From NCBI GenBank assembly GCA_036500345.1, contig DASYCE010000010.1:1-64000 (forward strand): DNA of 64,000 bases, written 5' to 3'. Each line of letters starts with the position of its first letter. Positions within the stretch are counted from its first letter, which is position 1. The position numbers and the translations under genes were made by a program. Under the pieces are notes generated by a model that saw nothing but the letters and a program-made list of their open reading frames with translations, searched no databases and was not told the DNA's origin. This document shows positions 1 through 64,000 of the stretch, piece by piece. Source of the DNA: Gemmatimonadales bacterium (GTDB taxonomy: Bacteria > Gemmatimonadota > Gemmatimonadetes > Gemmatimonadales > GWC2-71-9).

Positions 1-225
1 TGCACCACTCAGTGCGCGCCAGATTGCGGCGCCTCCCAGCGCGCGCGGCCAGCCCACCATCAGGACCGATTGCAGCAACAATTCGTCCACCCACTCCGCA
101 GGTGTTTCCGCCTCCCGAACGCTCTCCACCTGCCCTGCGAGGGATTGCTCGTCACCATGGGCGATGGCGGCCGCGAGGCCGATCAGTGCCGCGGTCGCCG
201 CGTCGAGCGCCGGCGTATCAGACAC
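1..225 (-). CDS. Carboxymuconolactone decarboxylase/AhpD-like protein (C-terminus off window)
   Basis: Seventy-five codons are visible; the gene runs off the left edge. The product reads as an all-helical segment with the pattern of the carboxymuconolactone decarboxylase (AhpD-like) family: an Ala/Leu-rich first helix (ALIGLAAAIAHGD), then a helix ending in ELLLQSVLMVGWPRA and an Ala-Gly-rich turn. The proposed GTG start at 225 overlaps the end of the upstream asparaginase gene by 8 bases, so the two are probably cotranscribed and coupled. The active-site Cys-x-x-Cys, or a substitute, would lie beyond the window or be absent, so no reaction can be assigned. The family call rests on the visible pattern only. 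Confidence 0.55.
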   Translation of the reverse strand, partial: MSDTPALDAATAALIGLAAAIAHGDEQSLAGQVESVREAETPAEWVDELLLQSVLMVGWPRALGGAAIWRALSGA

Positions 226-1219
226 GCTGCAGCGCTCCGCGCACTTCATAGCGACCGGTGACCGCGCCGCGCGTGTTGCGAATCTCGGGCGCTCGCCAAC
301 GCTCCAACGGCGCAAAATCCCACGAGCGCCCGCCGCCAAAAACCCCCACGACCTGTTCGAGGACCGCGACCAGCGCGAGCGGGGCCGATCGACTGTCGCC
401 GTCTTCCACCTTGACGGCAATGCCCAGGCCCAACTCGGGAAGCGCTGCGCTGTAGACACCTTCGGCGCCAGTCTTGGCCATCACCCGGAGCGGCCAGGCT
501 TCCATCAGCGTGGTATCGAGGCGTTCCGCGCCAGCGACCACATACGGCTCGTGCATCATCGCATCGCGAATGAGGACCGCTGCCGCGTCGCCGGCGATGG
601 CAAGCTGCGCATAGGCGCGAGCCATGCCGCGCAGACTGAGCGCCACCGCAGCGGCGGTGCAGCCGTCGACTCCCCAGACAAGTTCATCGGTGGGCAAGGC
701 CGACCATTCCGCTACGGTCGTCGCGACGCGCTGCTGCACCGGATGGGGAAAGGCCTCGTATCCGGCGGTCGGCCATTGATGCAAACGAGCCAGACCCAGC
801 AGCGCGGCATGGTTGCCGGAACAGTTGCTCCAGAGTGGCGTGGCCTGGACCTCGTCACGGATCATCGTGTCCGCCAACGCCGGCCAGAGCGAGGGATGAC
901 CACCGCAGGCCAGGTCCGTCTCGCTGAGCCCGACTGCGGTAAGCCAGCGTGCCGCGATGGTGCGATGCATCGGCTCGGCGTTGTGAGAGCTGCAGGCGAG
1001 GGCCAGCATCTCGCGGTCGATACCAAAGCGCTCGACGCCGCCATCGGCCACCAGCGGATAGAGCTGGAATGGCTTGGACGCGGAGCGCCAGTACGTCACC
1101 AGATCGGGATTGCCAGCGCGAGCAAGGAGATGGCCATCGGCCGTCACGACCGCAGCCGAGACGTGGTGGATCGATTCGACCAACGGATCGCGGACCACCG
1201 CGATGGAGAGTTCAGCCAT
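218..1219 (-). CDS. L-asparaginase II family (rhizobial/thermolabile type)
   Basis: Predicted cytoplasmic enzyme hydrolysing L-asparagine to aspartate and ammonia, 333 residues, about the usual length for the Asparaginase_II family (the Rhizobium type, unrelated to E. coli AnsA/AnsB). Visible family signatures are RSASKPFQ (residues 45-52, the Ser-x-x-Lys nucleophile motif), SSHN (77-80), SNCSGNHAA (131-139), WGVDGC (182-187) and the MAKTGAEGVY stretch near 247-256. The ATG at 1219 lies 34 bases from the divergent rfaE1 start. A TATCTT stands 10 bases before the ATG, slightly too far for the leaderless pattern seen at other genes here. The downstream decarboxylase-like gene overlaps its 3' end. 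Confidence 0.88.
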   Translation of the reverse strand: MAELSIAVVRDPLVESIHHVSAAVVTADGHLLARAGNPDLVTYWRSASKPFQLYPLVADGGVERFGIDREMLALACSSHNAEPMHRTIAARWLTAVGLSETDLACGGHPSLWPALADTMIRDEVQATPLWSNCSGNHAALLGLARLHQWPTAGYEAFPHPVQQRVATTVAEWSALPTDELVWGVDGCTAAAVALSLRGMARAYAQLAIAGDAAAVLIRDAMMHEPYVVAGAERLDTTLMEAWPLRVMAKTGAEGVYSAALPELGLGIAVKVEDGDSRSAPLALVAVLEQVVGVFGGGRSWDFAPLERWRAPEIRNTRGAVTGRYEVRGALQRV

Positions 1220-1241
1220 GCAGAGGCCGAAGATAACCGGC

Positions 1242-1247
1242 TACCTT
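1242..1247 (+). promoter_or_regulatory. Putative -10 element of rfaE1 (leaderless start)
   Basis: TACCTT followed by six bases and the ATG at 1254. No Shine-Dalgarno is seen, so the mRNA may begin at or next to the start codon. This supports 1254 over the in-frame ATG at 1218, which would overlap the divergent asparaginase gene. Confidence 0.5.
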
Positions 1248-1253
1248 CCGCCA

Positions 1254-2258
1254 ATGCCGGACGTCCTCCACCCGCTCAGCCACGCGCGCCTGGTCGACCT
1301 GCTTTCACGCATGCGGCAGGTGCGCGTCGCGGTGCTCGGCGATGTCATGCTCGACCGCTACCTTCTCGGCGAGACCGATCGGATCTCGCCCGAGGCGCCG
1401 GTACCGGTGATCGCGCTCGAGGACGACATCTCGGTACCCGGCGGAGCCGCCAATGCCGCCGCGAATGTTGCCGCGACGGGCGCCACTCCCATGCTGGTCG
1501 GAGTCGTCGGCGACGACGCCGCGGCCCAGAGCCTCGTGGAGGCCATCGCAGCGCTCGGCATCGCCACCACCGGCCTGATCACCGTGCCCGGGCGACCGAC
1601 CACTACCAAGACCCGCATCGTGGCGCGCGGCCAGCAGGTGGTCCGCCTGGATCGCGAAGTCACCAACTCGCTCGCCGATCGTTTCCGCGATGCGCTCCTG
1701 GTCGCTGGTACCGCAGCCCTCGCAGGGGCCCAGGCGCTCCTGATCGAGGACTACGACAAGGGCGTCCTCGACGCCGAGATCGCCGCTGTCATGATCGCAG
1801 CGGCGACGGAAAAGGGAATTCCGGTGGTGGTGGATCCCAAGGCGCGGAACTTCTTCGCCTACCCCGGAGCGACGGTTTTCAAGCCCAATATCCGCGAACT
1901 CGACGCTGCATTCGGCACGGCCTTCATGGGCGATGACAACGACCTCGAATCGGCCCGCGTGCGGCTGGGCGCCGAGCACCTGGTGGTCACGAGAGGAGCC
2001 GACGGCCTGTCGCTGGTATCCGCGGGTGGGGTCGTCCGGGAGACGCCCGCCGTTCCGCGGGCGGTCTTTGACGTCTCGGGTGCGGGAGATACGGTGGCTG
2101 CGTGGCTCGCCACCGCGCTCGCCGCGGGAGCCGGTGTCGGTGATTCCGCGTGGCTCGCCAACCTTGCCGCCAGCATTACCGTCGGGAAGAAAGGGACGGC
2201 GACGGTGTCGCCGATGGAGATCGAGGCGACGTGGATGATCGCCGCCGGAGAAGGCTAA
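1254..2258 (+). CDS. rfaE1: D-glycero-beta-D-manno-heptose-7-phosphate kinase (kinase-only RfaE1/HldE domain)
   Basis: PfkB-type sugar kinase of 334 residues that phosphorylates heptose 7-phosphate at C1 in ADP-heptose synthesis for LPS core. Visible motifs are GDVMLDRYLLG (29-39), the substrate-side PGGAANAAANVA (62-73), VDPKARNFF in the middle, and the catalytic anion-hole sequence DVSGAGDT (273-280). In E. coli HldE the kinase is fused to an adenylyltransferase; here the protein ends after the kinase, so the second activity (RfaE2/HldC) must lie elsewhere. The pathway partner GmhA is in this window at 10.8-11.3 kb. Start 1254 is chosen for kinase length and the closely spaced -10 motif. 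Confidence 0.9.
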   Translation: MPDVLHPLSHARLVDLLSRMRQVRVAVLGDVMLDRYLLGETDRISPEAPVPVIALEDDISVPGGAANAAANVAATGATPMLVGVVGDDAAAQSLVEAIAALGIATTGLITVPGRPTTTKTRIVARGQQVVRLDREVTNSLADRFRDALLVAGTAALAGAQALLIEDYDKGVLDAEIAAVMIAAATEKGIPVVVDPKARNFFAYPGATVFKPNIRELDAAFGTAFMGDDNDLESARVRLGAEHLVVTRGADGLSLVSAGGVVRETPAVPRAVFDVSGAGDTVAAWLATALAAGAGVGDSAWLANLAASITVGKKGTATVSPMEIEATWMIAAGEG

Positions 2259-2337
2259 GGCGAGTCCGACGAGAGTTTTCAACATCGGAGTTTTCAACAT
2301 CGCGATCACGGGTGGGATAGCGGATCCCGTGAAAGTG

Positions 2338-2374
2338 AAAGCGACCGCGGCCCTGTGAGGGTCGCGGTCGCTTT
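2338..2374. terminator. Strong bidirectional hairpin terminator
   Basis: A perfect 12-base inverted repeat (AAAGCGACCGCG at 2338-2349 with its complement at 2363-2374), with a further G-T and four Watson-Crick pairs inside and a 3-base loop. The arms end in AAA/TTT, giving short U tracts on both strands. It lies between rfaE1 and the oppositely oriented tRNA genes and can serve both. Confidence 0.85.
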
Positions 2375-2460
2375 CGTTCCCGTTCCGAGCCAGCCCGGGA
2401 GGCTCCACTCACTGACTGACTCGGCGACCCTACGCCACCCAGCGGGGTGGTTCGGACCGA

Positions 2461-2534
2461 TGGGCGATGAGGGACTTGAACCCCCGGCCTCGCGCATGTG
2501 AGGCGCGCGCTCTAACCAGCTGAGCTAATCGCCC
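2461..2534 (-). tRNA. tRNA-Val(CAC)
   Basis: A complete 74-nt cloverleaf on the minus strand. Acceptor GGGCGAT pairs with ATCGCCC, the anticodon stem is CGCGC/GCGCG around loop CTCACAT (anticodon CAC), and the T arm has TTCAAGT. The discriminator is A, and the next genomic bases are not CCA, so the 3' end must be added by the cca product. It lies 50 bases downstream of the CAT tRNA on the same strand and is probably cotranscribed. Confidence 0.95.
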
Positions 2535-2584
2535 GCGCTCGCGGACCGGGATGATACCATGCTCCATCGTACCTAGCAACCGAA

Positions 2585-2658
2585 TGGCCCCGGAGGGATT
2601 CGAACCCTCGACCGGCAGATTATGAGTCCGCTGCTCTAACCACCTGAGCTACGAGGCC
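2585..2658 (-). tRNA. tRNA with CAT anticodon (elongator Met or Ile2)
   Basis: A complete 74-nt cloverleaf. Acceptor GGCCTCG pairs with CGGGGCC (one T-G wobble), the anticodon stem is GCGGA/TCTGC around loop CTCATAA (anticodon CAT), and the T loop is TTCGAAT. It has neither the initiator C1-A72 mismatch nor three G-C pairs under the anticodon, so it is not tRNA-fMet. Elongator Met and lysidine-modified Ile2 share this loop, and the sequence alone does not separate them. No CCA is encoded. Confidence 0.93.
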
Positions 2659-3001
2659 GTTGGACCGGAATATCACCACGGAACGCCGAAAATCGTACCG
2701 CGATCTCGCCAGATGGACGAACGCGATCGCCCCTTGAGCCTTTGCTCATTTTTCCACATCCGCAGGATCAAGCTCGGGTGCCAGCCATCTGGCGATCGTC
2801 AAACCTGGGCATCAGCCCGGCGTGGGACGAGAATATTGGCCCAGCCATTCCTGATGAACGCCTTAGAAGAAACAAGATTAGATAAAGTCAGTAACTCATT
2901 GTCGTTCATAATAATACGATGAGACGTTCCATTGGATTGTTTTTCGCGATCTTCGCAACGTATACCCCCATCCCCCTGGAAAAGCGCGTCTTTTCAACAA
3001 A
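2659..3001. other. Intergenic region upstream of the tRNAs; no gene seen
   Basis: A 343-base gap, more AT-rich than its surroundings (especially 2860-2950). On the minus strand GATATT (complement of 2669-2674) lies 10 bases before the CAT-tRNA 5' end and is a plausible -10 for the tRNA pair. A small perfect hairpin (GAAAAG/CTTTTC, 2979-2995) follows the glycosyltransferase gene and could be a weak terminator. The small open frames here show no coding character. Confidence 0.5.
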
Positions 3002-4084
3002 TCAGCGGCTCGACGGGCCACGTACGCGTCGGTACAAATCGAGATGCGCATCAACCATTGCCTCCACGGTGAACCGCGCCTTTACCCGCTCCCTCCCTGC
3101 CCCGCCGAGGCGCTCCCGCAGTCGCGCGTCCCGGGCGAGGGTTCGCATTGCATCGGCCAAGGCCCCGACATCCCGGATCGGTACTTCGAGCCCGGTTCGG
3201 TCTGCCAGGTTGACCTCGCGCACCCCTGACGGGACCGCCGTCGTGATCACCGGGCGACCGGCCGCCATCGCCTCGAGGAGGACCATCCCGAACATCTCCT
3301 GGACGCTCACCGATGGGAGCACGAGGAAGTCGGCATCAGCCATTCGCCTAGGGAGGTCCTCGTCCGGGTATTCCCCCCACCACTTGACCCGGTCTTCGAT
3401 CGCCAGCGCGCTGGAGAGGGTCCGGAGTCGATTCAGTTCGGGTCCCGACCCAACCACGTCGAGCCGAAGCTCAGGGACGAGCTCCAGGGCCCTGAGGAGA
3501 AAGTCGACCCCTTTGTACGGGACGAGCCGGCCGATGAAAAGCGCCCGCGGCGGGTTGCCAGGCGGCGGAGGCGGGACCAGCTCCCATCGCCTTTCGTCAA
3601 TGCCGAACGGGATCACGGCTACCTTGTCCTCGAATCCCCGAAGCTCCGTTGAGAGTGCCAGATGCGCCTTGCTCGGCACGACGATCGCCTCGGCCCGCCA
3701 GAGGGCGTACTTCGACGGGATGCGGTACTTGAAGCCCGGGTAATCCGCATGCTGCGTGACAACCAGCGGCGCAAGCGAGGGCCGAAAGGCGTACGCCATG
3801 TCGGCAAGCGAGTTGGGGTGATGCAGGTGGATGACATCTGCGCGCTTCCATGCCGCGCGGATGTAGCCCGGCGCGAGCTCCTGTGACCCGACCGGCGCGA
3901 ACGACCATGCGCGAGTCACCGACGCCCGCCGCCGCTGCCCCGGGCGCGGGTCTCCGAACGCTGTTACCGCCACGACTTCCGCTTCGTGGCCCCGCTCGGC
4001 GGCCCCTTCCGCGAGGCCTTGCACCACGCGCTCCATCCCGCCCGACCGGGGCCAGTAGTACTTCGCGAGATGCAGGATACGCAT
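3002..4084 (-). CDS. Glycosyltransferase family 4
   Basis: Retaining GT-B glycosyltransferase of 360 residues, predicted to act at the cytoplasmic face of the membrane in surface polysaccharide or glycolipid synthesis. The N-terminal domain carries the GT4 glycine loop (KYYWPRSGGMERVV, 8-21). The C-terminal nucleotide-sugar domain begins near FIGRLVPYKGVD (183-194) and has the E-x7-E signature (Glu263 and Glu271, EMFGMVLLEAMAAG). Donor and acceptor cannot be read from sequence. It diverges from a second GT4 gene with only 38 bases between them. Confidence 0.88.
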   Translation of the reverse strand: MRILHLAKYYWPRSGGMERVVQGLAEGAAERGHEAEVVAVTAFGDPRPGQRRRASVTRAWSFAPVGSQELAPGYIRAAWKRADVIHLHHPNSLADMAYAFRPSLAPLVVTQHADYPGFKYRIPSKYALWRAEAIVVPSKAHLALSTELRGFEDKVAVIPFGIDERRWELVPPPPPGNPPRALFIGRLVPYKGVDFLLRALELVPELRLDVVGSGPELNRLRTLSSALAIEDRVKWWGEYPDEDLPRRMADADFLVLPSVSVQEMFGMVLLEAMAAGRPVITTAVPSGVREVNLADRTGLEVPIRDVGALADAMRTLARDARLRERLGGAGRERVKARFTVEAMVDAHLDLYRRVRGPSSR

Positions 4085-4091
4085 GGGGTGG

Positions 4092-4097
4092 AAGTTA
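4092..4097 (-). promoter_or_regulatory. Putative -10 element of the minus-strand glycosyltransferase
   Basis: TAACTT on the minus strand, seven bases before the ATG at 4084, with no Shine-Dalgarno between. It fits the leaderless pattern of several genes here. The divergent gene at 4123 has a weaker CATCTT six bases before its GTG, so both promoters would share the 38-base gap. Confidence 0.45.
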
Positions 4098-4122
4098 GCG
4101 CCGACCTGTCCATCTTTGTCCC

Positions 4123-5196
4123 GTGCGCGTCCTCATTCTTTCGCCGTATTCAACGCCGCCAGCCATTCTTCGCTCGCTGGGAACTTCGGGCGTCGAAGTG
4201 ATCGTCGCCGAGCCGTCGTCGCGGCCGTCAGAGCTCGATCAGTCCCAACTGGTCCGCATCGCGACGCGCGGCGATCTCGACAACCCTCTCGACCTGCGGT
4301 GGTCCCGCCGTGCGCTCCGCACTGCGGTGCGCGATATCGGTCCCGAGCTGCTGCATGTGGTGGGTGATCCATGGTCGCCGACGGCCGAGGCAGGCGCCGC
4401 GGCGGCGCGACAACTGAAGATCCCATACGTCGTCGTGGGAGTCTCGTCGATCGGCAAGCCCCGGGCGCTCGCATCGCGCTGGCAGGCCGACCGCGTCCGG
4501 GACGGGGCGGCGGCGCTGGCCGGCACCGTCCGCCCTGCGTTGGACCATCTGATGGAGGGTGGGATCGCCAGCGTTCCCACCGCGGTGATACCGCCCGGCG
4601 GCCTCCAGATTCCCGCTCCCTGGGAGCCGCGGCCGGATCCGCACCCGGTGGTGTTCTCGGTGGTCGGGCGGCTGGTGCCGGAACGCGGCGTCGACCTCGT
4701 CCTTGATGCCCTCAACGGCAATGTCGGCGAATGGCGCCTGCGCGTTGCGGGGACGGGACCGATCCACGAGTCACTGGAGCAGCAAGCGCAGCGGCTCGGG
4801 CTCTCATCGCGGATCGAATGGCTTGGCGCCGTGCCGCGCGACGACCTCGCGGCGATCTGGGCGTCGACCGATGTGGTCCTGGCGCCGTCACGCTCGACGC
4901 CGGACTGGGTTGAACCGAGCGGCCAAACCGTGATGAACGCGATGGCTCACGGCGTGGCCCCGGTGGTGAGTCGCTGTGGCGCCCTTCCCGACGTGGTGGC
5001 CGATGGAGGGATGATTGTCGAGGAGAATGATCTCCAGGCGCTGACCCGGGCGATCCAGGCATTCGTGGCGGAGCCGTGGCGCTGCAGGGCGGTCGGTACC
5101 GCGGCACGGCAGCGTGTGCTCGAGCAATACACCGACAGCGCCGTGGCCGATCGGATGCTTCAGCTGTGGCGGCGGGCGCTCATGCCCAAGGGGTAA
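4123..5196 (+). CDS. Glycosyltransferase family 4 (atypical catalytic motif)
   Basis: GT-B fold glycosyltransferase of 357 residues with a GTG start. The N-terminal half begins with a beta-strand (MRVLILSPYS) but lacks the usual Gly-rich acceptor loop. The donor-binding half has VVGRLVPERGVDLVLDA and a following VAGTGP. Where GT4 enzymes have E-x7-E, this sequence reads VEPSGQTVMNAMAHG: the first Glu is kept and the second is Asn, so activity or donor use may differ. It is divergent from the other GT4 gene and converges with the epimerase gene 12 bases downstream, so all three may serve the same polysaccharide. Confidence 0.8.
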   Translation: MRVLILSPYSTPPAILRSLGTSGVEVIVAEPSSRPSELDQSQLVRIATRGDLDNPLDLRWSRRALRTAVRDIGPELLHVVGDPWSPTAEAGAAAARQLKIPYVVVGVSSIGKPRALASRWQADRVRDGAAALAGTVRPALDHLMEGGIASVPTAVIPPGGLQIPAPWEPRPDPHPVVFSVVGRLVPERGVDLVLDALNGNVGEWRLRVAGTGPIHESLEQQAQRLGLSSRIEWLGAVPRDDLAAIWASTDVVLAPSRSTPDWVEPSGQTVMNAMAHGVAPVVSRCGALPDVVADGGMIVEENDLQALTRAIQAFVAEPWRCRAVGTAARQRVLEQYTDSAVADRMLQLWRRALMPKG

Positions 5197-5208
5197 ACGA
5201 CCGGCCGC

Positions 5209-6216
5209 TCAGACCTTGTGATATTCGCGATACCACTCGACAAATCGCGCCACGCCGACTTCGATCGGCGTCCCCGGGTGGAAGCCGCAATCGCGGACGA
5301 GATCGGAGACGTCGGCGCAGGTGGCCGGCACGTCGCCGGGCTGCATCGGCAGGAAACGTTTCTCCGCAGTCTTGCCCAGCGAGCGTTCCAGCGCGCCGAT
5401 GAAATCCATCAGTTCAGCCGGTTCGTTGTTGCCGATGTTGTACAGCTGATACGGCGCGGAGCTCGTCGCCGGATCGGGATCATCACCTGACCAGTCGGGA
5501 TCAGGACGCGCCACACGATCGGACGCCCGGATGACCCCTTCGACGATATCGTCGATGTAGGTGAAGTCGCGGCGCATCTTCCCGTGATTGAAGACGTCGA
5601 TCGGCCGCCCCTCCAGTATTGCCCGTGTGAAGAGAAAGAGCGCCATGTCGGGGCGCCCCCATGGTCCGTACACGGTGAAGAAGCGCAGGCCGGTGACCGG
5701 AAGACGATAGAGATGCGCGTACGAGTGCGCCATCAATTCGTTCGCCTTCTTGGTCGCGGCGTAGAGCGACACCGGGTGATCGACGTTCTGGTGCACGGAG
5801 AACGGCATGTTGGTGTTCATGCCGTACACCGACGAGGTCGATGCGTAAGTGAGATGTTCGGCGCCGTGATGCCTACACCCTTCGATCACGTGCAGAAATC
5901 CCACCACATTGCTTGCGATGTAGGAGTGCGGGTGCGTCACCGAGTACCGCACCCCTGCCTGCGCAGCCAGATGGATCACCCGCGGAAATCGCTCTGCCGT
6001 GAAGAGCGATTCGACGGCCTCCCTGTCGGCGATATCGGCTTTCACGAAGCGGAAGGCTGCGTGCTGTGCGAGCCGGTCGAGCCGTGTCTGCTTCAGGGCG
6101 GGGTCGTAGTAGGGCGACAGATTGTCGAGTCCAACGACCTCATCGCCGCGTGCGAGGAGCCGCTCGCTGACATGGTACCCGATGAATCCGGCAGCGCCGG
6201 TGACCAGATGCTTCAT
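5209..6216 (-). CDS. UDP-glucuronate 4-epimerase-like NAD-dependent epimerase
   Basis: Extended SDR epimerase of 335 residues. It has the NAD-binding [10 protein letters not shown] (6-15), DNLSPYYD (31-38, typical of the CapI/LpsL group), the TSSVYG active-site serine region (127-132) and YAATK (Tyr152-x3-Lys156). [19 protein letters not shown] and the [15 protein letters not shown] stretch are characteristic of UDP-glucuronate 4-epimerases, which make UDP-galacturonate for capsule, LPS or O-antigen. Its ATG overlaps the hflX stop (ATGA), making it the last gene of the alaS-to-epimerase chain. Exact substrate remains inferred. Confidence 0.88.
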
Positions 6217-7526
6217 GATGGTGTATCCGCCTCGAATGAATCGGTCTCACGCGTCCGGACGTCGAGCCCTTCGCGTCGCAACTGTTCGGCCCGCCACGGC
6301 TCGAGCCGGACGTCGACGGTGAGCTGCTGGCCATCGACCGATTGGCCGAGCACATCACCGACCCGGTGCAGGAAGCCGAGCCGCTTTCCATCGCTGGGAT
6401 CCAGCAGGACCCGTACCACAGGACGGATCGCCTCGGCGCGGCCTCGAAGCTCCGCCTTGAGGGGCTGCAACCCGTCGGTTCGCATCGTGGTCGTGAAAAT
6501 CGCCCCGGGATGGCGCGAGCGTGCCAGTTCGGCAAAGGCGACAGGATCGGGGAGTGCGTCGAGCTTGTTGAAGACCAGCAATGTCGGCCGTTCGGCGAGT
6601 CCCAATTCACCGAGTACCTCGTCGACCGTGCGCATGTGATCTTCCCATTCAGGATGTGACGCGTCCGCGACATGGAGGAGAATATCGGCCGTTCCGGCTT
6701 CCTCGAGCGTGGCGCGGAACGAGGCGACCAGGTGATGGGGGAGCTTGCGGATGAAACCGACCGTGTCGCTGACGCGGACGCGGAGGTTGTCGCCCAGATC
6801 GACCTCGCGGGTCAGCGTATCGAGCGTGGCGAACAGCCGGTCTTCGACGAAGATGTCGTGTTCGCCCGAGAGCGCGCGGAGTATGCTCGACTTGCCAGCA
6901 TTGGTATAACCAACCAGCGCGGCGGAGAGGAGCGGCGTCCGCCCGGAGCGGATCGTCTCCCGATGCCGCGCCACCGCCTGCAGCTTCTCGCCGAGCAACG
7001 CGATCTTGTTGCGAATCATTCGGCGATCGGTTTCGAGCTGCGTCTCGCCGGGACCGCGCAAGCCGATGCCGCCGCGGGTGCGCGAGAGGTGGGTCCACAT
7101 CCTGGTCAGGCGCGGCAGGAGGTACTTGAGCTGCGCGAGTTCCACCTGGAGCTTCGCCTCGGAACTGCGGGCGCGGGTCGAGAAGATGTCGAGAATGATC
7201 TCGGCTCGATCCATCACACGCGTGCCGAGAATCTCCTCCAGCGACTGTCCCTGCGCCGGCGTCAGCTCCTCGTCGAAGACGACGAGCGTCCCCTTCACCT
7301 GGGCGAGCAGGTCGCGGAGCTCCTCGACCTTCCCCTCACCGATCAGTGTCGCCGGGTTCCCCGAGGCAATTTGCTGCGTCAGCTGTCCGACGATGTCGGC
7401 GCCGGCGGTGTCGACGAGGCGGGCGAGTTCTTCGATATGCTCGGTGACCTTCTGGGCATCGGGCGAGCCCTTCCGCGGTGCGGCCACGATGACCACACGC
7501 TCGCGCGGCGGTGTCAATTCAATCAT
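6213..7526 (-). CDS. hflX: Ribosome-associated GTPase HflX
   Basis: Translation factor family GTPase of 437 residues that binds the 50S subunit and, in studied bacteria, splits stalled ribosomes under stress. The N-terminal HflX domain includes [15 protein letters not shown], followed by the Gly-rich linker [14 protein letters not shown] that is diagnostic for HflX. The G domain has Walker [10 protein letters not shown] (206-214), DTVGF (G3) and NKLD (G4). The ATG at 7526 is chosen because it overlaps the rarA stop (ATGA); an ATG five codons upstream is also open. The C-terminal domain after the G domain is present. Confidence 0.95.
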
Positions 7527-8818
7527 CCATGCTCTTTCCACCAGCGCAGGCGTTCGGCGATCCGTTTCTCATAGCCGAACGGGCCGGGTTCGTAAAATGA
7601 CGCCTCAGCCACCGCGTCGGGAAGGTAGGTCTGCGGGATGTATCCGGTCGGTGAATTGTGGGCATACTGATACCCTTCGCCATAACCGAGATCCTTCATC
7701 AGCGCCGTCGGTGCATTGCGGATATGCAGTGGGACCGGAGCCGAAGGCGTGGCATCGGCGCGCTCGCGCGCCGCCGACCACGCCGTGTAGACGCGGTTCG
7801 ATTTCGGCGCGGTTGCGAGATACACCGCAGCTTGCGCCAATGCGAGCTCTCCTTCGGGTGATCCGAGAAAGTGCCAGGCATCGCGTGCTGCGATGGCGAT
7901 GGGGAGCGCCTGCGGATCGGCGAGGCCGATGTCCTCGCTGGCCATCCGCACCATTCGCCGGGCCACGAACATCGGATCCTCGCCGCCGGCGAGGATCCGC
8001 GCCAGCCAATAGAGCGTGGCCTGGGGATCGCTGCCACGCACGGCCTTGTGCAGCGCGGAGATCAGGTCGTAGTGCTGTTCGCGATCCTTGTCGAAGATCG
8101 GCACGCGACGGGCCAGCGTTTCGCGCACGACGCCGACATCGATGGTGCCGCGAAGACCGACGTGCTGCGCCGCTACCTCGAGCACGGAGAGGGCGCGCCG
8201 CGCGTCGCCATCGGAGATCTCCGCGAGGAGGTCCCGCGCGTCGGCGGGCATGTCGAGCACCAGCGCGCCAAGACCGCGCTCGCGGTCTTCGACCGCGCGA
8301 TCGATCAGCTGCCGCAATTCGGCGGGGGCCAGCGCCGTCAGCACCCAGACCCGGCAGCGCGACAGCAGCGCACCGTTCAACTCGAACGACGGATTTTCGG
8401 TGGTCGCGCCGATCAGCGTGACGACGCCGCGCTCCACTGCGCCGAGGAAGGCATCCTGCTGCGCGCGGTTGAAGCGGTGGATCTCGTCGCAGAACAGGAT
8501 CGTCCCACGACCAAGGCGCCGCCGGTCTTCGGCTTCCTTGAGGATCTCGCGCACCCGCACGACGCCCTCGGTGACAGCGCTGAATCCGACGAATTCTCGA
8601 TCGGTGTAGTGCGCCACCAGTTGCGCGAGGGTCGTCTTGCCTGTCCCCGGAGGTCCCCAGAGGACCATGCTGCCGACATCACCGCGCCGAATGGCGTCGC
8701 CGAGCGGATGCCCGACATCGAGCAGCTCGTGCTGGCCGACGAACTCGTCAAGGGTGCGCGGGCGCATCCGCGCCGCCAACGGTTCCGGGGGCGTGAAGAG
8801 CCCCAGGGCGTCGCTCAC
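7523..8818 (-). CDS. rarA: Replication-associated recombination protein A (RarA/MgsA AAA+ ATPase)
   Basis: Clamp-loader-like AAA+ ATPase of 431 residues acting at stalled replication forks. It starts with the family N-terminus (PLAARMRPRTLDEFVGQ), then Walker A GPPGTGKT (55-62), Walker B ILFCDEIHRFN, sensor GATTENPSFELN and arginine-finger LLSRCRV. The C-terminal tetramerisation region has MVRMASEDIGLADP and the conserved tail motifs YQYAHN and GYIPQTYLP. The GTG start at 8818 overlaps the cca stop (GTGA); no earlier start fits the family, because the upstream frame is antisense-like Arg-rich sequence inside cca. Confidence 0.95.
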   Translation of the reverse strand: MSDALGLFTPPEPLAARMRPRTLDEFVGQHELLDVGHPLGDAIRRGDVGSMVLWGPPGTGKTTLAQLVAHYTDREFVGFSAVTEGVVRVREILKEAEDRRRLGRGTILFCDEIHRFNRAQQDAFLGAVERGVVTLIGATTENPSFELNGALLSRCRVWVLTALAPAELRQLIDRAVEDRERGLGALVLDMPADARDLLAEISDGDARRALSVLEVAAQHVGLRGTIDVGVVRETLARRVPIFDKDREQHYDLISALHKAVRGSDPQATLYWLARILAGGEDPMFVARRMVRMASEDIGLADPQALPIAIAARDAWHFLGSPEGELALAQAAVYLATAPKSNRVYTAWSAARERADATPSAPVPLHIRNAPTALMKDLGYGEGYQYAHNSPTGYIPQTYLPDAVAEASFYEPGPFGYEKRIAERLRWWKEHG

Positions 8819-10008
8819 CGCGACTCGCGTGCGAGGGCGATCAACCGTTCCCGGGTATTTCGCGCCGGATCGTCGAGGACGGCGTCGAGGAGCGCAGACA
8901 GTGCGTTGCCGATCGCAGGTCCGACCGGAATGCCGGCCGCCGCGAGATCGTCGCCGGTCACGGCGAGGTCGCCGCGCGCAGTCGGTTCGCCGCGAGCCCG
9001 GATCGCGTCGACCTCCGCGGGCCAGCGGTCTGCCGGCTCGCCGCGCCAGATCGCGAGAGTCCGGAGATCGTCTACTGCCGCACCGGTCTGCGCCATCCAT
9101 CGCCGCACATCGCGAACGGTGTCACTTGCCGGGCGCTTCGGCCCGCGATCGATCGCCTCCGCCCGCCGGATTTCGGCGAGCGAACCTTTGAGCCGTCGCC
9201 ACACTGGTGCGCTGGGCACGCAATAGAACGCCGTCACCAGGACCGGATCGCGAACGGCATCGACGAGATCTGGACTCGAGTCATCGTGCCGGGGAGACGG
9301 TGCGCATTCGGGGAGCCACACCGCCGCCACGCCGCTCGCCTCCCAGAGTTCGACCAACCGGTTCATCGTCCGCGCCGTGGCAATTCCCTTGACCCATTCC
9401 TCCCGGACCCGCTCCGCCGAGAGATGCGCGATGTCGGGAGCCTGCTCGCGCGCTGCCGCCCAGGTGCCGGGGTCGATGGTGAAATCGAATCGAGCGGCGA
9501 AACGCAGCCCGCGAAGGATGCGCAACCGATCCTCGCGGAAGCGCGATGCCGGATCGCCGACACAGCGGATGACACCGAGGGCAAGATCGGCGCGTCCGTC
9601 GAACGGATCACGCCATTCATGCCGCATCGGGTGATAGGCGATCGCGTTGACGGTGAAGTCGCGGCGGGCGAGGTCATCGTCGAGCGAGACGCCGAATTCG
9701 ACCACCGCGTGCCGGCCATCGGTCCGCACGTCGCGGCGGAAGGTCGTGACCTCGTGCAGCACGCCGTCGTCGTCGAGGACACCGACCGTGCCGTGCTCGA
9801 TCCCGATCGGGACCGTCCGGCGAAAGAGCGCGCGCACGTCGGTCGGCGAGGCGGCGGTCGCGATGTCGACGTCCTGCTGCAGATTGCCGAGCAGCGCATC
9901 GCGGATGGCACCGCCAACACACCAGGACTCGAATCCGGCGTCTTCGAGCGTGCGGAGAATCTCCAGCACCGGACCGGGGACCGGAATCTCCTTCGGGTCA
10001 GCAATCAC
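8815..10008 (-). CDS. cca: CCA-adding tRNA nucleotidyltransferase / poly(A) polymerase family
   Basis: Class II nucleotidyltransferase of 397 residues. The N-terminal palm has CVGGAIRDALLG (30-41) and the catalytic DVD (46-48), followed by RRDFTVNAIAYHP, the FDGRADL turn, and the RNA-binding ASRFREDRLRILRGLRFAARF helix region. Both tRNA genes in the window lack encoded CCA, so an enzyme of this type is needed; whether this one adds the whole CCA or shares the task with a paralogue cannot be told. It has a GTG start at 10008 in a GTGA overlap with the upstream SDR gene. No HD-domain His-Asp pair was noted in the C-terminal half. Confidence 0.9.
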   Translation of the reverse strand: MIADPKEIPVPGPVLEILRTLEDAGFESWCVGGAIRDALLGNLQQDVDIATAASPTDVRALFRRTVPIGIEHGTVGVLDDDGVLHEVTTFRRDVRTDGRHAVVEFGVSLDDDLARRDFTVNAIAYHPMRHEWRDPFDGRADLALGVIRCVGDPASRFREDRLRILRGLRFAARFDFTIDPGTWAAAREQAPDIAHLSAERVREEWVKGIATARTMNRLVELWEASGVAAVWLPECAPSPRHDDSSPDLVDAVRDPVLVTAFYCVPSAPVWRRLKGSLAEIRRAEAIDRGPKRPASDTVRDVRRWMAQTGAAVDDLRTLAIWRGEPADRWPAEVDAIRARGEPTARGDLAVTGDDLAAAGIPVGPAIGNALSALLDAVLDDPARNTRERLIALARESR

Positions 10009-10757
10009 CCGCAAAGCACGCTGCCGCCATTGACGTTCAGGACCTCGCCCGTGAGATGGCGCGCGAGGTCTGACAGGAGGAAGAGGATCGGACCGGCGAC
10101 GTCTTCCGCCGAGGCGATCCGCTTGAGCGGAATCGCTGCCGCAATCTTCGCCTTCCCTTCTCCCGCGTACGGCCCCGCCGACATCTCGGTGTCGACCCAG
10201 CCGGGAGCGACGCAATTGACGGTGACATCGGGTGCGCATTCGATCGCGAGCGACTTGACCAGTGAGATCATGGCGCCCTTGCTCGCAGCATAATCCGCGT
10301 GAAATGCTTCCCCGCGCTGCCCCGCCGTGCTGCTCACCAGCACGACACGGCCGCCCGGCGCCATGATGCCGAGGGCGGCGCGCGTGGTGAGGAACACCGC
10401 GTCGAGATTGATGCGGAGCGTATCGTGCCAGCGTTCGGGCGCCATCGCCGACAGCGGCGTGTCCGCCACAGGCCAGACGCCGTGATTCGCGACGAAGGCA
10501 TCGAGTCCGCCGAACGCGGCTTGCACCTCCGCGAATATCTGTGACACGCGTCCCGAATCTCCCAGATCGCCGCCACCGACATAGGCGCGCCGACCAAGAG
10601 CGCGCACCGAGCGTGCGACGGCCTCCGCATCGGCGCGCCGGGTGTTGTAGGTGATGCCAACGTCCGCCCCGGCCTTGGCACAGAGAAGTGCCGTCGCCCG
10701 GCCGATGCCGCGCGACGCACCTGTGATCATCACTCGCTTGCCGTTCAACGAAATCAT
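10005..10757 (-). CDS. Short-chain dehydrogenase/reductase, FabG-like
   Basis: Classical SDR of 250 residues with NAD(P)-binding TGASRGIGRA, the NHG motif (VANHGVW), active-site Ser in VSSTAG, and Tyr-x3-Lys (YAASKGA). The C-terminal EVLNVNGGS tail is typical of FabG-type 3-oxoacyl-ACP reductases. A housekeeping fabG usually sits with other fab genes; this one lies between gmhA and cca with 4-base overlaps on both sides, so it may be a paralogue reducing another substrate. The Arg after the glycine motif suggests NADPH use. Confidence 0.85.
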   Translation of the reverse strand: MISLNGKRVMITGASRGIGRATALLCAKAGADVGITYNTRRADAEAVARSVRALGRRAYVGGGDLGDSGRVSQIFAEVQAAFGGLDAFVANHGVWPVADTPLSAMAPERWHDTLRINLDAVFLTTRAALGIMAPGGRVVLVSSTAGQRGEAFHADYAASKGAMISLVKSLAIECAPDVTVNCVAPGWVDTEMSAGPYAGEGKAKIAAAIPLKRIASAEDVAGPILFLLSDLARHLTGEVLNVNGGSVLCG

Positions 10758-11329
10758 CCACCATACTCCGAAGTAAGAATGCCGATGATCTGATGCTGGA
10801 TTGCCAGGTGCAATTCCTGGACATGATTGACGCGATCGTCGCGGATGACAAATGGCAGCTCGACCCGGGACGCCAGCGCGCCGCCTGATCCGCCAAGAAA
10901 TCCGACCGTCACGACGCCAAGCTGGCGAGCCGTTTCGACTGCCGCGACGCAGTTGGCGCTGTCGCCCGAGGTGGAATGCACGACCAGCAGGTCGCCGCGC
11001 CGCGCCAGCGCGGCGATCTGCCGGGCGAAGACCTGCTCGTAACCGAAGTCGTTGGCGGCAGCGGTCAGAATCGACGTGTCGGTCGTCAGCGCGATCGCAC
11101 GAAGCGGCTGCTGTGCACCGCGGCGATAGCGCACCACGTATTCCGCCGCGAGGTGTTGGGCATCGGCCGCCGAGCCGCCGTTTCCGGCAAAGAAAAGTGT
11201 TCCGCCGGAGGCGAGCGTGCGACGGATCGCGTCGACGATCGGGTCGAGTGACGCCAGATTCGCCGCCACGTCGTGCGCCAGCGAGGCGAGGGCCTGCAGT
11301 CCCGACGCAATCCGCGCGCTGTCGGTCAT
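10754..11329 (-). CDS. gmhA: Sedoheptulose-7-phosphate isomerase (GmhA, SIS domain)
   Basis: SIS-domain protein of 191 residues, the usual GmhA length, converting sedoheptulose 7-phosphate to D-glycero-D-manno-heptose 7-phosphate, the first step of ADP-heptose synthesis. Signature sequences are FAGNGGSAADAQHLAAEYV (phosphate loop and catalytic Glu), NDFGYEQVFARQ, and STSGDSANCV, followed by the C-terminal helix VNHVQELHLAIQHQI with the metal/catalytic His. ATG 11329 overlaps the preceding stop (ATGA). Together with rfaE1 at 1.25 kb it supplies two of the heptose steps; no GmhB phosphatase is seen in the window. Confidence 0.92.
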   Translation of the reverse strand: MTDSARIASGLQALASLAHDVAANLASLDPIVDAIRRTLASGGTLFFAGNGGSAADAQHLAAEYVVRYRRGAQQPLRAIALTTDTSILTAAANDFGYEQVFARQIAALARRGDLLVVHSTSGDSANCVAAVETARQLGVVTVGFLGGSGGALASRVELPFVIRDDRVNHVQELHLAIQHQIIGILTSEYGG

Positions 11330-12081
11330 TCCGAACCGAACAGTCGGCGGACGGACCGCCACATCGAACGCTTCATCGGCAAGGGATCCACCTCGTAGAT
11401 GGCAAGATCGTCGAGAATCGCCCGCGGGTTGGTGTCGAGCAGGAGTGCTGCCTGATCGGCGCCATCCTGGTCGGCGAGCCAGTCGAGGGCGGTGGCAACG
11501 TTGCGCGTGTCGCCATGATTGTCGGCGGCCAGAATATCGGCGAGCCCCGCCTGGACCAGGTCGCGCGCCCGATCGCCGCGTGATCGCGGCAGCGTGACCG
11601 TGGTCGCATCGACCTGGATCACCGTGCCGAGATTTCGCCACGCGCGGACGGTCTCCACTGAACACGACGAATACCGCTCCGGATGGGCGAGGATCGGGAC
11701 CAGCCCGACCTTGATCACTTCCATCAGTGCCCGCCCGACGATCTCGGCCGGAACCATCCGCGCAAATTCCACCAGCAGATACCGCGAACCGGCCACGGTG
11801 AGTTTCCGCTCGGCCGCAGCACCGGGGAGTGGCCGATCAAGCATGACCTCCGCCCCGCGATGCACCGCGATTCCCTCGGGAAGCTGCGCCGTGAGCGTCG
11901 TCCACGCCGCCTCGTAGTTCTCCGGCCATCCCAGCGCCACATTCGACGCCAGAATGTGCGGGGTGCAGGCCACGTCGGTAATTCCCTTTGCCACAAAGCT
12001 GCGCAGCACGCCGATCGATTGCTCGACGGTGCGCGAGCCATCGTCCACGCCGGGAAGCACGTGTGAGTGGAGATCGATCAC
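11326..12081 (-). CDS. PHP-fold tyrosine-protein phosphatase, CpsB/YwqE family
   Basis: Manganese-dependent PHP phosphatase of 251 residues. The family dephosphorylates bacterial tyrosine kinases controlling capsule or exopolysaccharide export. Metal-binding residues are visible in order: DLHSHVLPGVDDG (3-15), TPHI, HRGAEVML, ILAHPERY and the C-terminal ADNHGD. No tyrosine kinase or Wzc gene is in the window, so the partner is unknown, but the neighbours (gmhA, SDR, epimerase) point to envelope polysaccharide control. It is joined by ATGA overlaps to the genes on both sides. Confidence 0.88.
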   Translation of the reverse strand: MIDLHSHVLPGVDDGSRTVEQSIGVLRSFVAKGITDVACTPHILASNVALGWPENYEAAWTTLTAQLPEGIAVHRGAEVMLDRPLPGAAAERKLTVAGSRYLLVEFARMVPAEIVGRALMEVIKVGLVPILAHPERYSSCSVETVRAWRNLGTVIQVDATTVTLPRSRGDRARDLVQAGLADILAADNHGDTRNVATALDWLADQDGADQAALLLDTNPRAILDDLAIYEVDPLPMKRSMWRSVRRLFGSE

Positions 12082-12382
12082 GCGGCGATGCTCGCCTGGC
12101 GAAGGGCCGCGGCGGTCGCGCCGAGCGTCGCGGGACTCGCTTCGGCTGCCGCAAGGAGCGCCAGCGTGATCAATGCGTCGGCGGCGAGGAGATCAAGCGC
12201 GGCAGCTCGGTCTGCGCCGCCGCTCGTCGCGGCGCGCAACGCATCGGTTCCCGCGGTCGACAGCTGTCGTACCAGATCGCTGCCGCCTGCCGCCGCGGCA
12301 AAATAGGATGCGGCGCGGTCGCGAAGCTTTGACGGCGCACCGTTGGTGCGCGCCGTGAACCATGTCGCCGCCTCCCGTCGCG

Positions 12383-12398
<16 letters not shown>
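12078..12398 (-). CDS. Small alanine-rich protein of unknown function
   Basis: A 106-residue, strongly Ala-rich, helix-forming protein without a signal peptide or recognisable motif. Its start overlaps the alaS 3' end by 21 codon-positions' worth of sequence (12383-12398) and its stop overlaps the phosphatase start (ATGA), so it sits as a translated link in the operon. I do not recognise a family. The uninterrupted 4-base coupling downstream is the best evidence that it is translated. It could be a small helical-bundle adaptor, but nothing in the sequence shows a function. Confidence 0.6.
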
Positions 12399-14995
<2,597 letters not shown>

Positions 14996-15001
14996 CAGCC
15001 T

Positions 15002-15007
15002 AATCTA
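15002..15007 (-). promoter_or_regulatory. Putative -10 element of alaS (leaderless start)
   Basis: TAGATT on the minus strand, six bases before the alaS ATG. It overlaps the recX stop codon. The short distance and lack of a Shine-Dalgarno match the other predicted leaderless starts. Confidence 0.4.
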
Positions 15008-15639
15008 TCGGGACCGCCCCTTTCCCAGCGCCTCGTCGACCAGCGAATTCGCCTCGGCACCGCGGTATCCGCGGCGCCCGAGAAAGGCGAGGAGGCGCCG
15101 CCGGCGCGCATCGACCGGGAGGTCGCCGAGGGAGCGGACGCGCCGCGCCAGCAATTCGCGAGGACGAGCGAGCGGATCCTCCTCCCCGGTGTCGAGTTCG
15201 GCGATCGCCTGGTCAATGACACTCCTTGCCACCCCGAGCCGGGCGAGGTCGTAGCGAAGCCGCACCGGGCCGCGACCGCGTTCACTCCGGCTTGCGATAT
15301 AGGCCCGGGCGTGCGCCAGGTCATCAAGAAGGCCGAGCGCCTCGAGCCGCTCCAGGGCAGGCGTGATCGCCCCGGGGGCGTGACCTTTCCGCTCCAGCTT
15401 CGCCGCCAGTTCGCCGCGTCCGTGCGAGCGTCGTTCCAGTGCCCGGAGCGCGGCACGAAAGGCACCCTCTTCATCCGCCGCGGCGTTGAGGTGGTCGATC
15501 GCGCCGCTGGGAATCGGTTTCCCCGCCTCCAGCTTGAGCGTATCGACCACCTCGGCCGGCACCGTCCATACCGGCCGCCCGTCCACGATGACCCGCGTGC
15601 TCCCCGGACGGCGCGGGTCGTGGAGCAGCCCTTCGATGA

Positions 15640-15643
<4 letters not shown>
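15005..15643 (-). CDS. recX: Regulatory protein RecX
   Basis: RecX-family protein of 212 residues, a modulator that binds along the RecA filament and limits its activity. It consists of tandem three-helix repeats, visible in [23 protein letters not shown] and the [17 protein letters not shown] stretch, with [15 protein letters not shown] in the middle repeat. The N-terminal 60 residues form an extra strand-rich segment. It starts at GTG 15643 and overlaps the recA stop (GTGA), the usual recA-recX arrangement. A long Arg-rich C-terminus ([13 protein letters not shown]) fits DNA or filament binding. Confidence 0.9.
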
Positions 15644-16701
<1,058 letters not shown>

Positions 16702-16764
16702 CGATGGTACCTCAGGCTGGTGGTTTTGGTGAATCATAGATTGACTGATTTCGCTCCACAAACA

Positions 16765-16793
16765 ACGATACAACCGAAAATCATCCGAAACAA
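16765..16793 (-). promoter_or_regulatory. Putative sigma-70-type promoter of recA
   Basis: On the minus strand TTGTTT (complement of 16788-16793) and TATCGT (complement of 16765-16770) are separated by exactly 17 bases in an AT-rich leader upstream of recA. The -35 match is partial. An AGTG-N8-CACT inverted repeat lies further upstream, but no known LexA box was recognised. Confidence 0.45.
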
Positions 16794-16825
16794 GTGGTAC
16801 TTAGTGTAGTGTTTTGCTCCACTTT

Positions 16826-17233
16826 TTATCTACTCCAGCCGGGCCGCCATGCATCCGGTATGTGCCGAACCGCGGATTGGCCGTTCATCGCGAACCGGAC
16901 TGACACCACGTCGAATCGGTATTGATCTCCGACGCGGCCATGCCGAACGAGCCATGCCCAGGCGACGCGCTCGATGGTGGCGCGCTTGGCGGCAACGACC
17001 GCTTCCTCCCCCGCACCGCATCGCAATGAGCGCCGGGATTTCACCTCAACGAATGCCACGAGACTTCCCTGGCGAACGATCAGGTCGAGGTCGTGCCGGC
17101 CCAGCCGGAATCGGTGCGCAACGACCCGCCAGCCGCGAGCGATGAACCACTCACCGACGAGTTGCTCGGCGTCGTGACCATCGACGTGTCGTTGGTCGGT
17201 CCATTGCTCGGGTGGAATGCGCGGTGTCGGCAC
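16826..17233 (-). CDS. YraN/UPF0102 family endonuclease-like protein
   Basis: A 135-residue protein of the UPF0102 (YraN) family, which has a restriction-endonuclease-like fold and no settled role. The fold core is seen as GEWFIARGWRVVAHRFRLGRHDLDLIV followed by LVAFVEVKSRRS; the Asp of DLDLI and the Glu-x-Lys of VEVK are the predicted catalytic residues. It has a GTG start, length normal for the family. It lies upstream of recA on the same strand with a 124-base gap holding the recA promoter, so it is probably a separate unit, 107 bases downstream of ftsK. Confidence 0.85.
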   Translation of the reverse strand: MPTPRIPPEQWTDQRHVDGHDAEQLVGEWFIARGWRVVAHRFRLGRHDLDLIVRQGSLVAFVEVKSRRSLRCGAGEEAVVAAKRATIERVAWAWLVRHGRVGDQYRFDVVSVRFAMNGQSAVRHIPDAWRPGWSR

Positions 17234-17340
17234 GCGCGAACAATGGGCTGCTGCTTTCGATCTGTCGAAACATCCTCACGCAGAGGTGGAACTATTTCGC
17301 GCGAGCGATCGTGGATCGATCGCGCCGCGTTCAGGGCGCG

Positions 17341-19566
17341 TCAGGCGTATTCGTCGAGTTGCCCCAGTCCCACCATTACATCGCGTGGCTTCGATCCGTT
17401 GGGCGGACCGAGAATACCGGCATCGTGGAGTTGATCGATGATCCGGGCAGCGCGTCCATAGCCGACACCAAGGCGACGCTGCAGGAGCGACGTCGACCCG
17501 CCTTGATGCTGGATGCACAGCTCGGCCGCCTGACGGAAGAGTGCGTCACGTGCGTCGCCCGACCCGCCATCTTCGCCACTCCCGTTCGCTCCGTCGGCCA
17601 CCTCGAGTTCGTCGAAGATGTTGGGCTCCGCCGCCGCGTTGACGCCAGCCCGCCCGCGGTGCCACTCCATCAGCTTTTCCGTTTCCTCGGTGGAGATGTA
17701 CGCCCCCTGCACCCGGTTCGGCTCGTTGCGACCCGGCGGCAGGAAGAGCATGTCGCCGTTGCCGAGGAGCGCCTCCGCACCGTTCTGGTCGAGAATGGTG
17801 CGGGAATCGACCTTGCTCGCGACGCGGAACGCGATGCGACTCGGGAAGTTCGCCTTGATCAGCCCGGTCAGCACGTTCACACTCGGCCGCTGTGTCGCGA
17901 GGATCAGGTGGATTCCGATGGCGCGTGACTTCTGCGCCAGGATGGCGAGCGGCGTTTCGACCTCGCCCTGCACTGTCATCATCAGGTCGGCGAGTTCGTC
18001 AACGATCAGCACGATCATCGGCAACGGACCGTCGGTGTACTCCTCTTTCCATTCGTACGGCGGCGTGTCGGGCGCTTCCTCGTTGACCGTGGTCAACGTC
18101 GGCTTGGCGCTCTTCGGATTCCGGAGCGGCTTGCCGTCGGCGAGTTTGCGATTGAATTCGGAGAGCTGGCGCACGCCGTTCTCGTGCAGCAATGCGTAGC
18201 GGCGATTCATTTCACCGACCGCCCACTTGAGGACCTTCGCCGCCTTGTGATTGTCGGTCACGACTTCGTTGCGCAGGTGCGGGAGCCCGTTGTACATCGA
18301 CAACTCGACCATCTTCGGGTCGATCATCAACAACCGGAGCTGGGTGGCGGTGTACTGGTAGATCAGCGACGTGATGATGGTGTTGATCGCCACCGATTTC
18401 CCCGATCCGGTGGCACCTGCGACGAGGAGATGCGGCATCCGGGCCAGATCGGCGATGACCGGCTTCCCCTCGACGTCCCGCCCCAGTGCGATCGGCAGCA
18501 TCGCCGTGGTCGACCGCCACTCATCGCTCTCGAGGAGTTCGCGGATCGTCACCATCCGCGGCGACGGATTGGGAATCTCAACACCGACTGCGCCACGGCC
18601 CGGGATCGGAGCCGCACGCAGCGACGCCGCGCGCATCGTGATCGCGAGGTCGTCTGCGAGCGCGATGATTCGCCCTGCCTTCACCCCTTCGGCGGGGACG
18701 ACTTCGAACTGCGTTACCGTCGGTCCCGACGTGAAGCCGGCGAGCGTACCGTCGACCTTGAACGTCTTGAGGGTGCTGAGGAGTTTCTCGCCAAGACGCT
18801 GCAGCTCCGCCTGGTCGGCGTCAACGTTGGTCCCTCGCGGTGCGGTCAGCAGATCGATCGGCGGCAACGCGTCCTCCTGCCGGCGGGGACGCGGCGGGAT
18901 CGCATCCTCGATGTCGAGCTGCTCCACGGCACGGCGTTTGGCACGCTTCGACGGGCCCGAAAAAAGATCGGCCTGCGCGACCGGTGCGTCCTGGATGGGC
19001 GGCTCTTCCGCTGGTTCGGACGGCGTGGGACGCAACGATGGCGCCGCTTTCCACGGGGCAGGAGTGGTGACGGCCGCGCCGGCCTCCAGTCGCTGCAGCG
19101 GGTGCCACGCCAGGGTGCCGAGGGTGACTGCCGTCAATCCGACGAATCCCGCGAGCAATCCACCCGCCACGCCGATCAGGTCGAGGGCGGAACGCGCCAG
19201 GAATCCGGGAAACCACCCGGTGAGCAGCTCGGGCCACGGCCATTGCGCCGTCGGCGGATCGAAGGAAGAACGTTCGACGCGGGCGAGGACGCCGATCACG
19301 TACGGCACCAGGATCGCCAGTCCCACGACCAGGATCGCCGCGCGCTTCATGTCGAGGCGCGGCAGGCGTTCAAACCCGGCCATCCCGATCAGCAGGCCAA
19401 GGAGCGGCGCGCCGATCGCGCCAAGACCGAACATGCTCCAGAGCCCCGGGCCCAGCACCCTGCCGAACGGACCGGTGATGTTGAACGGCAGCAATGTGAG
19501 CGCCAGGAAGACGCCGATCACCAGCGCGACCACCGCGCCGAACCGCCGCCCGTGTTCGCGCATCAT
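17341..19566 (-). CDS. ftsK: DNA translocase FtsK/SpoIIIE
   Basis: Septal DNA pump of 741 residues that clears and segregates chromosome termini at division. Four N-terminal membrane helices (about residues 10-28, 42-63, 76-95 and 128-152) are followed by a short Pro-rich linker and the motor: Walker A GATGSGKS (384-391), Walker B VLIVDELADLM, and LILATQRPSVNVLTGLIKAN. The C-terminal gamma domain (TSLLQRRLGVGYGRAARIID) is the winged helix that reads orienting DNA sequences. Between the Walker motifs there is a Pro/Lys-rich insertion (around PLRNPKSAKPTLTT). It overlaps comB by ATGA. Confidence 0.95.
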   Translation of the reverse strand: MMREHGRRFGAVVALVIGVFLALTLLPFNITGPFGRVLGPGLWSMFGLGAIGAPLLGLLIGMAGFERLPRLDMKRAAILVVGLAILVPYVIGVLARVERSSFDPPTAQWPWPELLTGWFPGFLARSALDLIGVAGGLLAGFVGLTAVTLGTLAWHPLQRLEAGAAVTTPAPWKAAPSLRPTPSEPAEEPPIQDAPVAQADLFSGPSKRAKRRAVEQLDIEDAIPPRPRRQEDALPPIDLLTAPRGTNVDADQAELQRLGEKLLSTLKTFKVDGTLAGFTSGPTVTQFEVVPAEGVKAGRIIALADDLAITMRAASLRAAPIPGRGAVGVEIPNPSPRMVTIRELLESDEWRSTTAMLPIALGRDVEGKPVIADLARMPHLLVAGATGSGKSVAINTIITSLIYQYTATQLRLLMIDPKMVELSMYNGLPHLRNEVVTDNHKAAKVLKWAVGEMNRRYALLHENGVRQLSEFNRKLADGKPLRNPKSAKPTLTTVNEEAPDTPPYEWKEEYTDGPLPMIVLIVDELADLMMTVQGEVETPLAILAQKSRAIGIHLILATQRPSVNVLTGLIKANFPSRIAFRVASKVDSRTILDQNGAEALLGNGDMLFLPPGRNEPNRVQGAYISTEETEKLMEWHRGRAGVNAAAEPNIFDELEVADGANGSGEDGGSGDARDALFRQAAELCIQHQGGSTSLLQRRLGVGYGRAARIIDQLHDAGILGPPNGSKPRDVMVGLGQLDEYA

Positions 19567-20311
19567 CCGTTCACCGCGGCGTCTGCGGCGAGCGTGATCC
19601 TCCGGTCGTGGAAGATCGGCAGGACCGGAAACGCGTCGATCGTCGCGGCGAGTTCGACATCGGCGCGAAAACCAACAGCGGTCAGTTCGCGCCCGGCTCG
19701 CGAGAGCGACAGGACTCGTTCGGTGCGGTCACGGTAGCGGCTCACCAGGTCCACCGACACGAGCGCGGCGTCGTTGAGTCCCTTGCGGCGGCGCCGTCCG
19801 CCGAGGGCCCGCGTTGCGAGGCAGCCCGCGATGTAGGCATCGTCGAGGCCGAAGCCGTTGGGGCGGCCGGCGCAGAGGATCAGGAGATCTCCGTCGCGGT
19901 CAAGCGTGCGCTGCGCAAATTCGCCGGCGCGCGTGAGGTTCACCGCAGCGGCAACCGCGACCGCCCGCGCCCCCGCCGTGGCGAGCAGCGCATTCGTCCC
20001 GTTGGTCGTTGTCATCACGACGGTCTTGCCTCGCACGGCTTCCGGCGTCATTTCGCCGGGAGAGTTGCCCAGCGGAAATCCGGGGATTCGTACCATGTTG
20101 CGCTCGCCGGCCAGGACGACGTCGCTCGGACCGAGCGCCTGCTCGAGGCGAGTCGCTTCGGCGGTGTCGGCCGCCGCGATCACGGCACGCGCGCCATGAT
20201 GCAGTGCGGCGCAGATCGTTGATGTGGCGCGCAGGACGTCGACCACCAGGACCGTGCGATCCGACACCTCACCCGCCGCGAGCTCGCGCGGCGAGAAGAC
20301 GACATCGAGCT

Positions 20312-20315
<4 letters not shown>
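19563..20315 (-). CDS. comB: 2-phosphosulfolactate phosphatase family (ComB)
   Basis: ComB-fold protein of 250 residues. The archaeal founding member makes sulfolactate for coenzyme M; many bacteria carry homologues of uncertain substrate. Conserved motifs are [30 protein letters not shown] and [17 protein letters not shown]. No other coenzyme M or sulfolactate gene is nearby, so the phosphatase call is by family only. It lies between accC and ftsK with ATGA overlaps on both sides. Confidence 0.85.
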
Positions 20316-21717
<1,402 letters not shown>

Positions 21718-21718
<1 letters not shown>

Positions 21719-22896
21719 CAGCGGCGGTCTCCGCTCGTCAGGTCGGAGAAGGTGCGATCGGAGGTACCGCTCACGCCGGAGGCCCGCAGGGCGAACTCGC
21801 TCGGATGCGTCGCGTTGAACACCGCATCGTCGTACGTGATGACGCCGTCCTGGTACCAGCGCATCAGCGACTGGTCGAACGATTGCATGCCGTAGTTCAT
21901 CCCGCCTTCGTTGATCAGGTCGGGAATGTTGAGTGATTTCTGGGTGTCGCGGATGTTCTCGGCGACCGCCGCCGTGTTGATCAGCACTTCGACGGCGGGA
22001 ATGCGCCCCTTGGCATCGGCACGCGGAACCAGCCGCATCGAGACGACGGCGCCGAGCGCGGTCGAGAGGAGCATGCGCATTTCAGTGTGCTGGTGCGGCG
22101 GATAGAACGACAACACGCGCGAGATCGTCTGGGTCGCGTCGGTGGTGTGAATGGTGGAGAGGACCAGGTGCCCGGTATCTGCAGCCTTGATCGCGGTGTC
22201 CATCGTCTCCATGTCGCGAATTTCGCCGATGAGGATCACGTCCGGGTCCTGGCGCAGTACGTGTTTCAGTGCGTCCCCGAACGACACCGTGTCGCTGCCG
22301 ATTTCGCGTTGCGACACGCTCGACAACTGGTCGCGGTGAAGGAACTCGATCGGATCTTCGATGGTGATGATGTTGGCGCGACGGTTCCGGTTGATGTGAT
22401 CGATCATCGCCGCCAGCGCGGTCGACTTGCCGCTGCCGGTGATCCCGGTGACCAGCACCAAGCCGCGGGGCTTGAGCGAAATCTCTTCGAGCACCGCCGG
22501 GAGGAGCAATTCGCGAATCGTCCGCACCTCGTAGGGAATCGCGCGAAAGGCGAACGCGATGCTGCCGCGCTGGAGATAGACGTTGGTCCGGAAACGGCCG
22601 ATCCCCGGGACGCCGATGCCGAAATCGGATTCCTTGACTTCACCGAACTCGCGCAACTGGCGCGGGGTCATCAGTGATTCGGCGAGCGCCTTGAGCTCAT
22701 CGGCCTTGATCTGCGGCATGGAGAGCGCGTGCAGCTGGCCGTTGACGCGAATCGTCGGCGGGCGGCCCCCCTTGAGCAGCAGGTCGGACGCACCGCGCTG
22801 GATCATCTCGACGATGACCTGCCGGAAATGGAATCCCCCCGGATTCACGTCGCCGGTGAGGACGTCGCTCCCGGGTCCCCCGATTTCGTCAGCCAT
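21718..22896 (-). CDS. pilT: Twitching motility ATPase PilT
   Basis: Hexameric retraction ATPase of type IV pili, 392 residues. A PAS-like N-terminal domain includes [19 protein letters not shown], followed by Walker [10 protein letters not shown], the Asp box [10 protein letters not shown], Walker [11 protein letters not shown] and the His box [12 protein letters not shown]. The AIRNLIRE retraction motif of classical PilT is not evident near the C-terminus ([17 protein letters not shown] is there), so PilU-like or general secretion-ATPase use is possible. ATG 22896 overlaps the accB 3' end by 8 bases. It is oddly placed between accB and accC, away from other pilus genes. Confidence 0.88.
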
Positions 22897-23431
22897 TGGG
22901 ATCCACCCGGAAGAGCACCTGTCCGTATTCGACCGGCGAAGTGTCGTCCACCAGGACTTCACGCACCACGCCTGTGACCTCGGCCTCGATCTCGTTCATG
23001 ATCTTCATCGCTTCGATGATGCACACCGTCTGCCCGGAGGAGACCCGCGAGCCGACGCGAACGTACGGCTCCGCGCCCGGTTCCGGCTGGGCGTAGAACG
23101 TCCCGACCATCGGCGACCGCACCTCCTTCAAGGTGCTCGCCGCCGGCGTCGGTGCCGCGGCAGCCGGCGCACCCTCGGCGCCCGGTGCCGCCTGTGGTGC
23201 CGACGGCGCAGCGACGAATTGCTGCGGCATCGCCGCGACCGCCGGTCCGCCCTGATTGGTGCGCGTGATCACGACGCCGGTGCCGAAGAACCCCTTGAGT
23301 TCGATCGACCCGATTTCGGGACGCTCCCGCAGCAAGTGCGCGAGGCGCCGAACGTCGCGGAAATCGATCCCCTTGAGCCCCGGGATCTGCTCGATGGCTC
23401 GCGCCAGTTCCTGCATTTCTTCTGGCGTCAT
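22889..23431 (-). CDS. accB: Biotin carboxyl carrier protein of acetyl-CoA carboxylase
   Basis: A 180-residue carrier. A helical N-terminal domain is followed by an Ala/Pro linker (about 75-100) and the biotinyl domain, starting at VRSPMVGTFY. The biotinylated lysine is in the canonical EAMKIMNEIEAE, and VEYGQVLFRVDP closes the domain. ATG 23431 overlaps the efp stop (ATGA). The efp-accB-accC order is common in bacteria; here pilT is inserted between accB and accC. Confidence 0.96.
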   Translation of the reverse strand: MTPEEMQELARAIEQIPGLKGIDFRDVRRLAHLLRERPEIGSIELKGFFGTGVVITRTNQGGPAVAAMPQQFVAAPSAPQAAPGAEGAPAAAAPTPAASTLKEVRSPMVGTFYAQPEPGAEPYVRVGSRVSSGQTVCIIEAMKIMNEIEAEVTGVVREVLVDDTSPVEYGQVLFRVDPNG

Positions 23432-23988
23432 ACGCGTGTCAGGTATTTGTCTTCGCGGCGGTCGACCCGGATGGTCGTGCCCCGTTCGATGTACAGCGGG
23501 ACCTGGACGACCGCGCCGGTTTCGAGCCGCGCTGGCTTGGTCCCGCCGGTGGCCGTATCCCCGCGAATTCCCGGATCAGTCTCCACGATCTCGAGCTCCA
23601 CGAAATTGGGTAGGTCAACGAGAATCACCTGCTCGTCATGCACCAGGCCGGTGCACTCCATCCCTTCCTTCAGGTACTTCAGCTGGTCGGCGCCGATCAA
23701 TGTTGCAGTAAGCATGACATCGTCAAACGACTGCAGGTCCATGAAGTGATAGAAGTCGCCGTCGCGGTACGAGTAGGTCATCGGCCGGTACGAGAGATCG
23801 GCCGGATAGATCCGCTCTCCGGAGGGAAAGGTCTTTTCGAGCACCGCACCGGTCCGGACGTTCTTGAGCTTGGTTCGAACGAAGGCGCTTCCCTTCCCTG
23901 GCTTGACGTGCTGAAAGTAGCTCACCTGCATCAACTGGCCATCGAGATCCAATACGATCCCGTTCTTGATGTCCGCGGTCGTCGCCAC
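23428..23988 (-). CDS. efp: Translation elongation factor P
   Basis: A 186-residue three-barrel protein that relieves ribosome stalling at polyproline. The N-terminal KOW-like domain carries the modification-loop sequence FQHVKPGKGSAFVR with Lys32 at the tip, as in the EpmA-lysylated or unmodified types and not the rhamnosylated Arg type. C-terminal OB domains follow and end in TTIRVDRREDKYLTRV. The GTG start at 23988 is preceded by AGGAG at six bases and gives the standard length. Many proteins in the window have Pro runs (Pal, the large TPR protein), plausible clients. Confidence 0.95.
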   Translation of the reverse strand: MATTADIKNGIVLDLDGQLMQVSYFQHVKPGKGSAFVRTKLKNVRTGAVLEKTFPSGERIYPADLSYRPMTYSYRDGDFYHFMDLQSFDDVMLTATLIGADQLKYLKEGMECTGLVHDEQVILVDLPNFVELEIVETDPGIRGDTATGGTKPARLETGAVVQVPLYIERGTTIRVDRREDKYLTRV

Positions 23989-23999
23989 CGTGCTCCTGC

Positions 24000-25088
24000 C
24001 TATGTATCGAGAATGATCAATTCGGTGTGGCCGTCCGAGAGGAGGGTGCCCCCCTCGGGGGTGAGCCAGACGTCGTCCTCGATCCGGACGCCGCCCCATC
24101 CAGCAAGATAGATCCCCGGTTCGACGGTGACCACCGTCCCGGCCGGAAGGATGGCCTCGGCGGTCACCGCAAGTCTCGGCGCTTCATGGACTTCCAGTCC
24201 AAGGCCGTGGCCGAGGGAATGGCCGAACTCCGGGCCATGGCCTCGGGCGGCGATCAGGTCGCGGGCGAGCGCGTCTCCCTCCCGGCCCGTGAGGCCGCTG
24301 TGCAGCCCCGCGATCGCCCTCGCCTGGGCCTGCCGCACGATCTCGTAGATCTCCCGTTGCCGCCCGTCGGGGGCCCCGACAGCGAATGTACGGGTAATAT
24401 CGGAACAATATCCGTCGACTTGTGCTCCAAAGTCGATCAACAGGAATTCTCCGCGCGCAATCGCCTTTTCGCTGCTCCTGGCATGGGGCAACGCGGACCG
24501 CGGCCCAGAGGCGACGATCGTCTGGAACGGGTGCCACTGACTTCCGCGGTGCCGCAACGCCGACTCGAGCCGGGCTGCGATGTCGATCTCCCGATCGCCG
24601 GGTCGGATGGTTTCAATCGTTTCGGCGAGACTCTCCTGCGCGAGCGCCGCCGCGGCGACGATCGCGGCGACTTCGTCGTCGTCCTTGACCTGGCGGAACC
24701 CCTCAACGAGTTCGACGGCGGCGACCAGTGCGCGATTGACCACCGTCGGCAGCCGCTCGGCATCACGCACCGTGGTCGCATGCGACTCGTAGGCAACAGC
24801 GCTGAATGGTGGCGTCGATTCGAACCATCGCTTGAGCCTGTCCCACAAATTGGCGCGCTCGATCAGGACCGTCGCCGCGCCGCCGACCTCGGCCGCCGCC
24901 TGCGTCTCGTAGCGAAAGTCGGTGATGAGCGTGGCGTGGTCTTCCGAGATCACCAGGACGCCGGCGGACCCCGTGAAACCGGTGAGCCATCGGATGTTCG
25001 GCAGGTGTGTCACGATCAATGCGTCCGCGCCGATTCCCGGCAGTGCCGCGGCGACGGTGCGTTGGCGGGCGGCTCGCCGATCAGACAT
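24000..25088 (-). CDS. M24 family metallopeptidase (Xaa-Pro aminopeptidase/dipeptidase type)
   Basis: Pita-bread-fold aminopeptidase of 362 residues removing N-terminal residues before proline. The N-terminal creatinase-like domain contains LPNIRWLTGFTGSAGVLV. All five metal ligands are visible in the C-terminal domain: Asp in LLIDFGA, Asp in YCSDITRTF, His in HSLGHGLGLEVHE, Glu in TVEPGIYL and Glu in VRIEDDVW. It sits immediately upstream of efp (11-base gap), a widespread pepQ-efp pairing. No signal peptide, so cytoplasmic. Confidence 0.92.
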   Translation of the reverse strand: MSDRRAARQRTVAAALPGIGADALIVTHLPNIRWLTGFTGSAGVLVISEDHATLITDFRYETQAAAEVGGAATVLIERANLWDRLKRWFESTPPFSAVAYESHATTVRDAERLPTVVNRALVAAVELVEGFRQVKDDDEVAAIVAAAALAQESLAETIETIRPGDREIDIAARLESALRHRGSQWHPFQTIVASGPRSALPHARSSEKAIARGEFLLIDFGAQVDGYCSDITRTFAVGAPDGRQREIYEIVRQAQARAIAGLHSGLTGREGDALARDLIAARGHGPEFGHSLGHGLGLEVHEAPRLAVTAEAILPAGTVVTVEPGIYLAGWGGVRIEDDVWLTPEGGTLLSDGHTELIILDT

Positions 25089-25127
25089 CAGCAGTTCCGT
25101 CGCCGTCCGCGCGCTGTTCGCCGAAGG

Positions 25128-25571
25128 TCAGGTTTTCCGCCGGAGCACGTCGATCAATCCGTCGAGTGCAAGCAGGTAGCCGTACCCGCCGAAGCCGCAG
25201 ATCATTCCGATGGCAAGGTCGGCGGTCACCGAGCGATGCCGAGCCGCTTCGCGAGTGAAGAGGTTCGAGAGATGGACTTCCACGAACGGAACCGGAGCGG
25301 CAAGGAAGGCATCCCGCAGAGCGAGCGACGTATGGGTGTATGCGCCGAGGTTGACGATCGCGCCGTCGGCGCGACCGCGAAGCCCCTGGACCAGGTCAAC
25401 CAGTTCGCCCTCGTGATTCGACTGGGTCCACTCGACAGTCACACCCAGCGCGCCGGCGCGGGTCCGCAGCGCAGATTCGATATCGGCGAGGGTCGCAGTG
25501 CCGTAAATCGACGGCTCGCGGGTGCCGAGGAGATTGAGGTTGGGGCCGTTCACGACCACGACGGTTGTCAT
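25128..25571 (-). CDS. aroQ: Type II 3-dehydroquinate dehydratase
   Basis: Shikimate-pathway enzyme of 147 residues, the normal length for the dodecameric type II family. Motifs are VNGPNLNLLGTREPSIYG (flexible lid with the catalytic Tyr), QSNHEGELVDLVQ, GAIVNLGAYTHTSLALRDA, VEVHLSN (catalytic His) and the closing GFGGYGYLLALDGL. The start overlaps the stop of the TPR gene (ATGA). No other aro gene is in the window. Confidence 0.96.
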   Translation of the reverse strand: MTTVVVVNGPNLNLLGTREPSIYGTATLADIESALRTRAGALGVTVEWTQSNHEGELVDLVQGLRGRADGAIVNLGAYTHTSLALRDAFLAAPVPFVEVHLSNLFTREAARHRSVTADLAIGMICGFGGYGYLLALDGLIDVLRRKT

Positions 25572-26323
25572 CGTTCGAGCTCCCGCAGCCAGCTCTGGAA
25601 TGCCGCCAGATCGTTGTCACTCGGCGGCACGACCGGCGGCGCCTGGAAGAACGCGTCGTAGCTCGACGCGGATGAGACGGGAGAGGGTCCTGCCGCGGCA
25701 ACCGCGACGAGCCAGTCGCGCACCGACTTCCCGCCCGAGCGCGTCGCATCGAACGGGCGAGGGAGCGCGGCCACGAGCTCCTGCCGCACGCCGTCGCGGC
25801 GGGCAGCGAGGGCGCGATTCTCCGGGTCGCGAGCCACCAGGAGTTCGAACACCTCGAGCGCCTGATCGAGATGTCCCTGCCCGCGGTAGAGCATCGCCAG
25901 CGACTCGGTCGCCAACGGCGCCTCGACCACTTCGTCGGCGATCATGTCGAAACCGTCGGGTACGGCATCCTGACCCTCCGGCGCTGGCACCGCTTCGCCC
26001 GCGGCGGCAATCGATTCGCCGGAATCGCCGGGCAGATCGGCGAGCATGCTCAGCACTACCGGATGTTCGGCGTCGATCGCTCGTGCCGCGGCGAGGGCCG
26101 CGCGAGTGCCCTCGGGATCGTTGCGGTCGCGGTGAATCCGTGCCAGGACCAAGTGCCCGGGGAGGTACTCGGGATTCGCCCCGATCCCCGCCTGGGCCAC
26201 GGCGCGCGCCGCGTCGAGGTCGCCAAGCTTCCGCAGCCCATCGGCAAGTGGCGCGAATACCCGGCTTCCGGGATCGGCCGAGAGGCGCTGTGCGAGACGG
26301 TGGAGCTCGGGGCTGGAGGGCAT
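25568..26323 (-). CDS. Tetratricopeptide-repeat protein
   Basis: A 251-residue cytoplasmic protein. TPR-like helix pairs occupy the N-terminal 90 residues (LAQRLSADPGSRVFAPLADG, GDLDAARAVAQAGIGANPEY) and a further repeat lies near 140-170 (LYRGQGHLDQALEVFELLVA). The last 60 residues are Ser/Pro-rich and end in a short helix. It looks like a scaffold with no catalytic motif. It is the first gene of the aroQ-efp-acc chain and has its own TATCTT motif six bases before the ATG. Confidence 0.75.
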   Translation of the reverse strand: MPSSPELHRLAQRLSADPGSRVFAPLADGLRKLGDLDAARAVAQAGIGANPEYLPGHLVLARIHRDRNDPEGTRAALAAARAIDAEHPVVLSMLADLPGDSGESIAAAGEAVPAPEGQDAVPDGFDMIADEVVEAPLATESLAMLYRGQGHLDQALEVFELLVARDPENRALAARRDGVRQELVAALPRPFDATRSGGKSVRDWLVAVAAAGPSPVSSASSYDAFFQAPPVVPPSDNDLAAFQSWLRELER

Positions 26324-26329
26324 TGTCTG

Positions 26330-26335
26330 AAGATA
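26330..26335 (-). promoter_or_regulatory. Putative -10 element of the TPR-aroQ-efp operon
   Basis: TATCTT on the minus strand, six bases before the ATG at 26323. It is one of the best TANNNT-N6-ATG matches in the window, with no Shine-Dalgarno, and predicts a leaderless operon start. Confidence 0.5.
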
Positions 26336-26390
26336 AGGCGGGCAGTCCGGCGTACCACGTCACTACTAGCCCGGAGGCCCGGGGATCACC

Positions 26391-26396
26391 TAACTT
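26391..26396 (+). promoter_or_regulatory. Putative -10 element of the PpiD-like gene
   Basis: TAACTT on the plus strand, eight bases before the ATG at 26405. It lies 55 bases from the divergent TATCTT, so the two operons share an 81-base promoter gap. Confidence 0.42.
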
Positions 26397-26404
26397 TCCG
26401 GGCT

Positions 26405-28264
26405 ATGATGCAAGCCTTCCGAAATGCGGCAAAGCCGGTCGTCTATCTCATCACCATCACCTTCATGTCGTGGATGATCCTGGACCTCAGCGGGATCACC
26501 GGCAAGGGTGGGTTCTTCACCAAGACATCCGTCGGCTCCATCAACGGGGAGCCGGTGGATATCCGCGCCTTCCAGGCGGCGGTCCAGAACGCGACGACCC
26601 AGCGCCAGCAGTCCGGCGGTGGCACGATGTCGCTCGACGAGACCGAGCAGCTTCGCGACGATGTGTGGAATCAGTTCATCGAAACCACCGTCGTCGACGA
26701 GCAGGTGAAGAAGTACCATATCACCACCTCGCCCGACGAAATCACCGAGTGGATCCGGAACGTCCCGCCGCAGGAGATCCAGTCGGTTCCCGACTTCCAG
26801 ACCAACGGCACGTTCGATCTGAGCAAGTATCAGCGCTGGCTCGCGTCGCCGGTCGGACAGCAGTACGTCCCGTCCATGGAAGCGCAGGCGCGCGAGCAGA
26901 TCCTTCGCACCAAGCTGTTCGGTGCGGTGACGTCGGACGTCTACCTCTCCGACGCGTCGCTCTGGCAGCGGTATCGCGACCAGAACGAGAAGGTGAAGAT
27001 CTCGCTCACGCCGATCATCGGACTGAACGTCGTCCCGGACAGCACCGTCAACGTGTCCGAGAGCGACATCGCGGATTACTACAAGGCTCACGTCAAGGAT
27101 CTGGCGCGGCCCAAGACAGCGTTCATGAGTTTCGTCGCCGTGCCGCACCGCCTCGATGCGAGCGACAGTGCAGCGGCACTTGCGCACGCGAAGGCGCTGC
27201 GCGACGAGATCACCGGCGGGACCACCTTCGAGGAAGTCGCCAAGCGCGAATCGAGCGACTCGGTGAGCGCCAAGAACGGCGGCGACCTCGGCGAGCTGAC
27301 CAAGGGCCAGAAGGGGCTCGATCCGGCATTCGAAGCGGCGGCGTTCGCGTTGCCGGTCAATACGGTGTCGCAGCCGGTATTGAGCGCGTTTGGCTATCAC
27401 CTCATCGAGGTGACCAAGAAGAACGGCGACAAGATCTCGGTCCGGCATATCCTGATTCCGATCGAACTGGCGGGCGCGCACCGCAACCTGGTCGACGCCG
27501 AAACCGACTCGCTCCAGCGGCTCGCGGCGGAGCGGCTCGATCCCGCCGCGCTCGACACCGTGGCCCGAGCGCTCAAGCTCCAGATCGTCCGCACCGGTCC
27601 GGTCGGCGAAGGGTCGCACCTCCAGCTCGGGACCTACGTGATCCCCGACGCCGCCACCTGGGCGTTCCAGGCGAAGAATGGCGAAACATCACCGGTGATC
27701 GATGGTGAAGTCGCGTCGTACGTCTTCCGTCTTGATTCGATTCAGCCGGCCGGGACACCGACGCTGGCGCAGATGCACGACATCGTGATGCTCAAGGTCC
27801 GGCAGGAGAAGAAGACGGCACGTGCCAAGGAAATCGCGCAGGACCTGATCAAGCGCGTGAACGGTGGCGCGTCGCTCGCCGATGCATCGAAGGCGCTGGG
27901 GTTGCCGAATCGCGACTTCGATGCGTTCAGCCGCGTGTCACCGCCGTTGACCAATCCGCAGGTCGTCGGGACGGCGTTCGGCCTCCCCGAGGGCGCGCTG
28001 AGCGGCGTCATCGACACGCCCGACGGGCTCTACGTCATCAAGGTGCTGCAGCACATCCCCGCCGACTCGGCGGCGTTCGTCAAGGACAAGGACAAGTTCG
28101 CGGCCGATGTCATCCGGTCGGTACGCGGGGAGCGCGTGCGCGACTATCTCGCGGATCTTCGCGAGACCGCGAAGATCCAGGACAACCGCAACGACATTTT
28201 CAAGACGAATGCGCAGACCGAGGCGCTCAACGCCGCCGCGCAGGGAAAGACGGGACCGCAGTAA
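26405..28264 (+). CDS. Membrane-anchored periplasmic peptidyl-prolyl isomerase/chaperone (PpiD/SurA-like)
   Basis: A 619-residue foldase with one N-terminal membrane anchor (PVVYLITITFMSWMILDL, about 11-28) and a periplasmic body, as in PpiD. A SurA-N-like chaperone region (about 40-190) precedes a parvulin domain around 240-345, recognisable from SVSAKNGGDLGELTKGQK and the FALPVNTVSQPV stretch. A second parvulin-like half (KKNGDKISVRHILIP) and a helical C-terminus follow. It should help fold outer-membrane proteins such as the LptD part and the usher-like barrel of this window. ATG 26405 precedes the anchor, and a second ATG is the next codon. Confidence 0.85.
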   Translation: MMQAFRNAAKPVVYLITITFMSWMILDLSGITGKGGFFTKTSVGSINGEPVDIRAFQAAVQNATTQRQQSGGGTMSLDETEQLRDDVWNQFIETTVVDEQVKKYHITTSPDEITEWIRNVPPQEIQSVPDFQTNGTFDLSKYQRWLASPVGQQYVPSMEAQAREQILRTKLFGAVTSDVYLSDASLWQRYRDQNEKVKISLTPIIGLNVVPDSTVNVSESDIADYYKAHVKDLARPKTAFMSFVAVPHRLDASDSAAALAHAKALRDEITGGTTFEEVAKRESSDSVSAKNGGDLGELTKGQKGLDPAFEAAAFALPVNTVSQPVLSAFGYHLIEVTKKNGDKISVRHILIPIELAGAHRNLVDAETDSLQRLAAERLDPAALDTVARALKLQIVRTGPVGEGSHLQLGTYVIPDAATWAFQAKNGETSPVIDGEVASYVFRLDSIQPAGTPTLAQMHDIVMLKVRQEKKTARAKEIAQDLIKRVNGGASLADASKALGLPNRDFDAFSRVSPPLTNPQVVGTAFGLPEGALSGVIDTPDGLYVIKVLQHIPADSAAFVKDKDKFAADVIRSVRGERVRDYLADLRETAKIQDNRNDIFKTNAQTEALNAAAQGKTGPQ

Positions 28265-28268
28265 GCGG

Positions 28269-28529
28269 TTACTGCGACAGGCGCTTCGGCTCTCCGCCGG
28301 CCGCCGGACGATTCTCCTGATCCATCATCCGCTGTGGGCCCGGCGCGCGATCATCGTGCGTCGGGGCGTTCAGCGCGTCCTGCGTATCGCTGAGTGATTT
28401 CTTGAACTCACGAATCCCCTTCCCCAGCCCCTGCCCGATCTCCGGAATCTTCTTGGCACCGAACACCAGGAGGAAGATCAACGCCAGGACGAGAATCTCG
28501 CCGAATCCGATCTCTTTTCCGAACGGCAT
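28269..28529 (-). CDS. tatA: Sec-independent translocase subunit TatA
   Basis: An 86-residue TatA with the standard layout: short periplasmic N-terminus, one membrane helix (GEILVLALIFLLVFGAKKIPE), the FGAKKIPEIGQGLGKGIREFKK hinge and amphipathic helix (given here as its parts FGAKKIPEI and GLGKGIREFKK), and a polar unstructured tail. It forms the pore or membrane-weakening component of Tat export. The TatC domain is encoded 3 kb upstream on the same strand in a fused gene; no separate TatB is seen. It converges with the PpiD-like gene, 4 bases apart. Confidence 0.93.
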   Translation of the reverse strand: MPFGKEIGFGEILVLALIFLLVFGAKKIPEIGQGLGKGIREFKKSLSDTQDALNAPTHDDRAPGPQRMMDQENRPAAGGEPKRLSQ

Positions 28530-28541
28530 ATCAACCTCTCT

Positions 28542-28814
28542 TCAGAAGAGCGATCGAGCGAGGTAGTACGCTACTGCCACGCCGATCAGGCTCAAAACAG
28601 ACACATTCAGACCGAGTGGTCCAAGGGAGAATGATACCACCAGGAGGTTGACCGAGACAGGTCCGATCGATGGTGTCACCGAGAACGTAAAGAACGATCG
28701 GGCGGCGCTGTCGGGAAGAAATCGGGCCAGGAGTTCCCGCGCGAACCCGCCGATGATGAACCCGATCACGAGGACACCGAGGTAGAAGCGGGGGCGTTTC
28801 GGTCCGGCAGGCAT
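28542..28814 (-). CDS. Small two-helix membrane protein, DUF4321-like
   Basis: A 90-residue membrane protein with an N-terminal basic stretch (GPKRPRFY), one helix at about 11-32 and a second at about 65-88. The middle reads as beta-rich (ITPSIGPVSVNLLVVSFSLGPLGLNVSV pattern, shown here only in outline), as in DUF4321 proteins, which have no assigned function. The start shares one base with the polyprenyl synthase stop (TGATG) and tatA follows 12 bases downstream, so it is probably made together with both. Confidence 0.7.
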   Translation of the reverse strand: MPAGPKRPRFYLGVLVIGFIIGGFARELLARFLPDSAARSFFTFSVTPSIGPVSVNLLVVSFSLGPLGLNVSVLSLIGVAVAYYLARSLF

Positions 28815-29806
28815 CAGCGGCGACGCTCCAGGACGTAGGTGAGAGATGCGCGCAGCGACGCGCGCGCGGGGGTCTCGGGAAGCGAATCGAGCTCCTCGTC
28901 GGCCTGAGCCGCCAGCCGCTGCGCCCGTTCCCGCGCCTGTTCGAGGCCGCCATGCGCCGCGACCGCGGCCACCACTGATGCGATCGCCGCATCATCGGGT
29001 TCCGGGTTCTGCAGCAGCGCCTCGAGGTGACGCCGCTCGACCTTGGTGAACCGCGGGAGCGCGTAGATCAGCGGCAGTGTGACCTTGTGCTCGCGCAGGT
29101 CGAGCCCGGATGGTTTCCCGGTGCTCGACATGTCGGCGGTGTAGTCGAGCAGGTCGTCGACGATCTGGAACGCCTGTCCGAGCCGCTCGCCAAATCGCGC
29201 CAGCGTCGCCCGCTGCTCGCGGGGCGCGCCCAAGGCGCCGGTTTCGCAGGCACCCGAGATCAGCGACGCTGTTTTCGAGGTGATCAGGAGGTCGTACTCG
29301 TCCTCGCTGAACGCCAGCGGATCGTGAGCGAGCAGTTGACGCATTTCGCCGACGGTCATCTCGTTGGTCACGCGCGCGAGGATGGCGAGCGCGTTCAGAT
29401 CACCGATGCGCACCAGCTCGACGACAGCGCGCGAGTAGAGAAAATCTCCCATGATCACCGAGACCTGATGGGAGAAGAGGGCGTTGATCGTCGGCATCCC
29501 GCGCCGCAGGACGGAATGATCGACGGCGTCGTCGTGGACCAGCGTGGCGAGATGGATCAGCTCGATCACCGCCGCGAGGGTGGCGCCGTGCGGTGACGGT
29601 CCGCCGGTCGCTTCGTCCGCGAGGAGCACCAACGTCGGACGGAACATCTTGCCGCGCATCCGCATCAGGTGCTGGTTGACGTCGCTGATCAGCGGAAAGT
29701 CCGCCTCGATCATCCGCCGCATCTCGACTTCGACCTGCGCGAGCCGCGGTTCGATCGCCGCCTGCAGATCGCTCAGCGTGATCGACCCGAGGAGAGGCGC
29801 CGTCAT
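28814..29806 (-). CDS. Polyprenyl diphosphate synthase (trans, octaprenyl/solanesyl type)
   Basis: All-alpha trans-prenyltransferase of 330 residues. The chain-length region and first Asp-rich motif are HDDAVDHSVLRRG, with GKMFRP upstream, and the second Asp-rich motif is FQIVDDLLDYTAD. Small residues before the first Asp motif suggest a long product, as needed for menaquinone side chains, but length cannot be fixed from sequence. It overlaps the TPR gene stop (ATGA) and is followed by the DUF4321-like gene and tatA. Confidence 0.9.
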   Translation of the reverse strand: MTAPLLGSITLSDLQAAIEPRLAQVEVEMRRMIEADFPLISDVNQHLMRMRGKMFRPTLVLLADEATGGPSPHGATLAAVIELIHLATLVHDDAVDHSVLRRGMPTINALFSHQVSVIMGDFLYSRAVVELVRIGDLNALAILARVTNEMTVGEMRQLLAHDPLAFSEDEYDLLITSKTASLISGACETGALGAPREQRATLARFGERLGQAFQIVDDLLDYTADMSSTGKPSGLDLREHKVTLPLIYALPRFTKVERRHLEALLQNPEPDDAAIASVVAAVAAHGGLEQARERAQRLAAQADEELDSLPETPARASLRASLTYVLERRR

Positions 29807-31719
29807 CCCTGGCCGGTTCCGTCGTGCGAAGGAGGAGTGGTGAGCCGTTCGCTGGCGTCGCGGAAGCCCACGTCGACCGCGATGATCCGCTGGTAATACG
29901 CGATCGCCTCGGCGTGCTTTCCCTGGTCGTCGAGCGCGCGCGCCAGCCAGTAGAGGACGCCGATCTTTTCCGCGTCCCCGCCGGGGTGCGACTCGACCCC
30001 GCGCAGCACCGCTTCGGCCACCGCCGGCCGCCCCTGATCGAAGAAGACTTCGCCGAGCGCTTCGGAGGTGCGGAGCCGGACCTCGGGCGCTCGCAACGCC
30101 TTCTGGAATTCGCCGATCGCTTCGTCGAGGAGGCCCATCTCCTTGAAGGCGATTCCGAGGTCGTAGTGCGCCTGGTGATCCTCGATCGGAAGATTCTGGT
30201 CGAGCGCCCGCTTGAATTCGGCGAGCGCATCGCGGAAGGTGTCGTTCTCGTCGGGGGCAACCTCGGGCATCTCGGTGCGCATCCGCGTCGACGTCGGATG
30301 GTCATCGATCAGCTCGGCGCCGAGGTCGATGAATCCGGCTTCGACATCGCGCCCCGGAGTCGCAGGGCCCATCGCCTGCAGCGCGGCCCGCGCGCGAGCA
30401 TTGCTGTCGTCGATCTCCAGGACCCGCCGGTAGACCGCGACCGCCTTCTCGCCGCTTCCCTCCCGAACCAGTGCGTCGCCCAGTTCGACGTAGGCGTCGC
30501 AGAGCCGACCCTGATCGCGCATCCGCGCCGCAATCTCCACCCGCGTCTGGTAGCGGCCGATGGCACGCGGTTCCGCCTGGATCAGTTCACTGACCACCTG
30601 GAAGGCGTGCAGCCATTCGCTGCGATCCTGGTAGATGCCGAGCGAGCGCTCCAGCGCTGCCATCCCGCCGGCGCGGTCGCCGTGCTCGAGGAGGGCCTGC
30701 GCCATGACGCGTTGTCCCAGCGGATCATCGAGCGCCGCCGGTGGCGGGGGCGGCGGCGGAGGGGATGCCTCCGTCTCGATGAACACCAGACCAGCACCCC
30801 CTTCGGGCGGCGCTGCCGCAGCGGCGTCGGCCTCGTGCGCCCCAGAGACGGCAGTCTGCTCAAATCCGTCAAGCTGAGTGACAGGTCCCGCCTCGATCGA
30901 CCCCGGACCCCCGTCGATCCCTTCGATGCGCTGCACCGGCGCCATGTCGCGGGCGGCCTGTTCGACGCCAACCAGCCCCTCGACGTGCGAGGCCTCGTCC
31001 CGTCGGCCATCATCCGCACTGGTCGATTCCAGGCCGCTGATCGTGACCTCCGGCCGGGTTTCAATCTCGAGGTCGCCAACCACCGACCGCTCCAGGCCGG
31101 TCGATTCATCGAGCGGAACCAATGGCTCAGACGCGCGCTCCAGCTGCAGCGGCCCGGTATCGAGGAAGACGAGCGCCCCTGGGCCGGCGGTCTTTCCGGC
31201 AACCGACTCGGCGGCCTGTTCCGTGGGACGCTCCCGGCCCAGCATCTCGTCGAGCAGGGCGTCCAGCTCGCGCCAGCCAGGGAACTCCCCCCCGAACTGC
31301 GTAATCGCGGTATGCGCTGCGTCACTTCGACCCGCCGCGTTCATCCGGTCGAGATAGAGTTTCAGGTTCTGGCGGACGTCGAAAAGGACCCGCTTCCGGG
31401 CCTGAAGGCGGGCCAGCTCGAGATAGGTCTGGAGGCGATCTGGGGCGACGCGCAGCACCTTGCCGCAGAGCGCGATCGCCGAGTTGAAGAAGCCGAGCTC
31501 GCTGTAGCGGTTAACCGCCTGCTCCCAGGCTTCGCAGGCAGCCGCGTCGTCACCCGCCTTGTGGGCGAGATCGCCGACCCGGTTGTAGAGCGATGGATCC
31601 CCGCCCTCGGACGCCGCTTCCGCCTCGCGAATGGCCTGGCGGTAGAGGTCGATTGCACCCCGCCAGTCCTCGCGTTGTTCGTGCTGGAGAGCGGCGACTT
31701 TCAGCTTCTGCAGCGTCAT
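29803..31719 (-). CDS. Large tetratricopeptide-repeat protein
   Basis: A 638-residue protein with TPR helices at both ends and a low-complexity centre. The N-terminal repeats (about 10-140) include EDWRGAIDLYRQAIREAE and GFFNSAIALCGKVLRVAPDR. A central acidic/Ala-rich region (about 180-340) ends in a run of eight prolines. The C-terminal repeats (about 345-630) include RAGGMAALERSLGIYQDR, GSGEKAVAVYRRVLEIDDS and GLLDEAIGEFQKALRAPEV. No signal peptide; a cytoplasmic scaffold is likely. The 3' end overlaps the polyprenyl synthase start (ATGA). No clear promoter motif is seen before the ATG. Confidence 0.8.
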   Translation of the reverse strand: MTLQKLKVAALQHEQREDWRGAIDLYRQAIREAEAASEGGDPSLYNRVGDLAHKAGDDAAACEAWEQAVNRYSELGFFNSAIALCGKVLRVAPDRLQTYLELARLQARKRVLFDVRQNLKLYLDRMNAAGRSDAAHTAITQFGGEFPGWRELDALLDEMLGRERPTEQAAESVAGKTAGPGALVFLDTGPLQLERASEPLVPLDESTGLERSVVGDLEIETRPEVTISGLESTSADDGRRDEASHVEGLVGVEQAARDMAPVQRIEGIDGGPGSIEAGPVTQLDGFEQTAVSGAHEADAAAAAPPEGGAGLVFIETEASPPPPPPPPAALDDPLGQRVMAQALLEHGDRAGGMAALERSLGIYQDRSEWLHAFQVVSELIQAEPRAIGRYQTRVEIAARMRDQGRLCDAYVELGDALVREGSGEKAVAVYRRVLEIDDSNARARAALQAMGPATPGRDVEAGFIDLGAELIDDHPTSTRMRTEMPEVAPDENDTFRDALAEFKRALDQNLPIEDHQAHYDLGIAFKEMGLLDEAIGEFQKALRAPEVRLRTSEALGEVFFDQGRPAVAEAVLRGVESHPGGDAEKIGVLYWLARALDDQGKHAEAIAYYQRIIAVDVGFRDASERLTTPPSHDGTGQG

Positions 31720-31849
31720 GGTCGGCCGGGGCGGTGGAAGGGGCGCAAGTGTCGATGTGACTTGGAGTTTGAAGTGTATGACCGGGCGGCGGCGGACACA
31801 AGTTGCCCACAACCGGACGCTCCCGGCCGAGCACCCGGTCCCCGGTCCA

Positions 31850-34800
31850 TCACGGACCCGTCGTCTGTTGGAGTGTCGTCTGATTGTAGTCGAACTTGAT
31901 GTCTGGCAGCGACAGGAGGTAGACGCTGAAATAGAGTGCGAAGTTGCCGTTCGGGTTCTTGACGAAGTTGAACGAGGCCCGCCAGTCGTGCAGATCCCGC
32001 TGGAGCTGCACCTGCTGCGACTGGAAGCTGTGATTGGTGATGTCGTATTGCGTGGTCCACGACACATTCCAGAAGGCGGTCGGCGAGAACGACATCGTCA
32101 ACCCGATCGAGCTCTGTGGCGTCGGCGCGATCGGCGGCAGGAGCGGAATGATCCCGAGCGGATTGTTCGGATCGTTCGGAAGCGTTGGTTGTGTCGACAC
32201 CGGAAGCACCGGCGCGCCGAACGGACGCTGCTTCGTCAGTGAGTAGGTGATGTTGGCGCTGAAACCGGTGCGGGCCAGCGCCTGGATCGGCGAGGAGCCG
32301 GTGCGGTAGGGCTGCATCGCTTCGGCGACCATCAGCGGTGCCGCGGCGGCGATCGATGGAGTGGCCGTCACCGAGTCGTGGTGGACCAGGCCGAAGAGCG
32401 CGCCGATCGATCGGAAGGTCCCTCCCGTCAACCGGAAGTTCGCCTGCACCGCCGTGAGGAACGGCGAAAACTTTGCAGTGTCGCTTCCGACCTGGCCGCG
32501 CCAGAGATCGTGCGTGGTCGACAGCGTGAACCCCTGAACCAGGTCGCTCTGGAAGGAGTTGGTCAGCGCCTGTGTGGTCCATCCGCTGCGCCCCGGGAGC
32601 TTCGCCTGCTCGAAGTCGTAGCCGATCGTTGACGTGCTGATGCTCAGCAGTGACTTCTTCGGCGACGGCACCGTGGTGGTCGTGCTGGTGTCCTTCAACG
32701 AGCGGAGCTTCCCCTCGAACGTCTGGCTCAGCGTGATCGACGCGACCTCGCTCGAGGGAATCGCCGACTGCAACGCGCCGCCGAGGTTGGCATTGAGTGC
32801 GCGCGCGTACGCCGGCGGCAGCGTTGCGGATGGCGACCACTGCAACGACAGCAACGGCGCCAGCGAATATCGAAAGCGCGCGTATGGACCGATTCCCCGG
32901 TTGATGAAACCGAAGAAGAACGGCGCCGACGTAAGCCCCAGCGCGACCTTTTTCCCCTGCGTGACCCATTCGCCGTTGCTCCCCGGCGTGCGGATCATGA
33001 ATTCACCCGATGACGAGATGTTCGTCACGCCGATCGACGGGGTGAGCTTCCAGCTTCCTCGCAGCAATGGCGGGAGCGAGATCGACGTCGTCCAGTCGAG
33101 GCCGCTCTTGTAGTCGCCGTTGCGAACCTCGGCGACGTTGACGGAGTCGTTCGGGTCGGACGTGGTGGAATCGGGACGGCGCAGGATCACGACCTGCCGG
33201 CCGACGATCCGCTGGTCGTCGTACTGCACCGACAGCGGCAGGTTGAACCCCTTGATCGTCAACGGCGTGTTCAGGCTGACCACGGTCTGCCGCTGGCTGA
33301 GCGGTGAAATGATCGAGTCGAAGCCGCCGGGTCCGATCGTCGGCGTCGTGAGCGTCGTGCCGAACTGCGTCTGATTGGTCGCGGTCAGAGAAGGCGACCA
33401 GGTGAGGAAGCGGCCGAGCGACAACGGATTCATCGTCAAGGTCAGCGACGGCAGTGTCATGTTCCCCGCCCCCGTGCCGCCGATCGGATCACTGCGCGTC
33501 CCGCCGATCGTCATCTGTCCCCAGCGAAATGATTTCTTCAGCGCCACCTGGCTGGTAATCAGCTGCGTCGACAGCAACGGGTCGAGGGCGTTCGCCTGGA
33601 GGACCTGCGAATTCGACGCGTAGTTGAACGAGACGTTGAGCGACGTGCTCGCGCTGAACTGCTGGGCGTGCACCCAGTTGATGGTGCGATCGATCGATCC
33701 GTCGCTGGTGACCTGTTCGTTGACGTGCAGGCCGCCGGTGACGAACTGGTTGAGCCAGCGGTAATTGAAATCCGCGCCGTACTGCGTGTACCGGTTGGCG
33801 TACCAGTCCAGATGCCCGGTCAGGTCCATGTAGTCGTTCGGCGCCCAGTAATACCCGATGTTGGTGATCTGCCGGTTGTACGTTCGCGTCGGCCGCACGA
33901 TGTCGTTGAATCCGAATCGCGGTATCAGGATGCCGGATCGTCTCCCCGGCTTGGTATCCTGGAACATGAACGGCAACCACGCCACCGGGACGTCGCGGAT
34001 GAAGAGCACCGCCGGGCGCGCCACCATCACCGACTGCGACTCCCACTTCACCTGCCCCGTGACGAAGTGGTAGTGCGGATCGGGGAGGTCGCACGAGGTG
34101 AATTCGCTCTTCCCCGCGAAGAGACGCTTGCGGCCCTCGGTGGTATCGACTGCAAGATTGCCGCGGACAAACCAGTTCGAGCCGAGTTCGTTGAACGACG
34201 TGTAGGCCGCGCCGATCATCCCGCGCGGATTGCAGGTGTTGAAGCGCATCGTCACGCCGATCAGCGGCGCCTGTCCCTGCTGGAACATCCGCGGCGCCCC
34301 CTCCGCGGTGGCGAGGCAGCGGGCATCGTCATACATGATCTGGTGGGCCTGCAGGATCGCATCGTCGCGATCGGTCGCCGCGTGGCCGCGGAGGATGATC
34401 TGCTGGCTGTCGACGATGAAACTCGCGGAATCCGCCAGAAACCTGGTATTGGCAAAGCCCTCCCGATTGAGGAGGGCCTGCATGATCGAGTCCGGAGAGG
34501 GGAACTTCGCGGTTGGTCCGGCGGGGAGACCGAGTCGCTTGAACGTGTTGCTGTCGACGCTGTGCACCCCGACGCCACCGATGCCGCCCGGGGCTCCCGG
34601 CGGTTGCCCCTGCGCCACCGGCGGCGGAAATGGGTTCTGGGCGCTCGCGCGTCGCGGCACAAGGCCGAGGCCAAGAATCACCAGTACCGCGACCGCCTTC
34701 GCCGCGATGCGAAGCCGGCGCCGTTCGATCAGGTACGCCCCCGCGACTCCGACCTCGTACAGCACCAGCAGGGGCAGCGAGAAGAGGACCATTGAGACGA

Positions 34801-35443
34801 CTTCCGGCGCCGGCGACAGGATCGCGCCCCCCACGAACGACAAGAAGAAGGCGTAACGCCGGAACGCTACGTATCGACGGTACGACAGGACGCCGAGTGA
34901 TGCCAGCAGAATCATCACCAGCGGGAGTTCCGCCGAGATCCCCATGGCGACCAGCAGGTTGATCACCACCGAGAGATACGACTCGTAGGTGAACATCGTG
35001 TTAAATGTGCCTGGTTGGAATGCGCTGAACCACTTCACCGTCGGCCCGAGGACGTAGAACCATCCGATCGCGCCGCCGCCGATGAAGAGCAGCAAGCCGA
35101 GGCCAAGCGACGGAAGAATGGCGCGCCGTTCTCGCGGAGTAAGCGCCGGGGCGAGGAAGAGCCAGAGCTGGTAGAGGACCCACGGCGACGACAGCACCAG
35201 CCCGAGCACCACGGAGAAACGCAGCACGATCATGAAGGGATCGATCAGCGACGTCACCATCAACTTGCCGTTGGGTACGTACGGGACGATCGGCCCTTCA
35301 AAGACGCGGACGAGATCGAAATGGCGCGTGAGGAACCACCCGAGACCGACACCAACGACGACCCCTGCCACGGCGAGGAGTATGCGCTTTCTGAGTTCCT
35401 CGAGATGATCGAGGAACGGCATTTCGCCTGTTGAGTTGGCCAT
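31850..35443 (-). CDS. tatC-lptD: TatC-LptD fusion: Tat translocase subunit C joined to an LPS-assembly outer-membrane barrel
   Basis: One uninterrupted 1197-codon frame. Residues 1-240 are a complete TatC: FLDHLEELRKRI (10-21), PWVLYQLWLFLAPALTPRER, AMGISAELPLVMILL with the conserved Glu172, and six membrane helices, ending at TM6 with YLIERRR. With no stop, RRRLRIAAKAVAVLVILGL (241-259) and VPRRASAQ (262-269) then form a textbook n-h-c signal peptide ending in Ala-x-Ala. A Pro/Gly linker, an OstA-like periplasmic domain (about 300-420) and an LptD barrel follow; LptD marks are FTSCDLPDPHYHFVTG, PVAWLPFMFQDTKPGRRSGI and RWLNQF-type barrel strands to the C-terminus. Topology agrees: the TatC C-terminus is cytoplasmic, so the basic region starts inside and cleavage would be periplasmic. 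A separate internal start for LptD is the alternative. Confidence 0.85.
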   Translation of the reverse strand: MANSTGEMPFLDHLEELRKRILLAVAGVVVGVGLGWFLTRHFDLVRVFEGPIVPYVPNGKLMVTSLIDPFMIVLRFSVVLGLVLSSPWVLYQLWLFLAPALTPRERRAILPSLGLGLLLFIGGGAIGWFYVLGPTVKWFSAFQPGTFNTMFTYESYLSVVINLLVAMGISAELPLVMILLASLGVLSYRRYVAFRRYAFFLSFVGGAILSPAPEVVSMVLFSLPLLVLYEVGVAGAYLIERRRLRIAAKAVAVLVILGLGLVPRRASAQNPFPPPVAQGQPPGAPGGIGGVGVHSVDSNTFKRLGLPAGPTAKFPSPDSIMQALLNREGFANTRFLADSASFIVDSQQIILRGHAATDRDDAILQAHQIMYDDARCLATAEGAPRMFQQGQAPLIGVTMRFNTCNPRGMIGAAYTSFNELGSNWFVRGNLAVDTTEGRKRLFAGKSEFTSCDLPDPHYHFVTGQVKWESQSVMVARPAVLFIRDVPVAWLPFMFQDTKPGRRSGILIPRFGFNDIVRPTRTYNRQITNIGYYWAPNDYMDLTGHLDWYANRYTQYGADFNYRWLNQFVTGGLHVNEQVTSDGSIDRTINWVHAQQFSASTSLNVSFNYASNSQVLQANALDPLLSTQLITSQVALKKSFRWGQMTIGGTRSDPIGGTGAGNMTLPSLTLTMNPLSLGRFLTWSPSLTATNQTQFGTTLTTPTIGPGGFDSIISPLSQRQTVVSLNTPLTIKGFNLPLSVQYDDQRIVGRQVVILRRPDSTTSDPNDSVNVAEVRNGDYKSGLDWTTSISLPPLLRGSWKLTPSIGVTNISSSGEFMIRTPGSNGEWVTQGKKVALGLTSAPFFFGFINRGIGPYARFRYSLAPLLSLQWSPSATLPPAYARALNANLGGALQSAIPSSEVASITLSQTFEGKLRSLKDTSTTTTVPSPKKSLLSISTSTIGYDFEQAKLPGRSGWTTQALTNSFQSDLVQGFTLSTTHDLWRGQVGSDTAKFSPFLTAVQANFRLTGGTFRSIGALFGLVHHDSVTATPSIAAAAPLMVAEAMQPYRTGSSPIQALARTGFSANITYSLTKQRPFGAPVLPVSTQPTLPNDPNNPLGIIPLLPPIAPTPQSSIGLTMSFSPTAFWNVSWTTQYDITNHSFQSQQVQLQRDLHDWRASFNFVKNPNGNFALYFSVYLLSLPDIKFDYNQTTLQQTTGP

Positions 35444-35457
35444 GAACCGTCTAGTGA

Positions 35458-36252
35458 CTACGGCATGTCGCGCAGTGCATCCTGCGCGAACCGGTATTCA
35501 TCCGACTGTTTGTATTTGTCGACAATCTGCTGGTAGTACCCGCGCGCCGCGGCGGTGTTGTTCGCCTTCCGCTCGAGCTCGGCGAGTTTGTAGAGCGCCG
35601 TCGGGGCGCGCGGCGAGTTCGGGAATTCCTTCCACACCCGGATGTAGTACACGCGCGCCGAGTCCGGGGTATTCGGGTCGTACGACCGCCCCATCATGAA
35701 CAGGGCGTCTGCGACTTGCGGCGACGAGGGATAGTTGTCGAGCAGCGCCTTGAGCGCCATCCGCGCCGACCCGAACGCCGACTGCTCCAGTCCGGTCGAT
35801 CCCTGCGAGAGGAGCACATCGGGCGGAGGAATGGTGACGCTATTCGCGGCCGGATGTGTGGTGTCTCCCGGCGTCACCGCCGCGGGCGGCGGGGCGGACT
35901 GCAGCCCGGTCTCGATCCTGGTGCCGAGCGACGCCACGCGGGACTGGGTCGAACTGGTGAGATTCGCGACCTGGTACAGCTGCTGGCGCAGGCTCTCGAA
36001 GTTGCCGGCGTCCTCGCGGCTCACTCGCTGAACGTTGTCATTGAGCTGCGCCATCAGCCGGTTGATCGAATCCATCGTCTCGCGCTGCGTCGCCCTGATG
36101 CGGGCCAATTCGGCTGCGTGCGCCGAGTCGGACCGCACGTGATCGCGATCGAGGACGGCAACCTGGGTTTCCACCCGCCGCACCTGGCCCGGCGTGGCAC
36201 AGGCCGCCACGCCGGCAACGATCAGCAGTGCGGAAACCTTGGGGGAAATCAC
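35458..36252 (-). CDS. cpoB: Tol-Pal-associated TPR lipoprotein CpoB/YbgF
   Basis: A 264-residue secreted protein that coordinates peptidoglycan synthesis with Tol-mediated envelope constriction in studied bacteria. It has an N-terminal signal with lipobox (LIVAGVAAC), unlike the soluble E. coli CpoB, so a lipid anchor is predicted. A coiled coil spans about 35-115 (trimerisation). The C-terminal TPR domain has SARMALKALLDNYPSSPQVADA, ARVYYIRVWKEFPNSPRAP and ALYKLAELERKANNTAAA. The GTG start overlaps the pal stop (GTGA) and gives a compact signal peptide. Confidence 0.9.
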   Translation of the reverse strand: MISPKVSALLIVAGVAACATPGQVRRVETQVAVLDRDHVRSDSAHAAELARIRATQRETMDSINRLMAQLNDNVQRVSREDAGNFESLRQQLYQVANLTSSTQSRVASLGTRIETGLQSAPPPAAVTPGDTTHPAANSVTIPPPDVLLSQGSTGLEQSAFGSARMALKALLDNYPSSPQVADALFMMGRSYDPNTPDSARVYYIRVWKEFPNSPRAPTALYKLAELERKANNTAAARGYYQQIVDKYKQSDEYRFAQDALRDMP

Positions 36253-36818
36253 GGGGCTCTCAAGCTCGGCGCACCGGCGATGATGTCGAACTCGTCGCGC
36301 CGGTTCTTGGACCACGCCGATTCATCGTGGCCGGGATCGATCGGCTGCTCGCGGCCGAGGGAGGCGACCTCGATGCGGGAAGCGTCGATCCCAGCCTGGA
36401 CGAGGTAATCCTTCGCCGCGTTGGCGCGGCGCATCCCGAGCGCGATGTTGTATTCGTCGGAGCCGCGCTCGTCGCAATGGCCGGTGATCCGGATGTGGAG
36501 CGCGCCGAACTGCTTCATCAGCTGCGCCTTGGTATCGAGCCGGCCGCGGTCGTCGGACTTGATGTCGGCGACGTTGTAATCGAAGTGGATCCGGTCACTC
36601 ATCGTCGCGACGCGGCTCGCGGCGGTCGCGTCAAGATCGGAACCGCGATTCGACGGCGGCGGCGGTGGCGGCGTCACCGAGGACGGTGGCGGCGGCGGTG
36701 GGGGCGCCGGTGGAGGAGCGGTGACTGGGGTCGGCTGCGTCGCTGGCGGCTTCTTGTGACAAGCCGTGACGACCAGGGTAACTCCCATTGACAGGGCGAC
36801 AAGCCGACGCCGGTTCAT
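36249..36818 (-). CDS. pal: Peptidoglycan-associated lipoprotein Pal
   Basis: Outer-membrane lipoprotein of 189 residues that ties the outer membrane to peptidoglycan through an OmpA-like domain. The signal peptide ends in the lipobox VVTAC. A very Pro-rich linker (about 28-60, with several PPP runs) precedes the OmpA domain, with IHFDYNVADIKSDD, RITGHCDERGSDEYNIALG (diaminopimelate-binding Asp and Arg) and RRANAAKDYL. ATG 36818 has GGAGG six bases upstream and lies 12 bases from the tolB stop. The proline run makes it a likely EF-P client. Confidence 0.95.
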   Translation of the reverse strand: MNRRRLVALSMGVTLVVTACHKKPPATQPTPVTAPPPAPPPPPPPSSVTPPPPPPSNRGSDLDATAASRVATMSDRIHFDYNVADIKSDDRGRLDTKAQLMKQFGALHIRITGHCDERGSDEYNIALGMRRANAAKDYLVQAGIDASRIEVASLGREQPIDPGHDESAWSKNRRDEFDIIAGAPSLRAP

Positions 36819-36830
36819 TGCTGCCTCCAC

Positions 36831-38147
36831 TTAGGGGTTGGTGCTCGTCCCACTTCCGATTGTATGTGACCACGCGGGATACTGCGCGCCGCCGGGCGTG
36901 GCCAATTGCCGGGACGCGCCTGATACGATGTCCCACACCCACAGTTGCTCGCGACCGCTGCGAGTGGACTTGAAGACGATGTGCCGCGAATCGGGTGCCC
37001 AGCTCGGATCTTCATTGCGTCCCGTCGCCGTCAACTGCACAATCTGGCCACTGCCGACTGATGAGGTGTAGAGCTGCCGGCCACCGGAATCGGTCTCTCG
37101 TGCAAAGGCCACGCGAGTCGCGTCGGGCGACCACGCGGGAGAATACGTAGGGAGCGCTTTCCCGTTCGGGTCGAATCGCGATTCCACCAGCAGGGAACGA
37201 CTGGTGCCATCCTCGTCCACCGCGTACACCTCGGGCGTTCCCGTGCGATTGGAGACGAACGCGATCCGTTGCCCGTCAGGAGAATAGGCAGGCGACAGAT
37301 TATCCGCCAGCGGCGCGTCATGCGTGATGCGGCGCACGCAGCACATCTTCGCCAGATCGATCGCTTCGAGGTCGGCGCCCTTCTCCATCCCGTGCACGAA
37401 CACCAGTGTTTTTCCGTCGGGCGAGAAGGCCGGACCGTATGCATCACCCGCTCCGGAGGTCGGCACCTGCGCCGCCGATCCCGACGTGAGACGCTTCACA
37501 TTCAGGACCCACCGTCCATCGCGGTACTCGCTGTAGGCAATCGACGAGCCGTCGGGACTCCACGCCGGTGTCATCGTATAGTGACCCGTCGACGAGATCC
37601 GCACGAGGTTGGCCCCGTCACCGTCAATCCGCCAGATGGCATCGTCTTTCCCGTCGCGAAGCTTGAACGCGATCCGCGTGGCGGCGATCCCGATCCCGCC
37701 CGTCCAACTGACGATCAAGTCGCTCACTCGATGCACGGTGATGCGGGAATCGCCGACCCCGCCGATGTCGGCGGCCCTGGTCGCCTCCTGGCGGACGATG
37801 CCGGTGGCCACGTCGTACAGCTTGATATCGACCCCGCCGATCGCCGGCTCCAGCTCGACCGCCCACGTGAGGCCGCCGCCGGTCGCCTGCAGCATCTTCG
37901 GATCGAACGGACCGTGAAGGGTGCCCGCCGAATCGGAGAGGTGCGCGACGGTGAACCGGTCGGAATTCTCGAGGTCGCGCTGCACGATCGCCCGGACGGA
38001 ATCGAGCTGAGCGCCCGCCAGCACCACCAGCCCGGGCTGCGACACGCTCGCCCCGTGGACGCCAAGACGAATGGTGTCCACCTGCGCCCGCACGGCCGTT
38101 GCGACGCCGGCGAGGAGGATCAGCGGAAGAACGAGGCGGCGGATCAT
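36831..38147 (-). CDS. tolB: Tol-Pal periplasmic propeller TolB
   Basis: Periplasmic protein of 438 residues with a cleavable signal (LPLILLAGVATAVRA, ending before Gln). The N-terminal alpha/beta domain (about 25-155) precedes a six-bladed propeller whose WD40-like blades carry AWSPDGSSIAYSEYRDG, AFSPDGKTLVFVHG, AYSPDGQRIAFVSNRTG and AWSPDATRVAFARE. It links Pal to the TolQRA inner-membrane motor. The start overlaps the upstream tolA/tonB-like stop (ATGA). Confidence 0.95.
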   Translation of the reverse strand: MIRRLVLPLILLAGVATAVRAQVDTIRLGVHGASVSQPGLVVLAGAQLDSVRAIVQRDLENSDRFTVAHLSDSAGTLHGPFDPKMLQATGGGLTWAVELEPAIGGVDIKLYDVATGIVRQEATRAADIGGVGDSRITVHRVSDLIVSWTGGIGIAATRIAFKLRDGKDDAIWRIDGDGANLVRISSTGHYTMTPAWSPDGSSIAYSEYRDGRWVLNVKRLTSGSAAQVPTSGAGDAYGPAFSPDGKTLVFVHGMEKGADLEAIDLAKMCCVRRITHDAPLADNLSPAYSPDGQRIAFVSNRTGTPEVYAVDEDGTSRSLLVESRFDPNGKALPTYSPAWSPDATRVAFARETDSGGRQLYTSSVGSGQIVQLTATGRNEDPSWAPDSRHIVFKSTRSGREQLWVWDIVSGASRQLATPGGAQYPAWSHTIGSGTSTNP

Positions 38148-38838
38148 GGCTGCCCCTTGGCGACCTGGGTGAAGTCGAAGACGATCGGCAACGAGGCGCT
38201 GTTGAACCCCGACGGCAACGGACCGAACGCGCGGAGATTCCCCGCCGCTTCGATCGCTCGCCTGGCGTTGAGGTCGAAGGAGTAGTTGCCCGAGCTCTTC
38301 ACGACTTCGATGCTGTTGCTGTTCACGGAGCCATCCTTCAGAATCACGAACGCAATCTGTGCATCGAACCCCGGCCTGAACAGGGTGTGATCCCACCGTG
38401 CATAGATCTCGTTCACGATCTTCGTCAGGTACTCGGGAAACGGAAAGGGAATCCCGGGCTGCTGCAGCGTCACCGCGTCGTGCCCGGTGCTCGGCTTTTC
38501 CCCCTGCGCCGGCGCGACCGGCGACGTGACCTTGGGCGTGACCTCGACGTGCTTGGCGTTCGGCGGAGGTGGCGGGGGCACTTTCTTCGGCGGAGCCTTG
38601 TCGACGTGCTTCGGCTTCACGGTGGGGGCGACATCGTCGGGCGCCGTCGGCGTCTCGATCGGCGCAACGTTCTTGACCACGGTCGCCGGCGGCGGTGCGG
38701 CGACGAGATTGACTTCATACACCAGTTCATGATGCTCGACCGCATGGTGCGCCGTGAACAGCATCAGTGCAATCAGGCCGCCATGCGCCAGGACGGTGCC
38801 GGTCACGCCGGCGCGGACTGATGCCGGCTGCAGCGCCG

Positions 38839-38842
<4 letters not shown>
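38144..38842 (-). CDS. TolA/TonB-family energy-transducing protein
   Basis: A 232-residue inner-membrane protein with one N-terminal helix (VRAGVTGTVLAHGGLIALML), a Pro/Lys-rich periplasmic spacer (about 40-125, KKVPPPPPPN) and a C-terminal TonB-type domain (IVNEIYARWDHTLFRPG, IAFVILKDGSVNSNSIEVVKSSG, LNARRAIEAAG). Position between tolR and tolB argues for the TolA role; the C-terminal domain is in the TonB/TolA common fold. The GTG start at 38842 overlaps the tolR stop (GTGA). Confidence 0.88.
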
Positions 38843-39273
<431 letters not shown>

Positions 39274-39981
39274 CTAGAGCTTGCCCTCGCGTCCCAGCGT
39301 GCCGACGGTTTCCTGGGCGAGCCGTTCGAGCTCGCCCTCCAGCCGTTCGGACCGGCCGGTGAAGATGTTGTAGGCGATTACCGCGGGGATCGCGGCCCCG
39401 AGACCGGCAGCCGTCGCGACCAGTGCGTCGGCGATGCCGGGACCGACTGCGCGAATATCGCCGGTTCCAGCCGACGCGATGCCGAGGAAGGCGTTGATGA
39501 TCCCGACCACGGTGCCGAAGAGGCCGAGGAGCGGTGCGGTCGATCCGACCACCGCCAGCATCGGAATCATCCGCCGTGTCCCGTCGACCGCGTCGCTGAT
39601 CCCCGCTTCGAGGGTCAACGTCAGCGCTTCGAGCTGCGTCAGCGAGAGCCCGGTGCGCGACACGCCGTCACGCTGCATCGAAGTGTGCAGGTCACCAAGG
39701 AACGAACCGGTTTCGCGGACGACCTCGGCGTACGGCGAATCGTGAAGCCGGGTCGCAGCCTGTTGCCGTTCGTCGAACGAGCGGGTCCGGTCCATGGCAT
39801 GATTGAACTCGCGGCGTCGCGATGCCAGCCGCCGGAACTCCCACCACTTCGCCACAATGATGAACCACGATGTGATCGAAAAGACCGCGCAGATCACCAG
39901 CACGACCTGCGTCCCCAGGCTGGCGTCGAACACCAGGTGTCCGATGCCGGCGTTCGGTACCGCGGTCGAATCCTGGATCAC
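39274..39981 (-). CDS. tolQ: TolQ/ExbB motor protein
   Basis: A 235-residue three-helix inner-membrane protein. TM1 lies at about 24-45, a cytoplasmic helical loop follows, and TM2 and TM3 at about 140-165 and 185-210 contain the family motif STAPLLGLFGTVVGIINAF and ADALVATAAGLGAAIPAV. Its ATG overlaps the stop of the upstream epimerase gene (ATGA), so the sugar epimerase and the Tol machine share a message. Confidence 0.94.
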   Translation of the reverse strand: MIQDSTAVPNAGIGHLVFDASLGTQVVLVICAVFSITSWFIIVAKWWEFRRLASRRREFNHAMDRTRSFDERQQAATRLHDSPYAEVVRETGSFLGDLHTSMQRDGVSRTGLSLTQLEALTLTLEAGISDAVDGTRRMIPMLAVVGSTAPLLGLFGTVVGIINAFLGIASAGTGDIRAVGPGIADALVATAAGLGAAIPAVIAYNIFTGRSERLEGELERLAQETVGTLGREGKL

Positions 39982-40928
39982 GTCGTCGCTCCTTCGAACC
40001 AGCGAGCCAGTGCCTGCATCCCCTGATCAAATGAGACGGCAGGTTTCCAGCGCAACTGCTTCGCCGCCTTGGATGTATCGAGACATGATCGCTGCAATTC
40101 GCCCGCGCGCGGCGGGGCATACTCGATCACCGGTGTACGTCCCAGCGCGCCGCCAACATGTTGAGCGAGGTCATTGACCGATGTCTCGGTTCCGGTCGCA
40201 ATGTTGAACGCGGGGACGTCGAGCCGATCGCCGCGCGACACAGCGACGTCGGCCGCCAGCAGATTGGCGCGCGCCACGTCGCCGACGAAGACATAGTCGC
40301 GGGTCTGGGTGCCGTCGCCGAACACGGTGAGCGGCTGGTTCCGGAGGAGCCGGGAGACGAAGATCGAGACGACACCGGCCTCCGACTTCGGATCCTGTCG
40401 CGGCCCATAGACATTGGAATAGCGGAGCGCCACCCCTTCGAAGCCGTGCAATTCGCCGAGCACGCGCAGGTAGTGCTCGCCGGCGAGCTTGCTGACGCCA
40501 TAGGGAGAAATGGGAAGATTCGCCGTCGGTTCCGGCGTTGGCACCGCCGCAGGGTCGCCGTAGACCACGCCACCGCTCGACGCAAAAATCACCCGCCGCA
40601 CCCGGCCGGCTGCGACGGCGGCCAGGACGTTGGCAAAGCCGACGAGATTGATCGAGGCATCGAGCGCCGGCTCGTGCACCGAAATGCGCACATCGATCTG
40701 CGCCGCTTCGTGAATCACGACATCGAACTTGCCGTCGGCAATCGCGGCGAACGCCTCCGCGCTGCGCACATCGGCCTCGACGAACTTCGCCGCGGATGGC
40801 ACCTGATGCCGTTTGCCGCGCGAGAGATCATCGAGGCAGGTGACCGACCAACCTGCCTCGAGATACGTCTCGGCGATATGTGAACCGATGAATCCCGCCC
40901 CGCCCGTGATCAGCACGGATCCGCTCAT
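39978..40928 (-). CDS. NAD-dependent sugar epimerase (GalE-like, extended SDR)
   Basis: Extended SDR of 316 residues with TGGAGFIGSH, the DDLSRGK turn typical of UDP-glucose/N-acetylglucosamine 4-epimerases, the IHEAAQIDVRISV and ASSGGVVYGD regions and active-site YGVSK. RDYVFVGDVARANLLA and the C-terminal KPAVSFDQGM confirm the family; the substrate may be a UDP-hexose. ATG 40928 has GGAG seven bases upstream and is preferred over a GTG two codons earlier. First gene of the tol operon. Confidence 0.87.
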   Translation of the reverse strand: MSGSVLITGGAGFIGSHIAETYLEAGWSVTCLDDLSRGKRHQVPSAAKFVEADVRSAEAFAAIADGKFDVVIHEAAQIDVRISVHEPALDASINLVGFANVLAAVAAGRVRRVIFASSGGVVYGDPAAVPTPEPTANLPISPYGVSKLAGEHYLRVLGELHGFEGVALRYSNVYGPRQDPKSEAGVVSIFVSRLLRNQPLTVFGDGTQTRDYVFVGDVARANLLAADVAVSRGDRLDVPAFNIATGTETSVNDLAQHVGGALGRTPVIEYAPPRAGELQRSCLDTSKAAKQLRWKPAVSFDQGMQALARWFEGATT

Positions 40929-41016
40929 GCGCACTCTCCGCGGCGGGCGCCGGAGCGCCCACCGTGTGCGTTAGGAGTTGTTTGGACGGGAAGATAAACC
41001 GGCGAGCGCGCCGCGC

Positions 41017-41850
41017 TCAGCCTTCCGGAAGGGTCGCGACGCGCACCACGGGAGTGCCGGGGTGGATGTCGCCGTCGAGCACCCGCGTGAGGCGAATCGT
41101 CGAGGACTTGTCGCCAACGTGCACGACTTCGCCGACTGCCATCAGGTCATCGATCGTGTCGCTCATCCCCGGACGAGCGGCCGGACGCCGGCGCACTTCG
41201 ATGAAATCGCCGATCCGGACGCCGCTCCCCTTCCCCAGGGTGATGAAGAGGTTGCCGCCCATCTGCTCCAGCTCACGCACCTCGCTTCCGGCAATGATCT
41301 CGCCAGTCGGACCGGAGATCGCCGTGGGCGTGGTGCGCCCGGGATTATGGAATGGAGCGAGCGGCAGGGTCGCGTCGCCCGAATGAATCGAGCCGTAGTT
41401 CGTGAGGACCGTGGCGAGCGTCTGGCGCGGCGACGTCTCGCCGATTCGTGCCAGTCCGGTGGGGATGACGATGTCGCCCCATCCCTTGGGGCCCGGGACG
41501 ACCGCCGCGAGAAGGACGGTATCGCCCTTCTGATAGGTGACACCCGCCGGCGGCCGAACCGCAACCACCGTCCCCGCGAACGCGAGCTCGCCGATCTCGG
41601 TCCCGTGGACCTGGGGCGGAACGACCGGCCCCAGCAGGGAACCAAACGGCATCGACGCGTCCTCGGTGAGGAACGCGGCAGCCTGCACCTCACCGGTGCG
41701 GACCGGCGTGTACGGGCGATCGCGATACTCGGAGAAGGTCAGGTCGACCATCTCGGGCTTCCGGCGCAGGAACGCCAGCGGATCATTGCCTTGCGCCGCG
41801 AGGGGCGACGCCAGGACGACGGTCAGCGCAGCAAGGGTGAAGCGCTTCAT
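41017..41850 (-). CDS. Secreted protein of unknown function
   Basis: A 277-residue periplasmic or exported protein with a clear signal peptide (KRFTLAALTVVLASPLAAQG, cleavage at Ala-Ala-Gln). The mature part is beta-rich, with repeated short strands around VVAVRPPAGVTYQKGDTVLL and a C-terminal region (GNLFITLGKGSGVRIGDFIEV, VGEVVHVGDKSSTIRLTRVLDG, split here) resembling small barrel domains of flagellar FlgT or cell-wall proteins. I cannot name a family. The ATG is preceded by GGAGG at four bases. It is 88 bases upstream of the tol operon start on the same strand. Confidence 0.7.
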   Translation of the reverse strand: MKRFTLAALTVVLASPLAAQGNDPLAFLRRKPEMVDLTFSEYRDRPYTPVRTGEVQAAAFLTEDASMPFGSLLGPVVPPQVHGTEIGELAFAGTVVAVRPPAGVTYQKGDTVLLAAVVPGPKGWGDIVIPTGLARIGETSPRQTLATVLTNYGSIHSGDATLPLAPFHNPGRTTPTAISGPTGEIIAGSEVRELEQMGGNLFITLGKGSGVRIGDFIEVRRRPAARPGMSDTIDDLMAVGEVVHVGDKSSTIRLTRVLDGDIHPGTPVVRVATLPEG

Positions 41851-41946
41851 GGAGCCTCCGGAAAGCGGTCGATGCCGTACAATCCACCACAAAACGTGCC
41901 AGACAGAGCCGGGATGGTCGATCCACCGGAGTATCGGCTGCGCCGA

Positions 41947-42441
41947 TCAGAACGGCAAATCGTCGTCCTCGGCGTCGAGCGCCTCGGGAAGATCGTCGAA
42001 CGAATCGTCCTTCTTGGGCGCCGCCGCGGAAGCGCCGCTCTTCGCCGGCGCGCGCGAACCGCTCCAGCTGCCGCCTTCAGCCCCCTCGCCCTTCCCCGAA
42101 AGCAGGATCAGCTCGCGGCCGTTGATCTCGGTGGAGTACCGCGTCTGGCCGTCCTTGTCTTGCCAAGTGCGGTAGTCGATCTCCCCCTCGACGAAGATCT
42201 TGTCGCCCTTCTTGCAATACCGTTCGACCAGGTCGGCGAGCTGCTGGCCATTCCCCTTGGTATTCCAGAAGATGACCCGGTGCCACGCCGTCTTTTCCTG
42301 CTTTTGACCGTCGGCGCCCTTCCACTGGCGCGACGTGGCGAGCGACACCGTCGCGACGCGTCCGCCATTGGACGTACTGCGGACTTCGGGATCGGCGCCG
42401 AGGTTGCCGATCAAGGTGACTTTGTTGAGGCTCTTGCTCAT
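41947..42441 (-). CDS. ssb: Single-stranded DNA-binding protein
   Basis: A 164-residue OB-fold SSB. The fold spans about 1-112 (NKVTLIGNLGADPEVRST, TAWHRVIFWN, KGDKIFVEGEIDYRTW), followed by a flexible Gly/Ser/Ala linker and the acidic protein-docking tail DDDLPF. ATG 42441 follows a GGAG at good distance; the 23 codons upstream are outside the family. It is encoded downstream of rimI on the same strand. Confidence 0.96.
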   Translation of the reverse strand: MSKSLNKVTLIGNLGADPEVRSTSNGGRVATVSLATSRQWKGADGQKQEKTAWHRVIFWNTKGNGQQLADLVERYCKKGDKIFVEGEIDYRTWQDKDGQTRYSTEINGRELILLSGKGEGAEGGSWSGSRAPAKSGASAAAPKKDDSFDDLPEALDAEDDDLPF

Positions 42442-42499
42442 GGTGCGCTCCTGAATGGTTCGATGCGAAGTAGTCGTGCGGACCCGTGAATCTGTGGTG

Positions 42500-43003
42500 T
42501 CAGTCGGCATCCACCGTTTCCGGCGAACGCAACGGTGATCTTGCGGACGCGGCCGGATCGATGTCGAGACGGAGGATCAAGGCGTCCTCCGCCGGACGCC
42601 GATAATAGTCAGGGCGAAGGCCGGCAATCACAAATCCGGCCGCCTGATAGAGCGCGCGCGCCGGCTCATTCGACACCCGCACCTCGAGCCACGCCGATCG
42701 ACCCCCGGCGGCGCGGATCTGGTCGAGTGCCGCGGCCAGGAGTTGCCTCCCGATTCCGCGCCGGCGCCGGTCCGGCATCGTGCCGACCGAAAGGATCTCT
42801 CCCTCGTCGACGACAACGCGGCCGAGGAGATACCCGGCGAGGCCGTCCGCATCCTCGGCCACGATCAGCACGACGCCGGGCCAGGTCAGCGCTTCGCGAA
42901 GCTGTTCCTCGGTCCACGGATCGCTGAACGCCGCTCGCTCGAGATCGGCGAGCGTCGCGACGTCAGCGCGCGATCCCGGGCGTAGCCGGCAGGGCTCTGC
43001 CAT
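42500..43003 (-). CDS. rimI: Ribosomal-protein-alanine N-acetyltransferase RimI-like (GNAT)
   Basis: GNAT acetyltransferase of 167 residues. The acetyl-CoA loop is VGTMPDRRRRGIGRQLL, followed by WLEVRVSNEPARALYQAAGF, the typical RimI ending. RimI acetylates the N-terminus of ribosomal protein S18 in E. coli. The gene starts inside the tsaB 3' end (41-base overlap); there is no later start before the family homology begins. The tsaB-rimI order is common in bacteria, supporting the call. Confidence 0.88.
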   Translation of the reverse strand: MAEPCRLRPGSRADVATLADLERAAFSDPWTEEQLREALTWPGVVLIVAEDADGLAGYLLGRVVVDEGEILSVGTMPDRRRRGIGRQLLAAALDQIRAAGGRSAWLEVRVSNEPARALYQAAGFVIAGLRPDYYRRPAEDALILRLDIDPAASARSPLRSPETVDAD

Positions 43004-43682
43004 GCGCTCGCTCCCAGACCGCCTGTGCTTCGGCCGGACGGCCGTAGTCGGGTTCCCAGTCCCCATGATTTTCGACCGCGACCGTCCCGCCCGATCGTCG
43101 ATCGATCTCGAGCAGCCACCGCGCATCGGGGAGCGCATCGACGCCGGTTACCGGAACGCATCCCGTGACCGCCTCCACCGCATCGACCATCGCCGCCGGA
43201 ATCGATCCGACCACCACGTCGATCGCGCCGAAGCGCGCCAGACCGTCGGGCGCGATCGCCCGCGGGGCATCGCCGATCTGCTCGATCCGTTGGGCCTCGA
43301 TGCGCCAGCATCCGGCGAAGAGGTCGCCACGCAAGGCATCGCTCACCGCGAGGACGACGCCGCCGCCCGTCGGTGCATGCGCCGCGGCGCGGATCAGCAG
43401 CGACGGCGCGACCCGCCATTCCACGTCGCGATGCCAGACGAGCGCCTTCGCCGCGGCAGTCGCGACGCGCAAACCAGTGAACGAACCCGGACCATCTCCG
43501 GTCACGATCCGGCCGATACTCGCGGCCGTCAGATCGAGCTCGGCCAGGACGCCGTTGAAGAGCGTGAGCAGTTCGGTCGCGTGGCGGCGGGATCCGTCGA
43601 CATGCCGGGTCGCGACGCGGGTCCCATCGGTTGCCGCGACGGTACACCGGTCCGACGCACTGTCGAAGGCGAGCGTGATCAT
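42963..43682 (-). CDS. tsaB: tRNA threonylcarbamoyladenosine biosynthesis protein TsaB
   Basis: ASKHA-fold protein of 239 residues, the scaffold partner of TsaD and TsaE in making t6A37 of ANN-decoding tRNAs. The N-terminus [16 protein letters not shown] is the usual TsaB start, followed by RHATELLTLFNGVLAEL and GDGPGSFTGLRVATAAAKAL, the signature of the family. The ATG overlaps the tsaE stop (ATGA). TsaD and TsaC are not in the window. Confidence 0.93.
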   Translation of the reverse strand: MITLAFDSASDRCTVAATDGTRVATRHVDGSRRHATELLTLFNGVLAELDLTAASIGRIVTGDGPGSFTGLRVATAAAKALVWHRDVEWRVAPSLLIRAAAHAPTGGGVVLAVSDALRGDLFAGCWRIEAQRIEQIGDAPRAIAPDGLARFGAIDVVVGSIPAAMVDAVEAVTGCVPVTGVDALPDARWLLEIDRRSGGTVAVENHGDWEPDYGRPAEAQAVWERAHGRALPATPGIAR

Positions 43683-44083
43683 GCGAAGTCGACCACCCGG
43701 CTGTCGGCGTCGGCGTGATCGAGCCGGACTCGAAGCGTCGGCGCCGGCGCCCACGCCCCGGCACGCTCGGGCCACTCGATGATCAGCAGGTCGGCCGTGA
43801 CCAGCGATTGCCAGTCGAGATCCGCCGCGTCATCCGGGGTCCGGAGCCGGTAGCAATCGACGTGATAGATGTCCCCGTGCGCACCGACGTAGTGATGCAC
43901 CAGCGCGTACGTCGGTGAGTTGGCGCCGTGAACGACACCACGCGCCTGCACCATCGCGCGGGCGAGCGTGGTCTTCCCCGCACCGAGCGGCCCTTCGAGC
44001 CAGACGACGCTTCCTGCCGCGAGCTCGCGTCCCCAGTTGCGGCCCATCGCCTCGACAGCGTCGAGCGGAAGTGGCGCGGTCAT
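43679..44083 (-). CDS. tsaE: tRNA threonylcarbamoyladenosine biosynthesis ATPase TsaE
   Basis: P-loop protein of 134 residues with Walker [14 protein letters not shown] (31-39 core), [10 protein letters not shown] and YHVDCYRL, then [11 protein letters not shown]; these are the standard TsaE signatures. It acts with TsaB and TsaD in the t6A cycle. The ATG overlaps the uvrB stop (ATGA), and tsaB follows with another ATGA. Confidence 0.94.
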
Positions 44084-46116
44084 CGCCGCGACAACCTGAC
44101 CGCCGGGCGCACCACGTCGGGCGCCGTGGCGGCTCGCAGATCGTTGAGCTGGTCACGCAGCATCGCCGCGAGTTCGAATTCGAGATTCGCCGCGGCTTCG
44201 CGCATCTGCTGTTCGAGCGCCGCCATCGCGGCCGCCCGCTGCGCCGGATCGTGCAGATCGGCCGTCGGCGGCTTCGGCTTGCCGCGCCCTTCCTGTCGCT
44301 CGGTCCGCTGATCGGCGACGTGCGTCGACAGCCGCACCTCGTCGAGTGACTTCACGATCGACATCGGCGTGATGTTGTGCTCGATGTTGTACGCCCGCTG
44401 GATCTCGCGCCGGCGCGCCATCTCGGCGAGGGCGCGCTCCATCGACCCGGTGATCCGGTCGGCGTAGAGAATCGCCCGTCCGTTGACGTTGCGTGCCGCG
44501 CGCCCGCACGTCTGGATCAGCGACCGGTCGCTGCGCAAGAATCCTTCCTGATCGGCGTCGAGAATCGCCACCAGCGATACCTCGGGGAGATCGAGCCCTT
44601 CGCGCAGCAGGTTGATCCCGACGAGGACGTCGAATTCGCCCAGCCGCAATCCGCGCAGGATCTCGACCCGCTCGATCGCGTCGATGTCGCTGTGCAGGTA
44701 GCGCACCCGCACGTTGTGTTGCTGCAGGTAGTCGGTCAGATCCTCGGACATCCGCTTGGTGAGCGTCGTCACCAGCACCCGTTCGTGCCGGGCGGTGCGC
44801 ACCCGGATCTGTTCGAGCAGATCGTCGACCTGGCCGCGCACCGGCCGGATATCGACTTCGGGATCGATGAGCCCGGTCGGCCGGATGATCTGTTCGACGG
44901 CGTGGCCGCCGCTCAGGCCGAGCTCGTATTCGCCGGGCGTTGCCGAGACCGAAATCATCCGCGGGACGAGCGCCTTGAACTCCTCGAACCGGAGCGGCCG
45001 GTTGTCGAGCGCGGACGGGAGACGGAAGCCGTATTCGACGAGGACTTCCTTGCGCGCGCGATCGCCGTTGTACATCCCGCCGATCTGCGGCAGCGACACA
45101 TGCGATTCGTCGACGACGACGAGATAGTCCGGCGGGAAGTAGTCGAGCAGACACGCCGGCCGTTCTCCCTCCGCGCGTCCCGACAGGTGCCGCGAATAAT
45201 TCTCGACGCCGGCGCAGGTGCCGACTTCGAGGAGCATCTCGACGTCGAACGTCGTCCGGGATTCGAGCCGCTGCGCTTCGAGGAGTTTGCCGGCGGTGCG
45301 GAGTTCGCGCAGCCGCTCGGCGAGCTCGTCGCGAATCAGCCGGACTGCGCGCTCGATCGTCGGCCGCTGCATCACGAAGTGCTTGGCGGGATAGATGGCG
45401 CAGCGGTCGAGCTGCGCGATCGGATTGCCGGTCAGCGGATGGAATCGCGTGATCCGCTCGACGTCGTCACCCCAGAGCTCGATCCGCACCGCCTGCTCGG
45501 CATACGCCGGATAGATCTCGATGGTGTCGCCGCGCACCCGGAAGGTGCCGGGCTCGAACGACACGTCGTTGCGCTGATACTGGATCCCGACGAGATCGGA
45601 GAGGATCGCGTCACGCCCCCGCCGCTCGCCGACGGCGACGCCGACCATCAGCGCGCGGTACGCCGCCGGATCGCCAAGGCCGTAGATCGCCGACACCGTC
45701 GACACGATGACGACGTCCTCCCGCTCCATCAGCGAGGAGGTGGCCCGCAACCGCAGCGATTCGAGATCCTGGTTGATCGACGCGTCCTTCTCGATGTAGA
45801 CGTCGGTCGATGGGACGTACGCTTCGGGCTGGTAGTAGTCGTAGTACGAGACGAAATACTCGACCGCGTTGGCCGGGAGAAACTGGCGGAATTCGCCGTA
45901 GAGCTGTGCCGCGAGGGTCTTGTTGTGGCTCAGGACGAGGGTCGGCTTGCGCCACGCCGCGATGGCGTGAGCCAGCGTCATCGTCTTCCCGCTCCCCGTC
46001 ACCCCCAGCAACGTCTGATAACGCTCACCCGCGGCAAGCCCGGCGGCGAGCTTGGCAATCGCAGCAGGCTGGTCGCCGGCCGGGGCAAATGGGGCGCGAA
46101 CGTCGAATTCAGGCAT
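44080..46116 (-). CDS. uvrB: UvrABC excinuclease subunit B
   Basis: DNA-repair helicase of 678 residues that verifies lesions and loads UvrC. Visible are Walker A GVTGSGKT (38-45), the beta-hairpin region [86 protein letters not shown], the [10 protein letters not shown] motif VI and a C-terminal UVR domain ([19 protein letters not shown]). ATG 46116 is chosen; a TATATT stands six bases before it. It heads the uvrB-tsaE-tsaB-rimI-ssb run. Confidence 0.97.
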
Positions 46117-46122
46117 CGCTCG

Positions 46123-46128
46123 AATATA
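46123..46128 (-). promoter_or_regulatory. Putative -10 element of uvrB (leaderless start)
   Basis: TATATT on the minus strand, six bases before the ATG at 46116, with no Shine-Dalgarno. It is the closest to consensus (TATAAT) of the -10 candidates listed here. Confidence 0.55.
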
Positions 46129-46147
46129 GTCGAAGACTTCGGGAATT

Positions 46148-46162
46148 GTTCGGTCACTGTTC
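46148..46162. promoter_or_regulatory. Candidate LexA-type box upstream of uvrB (GTTC-N7-GTTC)
   Basis: GTTCGGTCACTGTTC, a direct repeat matching the LexA box described for Alphaproteobacteria. It lies 20 bases upstream of the uvrB -10, where a repressor would cover the -35 region. The eight fixed bases should occur by chance about twice in both strands of 64 kb, so position is the main support. No such box was seen upstream of recA. Confidence 0.3.
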
Positions 46163-46336
46163 ACCGCTGATTATCGCCTCGCGCGGCGCTGCTGCTGCGA
46201 TTCCGCCCCGTCCTGCGCCGATGTGCGGCGCCCGCGGAGATCCTCGTCATCTGCTCGACTGAGATACTCCGCCTCCAGGCGGCGGGTTCCGGCGCGAAGA
46301 TCGACCAGATGTGCCTGACCGACCGAGGCCGCCGCA

Positions 46337-48715
46337 TTGACGACTCCAATCGATCACTCCACCCTCCCGACGAATGGCACCGATCGGGAGGGTGACGACC
46401 ATCCAGACTCGACGCTGACGATCCGCCGGGTCCGCCTGCGCGTCGAGGGGCAGGTCCAGGGCGTCGGCTTCCGAGCCCGGGCCCGACACCTCGCCACGTC
46501 GCTCGGCCTCTCGGGATTCGTCCGCAACGTGGCATCGCACGTCGAGGCGGAAGTCGAAGGGGATCCGAGGGCGATCGACCGATTCCTCGAACTCCTGGCG
46601 ACCGACCTGCCCCCGCGCGCGAGGATCGAGCGGATCCGCACCGACGAGATCCCGCCGACCGGCGACGCGGACTTTGCCGTGTCGCAGAGCCGCGCCGTGC
46701 AATCGCCCGGCCCGTTGATCGCTCCCGACCGGCCGCCGTGCAAGCGCTGTCGCGAGGAGCTGTTCGACCGGACGAATCGACGCTACCGCTACGCGTTCAT
46801 CAATTGCTGCGAGTGCGGCCCACGATTCACGGTCGCAGACCGCCTCCCCTTCGAACGGCGGCACTCCGCGATGGCGTCGTTCACGATGTGCCCCGACTGC
46901 CAGCGCGAATACGACGACACGGCGAGCCAGCGCTTTCATTCGCAGGTCAATGGATGCCCGGAGTGCGGACCGACGTTGCGCCTGATCACCGCCGGCGGAG
47001 AATCGATCCCGGCGACCCCCGACCGGGATGTCGTCGCCATTGCCGCGTCAGCGCTGCGCGAGGGCGGGATCGTCGCGATCAAGTCGGTCGGCGGCTACCA
47101 GTTTTTCTGCCTCGCCAACGACGATGCGGCCGTCGGGATGCTCCGTGACCGCAAGGGGAGCGGCCGCAAGCCGTTCGCCGTCATGGTCCGCGACGTCGCG
47201 GCGGCACTCCGACTCGTCGAAGCCGATCCGAGCACGACGCGGATCTTCAGCGAAAGTGCCGGTCCGATCGTCCTCGCGCCGCGCCGGCGTGATGCGCCGA
47301 TCGCCGGATCGATCGCACCGGGACTCGTCGAACTCGGCGTGGTGATGCCGTTCACTCCGCTGCACCTGCTGCTGATTGCCGGCGTCGGAGAACCGCTGGC
47401 GATCACCAGCGGCAATCGGTCGGGCGAGCCGATGGTGATTGATGACGAGACGGCGGTCGCGCGCCTCGGCGAGATCGCCGACCTGATCCTCCTCGACAGT
47501 CGTCCGATCCGGAGCGCCGTCGATGCGTCCGTGGTTCGCCCGGTCGCTGGAACCGATCGGCATCGGACCCAGGTCATCCGGCGCTCGTGCGGGCTCGTGC
47601 CGGGAACGATCTCGCTGCCGCATGACACCGCGCCACTGATCGCCTGCGGTGCGGAGTTCGACCACACCTTCTCGCTCGCGTCGGGGCGTCGCACCTTCGT
47701 CAGCCAGCCGCTCGGCGACCTCAGCAGTGATGGCATGCTCGACCTGCTGCGCAGCAGCGTCACGCGGGCTGAATCACTGCTCGGGGTGACGCCGCGCTTT
47801 GTGGTGCGCGACGCCGATCCGGATTCGATCTCCACGAAGTATTCGCGCGAACGTCGCGACCTCACCGCGATCACGGTCCAGCATCACCACGCACACTTCG
47901 CGGCGTGTCTCGCCGAACACGAGATCACCCACCAGGCAATCGGGGTGATCTACGACGGCCCCGGCACAGGGCTCGACGGCTCGACATGGGGCGGCGAGTT
48001 CCTCGTCGGAGGGATCGCGGAGTCGCGCCGCGCCGGCCACCTGCGACCGATCGGACTTTCGGCGCGCGACGCGGCGATACGGCACCCGTGGCAGCTCGGT
48101 TGCGCCTGGCTGACCGACACTGCCGCGATCGTCCCGCCATTGCCGGCCGTGCTCCGCGCCGCCGTCGATCCGGACGATTGGCACCGTGCCGCGGAATCGA
48201 GCCGGAGCGCGGGAGCTCTGCGGACCAGCGCGATGTCCGACCTCCTCGACGCGATGGCCGCGCTCACGGGGCTCGTGTCGCACGCTTCGTATCGCGGACA
48301 AGGCGCCGCCGAATTCGAAGCCGCCGCCGATCTGTGGGAATGGTCGTCGTATACCATCGACGTCCAGTACAACTCCAACGACATGGTGATCCTCGATCCG
48401 AGACCGATGGTGCTCGCAGTTGCGCGCGATGCGGCGCGCGGATGGAGCGCCGGATCGATCGGCGCGCGCGTCCACTCGGCCATCGCGATCGCAACGCTCA
48501 AGGGCGTGCGCGTCGTCGCCGAGGCGACGGGGCTGGATACCGTGGTGTTGAGCGGGAGTGTCTTCCAGAATCGCCGGCTGCTGGTTGATCTCTTCCAGCT
48601 GCTCTCAGCCGATCGCCTGCGCGTCGTCGTGCCATCGACACTTCCGGTCAACGACGGCGGGATTTCGTACGGGCAGGCGGCAGCTGCCGCCGCACGGTTG
48701 GCGCTGCTTCACTGA
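46337..48715 (+). CDS. hypF: [NiFe]-hydrogenase maturation carbamoyltransferase HypF
   Basis: A complete 792-residue HypF, the enzyme that makes and transfers carbamoyl groups to HypE for the cyanide ligands of [NiFe] hydrogenase. It contains an acylphosphatase domain (VEGQVQGVGFR, about 28-118), a zinc-finger pair with four Cys-x2-Cys (135/138, 157/160, 185/188, 207/210), a YrdC-like domain (IVAIKSVGGYQFFC, DRKGSGRKPFAVMVRD, AITSGNRSGEP) and a Kae1-like C-terminus (VQHHHAHFAACLAEHE, VVLSGSVFQNRRL). The start is a TTG at 46337; no ATG or GTG lies between it and the acylphosphatase domain. No other hyp or hydrogenase gene is in the window. Confidence 0.9.
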   Translation: MTTPIDHSTLPTNGTDREGDDHPDSTLTIRRVRLRVEGQVQGVGFRARARHLATSLGLSGFVRNVASHVEAEVEGDPRAIDRFLELLATDLPPRARIERIRTDEIPPTGDADFAVSQSRAVQSPGPLIAPDRPPCKRCREELFDRTNRRYRYAFINCCECGPRFTVADRLPFERRHSAMASFTMCPDCQREYDDTASQRFHSQVNGCPECGPTLRLITAGGESIPATPDRDVVAIAASALREGGIVAIKSVGGYQFFCLANDDAAVGMLRDRKGSGRKPFAVMVRDVAAALRLVEADPSTTRIFSESAGPIVLAPRRRDAPIAGSIAPGLVELGVVMPFTPLHLLLIAGVGEPLAITSGNRSGEPMVIDDETAVARLGEIADLILLDSRPIRSAVDASVVRPVAGTDRHRTQVIRRSCGLVPGTISLPHDTAPLIACGAEFDHTFSLASGRRTFVSQPLGDLSSDGMLDLLRSSVTRAESLLGVTPRFVVRDADPDSISTKYSRERRDLTAITVQHHHAHFAACLAEHEITHQAIGVIYDGPGTGLDGSTWGGEFLVGGIAESRRAGHLRPIGLSARDAAIRHPWQLGCAWLTDTAAIVPPLPAVLRAAVDPDDWHRAAESSRSAGALRTSAMSDLLDAMAALTGLVSHASYRGQGAAEFEAAADLWEWSSYTIDVQYNSNDMVILDPRPMVLAVARDAARGWSAGSIGARVHSAIAIATLKGVRVVAEATGLDTVVLSGSVFQNRRLLVDLFQLLSADRLRVVVPSTLPVNDGGISYGQAAAAAARLALLH

Positions 48716-48730
48716 TTCGCGGCCGATCCC

Positions 48731-48748
48731 GGTCGATTTCGATCGACC
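48731..48748. terminator. UUCG-capped hairpin between convergent genes
   Basis: GGTCGAT and its complement ATCGACC flank a TTCG tetraloop in the 49-base gap between hypF and the EVE gene. No long U run follows, but the position suits a two-way terminator. Confidence 0.5.
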
Positions 48749-48764
48749 TCATCGGTGCCCAGTG

Positions 48765-49175
48765 CTACTTGACGCCCATCTTCCTGAGAATCTCGCGATG
48801 CTCCGGCGTCACCGGCATGCACGACAGCCGCGAAATCCGGACGAGCGCCATCGTGGCGAGGCGCTTGTCTCCCTTGATCTGCGCCAGCGTGACCGGCGTC
48901 CTGAGCGGGTGCACCGGCGCAACGTCGACGACGGCACGCTTCGGGTCGTCGAGCTTGGGGTCGGGATAGCCGCCGCGGGTGATCCTGGCGATTCCGACGA
49001 TGGCGCGGTCGTCACCAGAGTGATAGATCAGCGCTTCGTCGCCGCTCTTCATCGCGCGCAGGTGAATCAGCGCAGCGGGCGCGGTGACGCCGTCCCATAC
49101 CGTCTTCCCGTCGCGCACGAGATCATCCCATGAATAGGTCGACGGCTCGGACTTGAGGATCCATGAGCTGGGCAT
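48765..49175 (-). CDS. EVE/PUA-like domain protein (modified-base reader)
   Basis: A 136-residue single EVE domain. The signature start SSWILKSEPSTYSWDDL and WDGVTAPAALIHLRAMKSGDEALIYHSG (split: WDGVTAPAALIH, LRAMKSGDEALIYH) identify the family, which binds modified bases in DNA or RNA by base flipping. In bacteria its target is usually unknown. The ATG is preceded at five bases by TAGGTT, giving another leaderless-type start. It is convergent with hypF and divergent from the lipoprotein gene. Confidence 0.88.
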   Translation of the reverse strand: MPSSWILKSEPSTYSWDDLVRDGKTVWDGVTAPAALIHLRAMKSGDEALIYHSGDDRAIVGIARITRGGYPDPKLDDPKRAVVDVAPVHPLRTPVTLAQIKGDKRLATMALVRISRLSCMPVTPEHREILRKMGVK

Positions 49176-49180
49176 TCCAG

Positions 49181-49186
49181 AACCTA
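49181..49186 (-). promoter_or_regulatory. Putative -10 element of the EVE gene (leaderless start)
   Basis: TAGGTT on the minus strand, five bases before the ATG at 49175, no Shine-Dalgarno. Confidence 0.4.
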
Positions 49187-49448
49187 CCTTGAGACTTGAT
49201 CCTTCGTCGCAAATCATGGTGAATCGATCCCGGCGATCGCCACCGACCCCATCCGATAATCTCGCACCATCGCCGTCGTTCTGCGAGCCGACAATCATCA
49301 CGCCTTCCTCGCCGACTCGCCTTCGTCGTCAATTGTGCAGCCGACGGCACCGTCGATGGTCATACTTCGGTGCGTCACGAACAACGAGCCCGATCACCCT
49401 TCAGATCCCAGGACCAGACGCACCCAACTTTCCTGTGAGGGAACCACG

Positions 49449-50327
49449 ATGATTCGCACACGATTCCTGGTTGCCGCCCTGGTGGTGGCAGCCGCCGCGT
49501 GCAGCAGCAACGATATGGCATCGACGCAGGGTACGACTACCGACAACGCAGTGGTGAGCGGCGACGTCGCCGCCGCTGCCGCCGACGGTGTCGCCGAGGA
49601 TGTCGACGTGATGACCGGGATGGACGGCTCGATCGGCAACGTCTCGTCCGGGATGAACGCCGTGTCGAACGACGACGGCATGGACGACCATCCTGACGGA
49701 TTTCATCCGGGGCTGCTCGGATGCCTTCTCACCGGGCACTTCTTCAACTGCCCGCGGATGGATGACGACGGCTTGATGGTCGACCGGACCGTCACCTTCA
49801 TGGCGGCCGACGGATCGACCGAAACGGCGTTCGATCCGCTCCTGACCGCATCGATCCATATCGTGACCGATGTCAGCGGCGACCGCACGCACGGCGGGTT
49901 CTCCGCCACCGCTGCGCGGCACCGCGACTTCACCATCACCGGCCTGGCGGGGACGGAGACCACCCGCACCGTCAACGGCACCAGCGCAGACACCATCACC
50001 AGGTCGCGGATCTCGCACTCCGACGGGACGACGCGTTCGTACACGTTTACCGCCAACGCGACGGTGACCGACGTGGTCCTCCCGGTGAATCATCACGACG
50101 GACACAACGGATTTCCGCAGTCCGGAACTGTGACCCGTACCTTCACCGCGATGGCGACCGCGGGACCCGATTCGGGGATGACCTTCACCCGCACGGTGAC
50201 GATCACCTTCAACGGCACGTCGACGGTGAGTGGCACGGTGAATGGAACGGCATTCACCTTTGATCTGGTCGGGCATACCGATGATGACGGGCACGGACAT
50301 GGGGACGGCGACGGCGGAGGTCACTGA
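49449..50327 (+). CDS. Predicted lipoprotein with His/Asp-rich tail, unknown function
   Basis: A 292-residue secreted protein. The signal peptide ends in a lipobox (LVVAAAAC, Cys18). The mature part is rich in Thr, Asp and Gly, with beta-strand repeats around RTVTFMAADGSTETAF, SRISHSDGTTRSYTF and RTFTAMATAGPD, suggesting a beta-sandwich or propeller-like surface protein. The C-terminus is a run of His, Asp and Gly (DDDGHGHGDGDGGGH), likely metal-binding. GAGGGAACC before the ATG can serve as the Shine-Dalgarno. I do not recognise a family. Confidence 0.7.
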   Translation: MIRTRFLVAALVVAAAACSSNDMASTQGTTTDNAVVSGDVAAAAADGVAEDVDVMTGMDGSIGNVSSGMNAVSNDDGMDDHPDGFHPGLLGCLLTGHFFNCPRMDDDGLMVDRTVTFMAADGSTETAFDPLLTASIHIVTDVSGDRTHGGFSATAARHRDFTITGLAGTETTRTVNGTSADTITRSRISHSDGTTRSYTFTANATVTDVVLPVNHHDGHNGFPQSGTVTRTFTAMATAGPDSGMTFTRTVTITFNGTSTVSGTVNGTAFTFDLVGHTDDDGHGHGDGDGGGH

Positions 50328-50344
50328 GCCCTCGTCCTGAGCGA

Positions 50345-50408
50345 AGCGGCGTTCGCCGCTGAGTCGAAGGACCGGCTGGATCAGCTTGATCTGGCCGGTC
50401 CTTCGACT
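50345..50408. repeat. REP-like double hairpin
   Basis: Two adjacent palindromes after the lipoprotein stop. The first is AGCGGCG/CGCCGCT with a 2-base loop (50345-50360). The second is a perfect 15-base stem (50362-50376 with 50394-50408), whose loop contains a further GATCA/TGATC pair. The flanking sequence GTCCTGAGCGAAGCGG...CTGAGTCGAAGGAC looks like a mosaic interspersed repeat. It may also terminate the lipoprotein transcript. Confidence 0.6.
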
Positions 50409-50451
50409 GTGCGCTGCTATTCTTGAGGAATTCACGGAGGAATTCTGCAGC

Positions 50452-50985
50452 ATGGCGAAACTTGTTTTCGGAATGAGTCAGTCCCTCGACGGGTACGTCG
50501 ACCACATGAAGCTGGGGCCTCCAGCGCCAGCAGCGTTCCGTCACTTCCTCGACCATGTGCGGAGCGTGACCGGCTGCCTGTACGGTCGCCGCCTCTACGA
50601 AATCATGACCTATTGGGACGACGACCTGCCCGACTGGGACGCGGACGATCGCGAGTTCGCGGTGGCGTGGCGGAGCAAGCCGAAGTGGGTGGTGTCGCGC
50701 TCGCTCAAGTCAGTCGGACCCAACGCCACGCTGATCGCGGAAGACGTCGACGGTGCGGTACGCAGGCTGAAGAGTGAGCTGGAGGGCGAGATTGACGTGG
50801 GCGGCCCGGTCCTGGCGCAGAGCCTGACGGCGGCAGGTCTCATCGACGAGTATCGCCTCTACCTCCGCCCCGTCGTCCTCGGAAGCGGCACGCCATTCTT
50901 CGGCGCCCCGCTGCCGCCGCTTCATCTGGTGGGGACCGATCTCATCGCCGAGGATCTGATTCGCCTGACGTACGTGCCTGCCTGA
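50452..50985 (+). CDS. RibD C-terminal/dihydrofolate-reductase-fold protein
   Basis: A 177-residue stand-alone RibD-C-domain protein. It begins with KLVFGMSQSLDGYVD and continues with CLYGRRLYEIMTYW, VVSRSLKSVGPNATLI, DVGGPVLAQSLTAAGLID and YLRPVVLGSGTPFF, the usual pattern of YyaP/YwjB-type reductases. The nucleotide is probably NADPH; the substrate is not known. GGAGG 13 bases before the ATG is a possible ribosome site. It follows the double hairpin and converges with the RelA gene. Confidence 0.85.
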   Translation: MAKLVFGMSQSLDGYVDHMKLGPPAPAAFRHFLDHVRSVTGCLYGRRLYEIMTYWDDDLPDWDADDREFAVAWRSKPKWVVSRSLKSVGPNATLIAEDVDGAVRRLKSELEGEIDVGGPVLAQSLTAAGLIDEYRLYLRPVVLGSGTPFFGAPLPPLHLVGTDLIAEDLIRLTYVPA

Positions 50986-50992
50986 TCTCGCC

Positions 50993-53176
50993 TCAGGCCG
51001 CCGCTTCGCGCCGATCGACGGTGCTCACGCCCTTCACCTTCCGGATGGTGCGCAGCACCTTGGCGAGATGGGTGAGGTTGTCGACCTCGACGAAAATCGT
51101 TCCGTGCACGCTGCCGTCGCGCGACTGGAGGTCGGCGCCGCGGATGTTGGTTCCGGTCTGCGAGATCGCCTGCATGAGGTCGGCGTAGAGTCCGCGCCGA
51201 TCCTCGCCGGTGACCTCGAGTCGCACGGCGTACGTCTCACCGGTCTGCTCCTGCCAGTCGATCTCGACTCGCCGGCCGCTGTGCACCAGCGTCAGCAGGT
51301 TGGGACAGTCGGCGCGATGGATTGAGATTCCCCGCCCCTGCGTCACGTATCCCACCACCGCTTCACCGGGGACCGGCTGGCAGCACTGCGCGTACCGCAC
51401 CATCAACCCGTCGACGCCCTGGATCTTGATCCCGCGGCCGAGGCGGATCCGGTTCATCACCCGCCCGAAGACCGTCGCCGGCTTCTCCTGCAGCGCCTCC
51501 GCCGGGAGATCCGGGAAGAGCGCCTTCATCACCTGCCCCACCGCGAGATCGCCTCGGCCGAGTGACACTTCGAGCGCTTCGCCATCGAGGAGGTTGAGCG
51601 CAATGGCCGCGGCGTTCATCGCGTCGGCGGGCGGCGCGTCGAGGCGGCGTCGCTTCAGTTCACGGGCAAGGATCTCGCGGCCAAGCTGCAGCGAGACGGT
51701 CTCCTCTTCCTGCCGCACCCACTGCTTGATCTTGCTGCGGGCGCGACCGGTGCGGACATGATTGAGCCAGTCGCGCGACGGCCGAGCCTGCGGCGAAGTG
51801 AGGATCTCGACGGTGTCGCCGTTCTTGAGTTCGCGATGGAGCGGCGCGATCCGGCCGTTCACCTTGGCACCCGAGGTATGCAATCCCACGTCGGTGTGGA
51901 CGTGGAAGGCAAAGTCGATCGCCGTCGCCGCCTTGGGGAGCTGCTTCACGTCACCTTGCGGCGTGAAGACGAAGATCTCGTCGTGGTAGAGATCGACCTT
52001 GAGGAATTCGAGGAACTCCTCGGCGGAGTGGCTCTCCTGCTGCAGTTCGAGGAGCTGTCGGAACCAGCCGAGCTGGTCGCCAAGATGGTCTTCCACGCCC
52101 TGTGTCTTGTAGAGCCAGTGCGCTGCGATGCCGTACTCCGCGGTGCGATGCATCTCGCGGGTGCGGATCTGGATCTCGAAGAGCTGCTGCCCCGGCCCGA
52201 AGATCGTGGTGTGCAGCGACTGATAGCCGTTCGCCTTCGGCGTCGCGATGTAATCCTTGATCCGTTCCTGCAGCGGCGTCCAGAGGTGGTGGATCAGGCC
52301 GAGGACGTGATAGCACTCGGGAACGGTGGTGACGATGACGCGCATCGCCATCAGGTCGTAGATCTCGTCGAACGGCTTGTTGCGGCGGCGCATCTTCTGC
52401 CAGATCGACCAGAGATGCTTGGGGCGGCCGCTCACCTCGAAGTGAGGAATGCCGGCACGGCGAAGCTCCTGCTCCAGCGGCACACGCAGCCGTTCGATCA
52501 TCTCCTCGCGCGCCTTCCGCTTGGCGGCGACCTGCTGCGCGAGCGTCTGGTACTCTTCCGGCTCGAGGAACTTGAAGGCGAGATCTTCGAGCTCCGCCTT
52601 GACGTTCGCCATGCCGAAGCGATTGGCGAGCGGCGCGTAGAGGTCGCGGGTCTCGGTCGCGATCCGCTGCCGGCGCTCGGGCGGGAGATGCTCCAGCGTC
52701 CGCATGTTGTGCAGCCGGTCGGCGAGCTTGATGATGATCACGCGGGCGTCGCGCGCCACCGACAGGAGGAGCTTGCGGTAATTCTCCGACTGCTCCTCGA
52801 CCGACGACCGGAAGGTGAGGTGCGAGATCTTGGTCAGGCCGTCGACCAGGTCGCCGACTTCCTCGCCGAACTCGCGGTTGATGTCGTCGACGGTGACGTC
52901 GGAATCCTCGACCACATCGTGAAGGAGCGCAGCACAGATCGACGTCGTGTCGACGAGGAGCGACGCGAGGATCGAGGCGACCGCGATCGAATGCTCGACG
53001 AAGTCCTCGCCGCTCATCCGCTTCTGCCCGCGATGCGCCGCCGCGGCATATCGCAGCGCGCGATCGATCAGCGGGATGTCGAGCCGTTCGGCGTGCTTCT
53101 CCAGGAGCGAGAAGAACACCGGACTCAACTCACCCAGCGAGGTCGATGGAAGCGGCTGCTGCGAAGCGGTCGTCAC
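50993..53176 (-). CDS. rsh: Bifunctional (p)ppGpp synthetase/hydrolase (RelA/SpoT homologue)
   Basis: Long RSH enzyme of 727 residues controlling the stringent response. The hydrolase HD motif HDVVEDSD (86-93) is intact. The synthetase domain shows YDLMAMRVIV, YHVLGLIHHLW and RIKDYIATPKANGYQSLHTT, which retain the residues usual for synthesis. The C-terminal TGS (VFTPQGDVKQLPKAATAID) and ACT domain (TGTNIRGADLQSRDGSVHG) are present, so both activities are predicted. It starts at GTG overlapping the radC stop (GTGA). Confidence 0.94.
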   Translation of the reverse strand: MTTASQQPLPSTSLGELSPVFFSLLEKHAERLDIPLIDRALRYAAAAHRGQKRMSGEDFVEHSIAVASILASLLVDTTSICAALLHDVVEDSDVTVDDINREFGEEVGDLVDGLTKISHLTFRSSVEEQSENYRKLLLSVARDARVIIIKLADRLHNMRTLEHLPPERRQRIATETRDLYAPLANRFGMANVKAELEDLAFKFLEPEEYQTLAQQVAAKRKAREEMIERLRVPLEQELRRAGIPHFEVSGRPKHLWSIWQKMRRRNKPFDEIYDLMAMRVIVTTVPECYHVLGLIHHLWTPLQERIKDYIATPKANGYQSLHTTIFGPGQQLFEIQIRTREMHRTAEYGIAAHWLYKTQGVEDHLGDQLGWFRQLLELQQESHSAEEFLEFLKVDLYHDEIFVFTPQGDVKQLPKAATAIDFAFHVHTDVGLHTSGAKVNGRIAPLHRELKNGDTVEILTSPQARPSRDWLNHVRTGRARSKIKQWVRQEEETVSLQLGREILARELKRRRLDAPPADAMNAAAIALNLLDGEALEVSLGRGDLAVGQVMKALFPDLPAEALQEKPATVFGRVMNRIRLGRGIKIQGVDGLMVRYAQCCQPVPGEAVVGYVTQGRGISIHRADCPNLLTLVHSGRRVEIDWQEQTGETYAVRLEVTGEDRRGLYADLMQAISQTGTNIRGADLQSRDGSVHGTIFVEVDNLTHLAKVLRTIRKVKGVSTVDRREAAA

Positions 53177-53895
53177 AAGAGTCCGGCGGTGGCAAACGAG
53201 AGATAGCGGTCGCCGGCGACGATCACATGATCGTGGACCGGGAGGTCGAGCAGCTGGCCGGCGGCCACCAGTTGCCGGGTGACGGCTCGATCCTCGGCCG
53301 AGGGAGTCGGATCTCCGCTCGGATGATTATGCACCAGAATGATACCCGCGGCCGCCTCCGAGATGGCGGCCCTGAACACCTCGCGGGGGTGGACCAGCGA
53401 CGAGTCGAGGAGGCCGCGAGTCACCAGGACATCACGTAAGACTCTACTACGAGTGTCAAGTGCAAGTAGATGAAACTCCTCGACTTGCAGGTCTCGAAGT
53501 CGGCCGCCCACGAGTCGGACCACGTCGGCGGGTTCGGTGATTCGTGGGACCACCGGCCGCTCCTCCCGGGCAATCCGTTCGGCGAGTTCGAACGCCGCAA
53601 CGAGCCGCCCCGCCTTGACGCGTCCCATTCCGCGGATCCTGAGCAGTTCACCTGCGGGCCGGGCGGCGAGCCGGCGGAGCCCGCCACCAGCTGGTTCGAG
53701 AAGTGCCGCCGCAACGCCTGCCGCGTCGCGGCGCCCATCTCCTGTACCGATCAGGATGGCGAGAAGTTCTGGGGCGGTGAGTGCGCCGGGACCAAGCCGC
53801 CAGAGGCGCTCGCGCGGGCGGTCATCTCCGCCGGGCGATGCGGCAGCGGGATCGGGAGCGGAGGGCGATGGACCGGGTGGACGTGGTCTGGGCAT
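53173..53895 (-). CDS. radC: RadC/JAB-type protein
   Basis: A 240-residue RadC protein. An N-terminal helix-hairpin-helix region (LAARPAGELLRIRGMGRVKAGR split around RGMGRVKAGR) precedes the JAMM metalloprotease-like domain, with the conserved Glu in VEEFHLLALD and HNHPSGDPTPSAED. The function is unsettled; RadC was once linked to DNA repair. The first 30 residues are Pro/Asp-rich, so the true start may be slightly later. The relA/spoT gene follows with a 4-base overlap. Confidence 0.88.
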   Translation of the reverse strand: MPRPRPPGPSPSAPDPAAASPGGDDRPRERLWRLGPGALTAPELLAILIGTGDGRRDAAGVAAALLEPAGGGLRRLAARPAGELLRIRGMGRVKAGRLVAAFELAERIAREERPVVPRITEPADVVRLVGGRLRDLQVEEFHLLALDTRSRVLRDVLVTRGLLDSSLVHPREVFRAAISEAAAGIILVHNHPSGDPTPSAEDRAVTRQLVAAGQLLDLPVHDHVIVAGDRYLSFATAGLL

Positions 53896-54047
53896 GATCG
53901 AACGATCGAAAGGCTGCAGGCGAGGTGGGGACCGCGCCGCCGATCATCGGCACCGATTTGCGCGAGAGGCGCACCAACCGATCGGGGAGTAGACTACGTG
54001 ACTCCGCCGAGATGTCCGGGCGGCCCCCTCACCTCAAGGACTCGATC

Positions 54048-54608
54048 GTGACCAGCCAGCCAGTGACTCGCCGCGACTTCGCCGCAGGACTCGCCCTCGT
54101 TTTCCCGGGGGCGGCGTTGCTCCGCTCGCACCATGTCGCCGTGCCGAGCCTTCGCCGGGTCGCCGATGAAATGACCCACGACAATGAGGCGATTCATCAG
54201 ACGGTGCCATTCAAGGCGACACCGGCGCGCGTTTACGCAGCGCTCACCGACGCCGCGGAGTTTGACAAGGTGGTGCGTCTGAGCGCGGCGATGAAGCCGG
54301 GAGTCCCGGCGGGCGCGCCGCCGACTGTCTTCGAGCCTCACCCGGGCGGAGCGTTCTCGGCGTTCGCGGGCAATATCGTCGGGCGCCAGATCGAGCTGGC
54401 TCCCAACACGCGGCTGATCCAGGCGTGGCGCGCGACCGACTGGAAGCCGGGGATCTATTCGATCGTTCGCTTCGAGTTATCGGCCCGCGCCGGCGGCAGC
54501 GTGATCGAGTTCGATCACACCGGATTTCCCAACGGACAGGGTGCACATCTCATCGAGGGATGGCGGACCAACTACTGGGAGCCGCTGGCGAAGTATCTCG
54601 CCAAGTAG
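54048..54608 (+). CDS. Tat-exported SRPBCC/AHSA1-like protein
   Basis: A 186-residue protein with a twin-arginine signal: TRRDFAAGLALVFPGAALL, whose RR-x-F with a hydrophobic stretch suits Tat export. The SRPBCC fold follows, with FKATPARVYAALTDAAEFDK, QIELAPNTRLIQAWRATDW and the closing GWRTNYWEPLAKYL, typical of AHSA1/START-like ligand-binding proteins. A GTG at 54048 with AAGGA seven bases upstream is preferred to the ATG at 54012, as it puts the Tat motif near the N-terminus. The ligand is unknown. TatA and a fused TatC are in the same window. Confidence 0.75.
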   Translation: MTSQPVTRRDFAAGLALVFPGAALLRSHHVAVPSLRRVADEMTHDNEAIHQTVPFKATPARVYAALTDAAEFDKVVRLSAAMKPGVPAGAPPTVFEPHPGGAFSAFAGNIVGRQIELAPNTRLIQAWRATDWKPGIYSIVRFELSARAGGSVIEFDHTGFPNGQGAHLIEGWRTNYWEPLAKYLAK

Positions 54609-54609
54609 C

Positions 54610-55158
54610 CTAGTGCGGAATGACCTGGTAGGTGAGCTGGATGCTGGGAATCTGGTTGGGATCCTTCGACGAGCTCTTTCCCCAGTTGACGTACAACTGA
54701 ACGTTGTTGGTCTTGTTCGGCCCACCGGTCCCGATCGCAACGGTCACCCAGGTCGTGGTGCTCAGCGAGACGTACGCGGTTCCCGGTGGCGAAAGCGCCT
54801 GCACGTCGTTGACGATGGTGCTCTTGTTCTTGTCGGTGAACGGAACGGTGAGCTTCGCCTGCAGGGCGTACGGTCCGTTGTTGGTGGTCACGACGGTGGT
54901 CGAAGCGAAGATGTTGCCGCCCTTGTCGCGATCACCGGCAACGATGCCGGTATGCGACACGACGTGACCGATGCTCAGGACGGTGACCTTGGCGAGGTTC
55001 GTCTTGACGCTCGTCTGGGCATGCGCGCGCCCGGTGAAGAGCGCGACAAGCGCCACGGCGATGGCGAGGACGACGATCCACGCGGCGGCGCGGTTGGCCA
55101 GCACGATGAGCCGGTGGATCAGGTCATCTGCTGTGGCGACTTCACGACGATCTGACAT
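54610..55158 (-). CDS. Single-helix anchored protein of unknown function
   Basis: A 182-residue protein with a basic cytoplasmic start and one hydrophobic segment (LANRAAAWIVVLAIAVALVALF split at WIVVLAIAVALVALF) ending in HAQ, so it may be a cleaved signal or an anchor. The mature part is beta-rich with Asn/Thr, around ASTTVVTTNNGPYAL and YVSLSTTTWVTVAIGTGG, resembling secreted domains. Its 3' end abuts the SRPBCC stop (1 base gap, convergent). No family was recognised; it might belong with the adjacent fimbrial-like locus. Confidence 0.55.
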   Translation of the reverse strand: MSDRREVATADDLIHRLIVLANRAAAWIVVLAIAVALVALFTGRAHAQTSVKTNLAKVTVLSIGHVVSHTGIVAGDRDKGGNIFASTTVVTTNNGPYALQAKLTVPFTDKNKSTIVNDVQALSPPGTAYVSLSTTTWVTVAIGTGGPNKTNNVQLYVNWGKSSSKDPNQIPSIQLTYQVIPH

Positions 55159-55685
55159 GTGGAAGACAGCTCTGTGCAGTCCTCGTGCCCGGCGCGATGC
55201 CCGGAGATCTCCGGACCGCAGCCCAGGAGATAGTGGCGCGATGAAAGCCGCATCACGACTGGCTTTGGCGGGGTGCACGAGTTCCGCTGCAGTAATGAAT
55301 GACATGCTGCCCGGGCCGCTGTTGCGCCGCCGCACCTGTCACCCTCGTCGCGGAGGCACGGCAAAGTTGTGGCATCGCCGCGACGACGCGACAGTAGTTC
55401 TTCCGGCGAAATCGCTTAGTGAATCGTCGAAACGGGTCGTCGAAACGACCTGAAATCCACTGCTCGAATCGATCCAGATGCCCGCGAGCTAAGACTCGCG
55501 CCCGCCACGATTTGCGCCTGCTGTATTGCGCGCGAAAACAACGCCGACTTCGCTAGTCATGACATGCACGGTTCCTGTCGCGAGCCTGACTCGTGGCATG
55601 GAACCTCCGTCTGGGGCCTGCGATCCGGTGCGCCCGCTGCTCCGGAGAATCTCACAAACGTTCCAACATTTTCTTCGGAGGTAGT
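55159..55685. other. Control region of the fimbrial-like operon; no gene seen
   Basis: A 527-base gap between divergent transcription units. It has a direct repeat of TCGTCGAAACG (55424-55434 and 55437-55447, 13-base period); the second copy is part of a hairpin, GGTCGT-CGAA-ACGACC (55435-55450). Before the operon GGAGG stands six bases from the first ATG. No -10 was clear. The open frames on both strands here read as antisense noise. Confidence 0.4.
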
Positions 55686-56204
55686 ATGCGTTTCACCAAG
55701 GTCGTGCCGTTTCTCGGCGCGGCACTGGCGTTCGGCGCTACGTCGCTGAGCGCACAGGGAACCTGCACCACGACGCCGTCGTGCACGGTGACCAACACCG
55801 CGAGCGCCACGGTCAACACCGTTGCCCGCCTCACGCTCGACGCGGACAACACCGACCTCGGCACACCGGCCGAAGCCGACTTCATCGCCGGCCACAAGGA
55901 CGCTGCTGGTCCGACCGCGACGGTGCTGTCGAACACTGCGTGGCATGTGTCGGTCGTTGGTAACACGCCGAGCTTCGGCGCAGCTGGGGTTGGCGCCCGC
56001 GCGAGCAAGCCGGCAAGCGATCTCCTCTGGGGTACCACGGTCGGGACGTACGGCAACAACGCCGGAACCGCTGCTACGCTGTTCAATGGCAATGGCACCG
56101 CCGGTTCGTCGCAGCAGGCGTTCTATCGCACCAACTGGAGCTTCACGCTCGACACGCCGGGCACGTACACGCTCGTCGTGAACTACACGCTCAGCGAGCC
56201 GTGA
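55686..56204 (+). CDS. Fimbrial-subunit-like secreted protein 1
   Basis: A 172-residue exported protein, signal peptide FTKVVPFLGAALAFGATSLSA, cleaved before Gln. The mature part is a beta-rich Ala/Gly/Thr/Asn protein with CTTTPSCTVTN at its start, LTLDADNTDLGTPAEADFIA, and a C-terminal strand GTYTLVVNYTLSEP. The same C-terminal design (GTYT-x2-V-x2-TLSEP) recurs in the last gene of the operon, so both are probably paralogous pilin-like subunits with a donor-strand-type last beta-strand. A Shine-Dalgarno GGAGG precedes the ATG. Its stop overlaps the chaperone start (GTGA). Confidence 0.7.
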   Translation: MRFTKVVPFLGAALAFGATSLSAQGTCTTTPSCTVTNTASATVNTVARLTLDADNTDLGTPAEADFIAGHKDAAGPTATVLSNTAWHVSVVGNTPSFGAAGVGARASKPASDLLWGTTVGTYGNNAGTAATLFNGNGTAGSSQQAFYRTNWSFTLDTPGTYTLVVNYTLSEP

Positions 56205-57061
56205 AGCTGTTGTCATCACTGACCGATTCCGGGTGCGCGCCGTTGCGCGCACTGCGGCGTCGGTGTTTGCACGGCGTCGTGGGCGCACTTGCGCTCGCGG
56301 CGTTTGGCGCGGCCGCAACTCCGGCGGCGGCGCAGATCGCGATCGACCGGACCGAGATCCAGTTCCGGGCCGAGCCGGGTGAGCCGACCGTGGCACTGAT
56401 CGGACTGCACAACGAGGGGAAGGAACGGGTCCAGGCGGTGGTGCGGCTGGAGGACTGGGACCGCGCCAGCGATGGGACGAACAACTGGTATCCGTACGCG
56501 ACCAAGCCGGGATCGTGTGGCAAGGCACTCGACGTCTTCCCGCTCACCGTGTCGCTGGAGCCGGATGCGCGGCAGAGCATTCGCGTCAGGATGGATTCGA
56601 CCGTGCGGGCCGATCACGAATGCTGGGCCGGCGCGATCGTCGAGACGGTGCAGCCGCATGTGGTCAACGGGCGAAACGTGGCGTACGTCCTTCGCACTGC
56701 AACGAAGATCTACGTTGAGCCGCCGACGATCGCGGCCCATGGTGAAGTTGCCGCACTCAAGGTGATCAAGAGCGATTCGGCGACGGGAACTTCAGTGCCG
56801 GCCGATTCCGCGGTGGAACTCGAATTCAACAACACCGGTGCCAGGCACCTGGTGACCAGCGGCGAGATCCAGTTCCGCCGCCCCGACAATTCGATCGCCG
56901 AGACCGTGAAGCTCCCGATGCTGTACACGCTTCCCGGGGCGAAGAGCACGGCGCGCGTTGCGATGCCGAAGCTTGCCGCGGGGCGGTACGTCGTGCTTGC
57001 CGTGCTCGATTACGGCGGCGACGAACTGGCGGCGGGGCAGATCGAGTACGAGGTCAGGTGA
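56201..57061 (+). CDS. PapD-like periplasmic chaperone
   Basis: A 286-residue exported protein with a long signal peptide (about 1-44, ending AATPAAAQ). The mature protein has two Ig-like domains: QIAIDRTEIQFRAEPGEP and LIGLHNEGKERVQAVVRLEDWD in domain 1, with a linker and domain 2 beginning near GEVAALKVIKSD. This is the pattern of pilus chaperones, which hold subunits by donor-strand complementation. Cys pairs (PGSCGK, HECWAG) may form a disulfide in domain 1. GTG start in a GTGA overlap with the first subunit gene. Confidence 0.72.
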   Translation: MKLLSSLTDSGCAPLRALRRRCLHGVVGALALAAFGAAATPAAAQIAIDRTEIQFRAEPGEPTVALIGLHNEGKERVQAVVRLEDWDRASDGTNNWYPYATKPGSCGKALDVFPLTVSLEPDARQSIRVRMDSTVRADHECWAGAIVETVQPHVVNGRNVAYVLRTATKIYVEPPTIAAHGEVAALKVIKSDSATGTSVPADSAVELEFNNTGARHLVTSGEIQFRRPDNSIAETVKLPMLYTLPGAKSTARVAMPKLAAGRYVVLAVLDYGGDELAAGQIEYEVR

Positions 57062-57582
57062 TGGAGAATCGCGGATTGTGTAACGGCCACTCGATTGTCG
57101 TGGCGTTGCTAGTTAGCGCGCTGGCTGTGCCGTGTTCGGCGCAGTCTTTTTCGTCGGGGACGCATCTATCTCAGACGATCACCACGCCAACGGCAACGGA
57201 ATATGACGCCGGCGCCACTACTGCCACGCCTGCAGCAACGAATTTCTCCGTCACGATCAGCGTTCCGACCGGCGGTGGAAGCAACCCGCACTACGACTTG
57301 ACCTTGGCGCGCGGGACCAATCTTCAGGGGCAGCTGCTTGATATTCAATGGCAGATTGTGAGCGTCAGTAATGCGACCAACTGTGGAAGCCCTGCGGTTG
57401 GAGCGCCATTCGCGGAAATAAGCAGCTTGCCGATTTTGACAATGGGGAAGAACAGCTCGCCCTGTACTGTGACCATTGCATTTCGCGTTGCGGGTCTGTC
57501 GTACGCGGTTCAGGATGTGGGAGCCGGAGGCACTTTCGCCAACTTTGCACAAAATGTCGTCTTCACAGTGACGACCCGGTAA
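57061..57582 (+). CDS. Fimbrial-subunit-like secreted protein 2
   Basis: A 173-residue exported protein with signal peptide SIVVALLVSALAVPCSAQ. The mature part is Thr/Ser/Ala-rich and beta-rich, with Cys in NATNCGSP and SSPCTVTIAF likely forming a disulfide, and a C-terminal strand NVVFTVTTR. It is less similar to the other two subunits and could be an adaptor or tip. ATG 57061 has GAGG seven bases upstream; a GTG one codon earlier gives a GTGA overlap with the chaperone. Confidence 0.6.
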   Translation: MENRGLCNGHSIVVALLVSALAVPCSAQSFSSGTHLSQTITTPTATEYDAGATTATPAATNFSVTISVPTGGGSNPHYDLTLARGTNLQGQLLDIQWQIVSVSNATNCGSPAVGAPFAEISSLPILTMGKNSSPCTVTIAFRVAGLSYAVQDVGAGGTFANFAQNVVFTVTTR

Positions 57583-57589
57583 CGACGTG

Positions 57590-60391
57590 ATGCGTCGCAC
57601 TGTCCTCGGGATTCTGCTAGCGTGCACCTTGTGCACCGGGCTTGCGAGCGCGCAAGAATCCTCGCGCCCGGCCGGGCCACACGTCGTCGCAGCCACATTC
57701 CCGCGCCCGGACGGCGAAGTCCTCACCGCACCCGCCGTCGTCGCGCGCGCGACACCGCGCTCGTTCCAGATCATCGAAGTGACGATTCCACCAGCAATCG
57801 CATCGACGCAATCGATTCCCTACACCGTCGAACCGTCGGGATCGACGCCGGTCGTCAGCCGTCGCAGCGGAACGATCGAGCCGGCGAAGCCTGGCGCACC
57901 GGTTGGACCGCGTTCGCTGCTGGTGACGTTCTCGATTCCGAAGCACGCGCCGGCCGGGATGGTCGAGGTCGCACGGGTGAGGTTCTTCCCGCCCGGTGGT
58001 ACGCCGATCGAAGTGCCGGTCAACGTCCTCGTCGATGCCAGCGAAGCGATCCAGCTGACGGTCGGTGAAGCATTGCACGGCGTTCACGCCGGTGAGCGCT
58101 TTCTGTTGACCTACCGCGTGACGAATCTTGGCAACACTCCGGAAACGGTCGAAGTCAAGGCGGTCCTTCCGGCCGGGTGGACGCTCTACGCCACCGGTGC
58201 CGCGACGCGGCTCGGGATCAACGGAATGATCGAGCAGCAGATGACGATCGGCGTGCCACTCAACGCCGGGACCGGAGCTTCGAACCTGCGACTCGTCGCC
58301 TACGCCAACGGCGCGCCAGTTTCGACGGCCGAGGCGTCGGTCGATGTGGTCGACAGCAAGGACAACCTGGCCAATGGACCGGTGGTGTCGACGGCGATGT
58401 CGTTCGGCTGGGATCCGAATGGCACGATGGCGTCGGGGATTTCGGTGGGAGTCGCCGGGCATCTCACCGATTCGATCTCGATCCAGGCGCGCTTCTCCAG
58501 CACGCCGCGAGTCGCCGGATCGAGCGGCTACGCGCTGTCGCAGGCCGGCTTCTATCAGACGCCGCCAATGCTGCAGCTCACCGCTCCGCGCCTCCGTCTC
58601 GGCCTCGGCCTCACGGGAGAGCAGTTCTCCCAGCTTACCGGCTACAGTGTCAACGGCAACGGTATCTCGGCCGACGTGACTCGCGGGAAGTGGCAGGCGT
58701 CGATGCTGGTCGCGAATCCCGGATATGGCCAGCTCCCCGACAGCGGGATTCTTGCCGGCGGGCGCGTCGAGATGAACGCCGGTGCAGTGACCTACTCCGG
58801 TTCCGCGACGCACCTCGTCGACAACCAGGGTTCGCTGCACCGGTCGCTCGATGCGCTGTCGGTCGGCGCCACGCTGCCGCAATTCCTCAACGGGACCGCC
58901 GCAGCCGAACTTGCCGAACGATGGACAGCCGAGGGAGTGGCACCGGGCTGGACGACGTCGTATGCGCGGAACACCGCCGGCGACAACCTGTCGCTGCGAC
59001 TGCTGCACGCGCCGGGTGGAACGAGTGCCTTTGCGCAAGCCGCCGATCAGATTCTGGCGTCGGGCGGGCGCTCGATCACGCATCACCTGTCGGTGAGCGG
59101 TTCGTACACGATGTCGCAGGACGACGCCGGCGCAGGGTTCGGCGAACTCACCAGCCACAGCTGGAGCGCGGGCCCGCAATTGCAGGTCTCGCGCGCGCTC
59201 GGTTTCTCAGTGTCGGCCCGGCAGACGGCGTTTGCGGCGACAGGGACCAACGGATCGTTCAGCAACGGGGAGACCGGAACCGATATCGGCGCTTCGTTCC
59301 GCACCGGGGCGATGTATGTCACGTCGTTCGGATCGCTGGTGCAGGCGTCGAATGCGACGTCGATGCCCGACGGCGGACGGCTGGTGCAGGATGGACTTCG
59401 CCAGACGCTCAACGCCACGGCAGGGGTCGGCGGCAATCACGGTACGTTGGAGCTCAACACGCAGCTGTCGCGCAACAATGCATCGCTGGGGCAGATTCCC
59501 GAGCAGCTCGACGTGACACTGCGTGCCGATCGCGTCCCCCTCATCGCGGCGCAGCACATGCGCGTCTTCCTTTCCACGTCGGTGCGCCGGTCGTACACGC
59601 CGGGGTTCATCACGCCGAGAACGTATGAGACCGCGGCAATCGATGCGGAGCTGCCGATGGGGCTCTCGATCGGCGTGAGCGCCCAGCGGAATCCGTTCCT
59701 TCTCGCCGGCACCACGTCGGGCGGCTGGCTCTACGGTTTGCGCGTGGGCCGCGGGACGGCGCTGCCGCGGGTGAGCAGCAGCGAAACGCGCGGCATCGTC
59801 TACAAGGATCTCAATGACAACGGCGCCCTCGATCCGGGTGAACCCGGTGTATCGGGAGTGGTCGTACGGCGCGGCAATGAATCGGCGATCACCGAGGCCG
59901 ATGGTTCATACCGCTTCCTCGGAATGACGCGCGACTCGGTGACGCTCGATCCGTCGTCGCTCAAGGTCGGGATGATCGCCGGCTCTGTGAGGCAGCACGC
60001 CAACCGGCGCGAAATCGCCGTGGTCGCGGTGTCGCCGGTGGAGATCGAGCTCGACCGTTCGGGAAGTGATCTTGTGCAGGCAGATACCAGCGCCCTCGCC
60101 GACATCGCCGTCCTGGCCCGGGATGACAGCGGCCGAGTCTGGGTGTCGCGGCGGAGCAGTGCGGCGGTGGCGGTGTTCGACGCCTTGCCTCCTGGGCACT
60201 ACACCGTGCAGATCGACCTCGGCGATTCGCAGGAGAAGCTCGAGACGCGCGCGGCGCTTCCGGTATTCACGGTGAACGGGACAACCGCGGCGAAGCGGGT
60301 GAAGGTGGCGCTTTTCGCGCGGCCGGTGAAAGTGAAGAATCTCGACCAGCCGAACGCACCGCCGGCGCCAGATGGCGGAGTGCATCAGTGA
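57590..60391 (+). CDS. Usher-like outer-membrane protein with SdrD-B-like domain (novel type)
   Basis: A 933-residue exported protein, signal peptide about 1-22 (ACTLCTGLASAQ). Residues about 25-155 form an Ig-like beta domain, and about 160-265 a NEW3-like domain (HAGERFLLTYRVTNLGNTPE, VEVKAVLPAGWTLYA). About 270-730 is Gly/Ser/Thr-rich sequence of alternating strands as in an outer-membrane barrel (MSFGWDPNGTMASG, LSRNNASLGQIPEQLDVTLR). An SdrD-B/CnaB-like domain begins at RGIVYKDLNDNGALDPGEPG (about 734), with a last Ig-like domain to 933. The order resembles a chaperone-usher usher, but no FimD signature is seen. I infer that it exports the flanking subunits. ATG 57590; a GTG is one codon earlier. 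Confidence 0.6.
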   Translation: MRRTVLGILLACTLCTGLASAQESSRPAGPHVVAATFPRPDGEVLTAPAVVARATPRSFQIIEVTIPPAIASTQSIPYTVEPSGSTPVVSRRSGTIEPAKPGAPVGPRSLLVTFSIPKHAPAGMVEVARVRFFPPGGTPIEVPVNVLVDASEAIQLTVGEALHGVHAGERFLLTYRVTNLGNTPETVEVKAVLPAGWTLYATGAATRLGINGMIEQQMTIGVPLNAGTGASNLRLVAYANGAPVSTAEASVDVVDSKDNLANGPVVSTAMSFGWDPNGTMASGISVGVAGHLTDSISIQARFSSTPRVAGSSGYALSQAGFYQTPPMLQLTAPRLRLGLGLTGEQFSQLTGYSVNGNGISADVTRGKWQASMLVANPGYGQLPDSGILAGGRVEMNAGAVTYSGSATHLVDNQGSLHRSLDALSVGATLPQFLNGTAAAELAERWTAEGVAPGWTTSYARNTAGDNLSLRLLHAPGGTSAFAQAADQILASGGRSITHHLSVSGSYTMSQDDAGAGFGELTSHSWSAGPQLQVSRALGFSVSARQTAFAATGTNGSFSNGETGTDIGASFRTGAMYVTSFGSLVQASNATSMPDGGRLVQDGLRQTLNATAGVGGNHGTLELNTQLSRNNASLGQIPEQLDVTLRADRVPLIAAQHMRVFLSTSVRRSYTPGFITPRTYETAAIDAELPMGLSIGVSAQRNPFLLAGTTSGGWLYGLRVGRGTALPRVSSSETRGIVYKDLNDNGALDPGEPGVSGVVVRRGNESAITEADGSYRFLGMTRDSVTLDPSSLKVGMIAGSVRQHANRREIAVVAVSPVEIELDRSGSDLVQADTSALADIAVLARDDSGRVWVSRRSSAAVAVFDALPPGHYTVQIDLGDSQEKLETRAALPVFTVNGTTAAKRVKVALFARPVKVKNLDQPNAPPAPDGGVHQ

Positions 60392-60801
60392 AGCGGGCCG
60401 CGATGCTGGTAATCGCCGCGATCGCAACGGCCGGGTGCCAGATGGATGCGACGGCATCGTGCTCGGCCGTGCCGAATATCGTGGGAACGTGGCGCTACGC
60501 CGCGACCGAATCGTCGCCGGTACATGCGAGCATCGCCGGGACGCTGTCGATCACGTCGGCAAGCTGTGATGGGATCGTCGGATCGATGGATGTGGTCGAA
60601 TCCGACCAGGGCGGCGGCCAGCAGCGGCTCGCAGGCCCTTTGACCGGTCAAGTGGTCGATGGAGCGTCGTTCCAGTTCTCGGCGTTCGTGGACGGAAACG
60701 CGCGACAGCACCTTGCATCGGTGGCGGGTGATTCGGTGTCGGGAAGCTGGGTCGAGTCGGCGGCGGCGGCGTCTGGGACGTTCGGAGGGCGAAAGGAATG
60801 A
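60388..60801 (+). CDS. Small lipoprotein of the fimbrial-like operon
   Basis: A 137-residue lipoprotein, lipobox AATAGC (Cys17), with GTG start in a GTGA overlap with the usher-like gene. The mature part (about 120 residues) is beta-rich: GTWRYAATESSPVHASIAGT, GIVGSMDVVESDQGGG, FSAFVDGNARQHLAS. It is probably anchored in the outer membrane beside the usher-like protein as a docking or pilotin-like partner. No family recognised. Confidence 0.6.
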   Translation: MKRAAMLVIAAIATAGCQMDATASCSAVPNIVGTWRYAATESSPVHASIAGTLSITSASCDGIVGSMDVVESDQGGGQQRLAGPLTGQVVDGASFQFSAFVDGNARQHLASVAGDSVSGSWVESAAAASGTFGGRKE

Positions 60802-61367
60802 AGCGCTCGCGCACTCTACCGGCGGTCCTGATCGCTGCCTTCCTGCTCATCTCGGCAACGCGCTCACCGCTCGTTTCACAGTGTACAGGCGCGACATGCA
60901 CTGTGACAATCAACATGACTGTGAAACCGGTCCTGACGATTGATCTCACCGGCAACAATGCGAACACGGCGCTCGGAACCCCTGGCCAAGCCGACTTCGC
61001 TGCTGGTGGCCTGACCGCGACCGGTCCCACGGTAACGATCAAGGCGAACGGTGGGTACGCTGTATCCGTTGCGGCGACTAAGGCAACATTTGACTACGCC
61101 GGCGCCTTCAACAACCCTTTGAAACCGGCGTCGGATCTGACATGGGCTCCCGGGGTCGGCGCAGCACCTGGTTCCTGTTCGGGAGTCACCAGCTTCGGTC
61201 ATAACGTTGGCGCAAGCACAAATCTGATGTCTGGCAGCGTTGGTGCCCCGGCGACAAACGTATCGCCTCCGTCGCAGACGCTTTGCTATCGAACCCTTTG
61301 GACCTTCGCCGCGTCACCACCCGGAACGTATACCATTCACGTGGTCTTTACGCTGTCGGAGCCATAG
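60798..61367 (+). CDS. Fimbrial-subunit-like secreted protein 3 (paralogue of subunit 1)
   Basis: A 189-residue exported protein, signal peptide RTLPAVLIAAFLLISATRS region, mature start near Ser-Gln-Cys. It shares with subunit 1 the sequences LGTPGQADFAAGG, KPASDLTWAPGVGAA and YRTLWTFAA, and ends with GTYTIHVVFTLSEP. Extra Cys residues (TCTVTI, GSCSGV, TLCYRT) suggest disulfides. The ATGA overlap with the lipoprotein gene makes it the last gene; a hairpin 11 bases after its stop probably ends the transcript. Confidence 0.68.
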   Translation: MKRSRTLPAVLIAAFLLISATRSPLVSQCTGATCTVTINMTVKPVLTIDLTGNNANTALGTPGQADFAAGGLTATGPTVTIKANGGYAVSVAATKATFDYAGAFNNPLKPASDLTWAPGVGAAPGSCSGVTSFGHNVGASTNLMSGSVGAPATNVSPPSQTLCYRTLWTFAASPPGTYTIHVVFTLSEP

Positions 61368-61377
61368 ACGGCCCAAA

Positions 61378-61401
61378 CTCGCGGCGGTTGGCTGCCGCGA
61401 G
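61378..61401. terminator. Hairpin after the fimbrial-like operon
   Basis: A perfect 8-base stem CTCGCGGC/GCCGCGAG with an 8-base loop (GGTTGGCT), which can also pair partly with the following AGCCAAAC. No U run, so factor-independent termination is uncertain. Confidence 0.45.
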
Positions 61402-61488
61402 CCAAACACCACTGCGGCGCTATACGACGTCATCCGCGACACAATGACACGATTCCATAATTGGTTGCCTTTGCGACCGGTGCAGCGA

Positions 61489-62201
61489 GCTTGCACGCCG
61501 ATGCAGTCGGCTTGCATCGGGATGCAATGAGCCCGAACGCCGATGAAGTCCGCGCGCATCGGGATGCAATGAGCCCGAACGCCGATGAAACCCGCTTGCA
61601 TCGGGATGCAGTAAGCCCGAACGGCCGTGAAGTCCGCTTGCATCGGGATGCAGTAAGCCCGAAAGGCGATGAAGTCCGCTTTCAGCGAGATGCAACGAGC
61701 CCGAACAGCCATGCAGTCCGCTTGCATCAAGATGCAGTGGACCCGAACGCCGATTCGATCGTCGCGAATGGCCGTGAAGAGAGCTCTGCGGCAGTCGAAG
61801 TCGTCGTTGATGGATATGAGAAGGTCGTTGAGGCAGATGAACTGGGCGCGCACGACCGTGCGATGAGCTTTATCGGCCATGCAATGATCGCGCATCGCCA
61901 TGCAGTGAGCTTGCACGCCGTCGAAGTGAGCTTGAACGGACCCGATACGGGCGCGAAGGCGTATGAAGTCGCCTTGCAGCGCCGTAGATGACAGCGAACG
62001 GCGATGCATTGAGCTTGCGGCGTCATGCAGTGAGCCCGGAGCGCCATGAGATCGTCCCGACGAGGGTCGATACGGACCCGCAGCGACATGAAATGGTGTC
62101 GATTCGCCCATAGATGACCGTGAATGGCCACGAGAAGGTCGCGCAGAGGTTCGAGGAGCTCGCGAATCGAGACGAGAAGGTCGTGAAGCGGGATGAGACG
62201 G
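61489..62201. repeat. Degenerate 21-base (seven-codon) tandem repeat array, 34 units
   Basis: Thirty-four units laid end to end, all 21 bases except one of 20 (61993-62012). Two unit forms alternate in the better conserved left half: one containing TTGCATCGGGATGCA (a near-perfect palindrome, TTGCATC/GATGCAA around two bases) and one starting GCCCGAACGCCGATGAAG. Right-hand units are more diverged but keep length. Because 21 is a multiple of 3, both strands stay open for long stretches. Minus-strand translation gives amphipathic heptads (CIPMQAD/FIGVRAH; LLVSIRE LLEPLRD), plus-strand gives VSPNGDE/VRLHRDA. The 20-base unit shifts the frame, so no intact gene spans the array. Not CRISPR: there are no unique spacers. 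Confidence 0.8.
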
Positions 62202-62223
62202 GAGCGATCAGGCGCCGACAGTG

Positions 62224-62493
62224 CTAATCGTAGTGGTAACGTGCTTGCAGGAACTCGATGCGGTCGCCGAACACCTCGTAGATGAGCCGGTCGGCTTCGC
62301 TGACCCGCCGCGACCAGACGTTGCCGCCGAAATGCTTCAGGTGTTCAGGCTTGCCAATACCGGCGAAGGGGTCGCGAAGGGTCGCGTCGATGAGGTCGAG
62401 CACCCGAAGGGCTGTCTTCCGGTTGGTCTCCACCCAGTATCGAATATCGTCGAGACATTCGTTCTGAATGACGGCGCGCCTGGCTGAAGGCAT
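62224..62493 (-). CDS. yoeB: YoeB-family mRNA interferase toxin
   Basis: An 89-residue RelE/YoeB-fold ribosome-dependent RNase. Family marks are DIRYWVETNRKTALRVLDLI, GIGKPEHLKHFGGNVWSRR, EADRLIYEV and the C-terminal FLQARYHYD, with the catalytic Glu/Arg/His set and the terminal Tyr-His-Tyr present. It follows the YefM antitoxin with a 7-base gap, the standard order. Downstream lies the 21-base repeat array. Confidence 0.92.
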   Translation of the reverse strand: MPSARRAVIQNECLDDIRYWVETNRKTALRVLDLIDATLRDPFAGIGKPEHLKHFGGNVWSRRVSEADRLIYEVFGDRIEFLQARYHYD

Positions 62494-62500
62494 ACCGGGT

Positions 62501-62782
62501 TCAGCGGGGGAGATTCAGTTCACGACGCAACGATGCGAGGTCGGTGGGCTTGCTCCGTCCACTCCTGGCCCGGGTGAGCGCAGCAAGGAGCCGAGCTGCG
62601 TTGGCTGGCGAACGCAGCAGGTATGCCGTCTCATGCAGGGAGGCGAGCTCATCGGCCGGGATGAGCGCCATGTCCTCGTGACCGCGTCGCTCGATGACAG
62701 CAGCTTCTCGGGAATTCTCGACCTCGTCCCAGAGCGAAGCGAGGTTCTCACGGGCGTTACTGTAGGTTGTCTTGATGCTCAT
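62501..62782 (-). CDS. yefM: YefM-family antitoxin
   Basis: A 93-residue Phd/YefM antitoxin: SNARENLASLWDEVENSREAA is the DNA-binding N-terminal domain, VIERRGHEDMALIPADELAS follows, and the C-terminus (ETAYLLRSPANAARLLAAL) wraps the toxin. It represses its own operon, helped by YoeB. The ATG lies 17 bases from the TGTACA operator. Confidence 0.92.
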   Translation of the reverse strand: MSIKTTYSNARENLASLWDEVENSREAAVIERRGHEDMALIPADELASLHETAYLLRSPANAARLLAALTRARSGRSKPTDLASLRRELNLPR

Positions 62783-62798
62783 GGGTGCCCCGGATGAC

Positions 62799-62819
62799 TT
62801 GTACAGACAACCTGTACAA
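62799..62819. promoter_or_regulatory. YefM-YoeB operator (paired TGTACA palindromes)
   Basis: TTGTACAG-ACAAC-CTGTACAA, a perfect 8-base inverted repeat. Each arm holds the TGTACA core bound by YefM in E. coli. The cores are 13 bases apart centre to centre; in E. coli the reported spacing is about 12. Position just upstream of yefM fits autorepression. Confidence 0.75.
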
Positions 62820-62893
62820 TACGCGCTTCAGTGTCAAGCGGGTCCGGCCAAGACACAGCGCCATGGGTAGTGAGGCGGACCGTGGAGAATCAT

Positions 62894-63589
62894 GTGAATG
62901 AACCAGCGCTGATCTCCTTGCCTCCTATACGCGCCCCATCCCGCTCCTGGCTTCGCATGTCGCTGCTGGTCGCGAAGATCGCATCGCTTGGCGCAATGGC
63001 CGGCGCATTGGCTGGCGCCGTTGCAGCCGCCGGATGGCTGGTGATCTTTGCGCCTCGCGACCTCGGCGCAGTCGCTCTTGGCGCACTGATCGCCGCCCCG
63101 ATTGGCGCAGTCTTCGGTGCCGTCCTCTTCCCGCTTGCAGGCTTCACCGTGCTGCGGCAGATCCCGCTCTGGCGGATCATCGTACTGACCCTGGTCGGGG
63201 CATCGGCCGGAGGGATCATCGGCGCGCAGTATTTGGGATCGGCGTGGCTCGTGGGTCCGGTGGTCGGGTTCTGCGCCGCGGTGAGCTGGCTGGCGATTCG
63301 GGCCCGCGGAAAGAAGTTGCCGTCGTCAGCCGTACTCTGTGCTGTCGCTTTGCTCGTTCCCGCCGCCCGGATCAACGCCCAATCCGCGCATGACGAATTG
63401 CTGACCCGATCACGGCTTCGCCTCTACTGTCGCTACTCCCCGAACCACCGCGCTTCTCTCGACGAACCGAACTTCTTCTTGTCCGCCCGCCGCTCCTTCG
63501 ACGGCTCGATGAACTTGCCGGCCGGTTTCGGTCCAGAGAAGAAGTCGATCTCGACCGTACCAACTCTCCCCGCGCCAAACTCGATGTAG
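62894..63589 (+). CDS. Integral membrane protein with an antisense-overlapping C-terminus
   Basis: A 231-residue protein with about four hydrophobic helices in the first 165 residues: LVAKIASLGAMAGALAGAV, AAAGWLVIFA, LGALIAAPIGAVFGAVLF and LVGPVVGFCAAVSWLAI, Ala/Gly-rich. After AARINAQSAHDE the last 60 residues lie in the antisense of the oxidoreductase gene and read as noise, so the original stop may have been lost. GTG 62894 has GGAG six bases upstream. No family recognised. Confidence 0.5.
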   Translation: MNEPALISLPPIRAPSRSWLRMSLLVAKIASLGAMAGALAGAVAAAGWLVIFAPRDLGAVALGALIAAPIGAVFGAVLFPLAGFTVLRQIPLWRIIVLTLVGASAGGIIGAQYLGSAWLVGPVVGFCAAVSWLAIRARGKKLPSSAVLCAVALLVPAARINAQSAHDELLTRSRLRLYCRYSPNHRASLDEPNFFLSARRSFDGSMNLPAGFGPEKKSISTVPTLPAPNSM

Positions 63590-64000
63590 CAATGCCCGGC
63601 GCCGAGGTACGGCGAGTGCGTGCCGCTGCCGGCGAGGTTGGCGATGATCGACGTTGCCACCGCGCGCCCCGCCCCTTCGGCAAAGACACCAGCCTTCGGC
63701 GCGCCGGTGAAGGAGACGTCGCCGATGGCGTAGACGCCGGGCCACTTCGTCGCCAGCGTCTCGCGATCGACCTTGATCCACCCGTTCTCGGTCATTCCGC
63801 TCGCCTCGACCACTGCTGGCGCCCGATGGACCGGCACGCCGAGGAAGAGATCGAATGGCAATTCACTGCCGTCGTTGAGGACGGCGACCTTGCGCGCTCC
63901 ATCGAGCGACGCCACGCGCCGGTCGGCAACGCAATGGATCCCGCGCTCGGCGAAGGCATCGAGGAGCGCGCGCGACGTTTCCGGTGATGGGGGGATCGGC
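63433..64000 (-). CDS. NAD(P)/FAD-dependent oxidoreductase, SQR/FCSD-like (N-terminus off window)
   Basis: The C-terminal 188 or so residues of a disulfide-reductase-fold flavoprotein; the gene enters from the right edge. Visible are SPETSRALLDAFAERGIHC, GSELPFDLFLGVPVHRAP (second nucleotide domain), then the FAD-binding signature VYAIGDVSFTGAPKAGVFAE and the GHCYIEFGAGRVGTVEI stretch. This resembles sulfide:quinone reductase or flavocytochrome c flavoproteins, but the catalytic Cys and FAD N-terminal motif lie outside the window. A GTG at 63915 is internal, as the family homology extends to the edge. Confidence 0.8.
   Translation of the reverse strand, partial: PIPPSPETSRALLDAFAERGIHCVADRRVASLDGARKVAVLNDGSELPFDLFLGVPVHRAPAVVEASGMTENGWIKVDRETLATKWPGVYAIGDVSFTGAPKAGVFAEGAGRAVATSIIANLAGSGTHSPYLGAGHCYIEFGAGRVGTVEIDFFSGPKPAGKFIEPSKERRADKKKFGSSREARWFGE

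Follow-up and report, generated by a model that had tools for sequence, protein, structure and literature searches.

A six-gene operon from a Gemmatimonadales bacterium, lying within the 64,000-nucleotide stretch of DNA analysed here (the window), very probably encodes a divergent chaperone–usher pathway that would export donor-strand-complemented fibres, a pathway known here from genes and predictions. The gene order, the kinship of the product of gene B with PapD, the pilin fold of A and the usher-like architecture of D were all obtained by computation. An earlier note on this DNA had proposed a previously undescribed type of surface-fibre export; the chaperone–usher likeness stands, but the operon is better regarded as a variant of the chaperone–usher pathway, and as a variant rather than a standard member because the barrel of D, in a model with a pTM of only 0.49, is predicted to contain no plug. 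We found no description of such a system in open-access papers. With the classical Fim and Pap systems the operon has in common its gene content and logic: an usher whose barrel is flanked by periplasmic domains at the N-terminus and by the C-terminal domains CTD1 and CTD2, a PapD-like chaperone with a G1-strand Lys, and pilins with Gly at position -14. With the archaic (sigma) systems, among them Csu and the DUF4402-type operons of Gemmatimonadota, it shares CTD1–CTD2 homology and a wide phylogenetic reach.

All six open reading frames are present in the ORF list of the window, co-directional on the forward strand at 55686–61367, as the earlier note had read them (Table 1). Its description of the genes as linked by 4-base overlaps applies to four of the five junctions (A–B, B–C, D–E and E–F) but not to C and D, which are separated by a gap of 4–7 bases, depending on whether D begins at its ATG or at an alternative GTG at 57587 (57587–60391, 934 residues). 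A GGAGG ribosome-binding site lies just 5′ of gene A, and a search for a sigma-70-like promoter for the operon returned none above chance level. The genome measures 3.3 Mb, with the locus on contig 10, and the nearest named relatives at the locus are Gemmatimonadota MAGs.

Table 1. Genes of the operon and predicted features of their products, in window coordinates
Feature	Position	Strand	Details or basis
Gene A, pilin-like subunit	55686..56204	+	172 aa, with signal peptide
A, C-terminal F-strand from Gly at -14, GTYTLVVNYTLSEP	56160..56201	+	34-subunit alignment
Gene B, PapD-superfamily two-domain periplasmic chaperone (by sequence)	56201..57061	+	286 aa
Gene C, diverged pilin-like subunit	57058..57582	+	174 aa
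Gene D, usher-like outer-membrane protein	57590..60391	+	933 aa from ATG 57590
D residues 45–158, first N-terminal Ig-like domain	57722..58063	+	AlphaFold2
D residues 162–255, NEW3-like (NPCBM_assoc) Ig domain	58073..58354	+	AlphaFold2, Pfam
D residues 265–724, beta-barrel of 26 predicted strands without an inserted plug domain	58382..59761	+	AlphaFold2, Foldseek, VIA
D residues 733–823, CTD1, SdrD_B-like	59786..60058	+	Pfam, hhalign, AlphaFold2
D residues 832–910, CTD2	60083..60319	+	hhalign, AlphaFold2
Gene E, small beta-rich lipoprotein	60388..60801	+	137 aa, invariant lipobox Cys17
Gene F, pilin-like subunit	60798..61367	+	189 aa, 41% identity with A
F, C-terminal F-strand from Gly at -14, GTYTIHVVFTLSEP	61323..61364	+	34-subunit alignment

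Modelling of D with AlphaFold2 from an 18-sequence alignment (pLDDT 78, pTM 0.49) predicts an usher-like protein in which a barrel of about 26 strands is preceded by two Ig domains and followed by CTD1 and CTD2, although with so low a pTM and so few rows neither the number of strands nor the placement of the domains is certain. The barrel falls where an usher plan had been proposed from the sequence (about residues 270–730), flanked by beta domains. Pfam recognizes NEW3 (NPCBM_assoc) at residues 167–238 (E = 1.6e-6), a domain found in 16 of 18 family members, and SdrD_B at 737–783 (E = 3.7e-7). Both domains had been anticipated, yet neither has quite the meaning first given to it: rather than preceding a normal usher NTD, the NEW3-like domain is modelled as taking its place together with one further Ig domain, and the SdrD_B-like tail occurs outside this locus as well, since the C-terminus of D (730–915) matches the archaic-like ushers of the same phylum typified by locus L042 (P = 98, E = 8.6e-14; profile comparison). 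This homology over the C-terminal 185 residues ties D to ushers.

The lack of a FimD signature was likewise correctly noted: none of the 18 D family members matches Usher, PapC_N or PapC_C, whereas K-12 FimD, our positive control, matches all three. No usher family showed sequence similarity to D over its barrel or its N-terminus, and direct profile comparison with FimD aligned only the CTD1 region, at a marginal E value. By itself, however, a Pfam miss says little for novelty, because the test is unspecific: the one archaic-like usher scanned, that of L042, also fails the PF00577, PapC_N and PapC_C models.

In structural searches with the D model, the five best Foldseek matches in the PDB were all FimD chains (E = 4e-12 to 6e-10, ~790 columns), and VIA aligned D with PapC (7lhh_C; Z = 15.2, 359 residues aligned, rmsd 4.6). 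The nearest barrel in the VIA comparison, whose output does not exclude families missing from it, was that of MtrB, a 26-stranded porin of the Mtr electron conduit (6r2q_B; Z = 18.3, 419 aligned, rmsd 4.5), and porins and TonB receptors scored near the ushers (Z = 13–15), so that barrel comparison alone is not enough to name an usher. Such scores would suit a reading of D as a large MtrB-like or transporter-like porin whose neighbours are surface proteins anchored or exported without fibre formation; we consider this very improbable, given the FimD chains heading the Foldseek list, the conservation of a PapD-like chaperone and pilin-fold neighbours across many genomes, and the retention in D of the usher domain order, plug excepted. 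To our knowledge, MtrB lacks CTDs and Ig domains at the N-terminus, is accompanied by neither a chaperone nor pilins, and differs in function. The identification of D as usher-like comes from its domain order, its chaperone and its pilins.

Ushers consist of five domains, one of which, the plug, shuts the pore (PMC3960871). The longest gap between the predicted barrel strands of D is 24 residues, no aligned relative carries a barrel-region insertion longer than this, and the barrel region spans 437–488 residues in Gemmatimonadota; a plug of ~80 residues would thus find no space. A barrel without an inserted plug domain and with ~26 predicted strands, against 24 in FimD, appears to be the real distinction of D from known ushers, a claim that leans on the model and that we hold with clearly less confidence than the assignment of the operon to a chaperone–usher pathway. 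The same measurements weigh against a reading of the operon as an ordinary archaic (sigma) system diverged beyond recognition, its plug or an equivalent having been missed by the model. That reading would account for the match of CTD1–CTD2 to the phylum's archaic-like ushers, for the match of B to the chaperones of the same operons and for the shared failure of Pfam; we nonetheless judge it unlikely, though deserving of weight, because the phylum possesses separate archaic-like operons with DUF4402-type subunits and another usher N-terminal domain, and because the subunits of the present operon match no SCPU or DUF4402 model.

The chaperone recognized in the earlier note is borne out by its relatives. 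B by itself gives no convincing Pfam match; PapD_N is found in 10 of 18 family members (best E = 4.9e-11), and hhalign pairs the profile of the family with FimC-like chaperones (P = 95–97, E = 1e-8 to 1e-10); the profile finds PapD and CupB2 among PDB structures (E ~0.005) and also matches the chaperones that accompany the phylum's archaic-like ushers, so that B is, judged by profile similarity, a PapD-superfamily periplasmic chaperone. Its Lys169, invariant in the family alignment, aligns with Lys112 of FimC and PapD, but Glu52 sits at the position of FimC Arg8, leaving the classical carboxylate anchor (Arg8 and Lys112) half kept. The anchor of CsuC differs from that of FimC and PapD (PMC4654587), the CsuC-type anchor comprising Arg89, Tyr196 and Arg174.

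A, C and F are predicted to be incomplete Ig-fold pilins with a free N-terminal extension. While A and F share 41% identity, C is strongly diverged from both and belongs to the same family at the profile level (hhalign, P = 99.3, E = 1.6e-20). The AlphaFold2 model of A (34-row alignment; pLDDT 84.5, pTM 0.70) consists of a confident beta sandwich at residues 47–170, preceded by unpaired residues that include an N-terminal extension at ~25–45; as modelled, this extension is the likely donor strand. Foldseek and VIA lists for A are dominated by chaperone–usher pilins, at a modest best Foldseek E value (4e-3) and middling VIA scores (Z = 8–9.6): the pilins 7zl4_B (Z = 8.2, 121 aligned, rmsd 4.1) and 5iqm_A (Z = 8.0, 112 aligned, rmsd 3.0) lie slightly below the TasA-like fibre protein TLP-1 (Z = 9.6, 132 aligned, rmsd 3.0). 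We know of no chaperone–usher pair that exports TasA-type fibres. The subunits also resemble the archaic pilin CsuA/B in predicted fold. No sequence match to FimA profiles or to PDB sequences was found for the subunits, and none of 34 subunits matches SCPU or DUF4402, the latter of which does recognize an archaic-type control subunit.

The C-termini of the subunits follow a strict pattern. In all 34, Gly lies exactly 14 and Tyr 12 residues from the end, with positions -4, -6, -8 and -10 mostly hydrophobic; Gly at -14 is present in all nine classical pilins examined, five of them from K-12 fim (FimA, FimF, FimG and FimH among them), but the subunits here differ from classical pilins in ending in Pro and in lacking the penultimate Tyr. 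The closing TLSEP, which had been put forward as a donor-strand or recognition end common to two subunits, is indeed shared by A and F (TLTAP in most relatives); since it ends the C-terminal F-strand with Gly at -14, it is the chaperone-facing end, and of the two proposals only recognition by the chaperone survives. Several different subunits at each locus, none an obvious two-domain tip adhesin, and the strong divergence of C might instead suit subunits that stay as monomers or short oligomers, perhaps in a coat or a layer of adhesins, and build no long pili. This we regard as improbable: A has its unpaired N-terminal extension, and both A and F carry the C-terminal pattern of polymerising pilins.

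We searched for D in 298 and then 395 Gemmatimonadota genomes, finding full-length homologues in 38 of the 395 (E < 1e-100 over most of the length) and genes split at contig ends in two more. They fall in four families (f1, f2, f4 and f7) and are patchily distributed: nine other genomes of the window's genus yielded none, bar one stray domain match. Gene order was counted in 35 loci and the window using clean rebuilt profiles, free of archaic-like ushers. The six-gene order subunit–chaperone–subunit–D–lipoprotein–subunit, proposed earlier as something to seek elsewhere, recurs in 13 loci, window included, some of which share one genus and are therefore not independent; the remaining loci lack E, carry it on the opposite strand or have additional subunits, and those of more distant families read subunit–chaperone–subunit–D. 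Membership of D in a soluble surface-layer family without chaperone neighbours had been named as one case against the original reading; instead, the chaperone precedes D at every locus except a few that are cut short. The recurrence of gene set and order across many genomes, at 20–50% protein identity, indicates that the locus is not a chance arrangement.

Most occurrences of the operon type lie in Gemmatimonadota, but it reaches beyond this phylum. A chaperone-profile scan of genome contigs recovered 17 Gemmatimonadota-type loci and two Verrucomicrobiota contigs, the latter arranged subunit–subunit–chaperone–D, with or without a further subunit. Full-length D occurs in one of 195 Verrucomicrobiota genomes surveyed, where other matches were mostly stray SdrD_B domains, and relatives of D are present in two Verrucomicrobiota genomes overall. 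On a plasmid of Deinococcus sp. NW-56, a full-length D homologue (E = 1.2e-24) follows a B homologue (E = 1.5e-35) at a distance of two genes, in an operon of the same type (NZ_CP026517.1, 305683–316159) whose genes are annotated as hypothetical. A match on a Novosphingobium plasmid was not confirmed as a relative with clean profiles. One genome (G038, locus L060, 6535–18999) carries the operon in two tandem copies; the window's own genome, searched with PF00577 and PF00345, yielded no further usher or chaperone.

From these components we infer donor-strand exchange and fibre formation, along with domain roles and a mode of gating. A, C and F would arrive in the periplasm as pilins with an incomplete Ig fold, and B would there cap the groove left by their missing G strand and read the C-terminal strand running from Gly at -14 to TLSEP or TLTAP. 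The N-terminal Ig and NEW3 domains of D, at the place of the usher NTD, probably receive the chaperone–subunit complexes, and CTD1 and CTD2 may hold the base of the growing fibre; the next subunit's free N-terminal extension would join it to the one before by donor-strand exchange, and the subunits would exit through the barrel. Because this barrel is predicted without a plug domain, something else must close it at rest. Candidates are its internal loops, such as the conserved HAPGGSxAF loop, the Ig domains at the N-terminus and, at loci that have it, E.

E, already recognized as a lipoprotein in the earlier note, bears a lipobox Cys that is invariant (19 of 19), together with a beta pattern of conserved Gly and Trp; it is kept in most f1 and f2 loci and was not found in those of the distant families. 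LptE serves the 26-stranded LptD, of which a D barrel gated by a dedicated lipoprotein would be reminiscent; by this analogy, and as a hypothesis only, E might close the plugless barrel or help to assemble it. The operon may further represent a separate chaperone–usher class, with a plugless ~26-strand usher, Ig and NEW3 domains replacing the NTD and gating by its own loops or by lipoprotein E, a suggestion we offer tentatively and lean slightly against.

The proposed pathway would add soil Gemmatimonadota, along with scattered members of Verrucomicrobiota and Deinococcota, to the bacteria with chaperone–usher-type fibre export; these are phyla whose pilus systems are undercounted because their components are not named by Pfam or NCBIfam. 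If D really works without the known plug and NTD, it would test which usher domains gating and chaperone–subunit recruitment cannot do without, a question so far studied mainly in E. coli systems. Separate archaic-like chaperone–usher operons with DUF4402-type subunits also occur in Gemmatimonadota, at L042 (7106–12310), L043, L046 and L091; such systems, too, are probably undercounted, the L042 usher having been missed by PF00577.

Around the operon, comparison of flanking genes within the window's genus revealed no insertion boundary. On its 5′ side lies a divergent gene for a small exported protein with no Pfam family (54610–55104, reverse strand), a candidate subunit that we rejected: it had matched a profile that had absorbed archaic-like ushers, and does not match the clean one. 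Directly 3′ of the operon is a 42-bp tandem repeat of ~6 copies (61495–61754), and a pair encoding a YoeB-like toxin and a Phd/YefM antitoxin lies nearby on the reverse strand (62224–62782).
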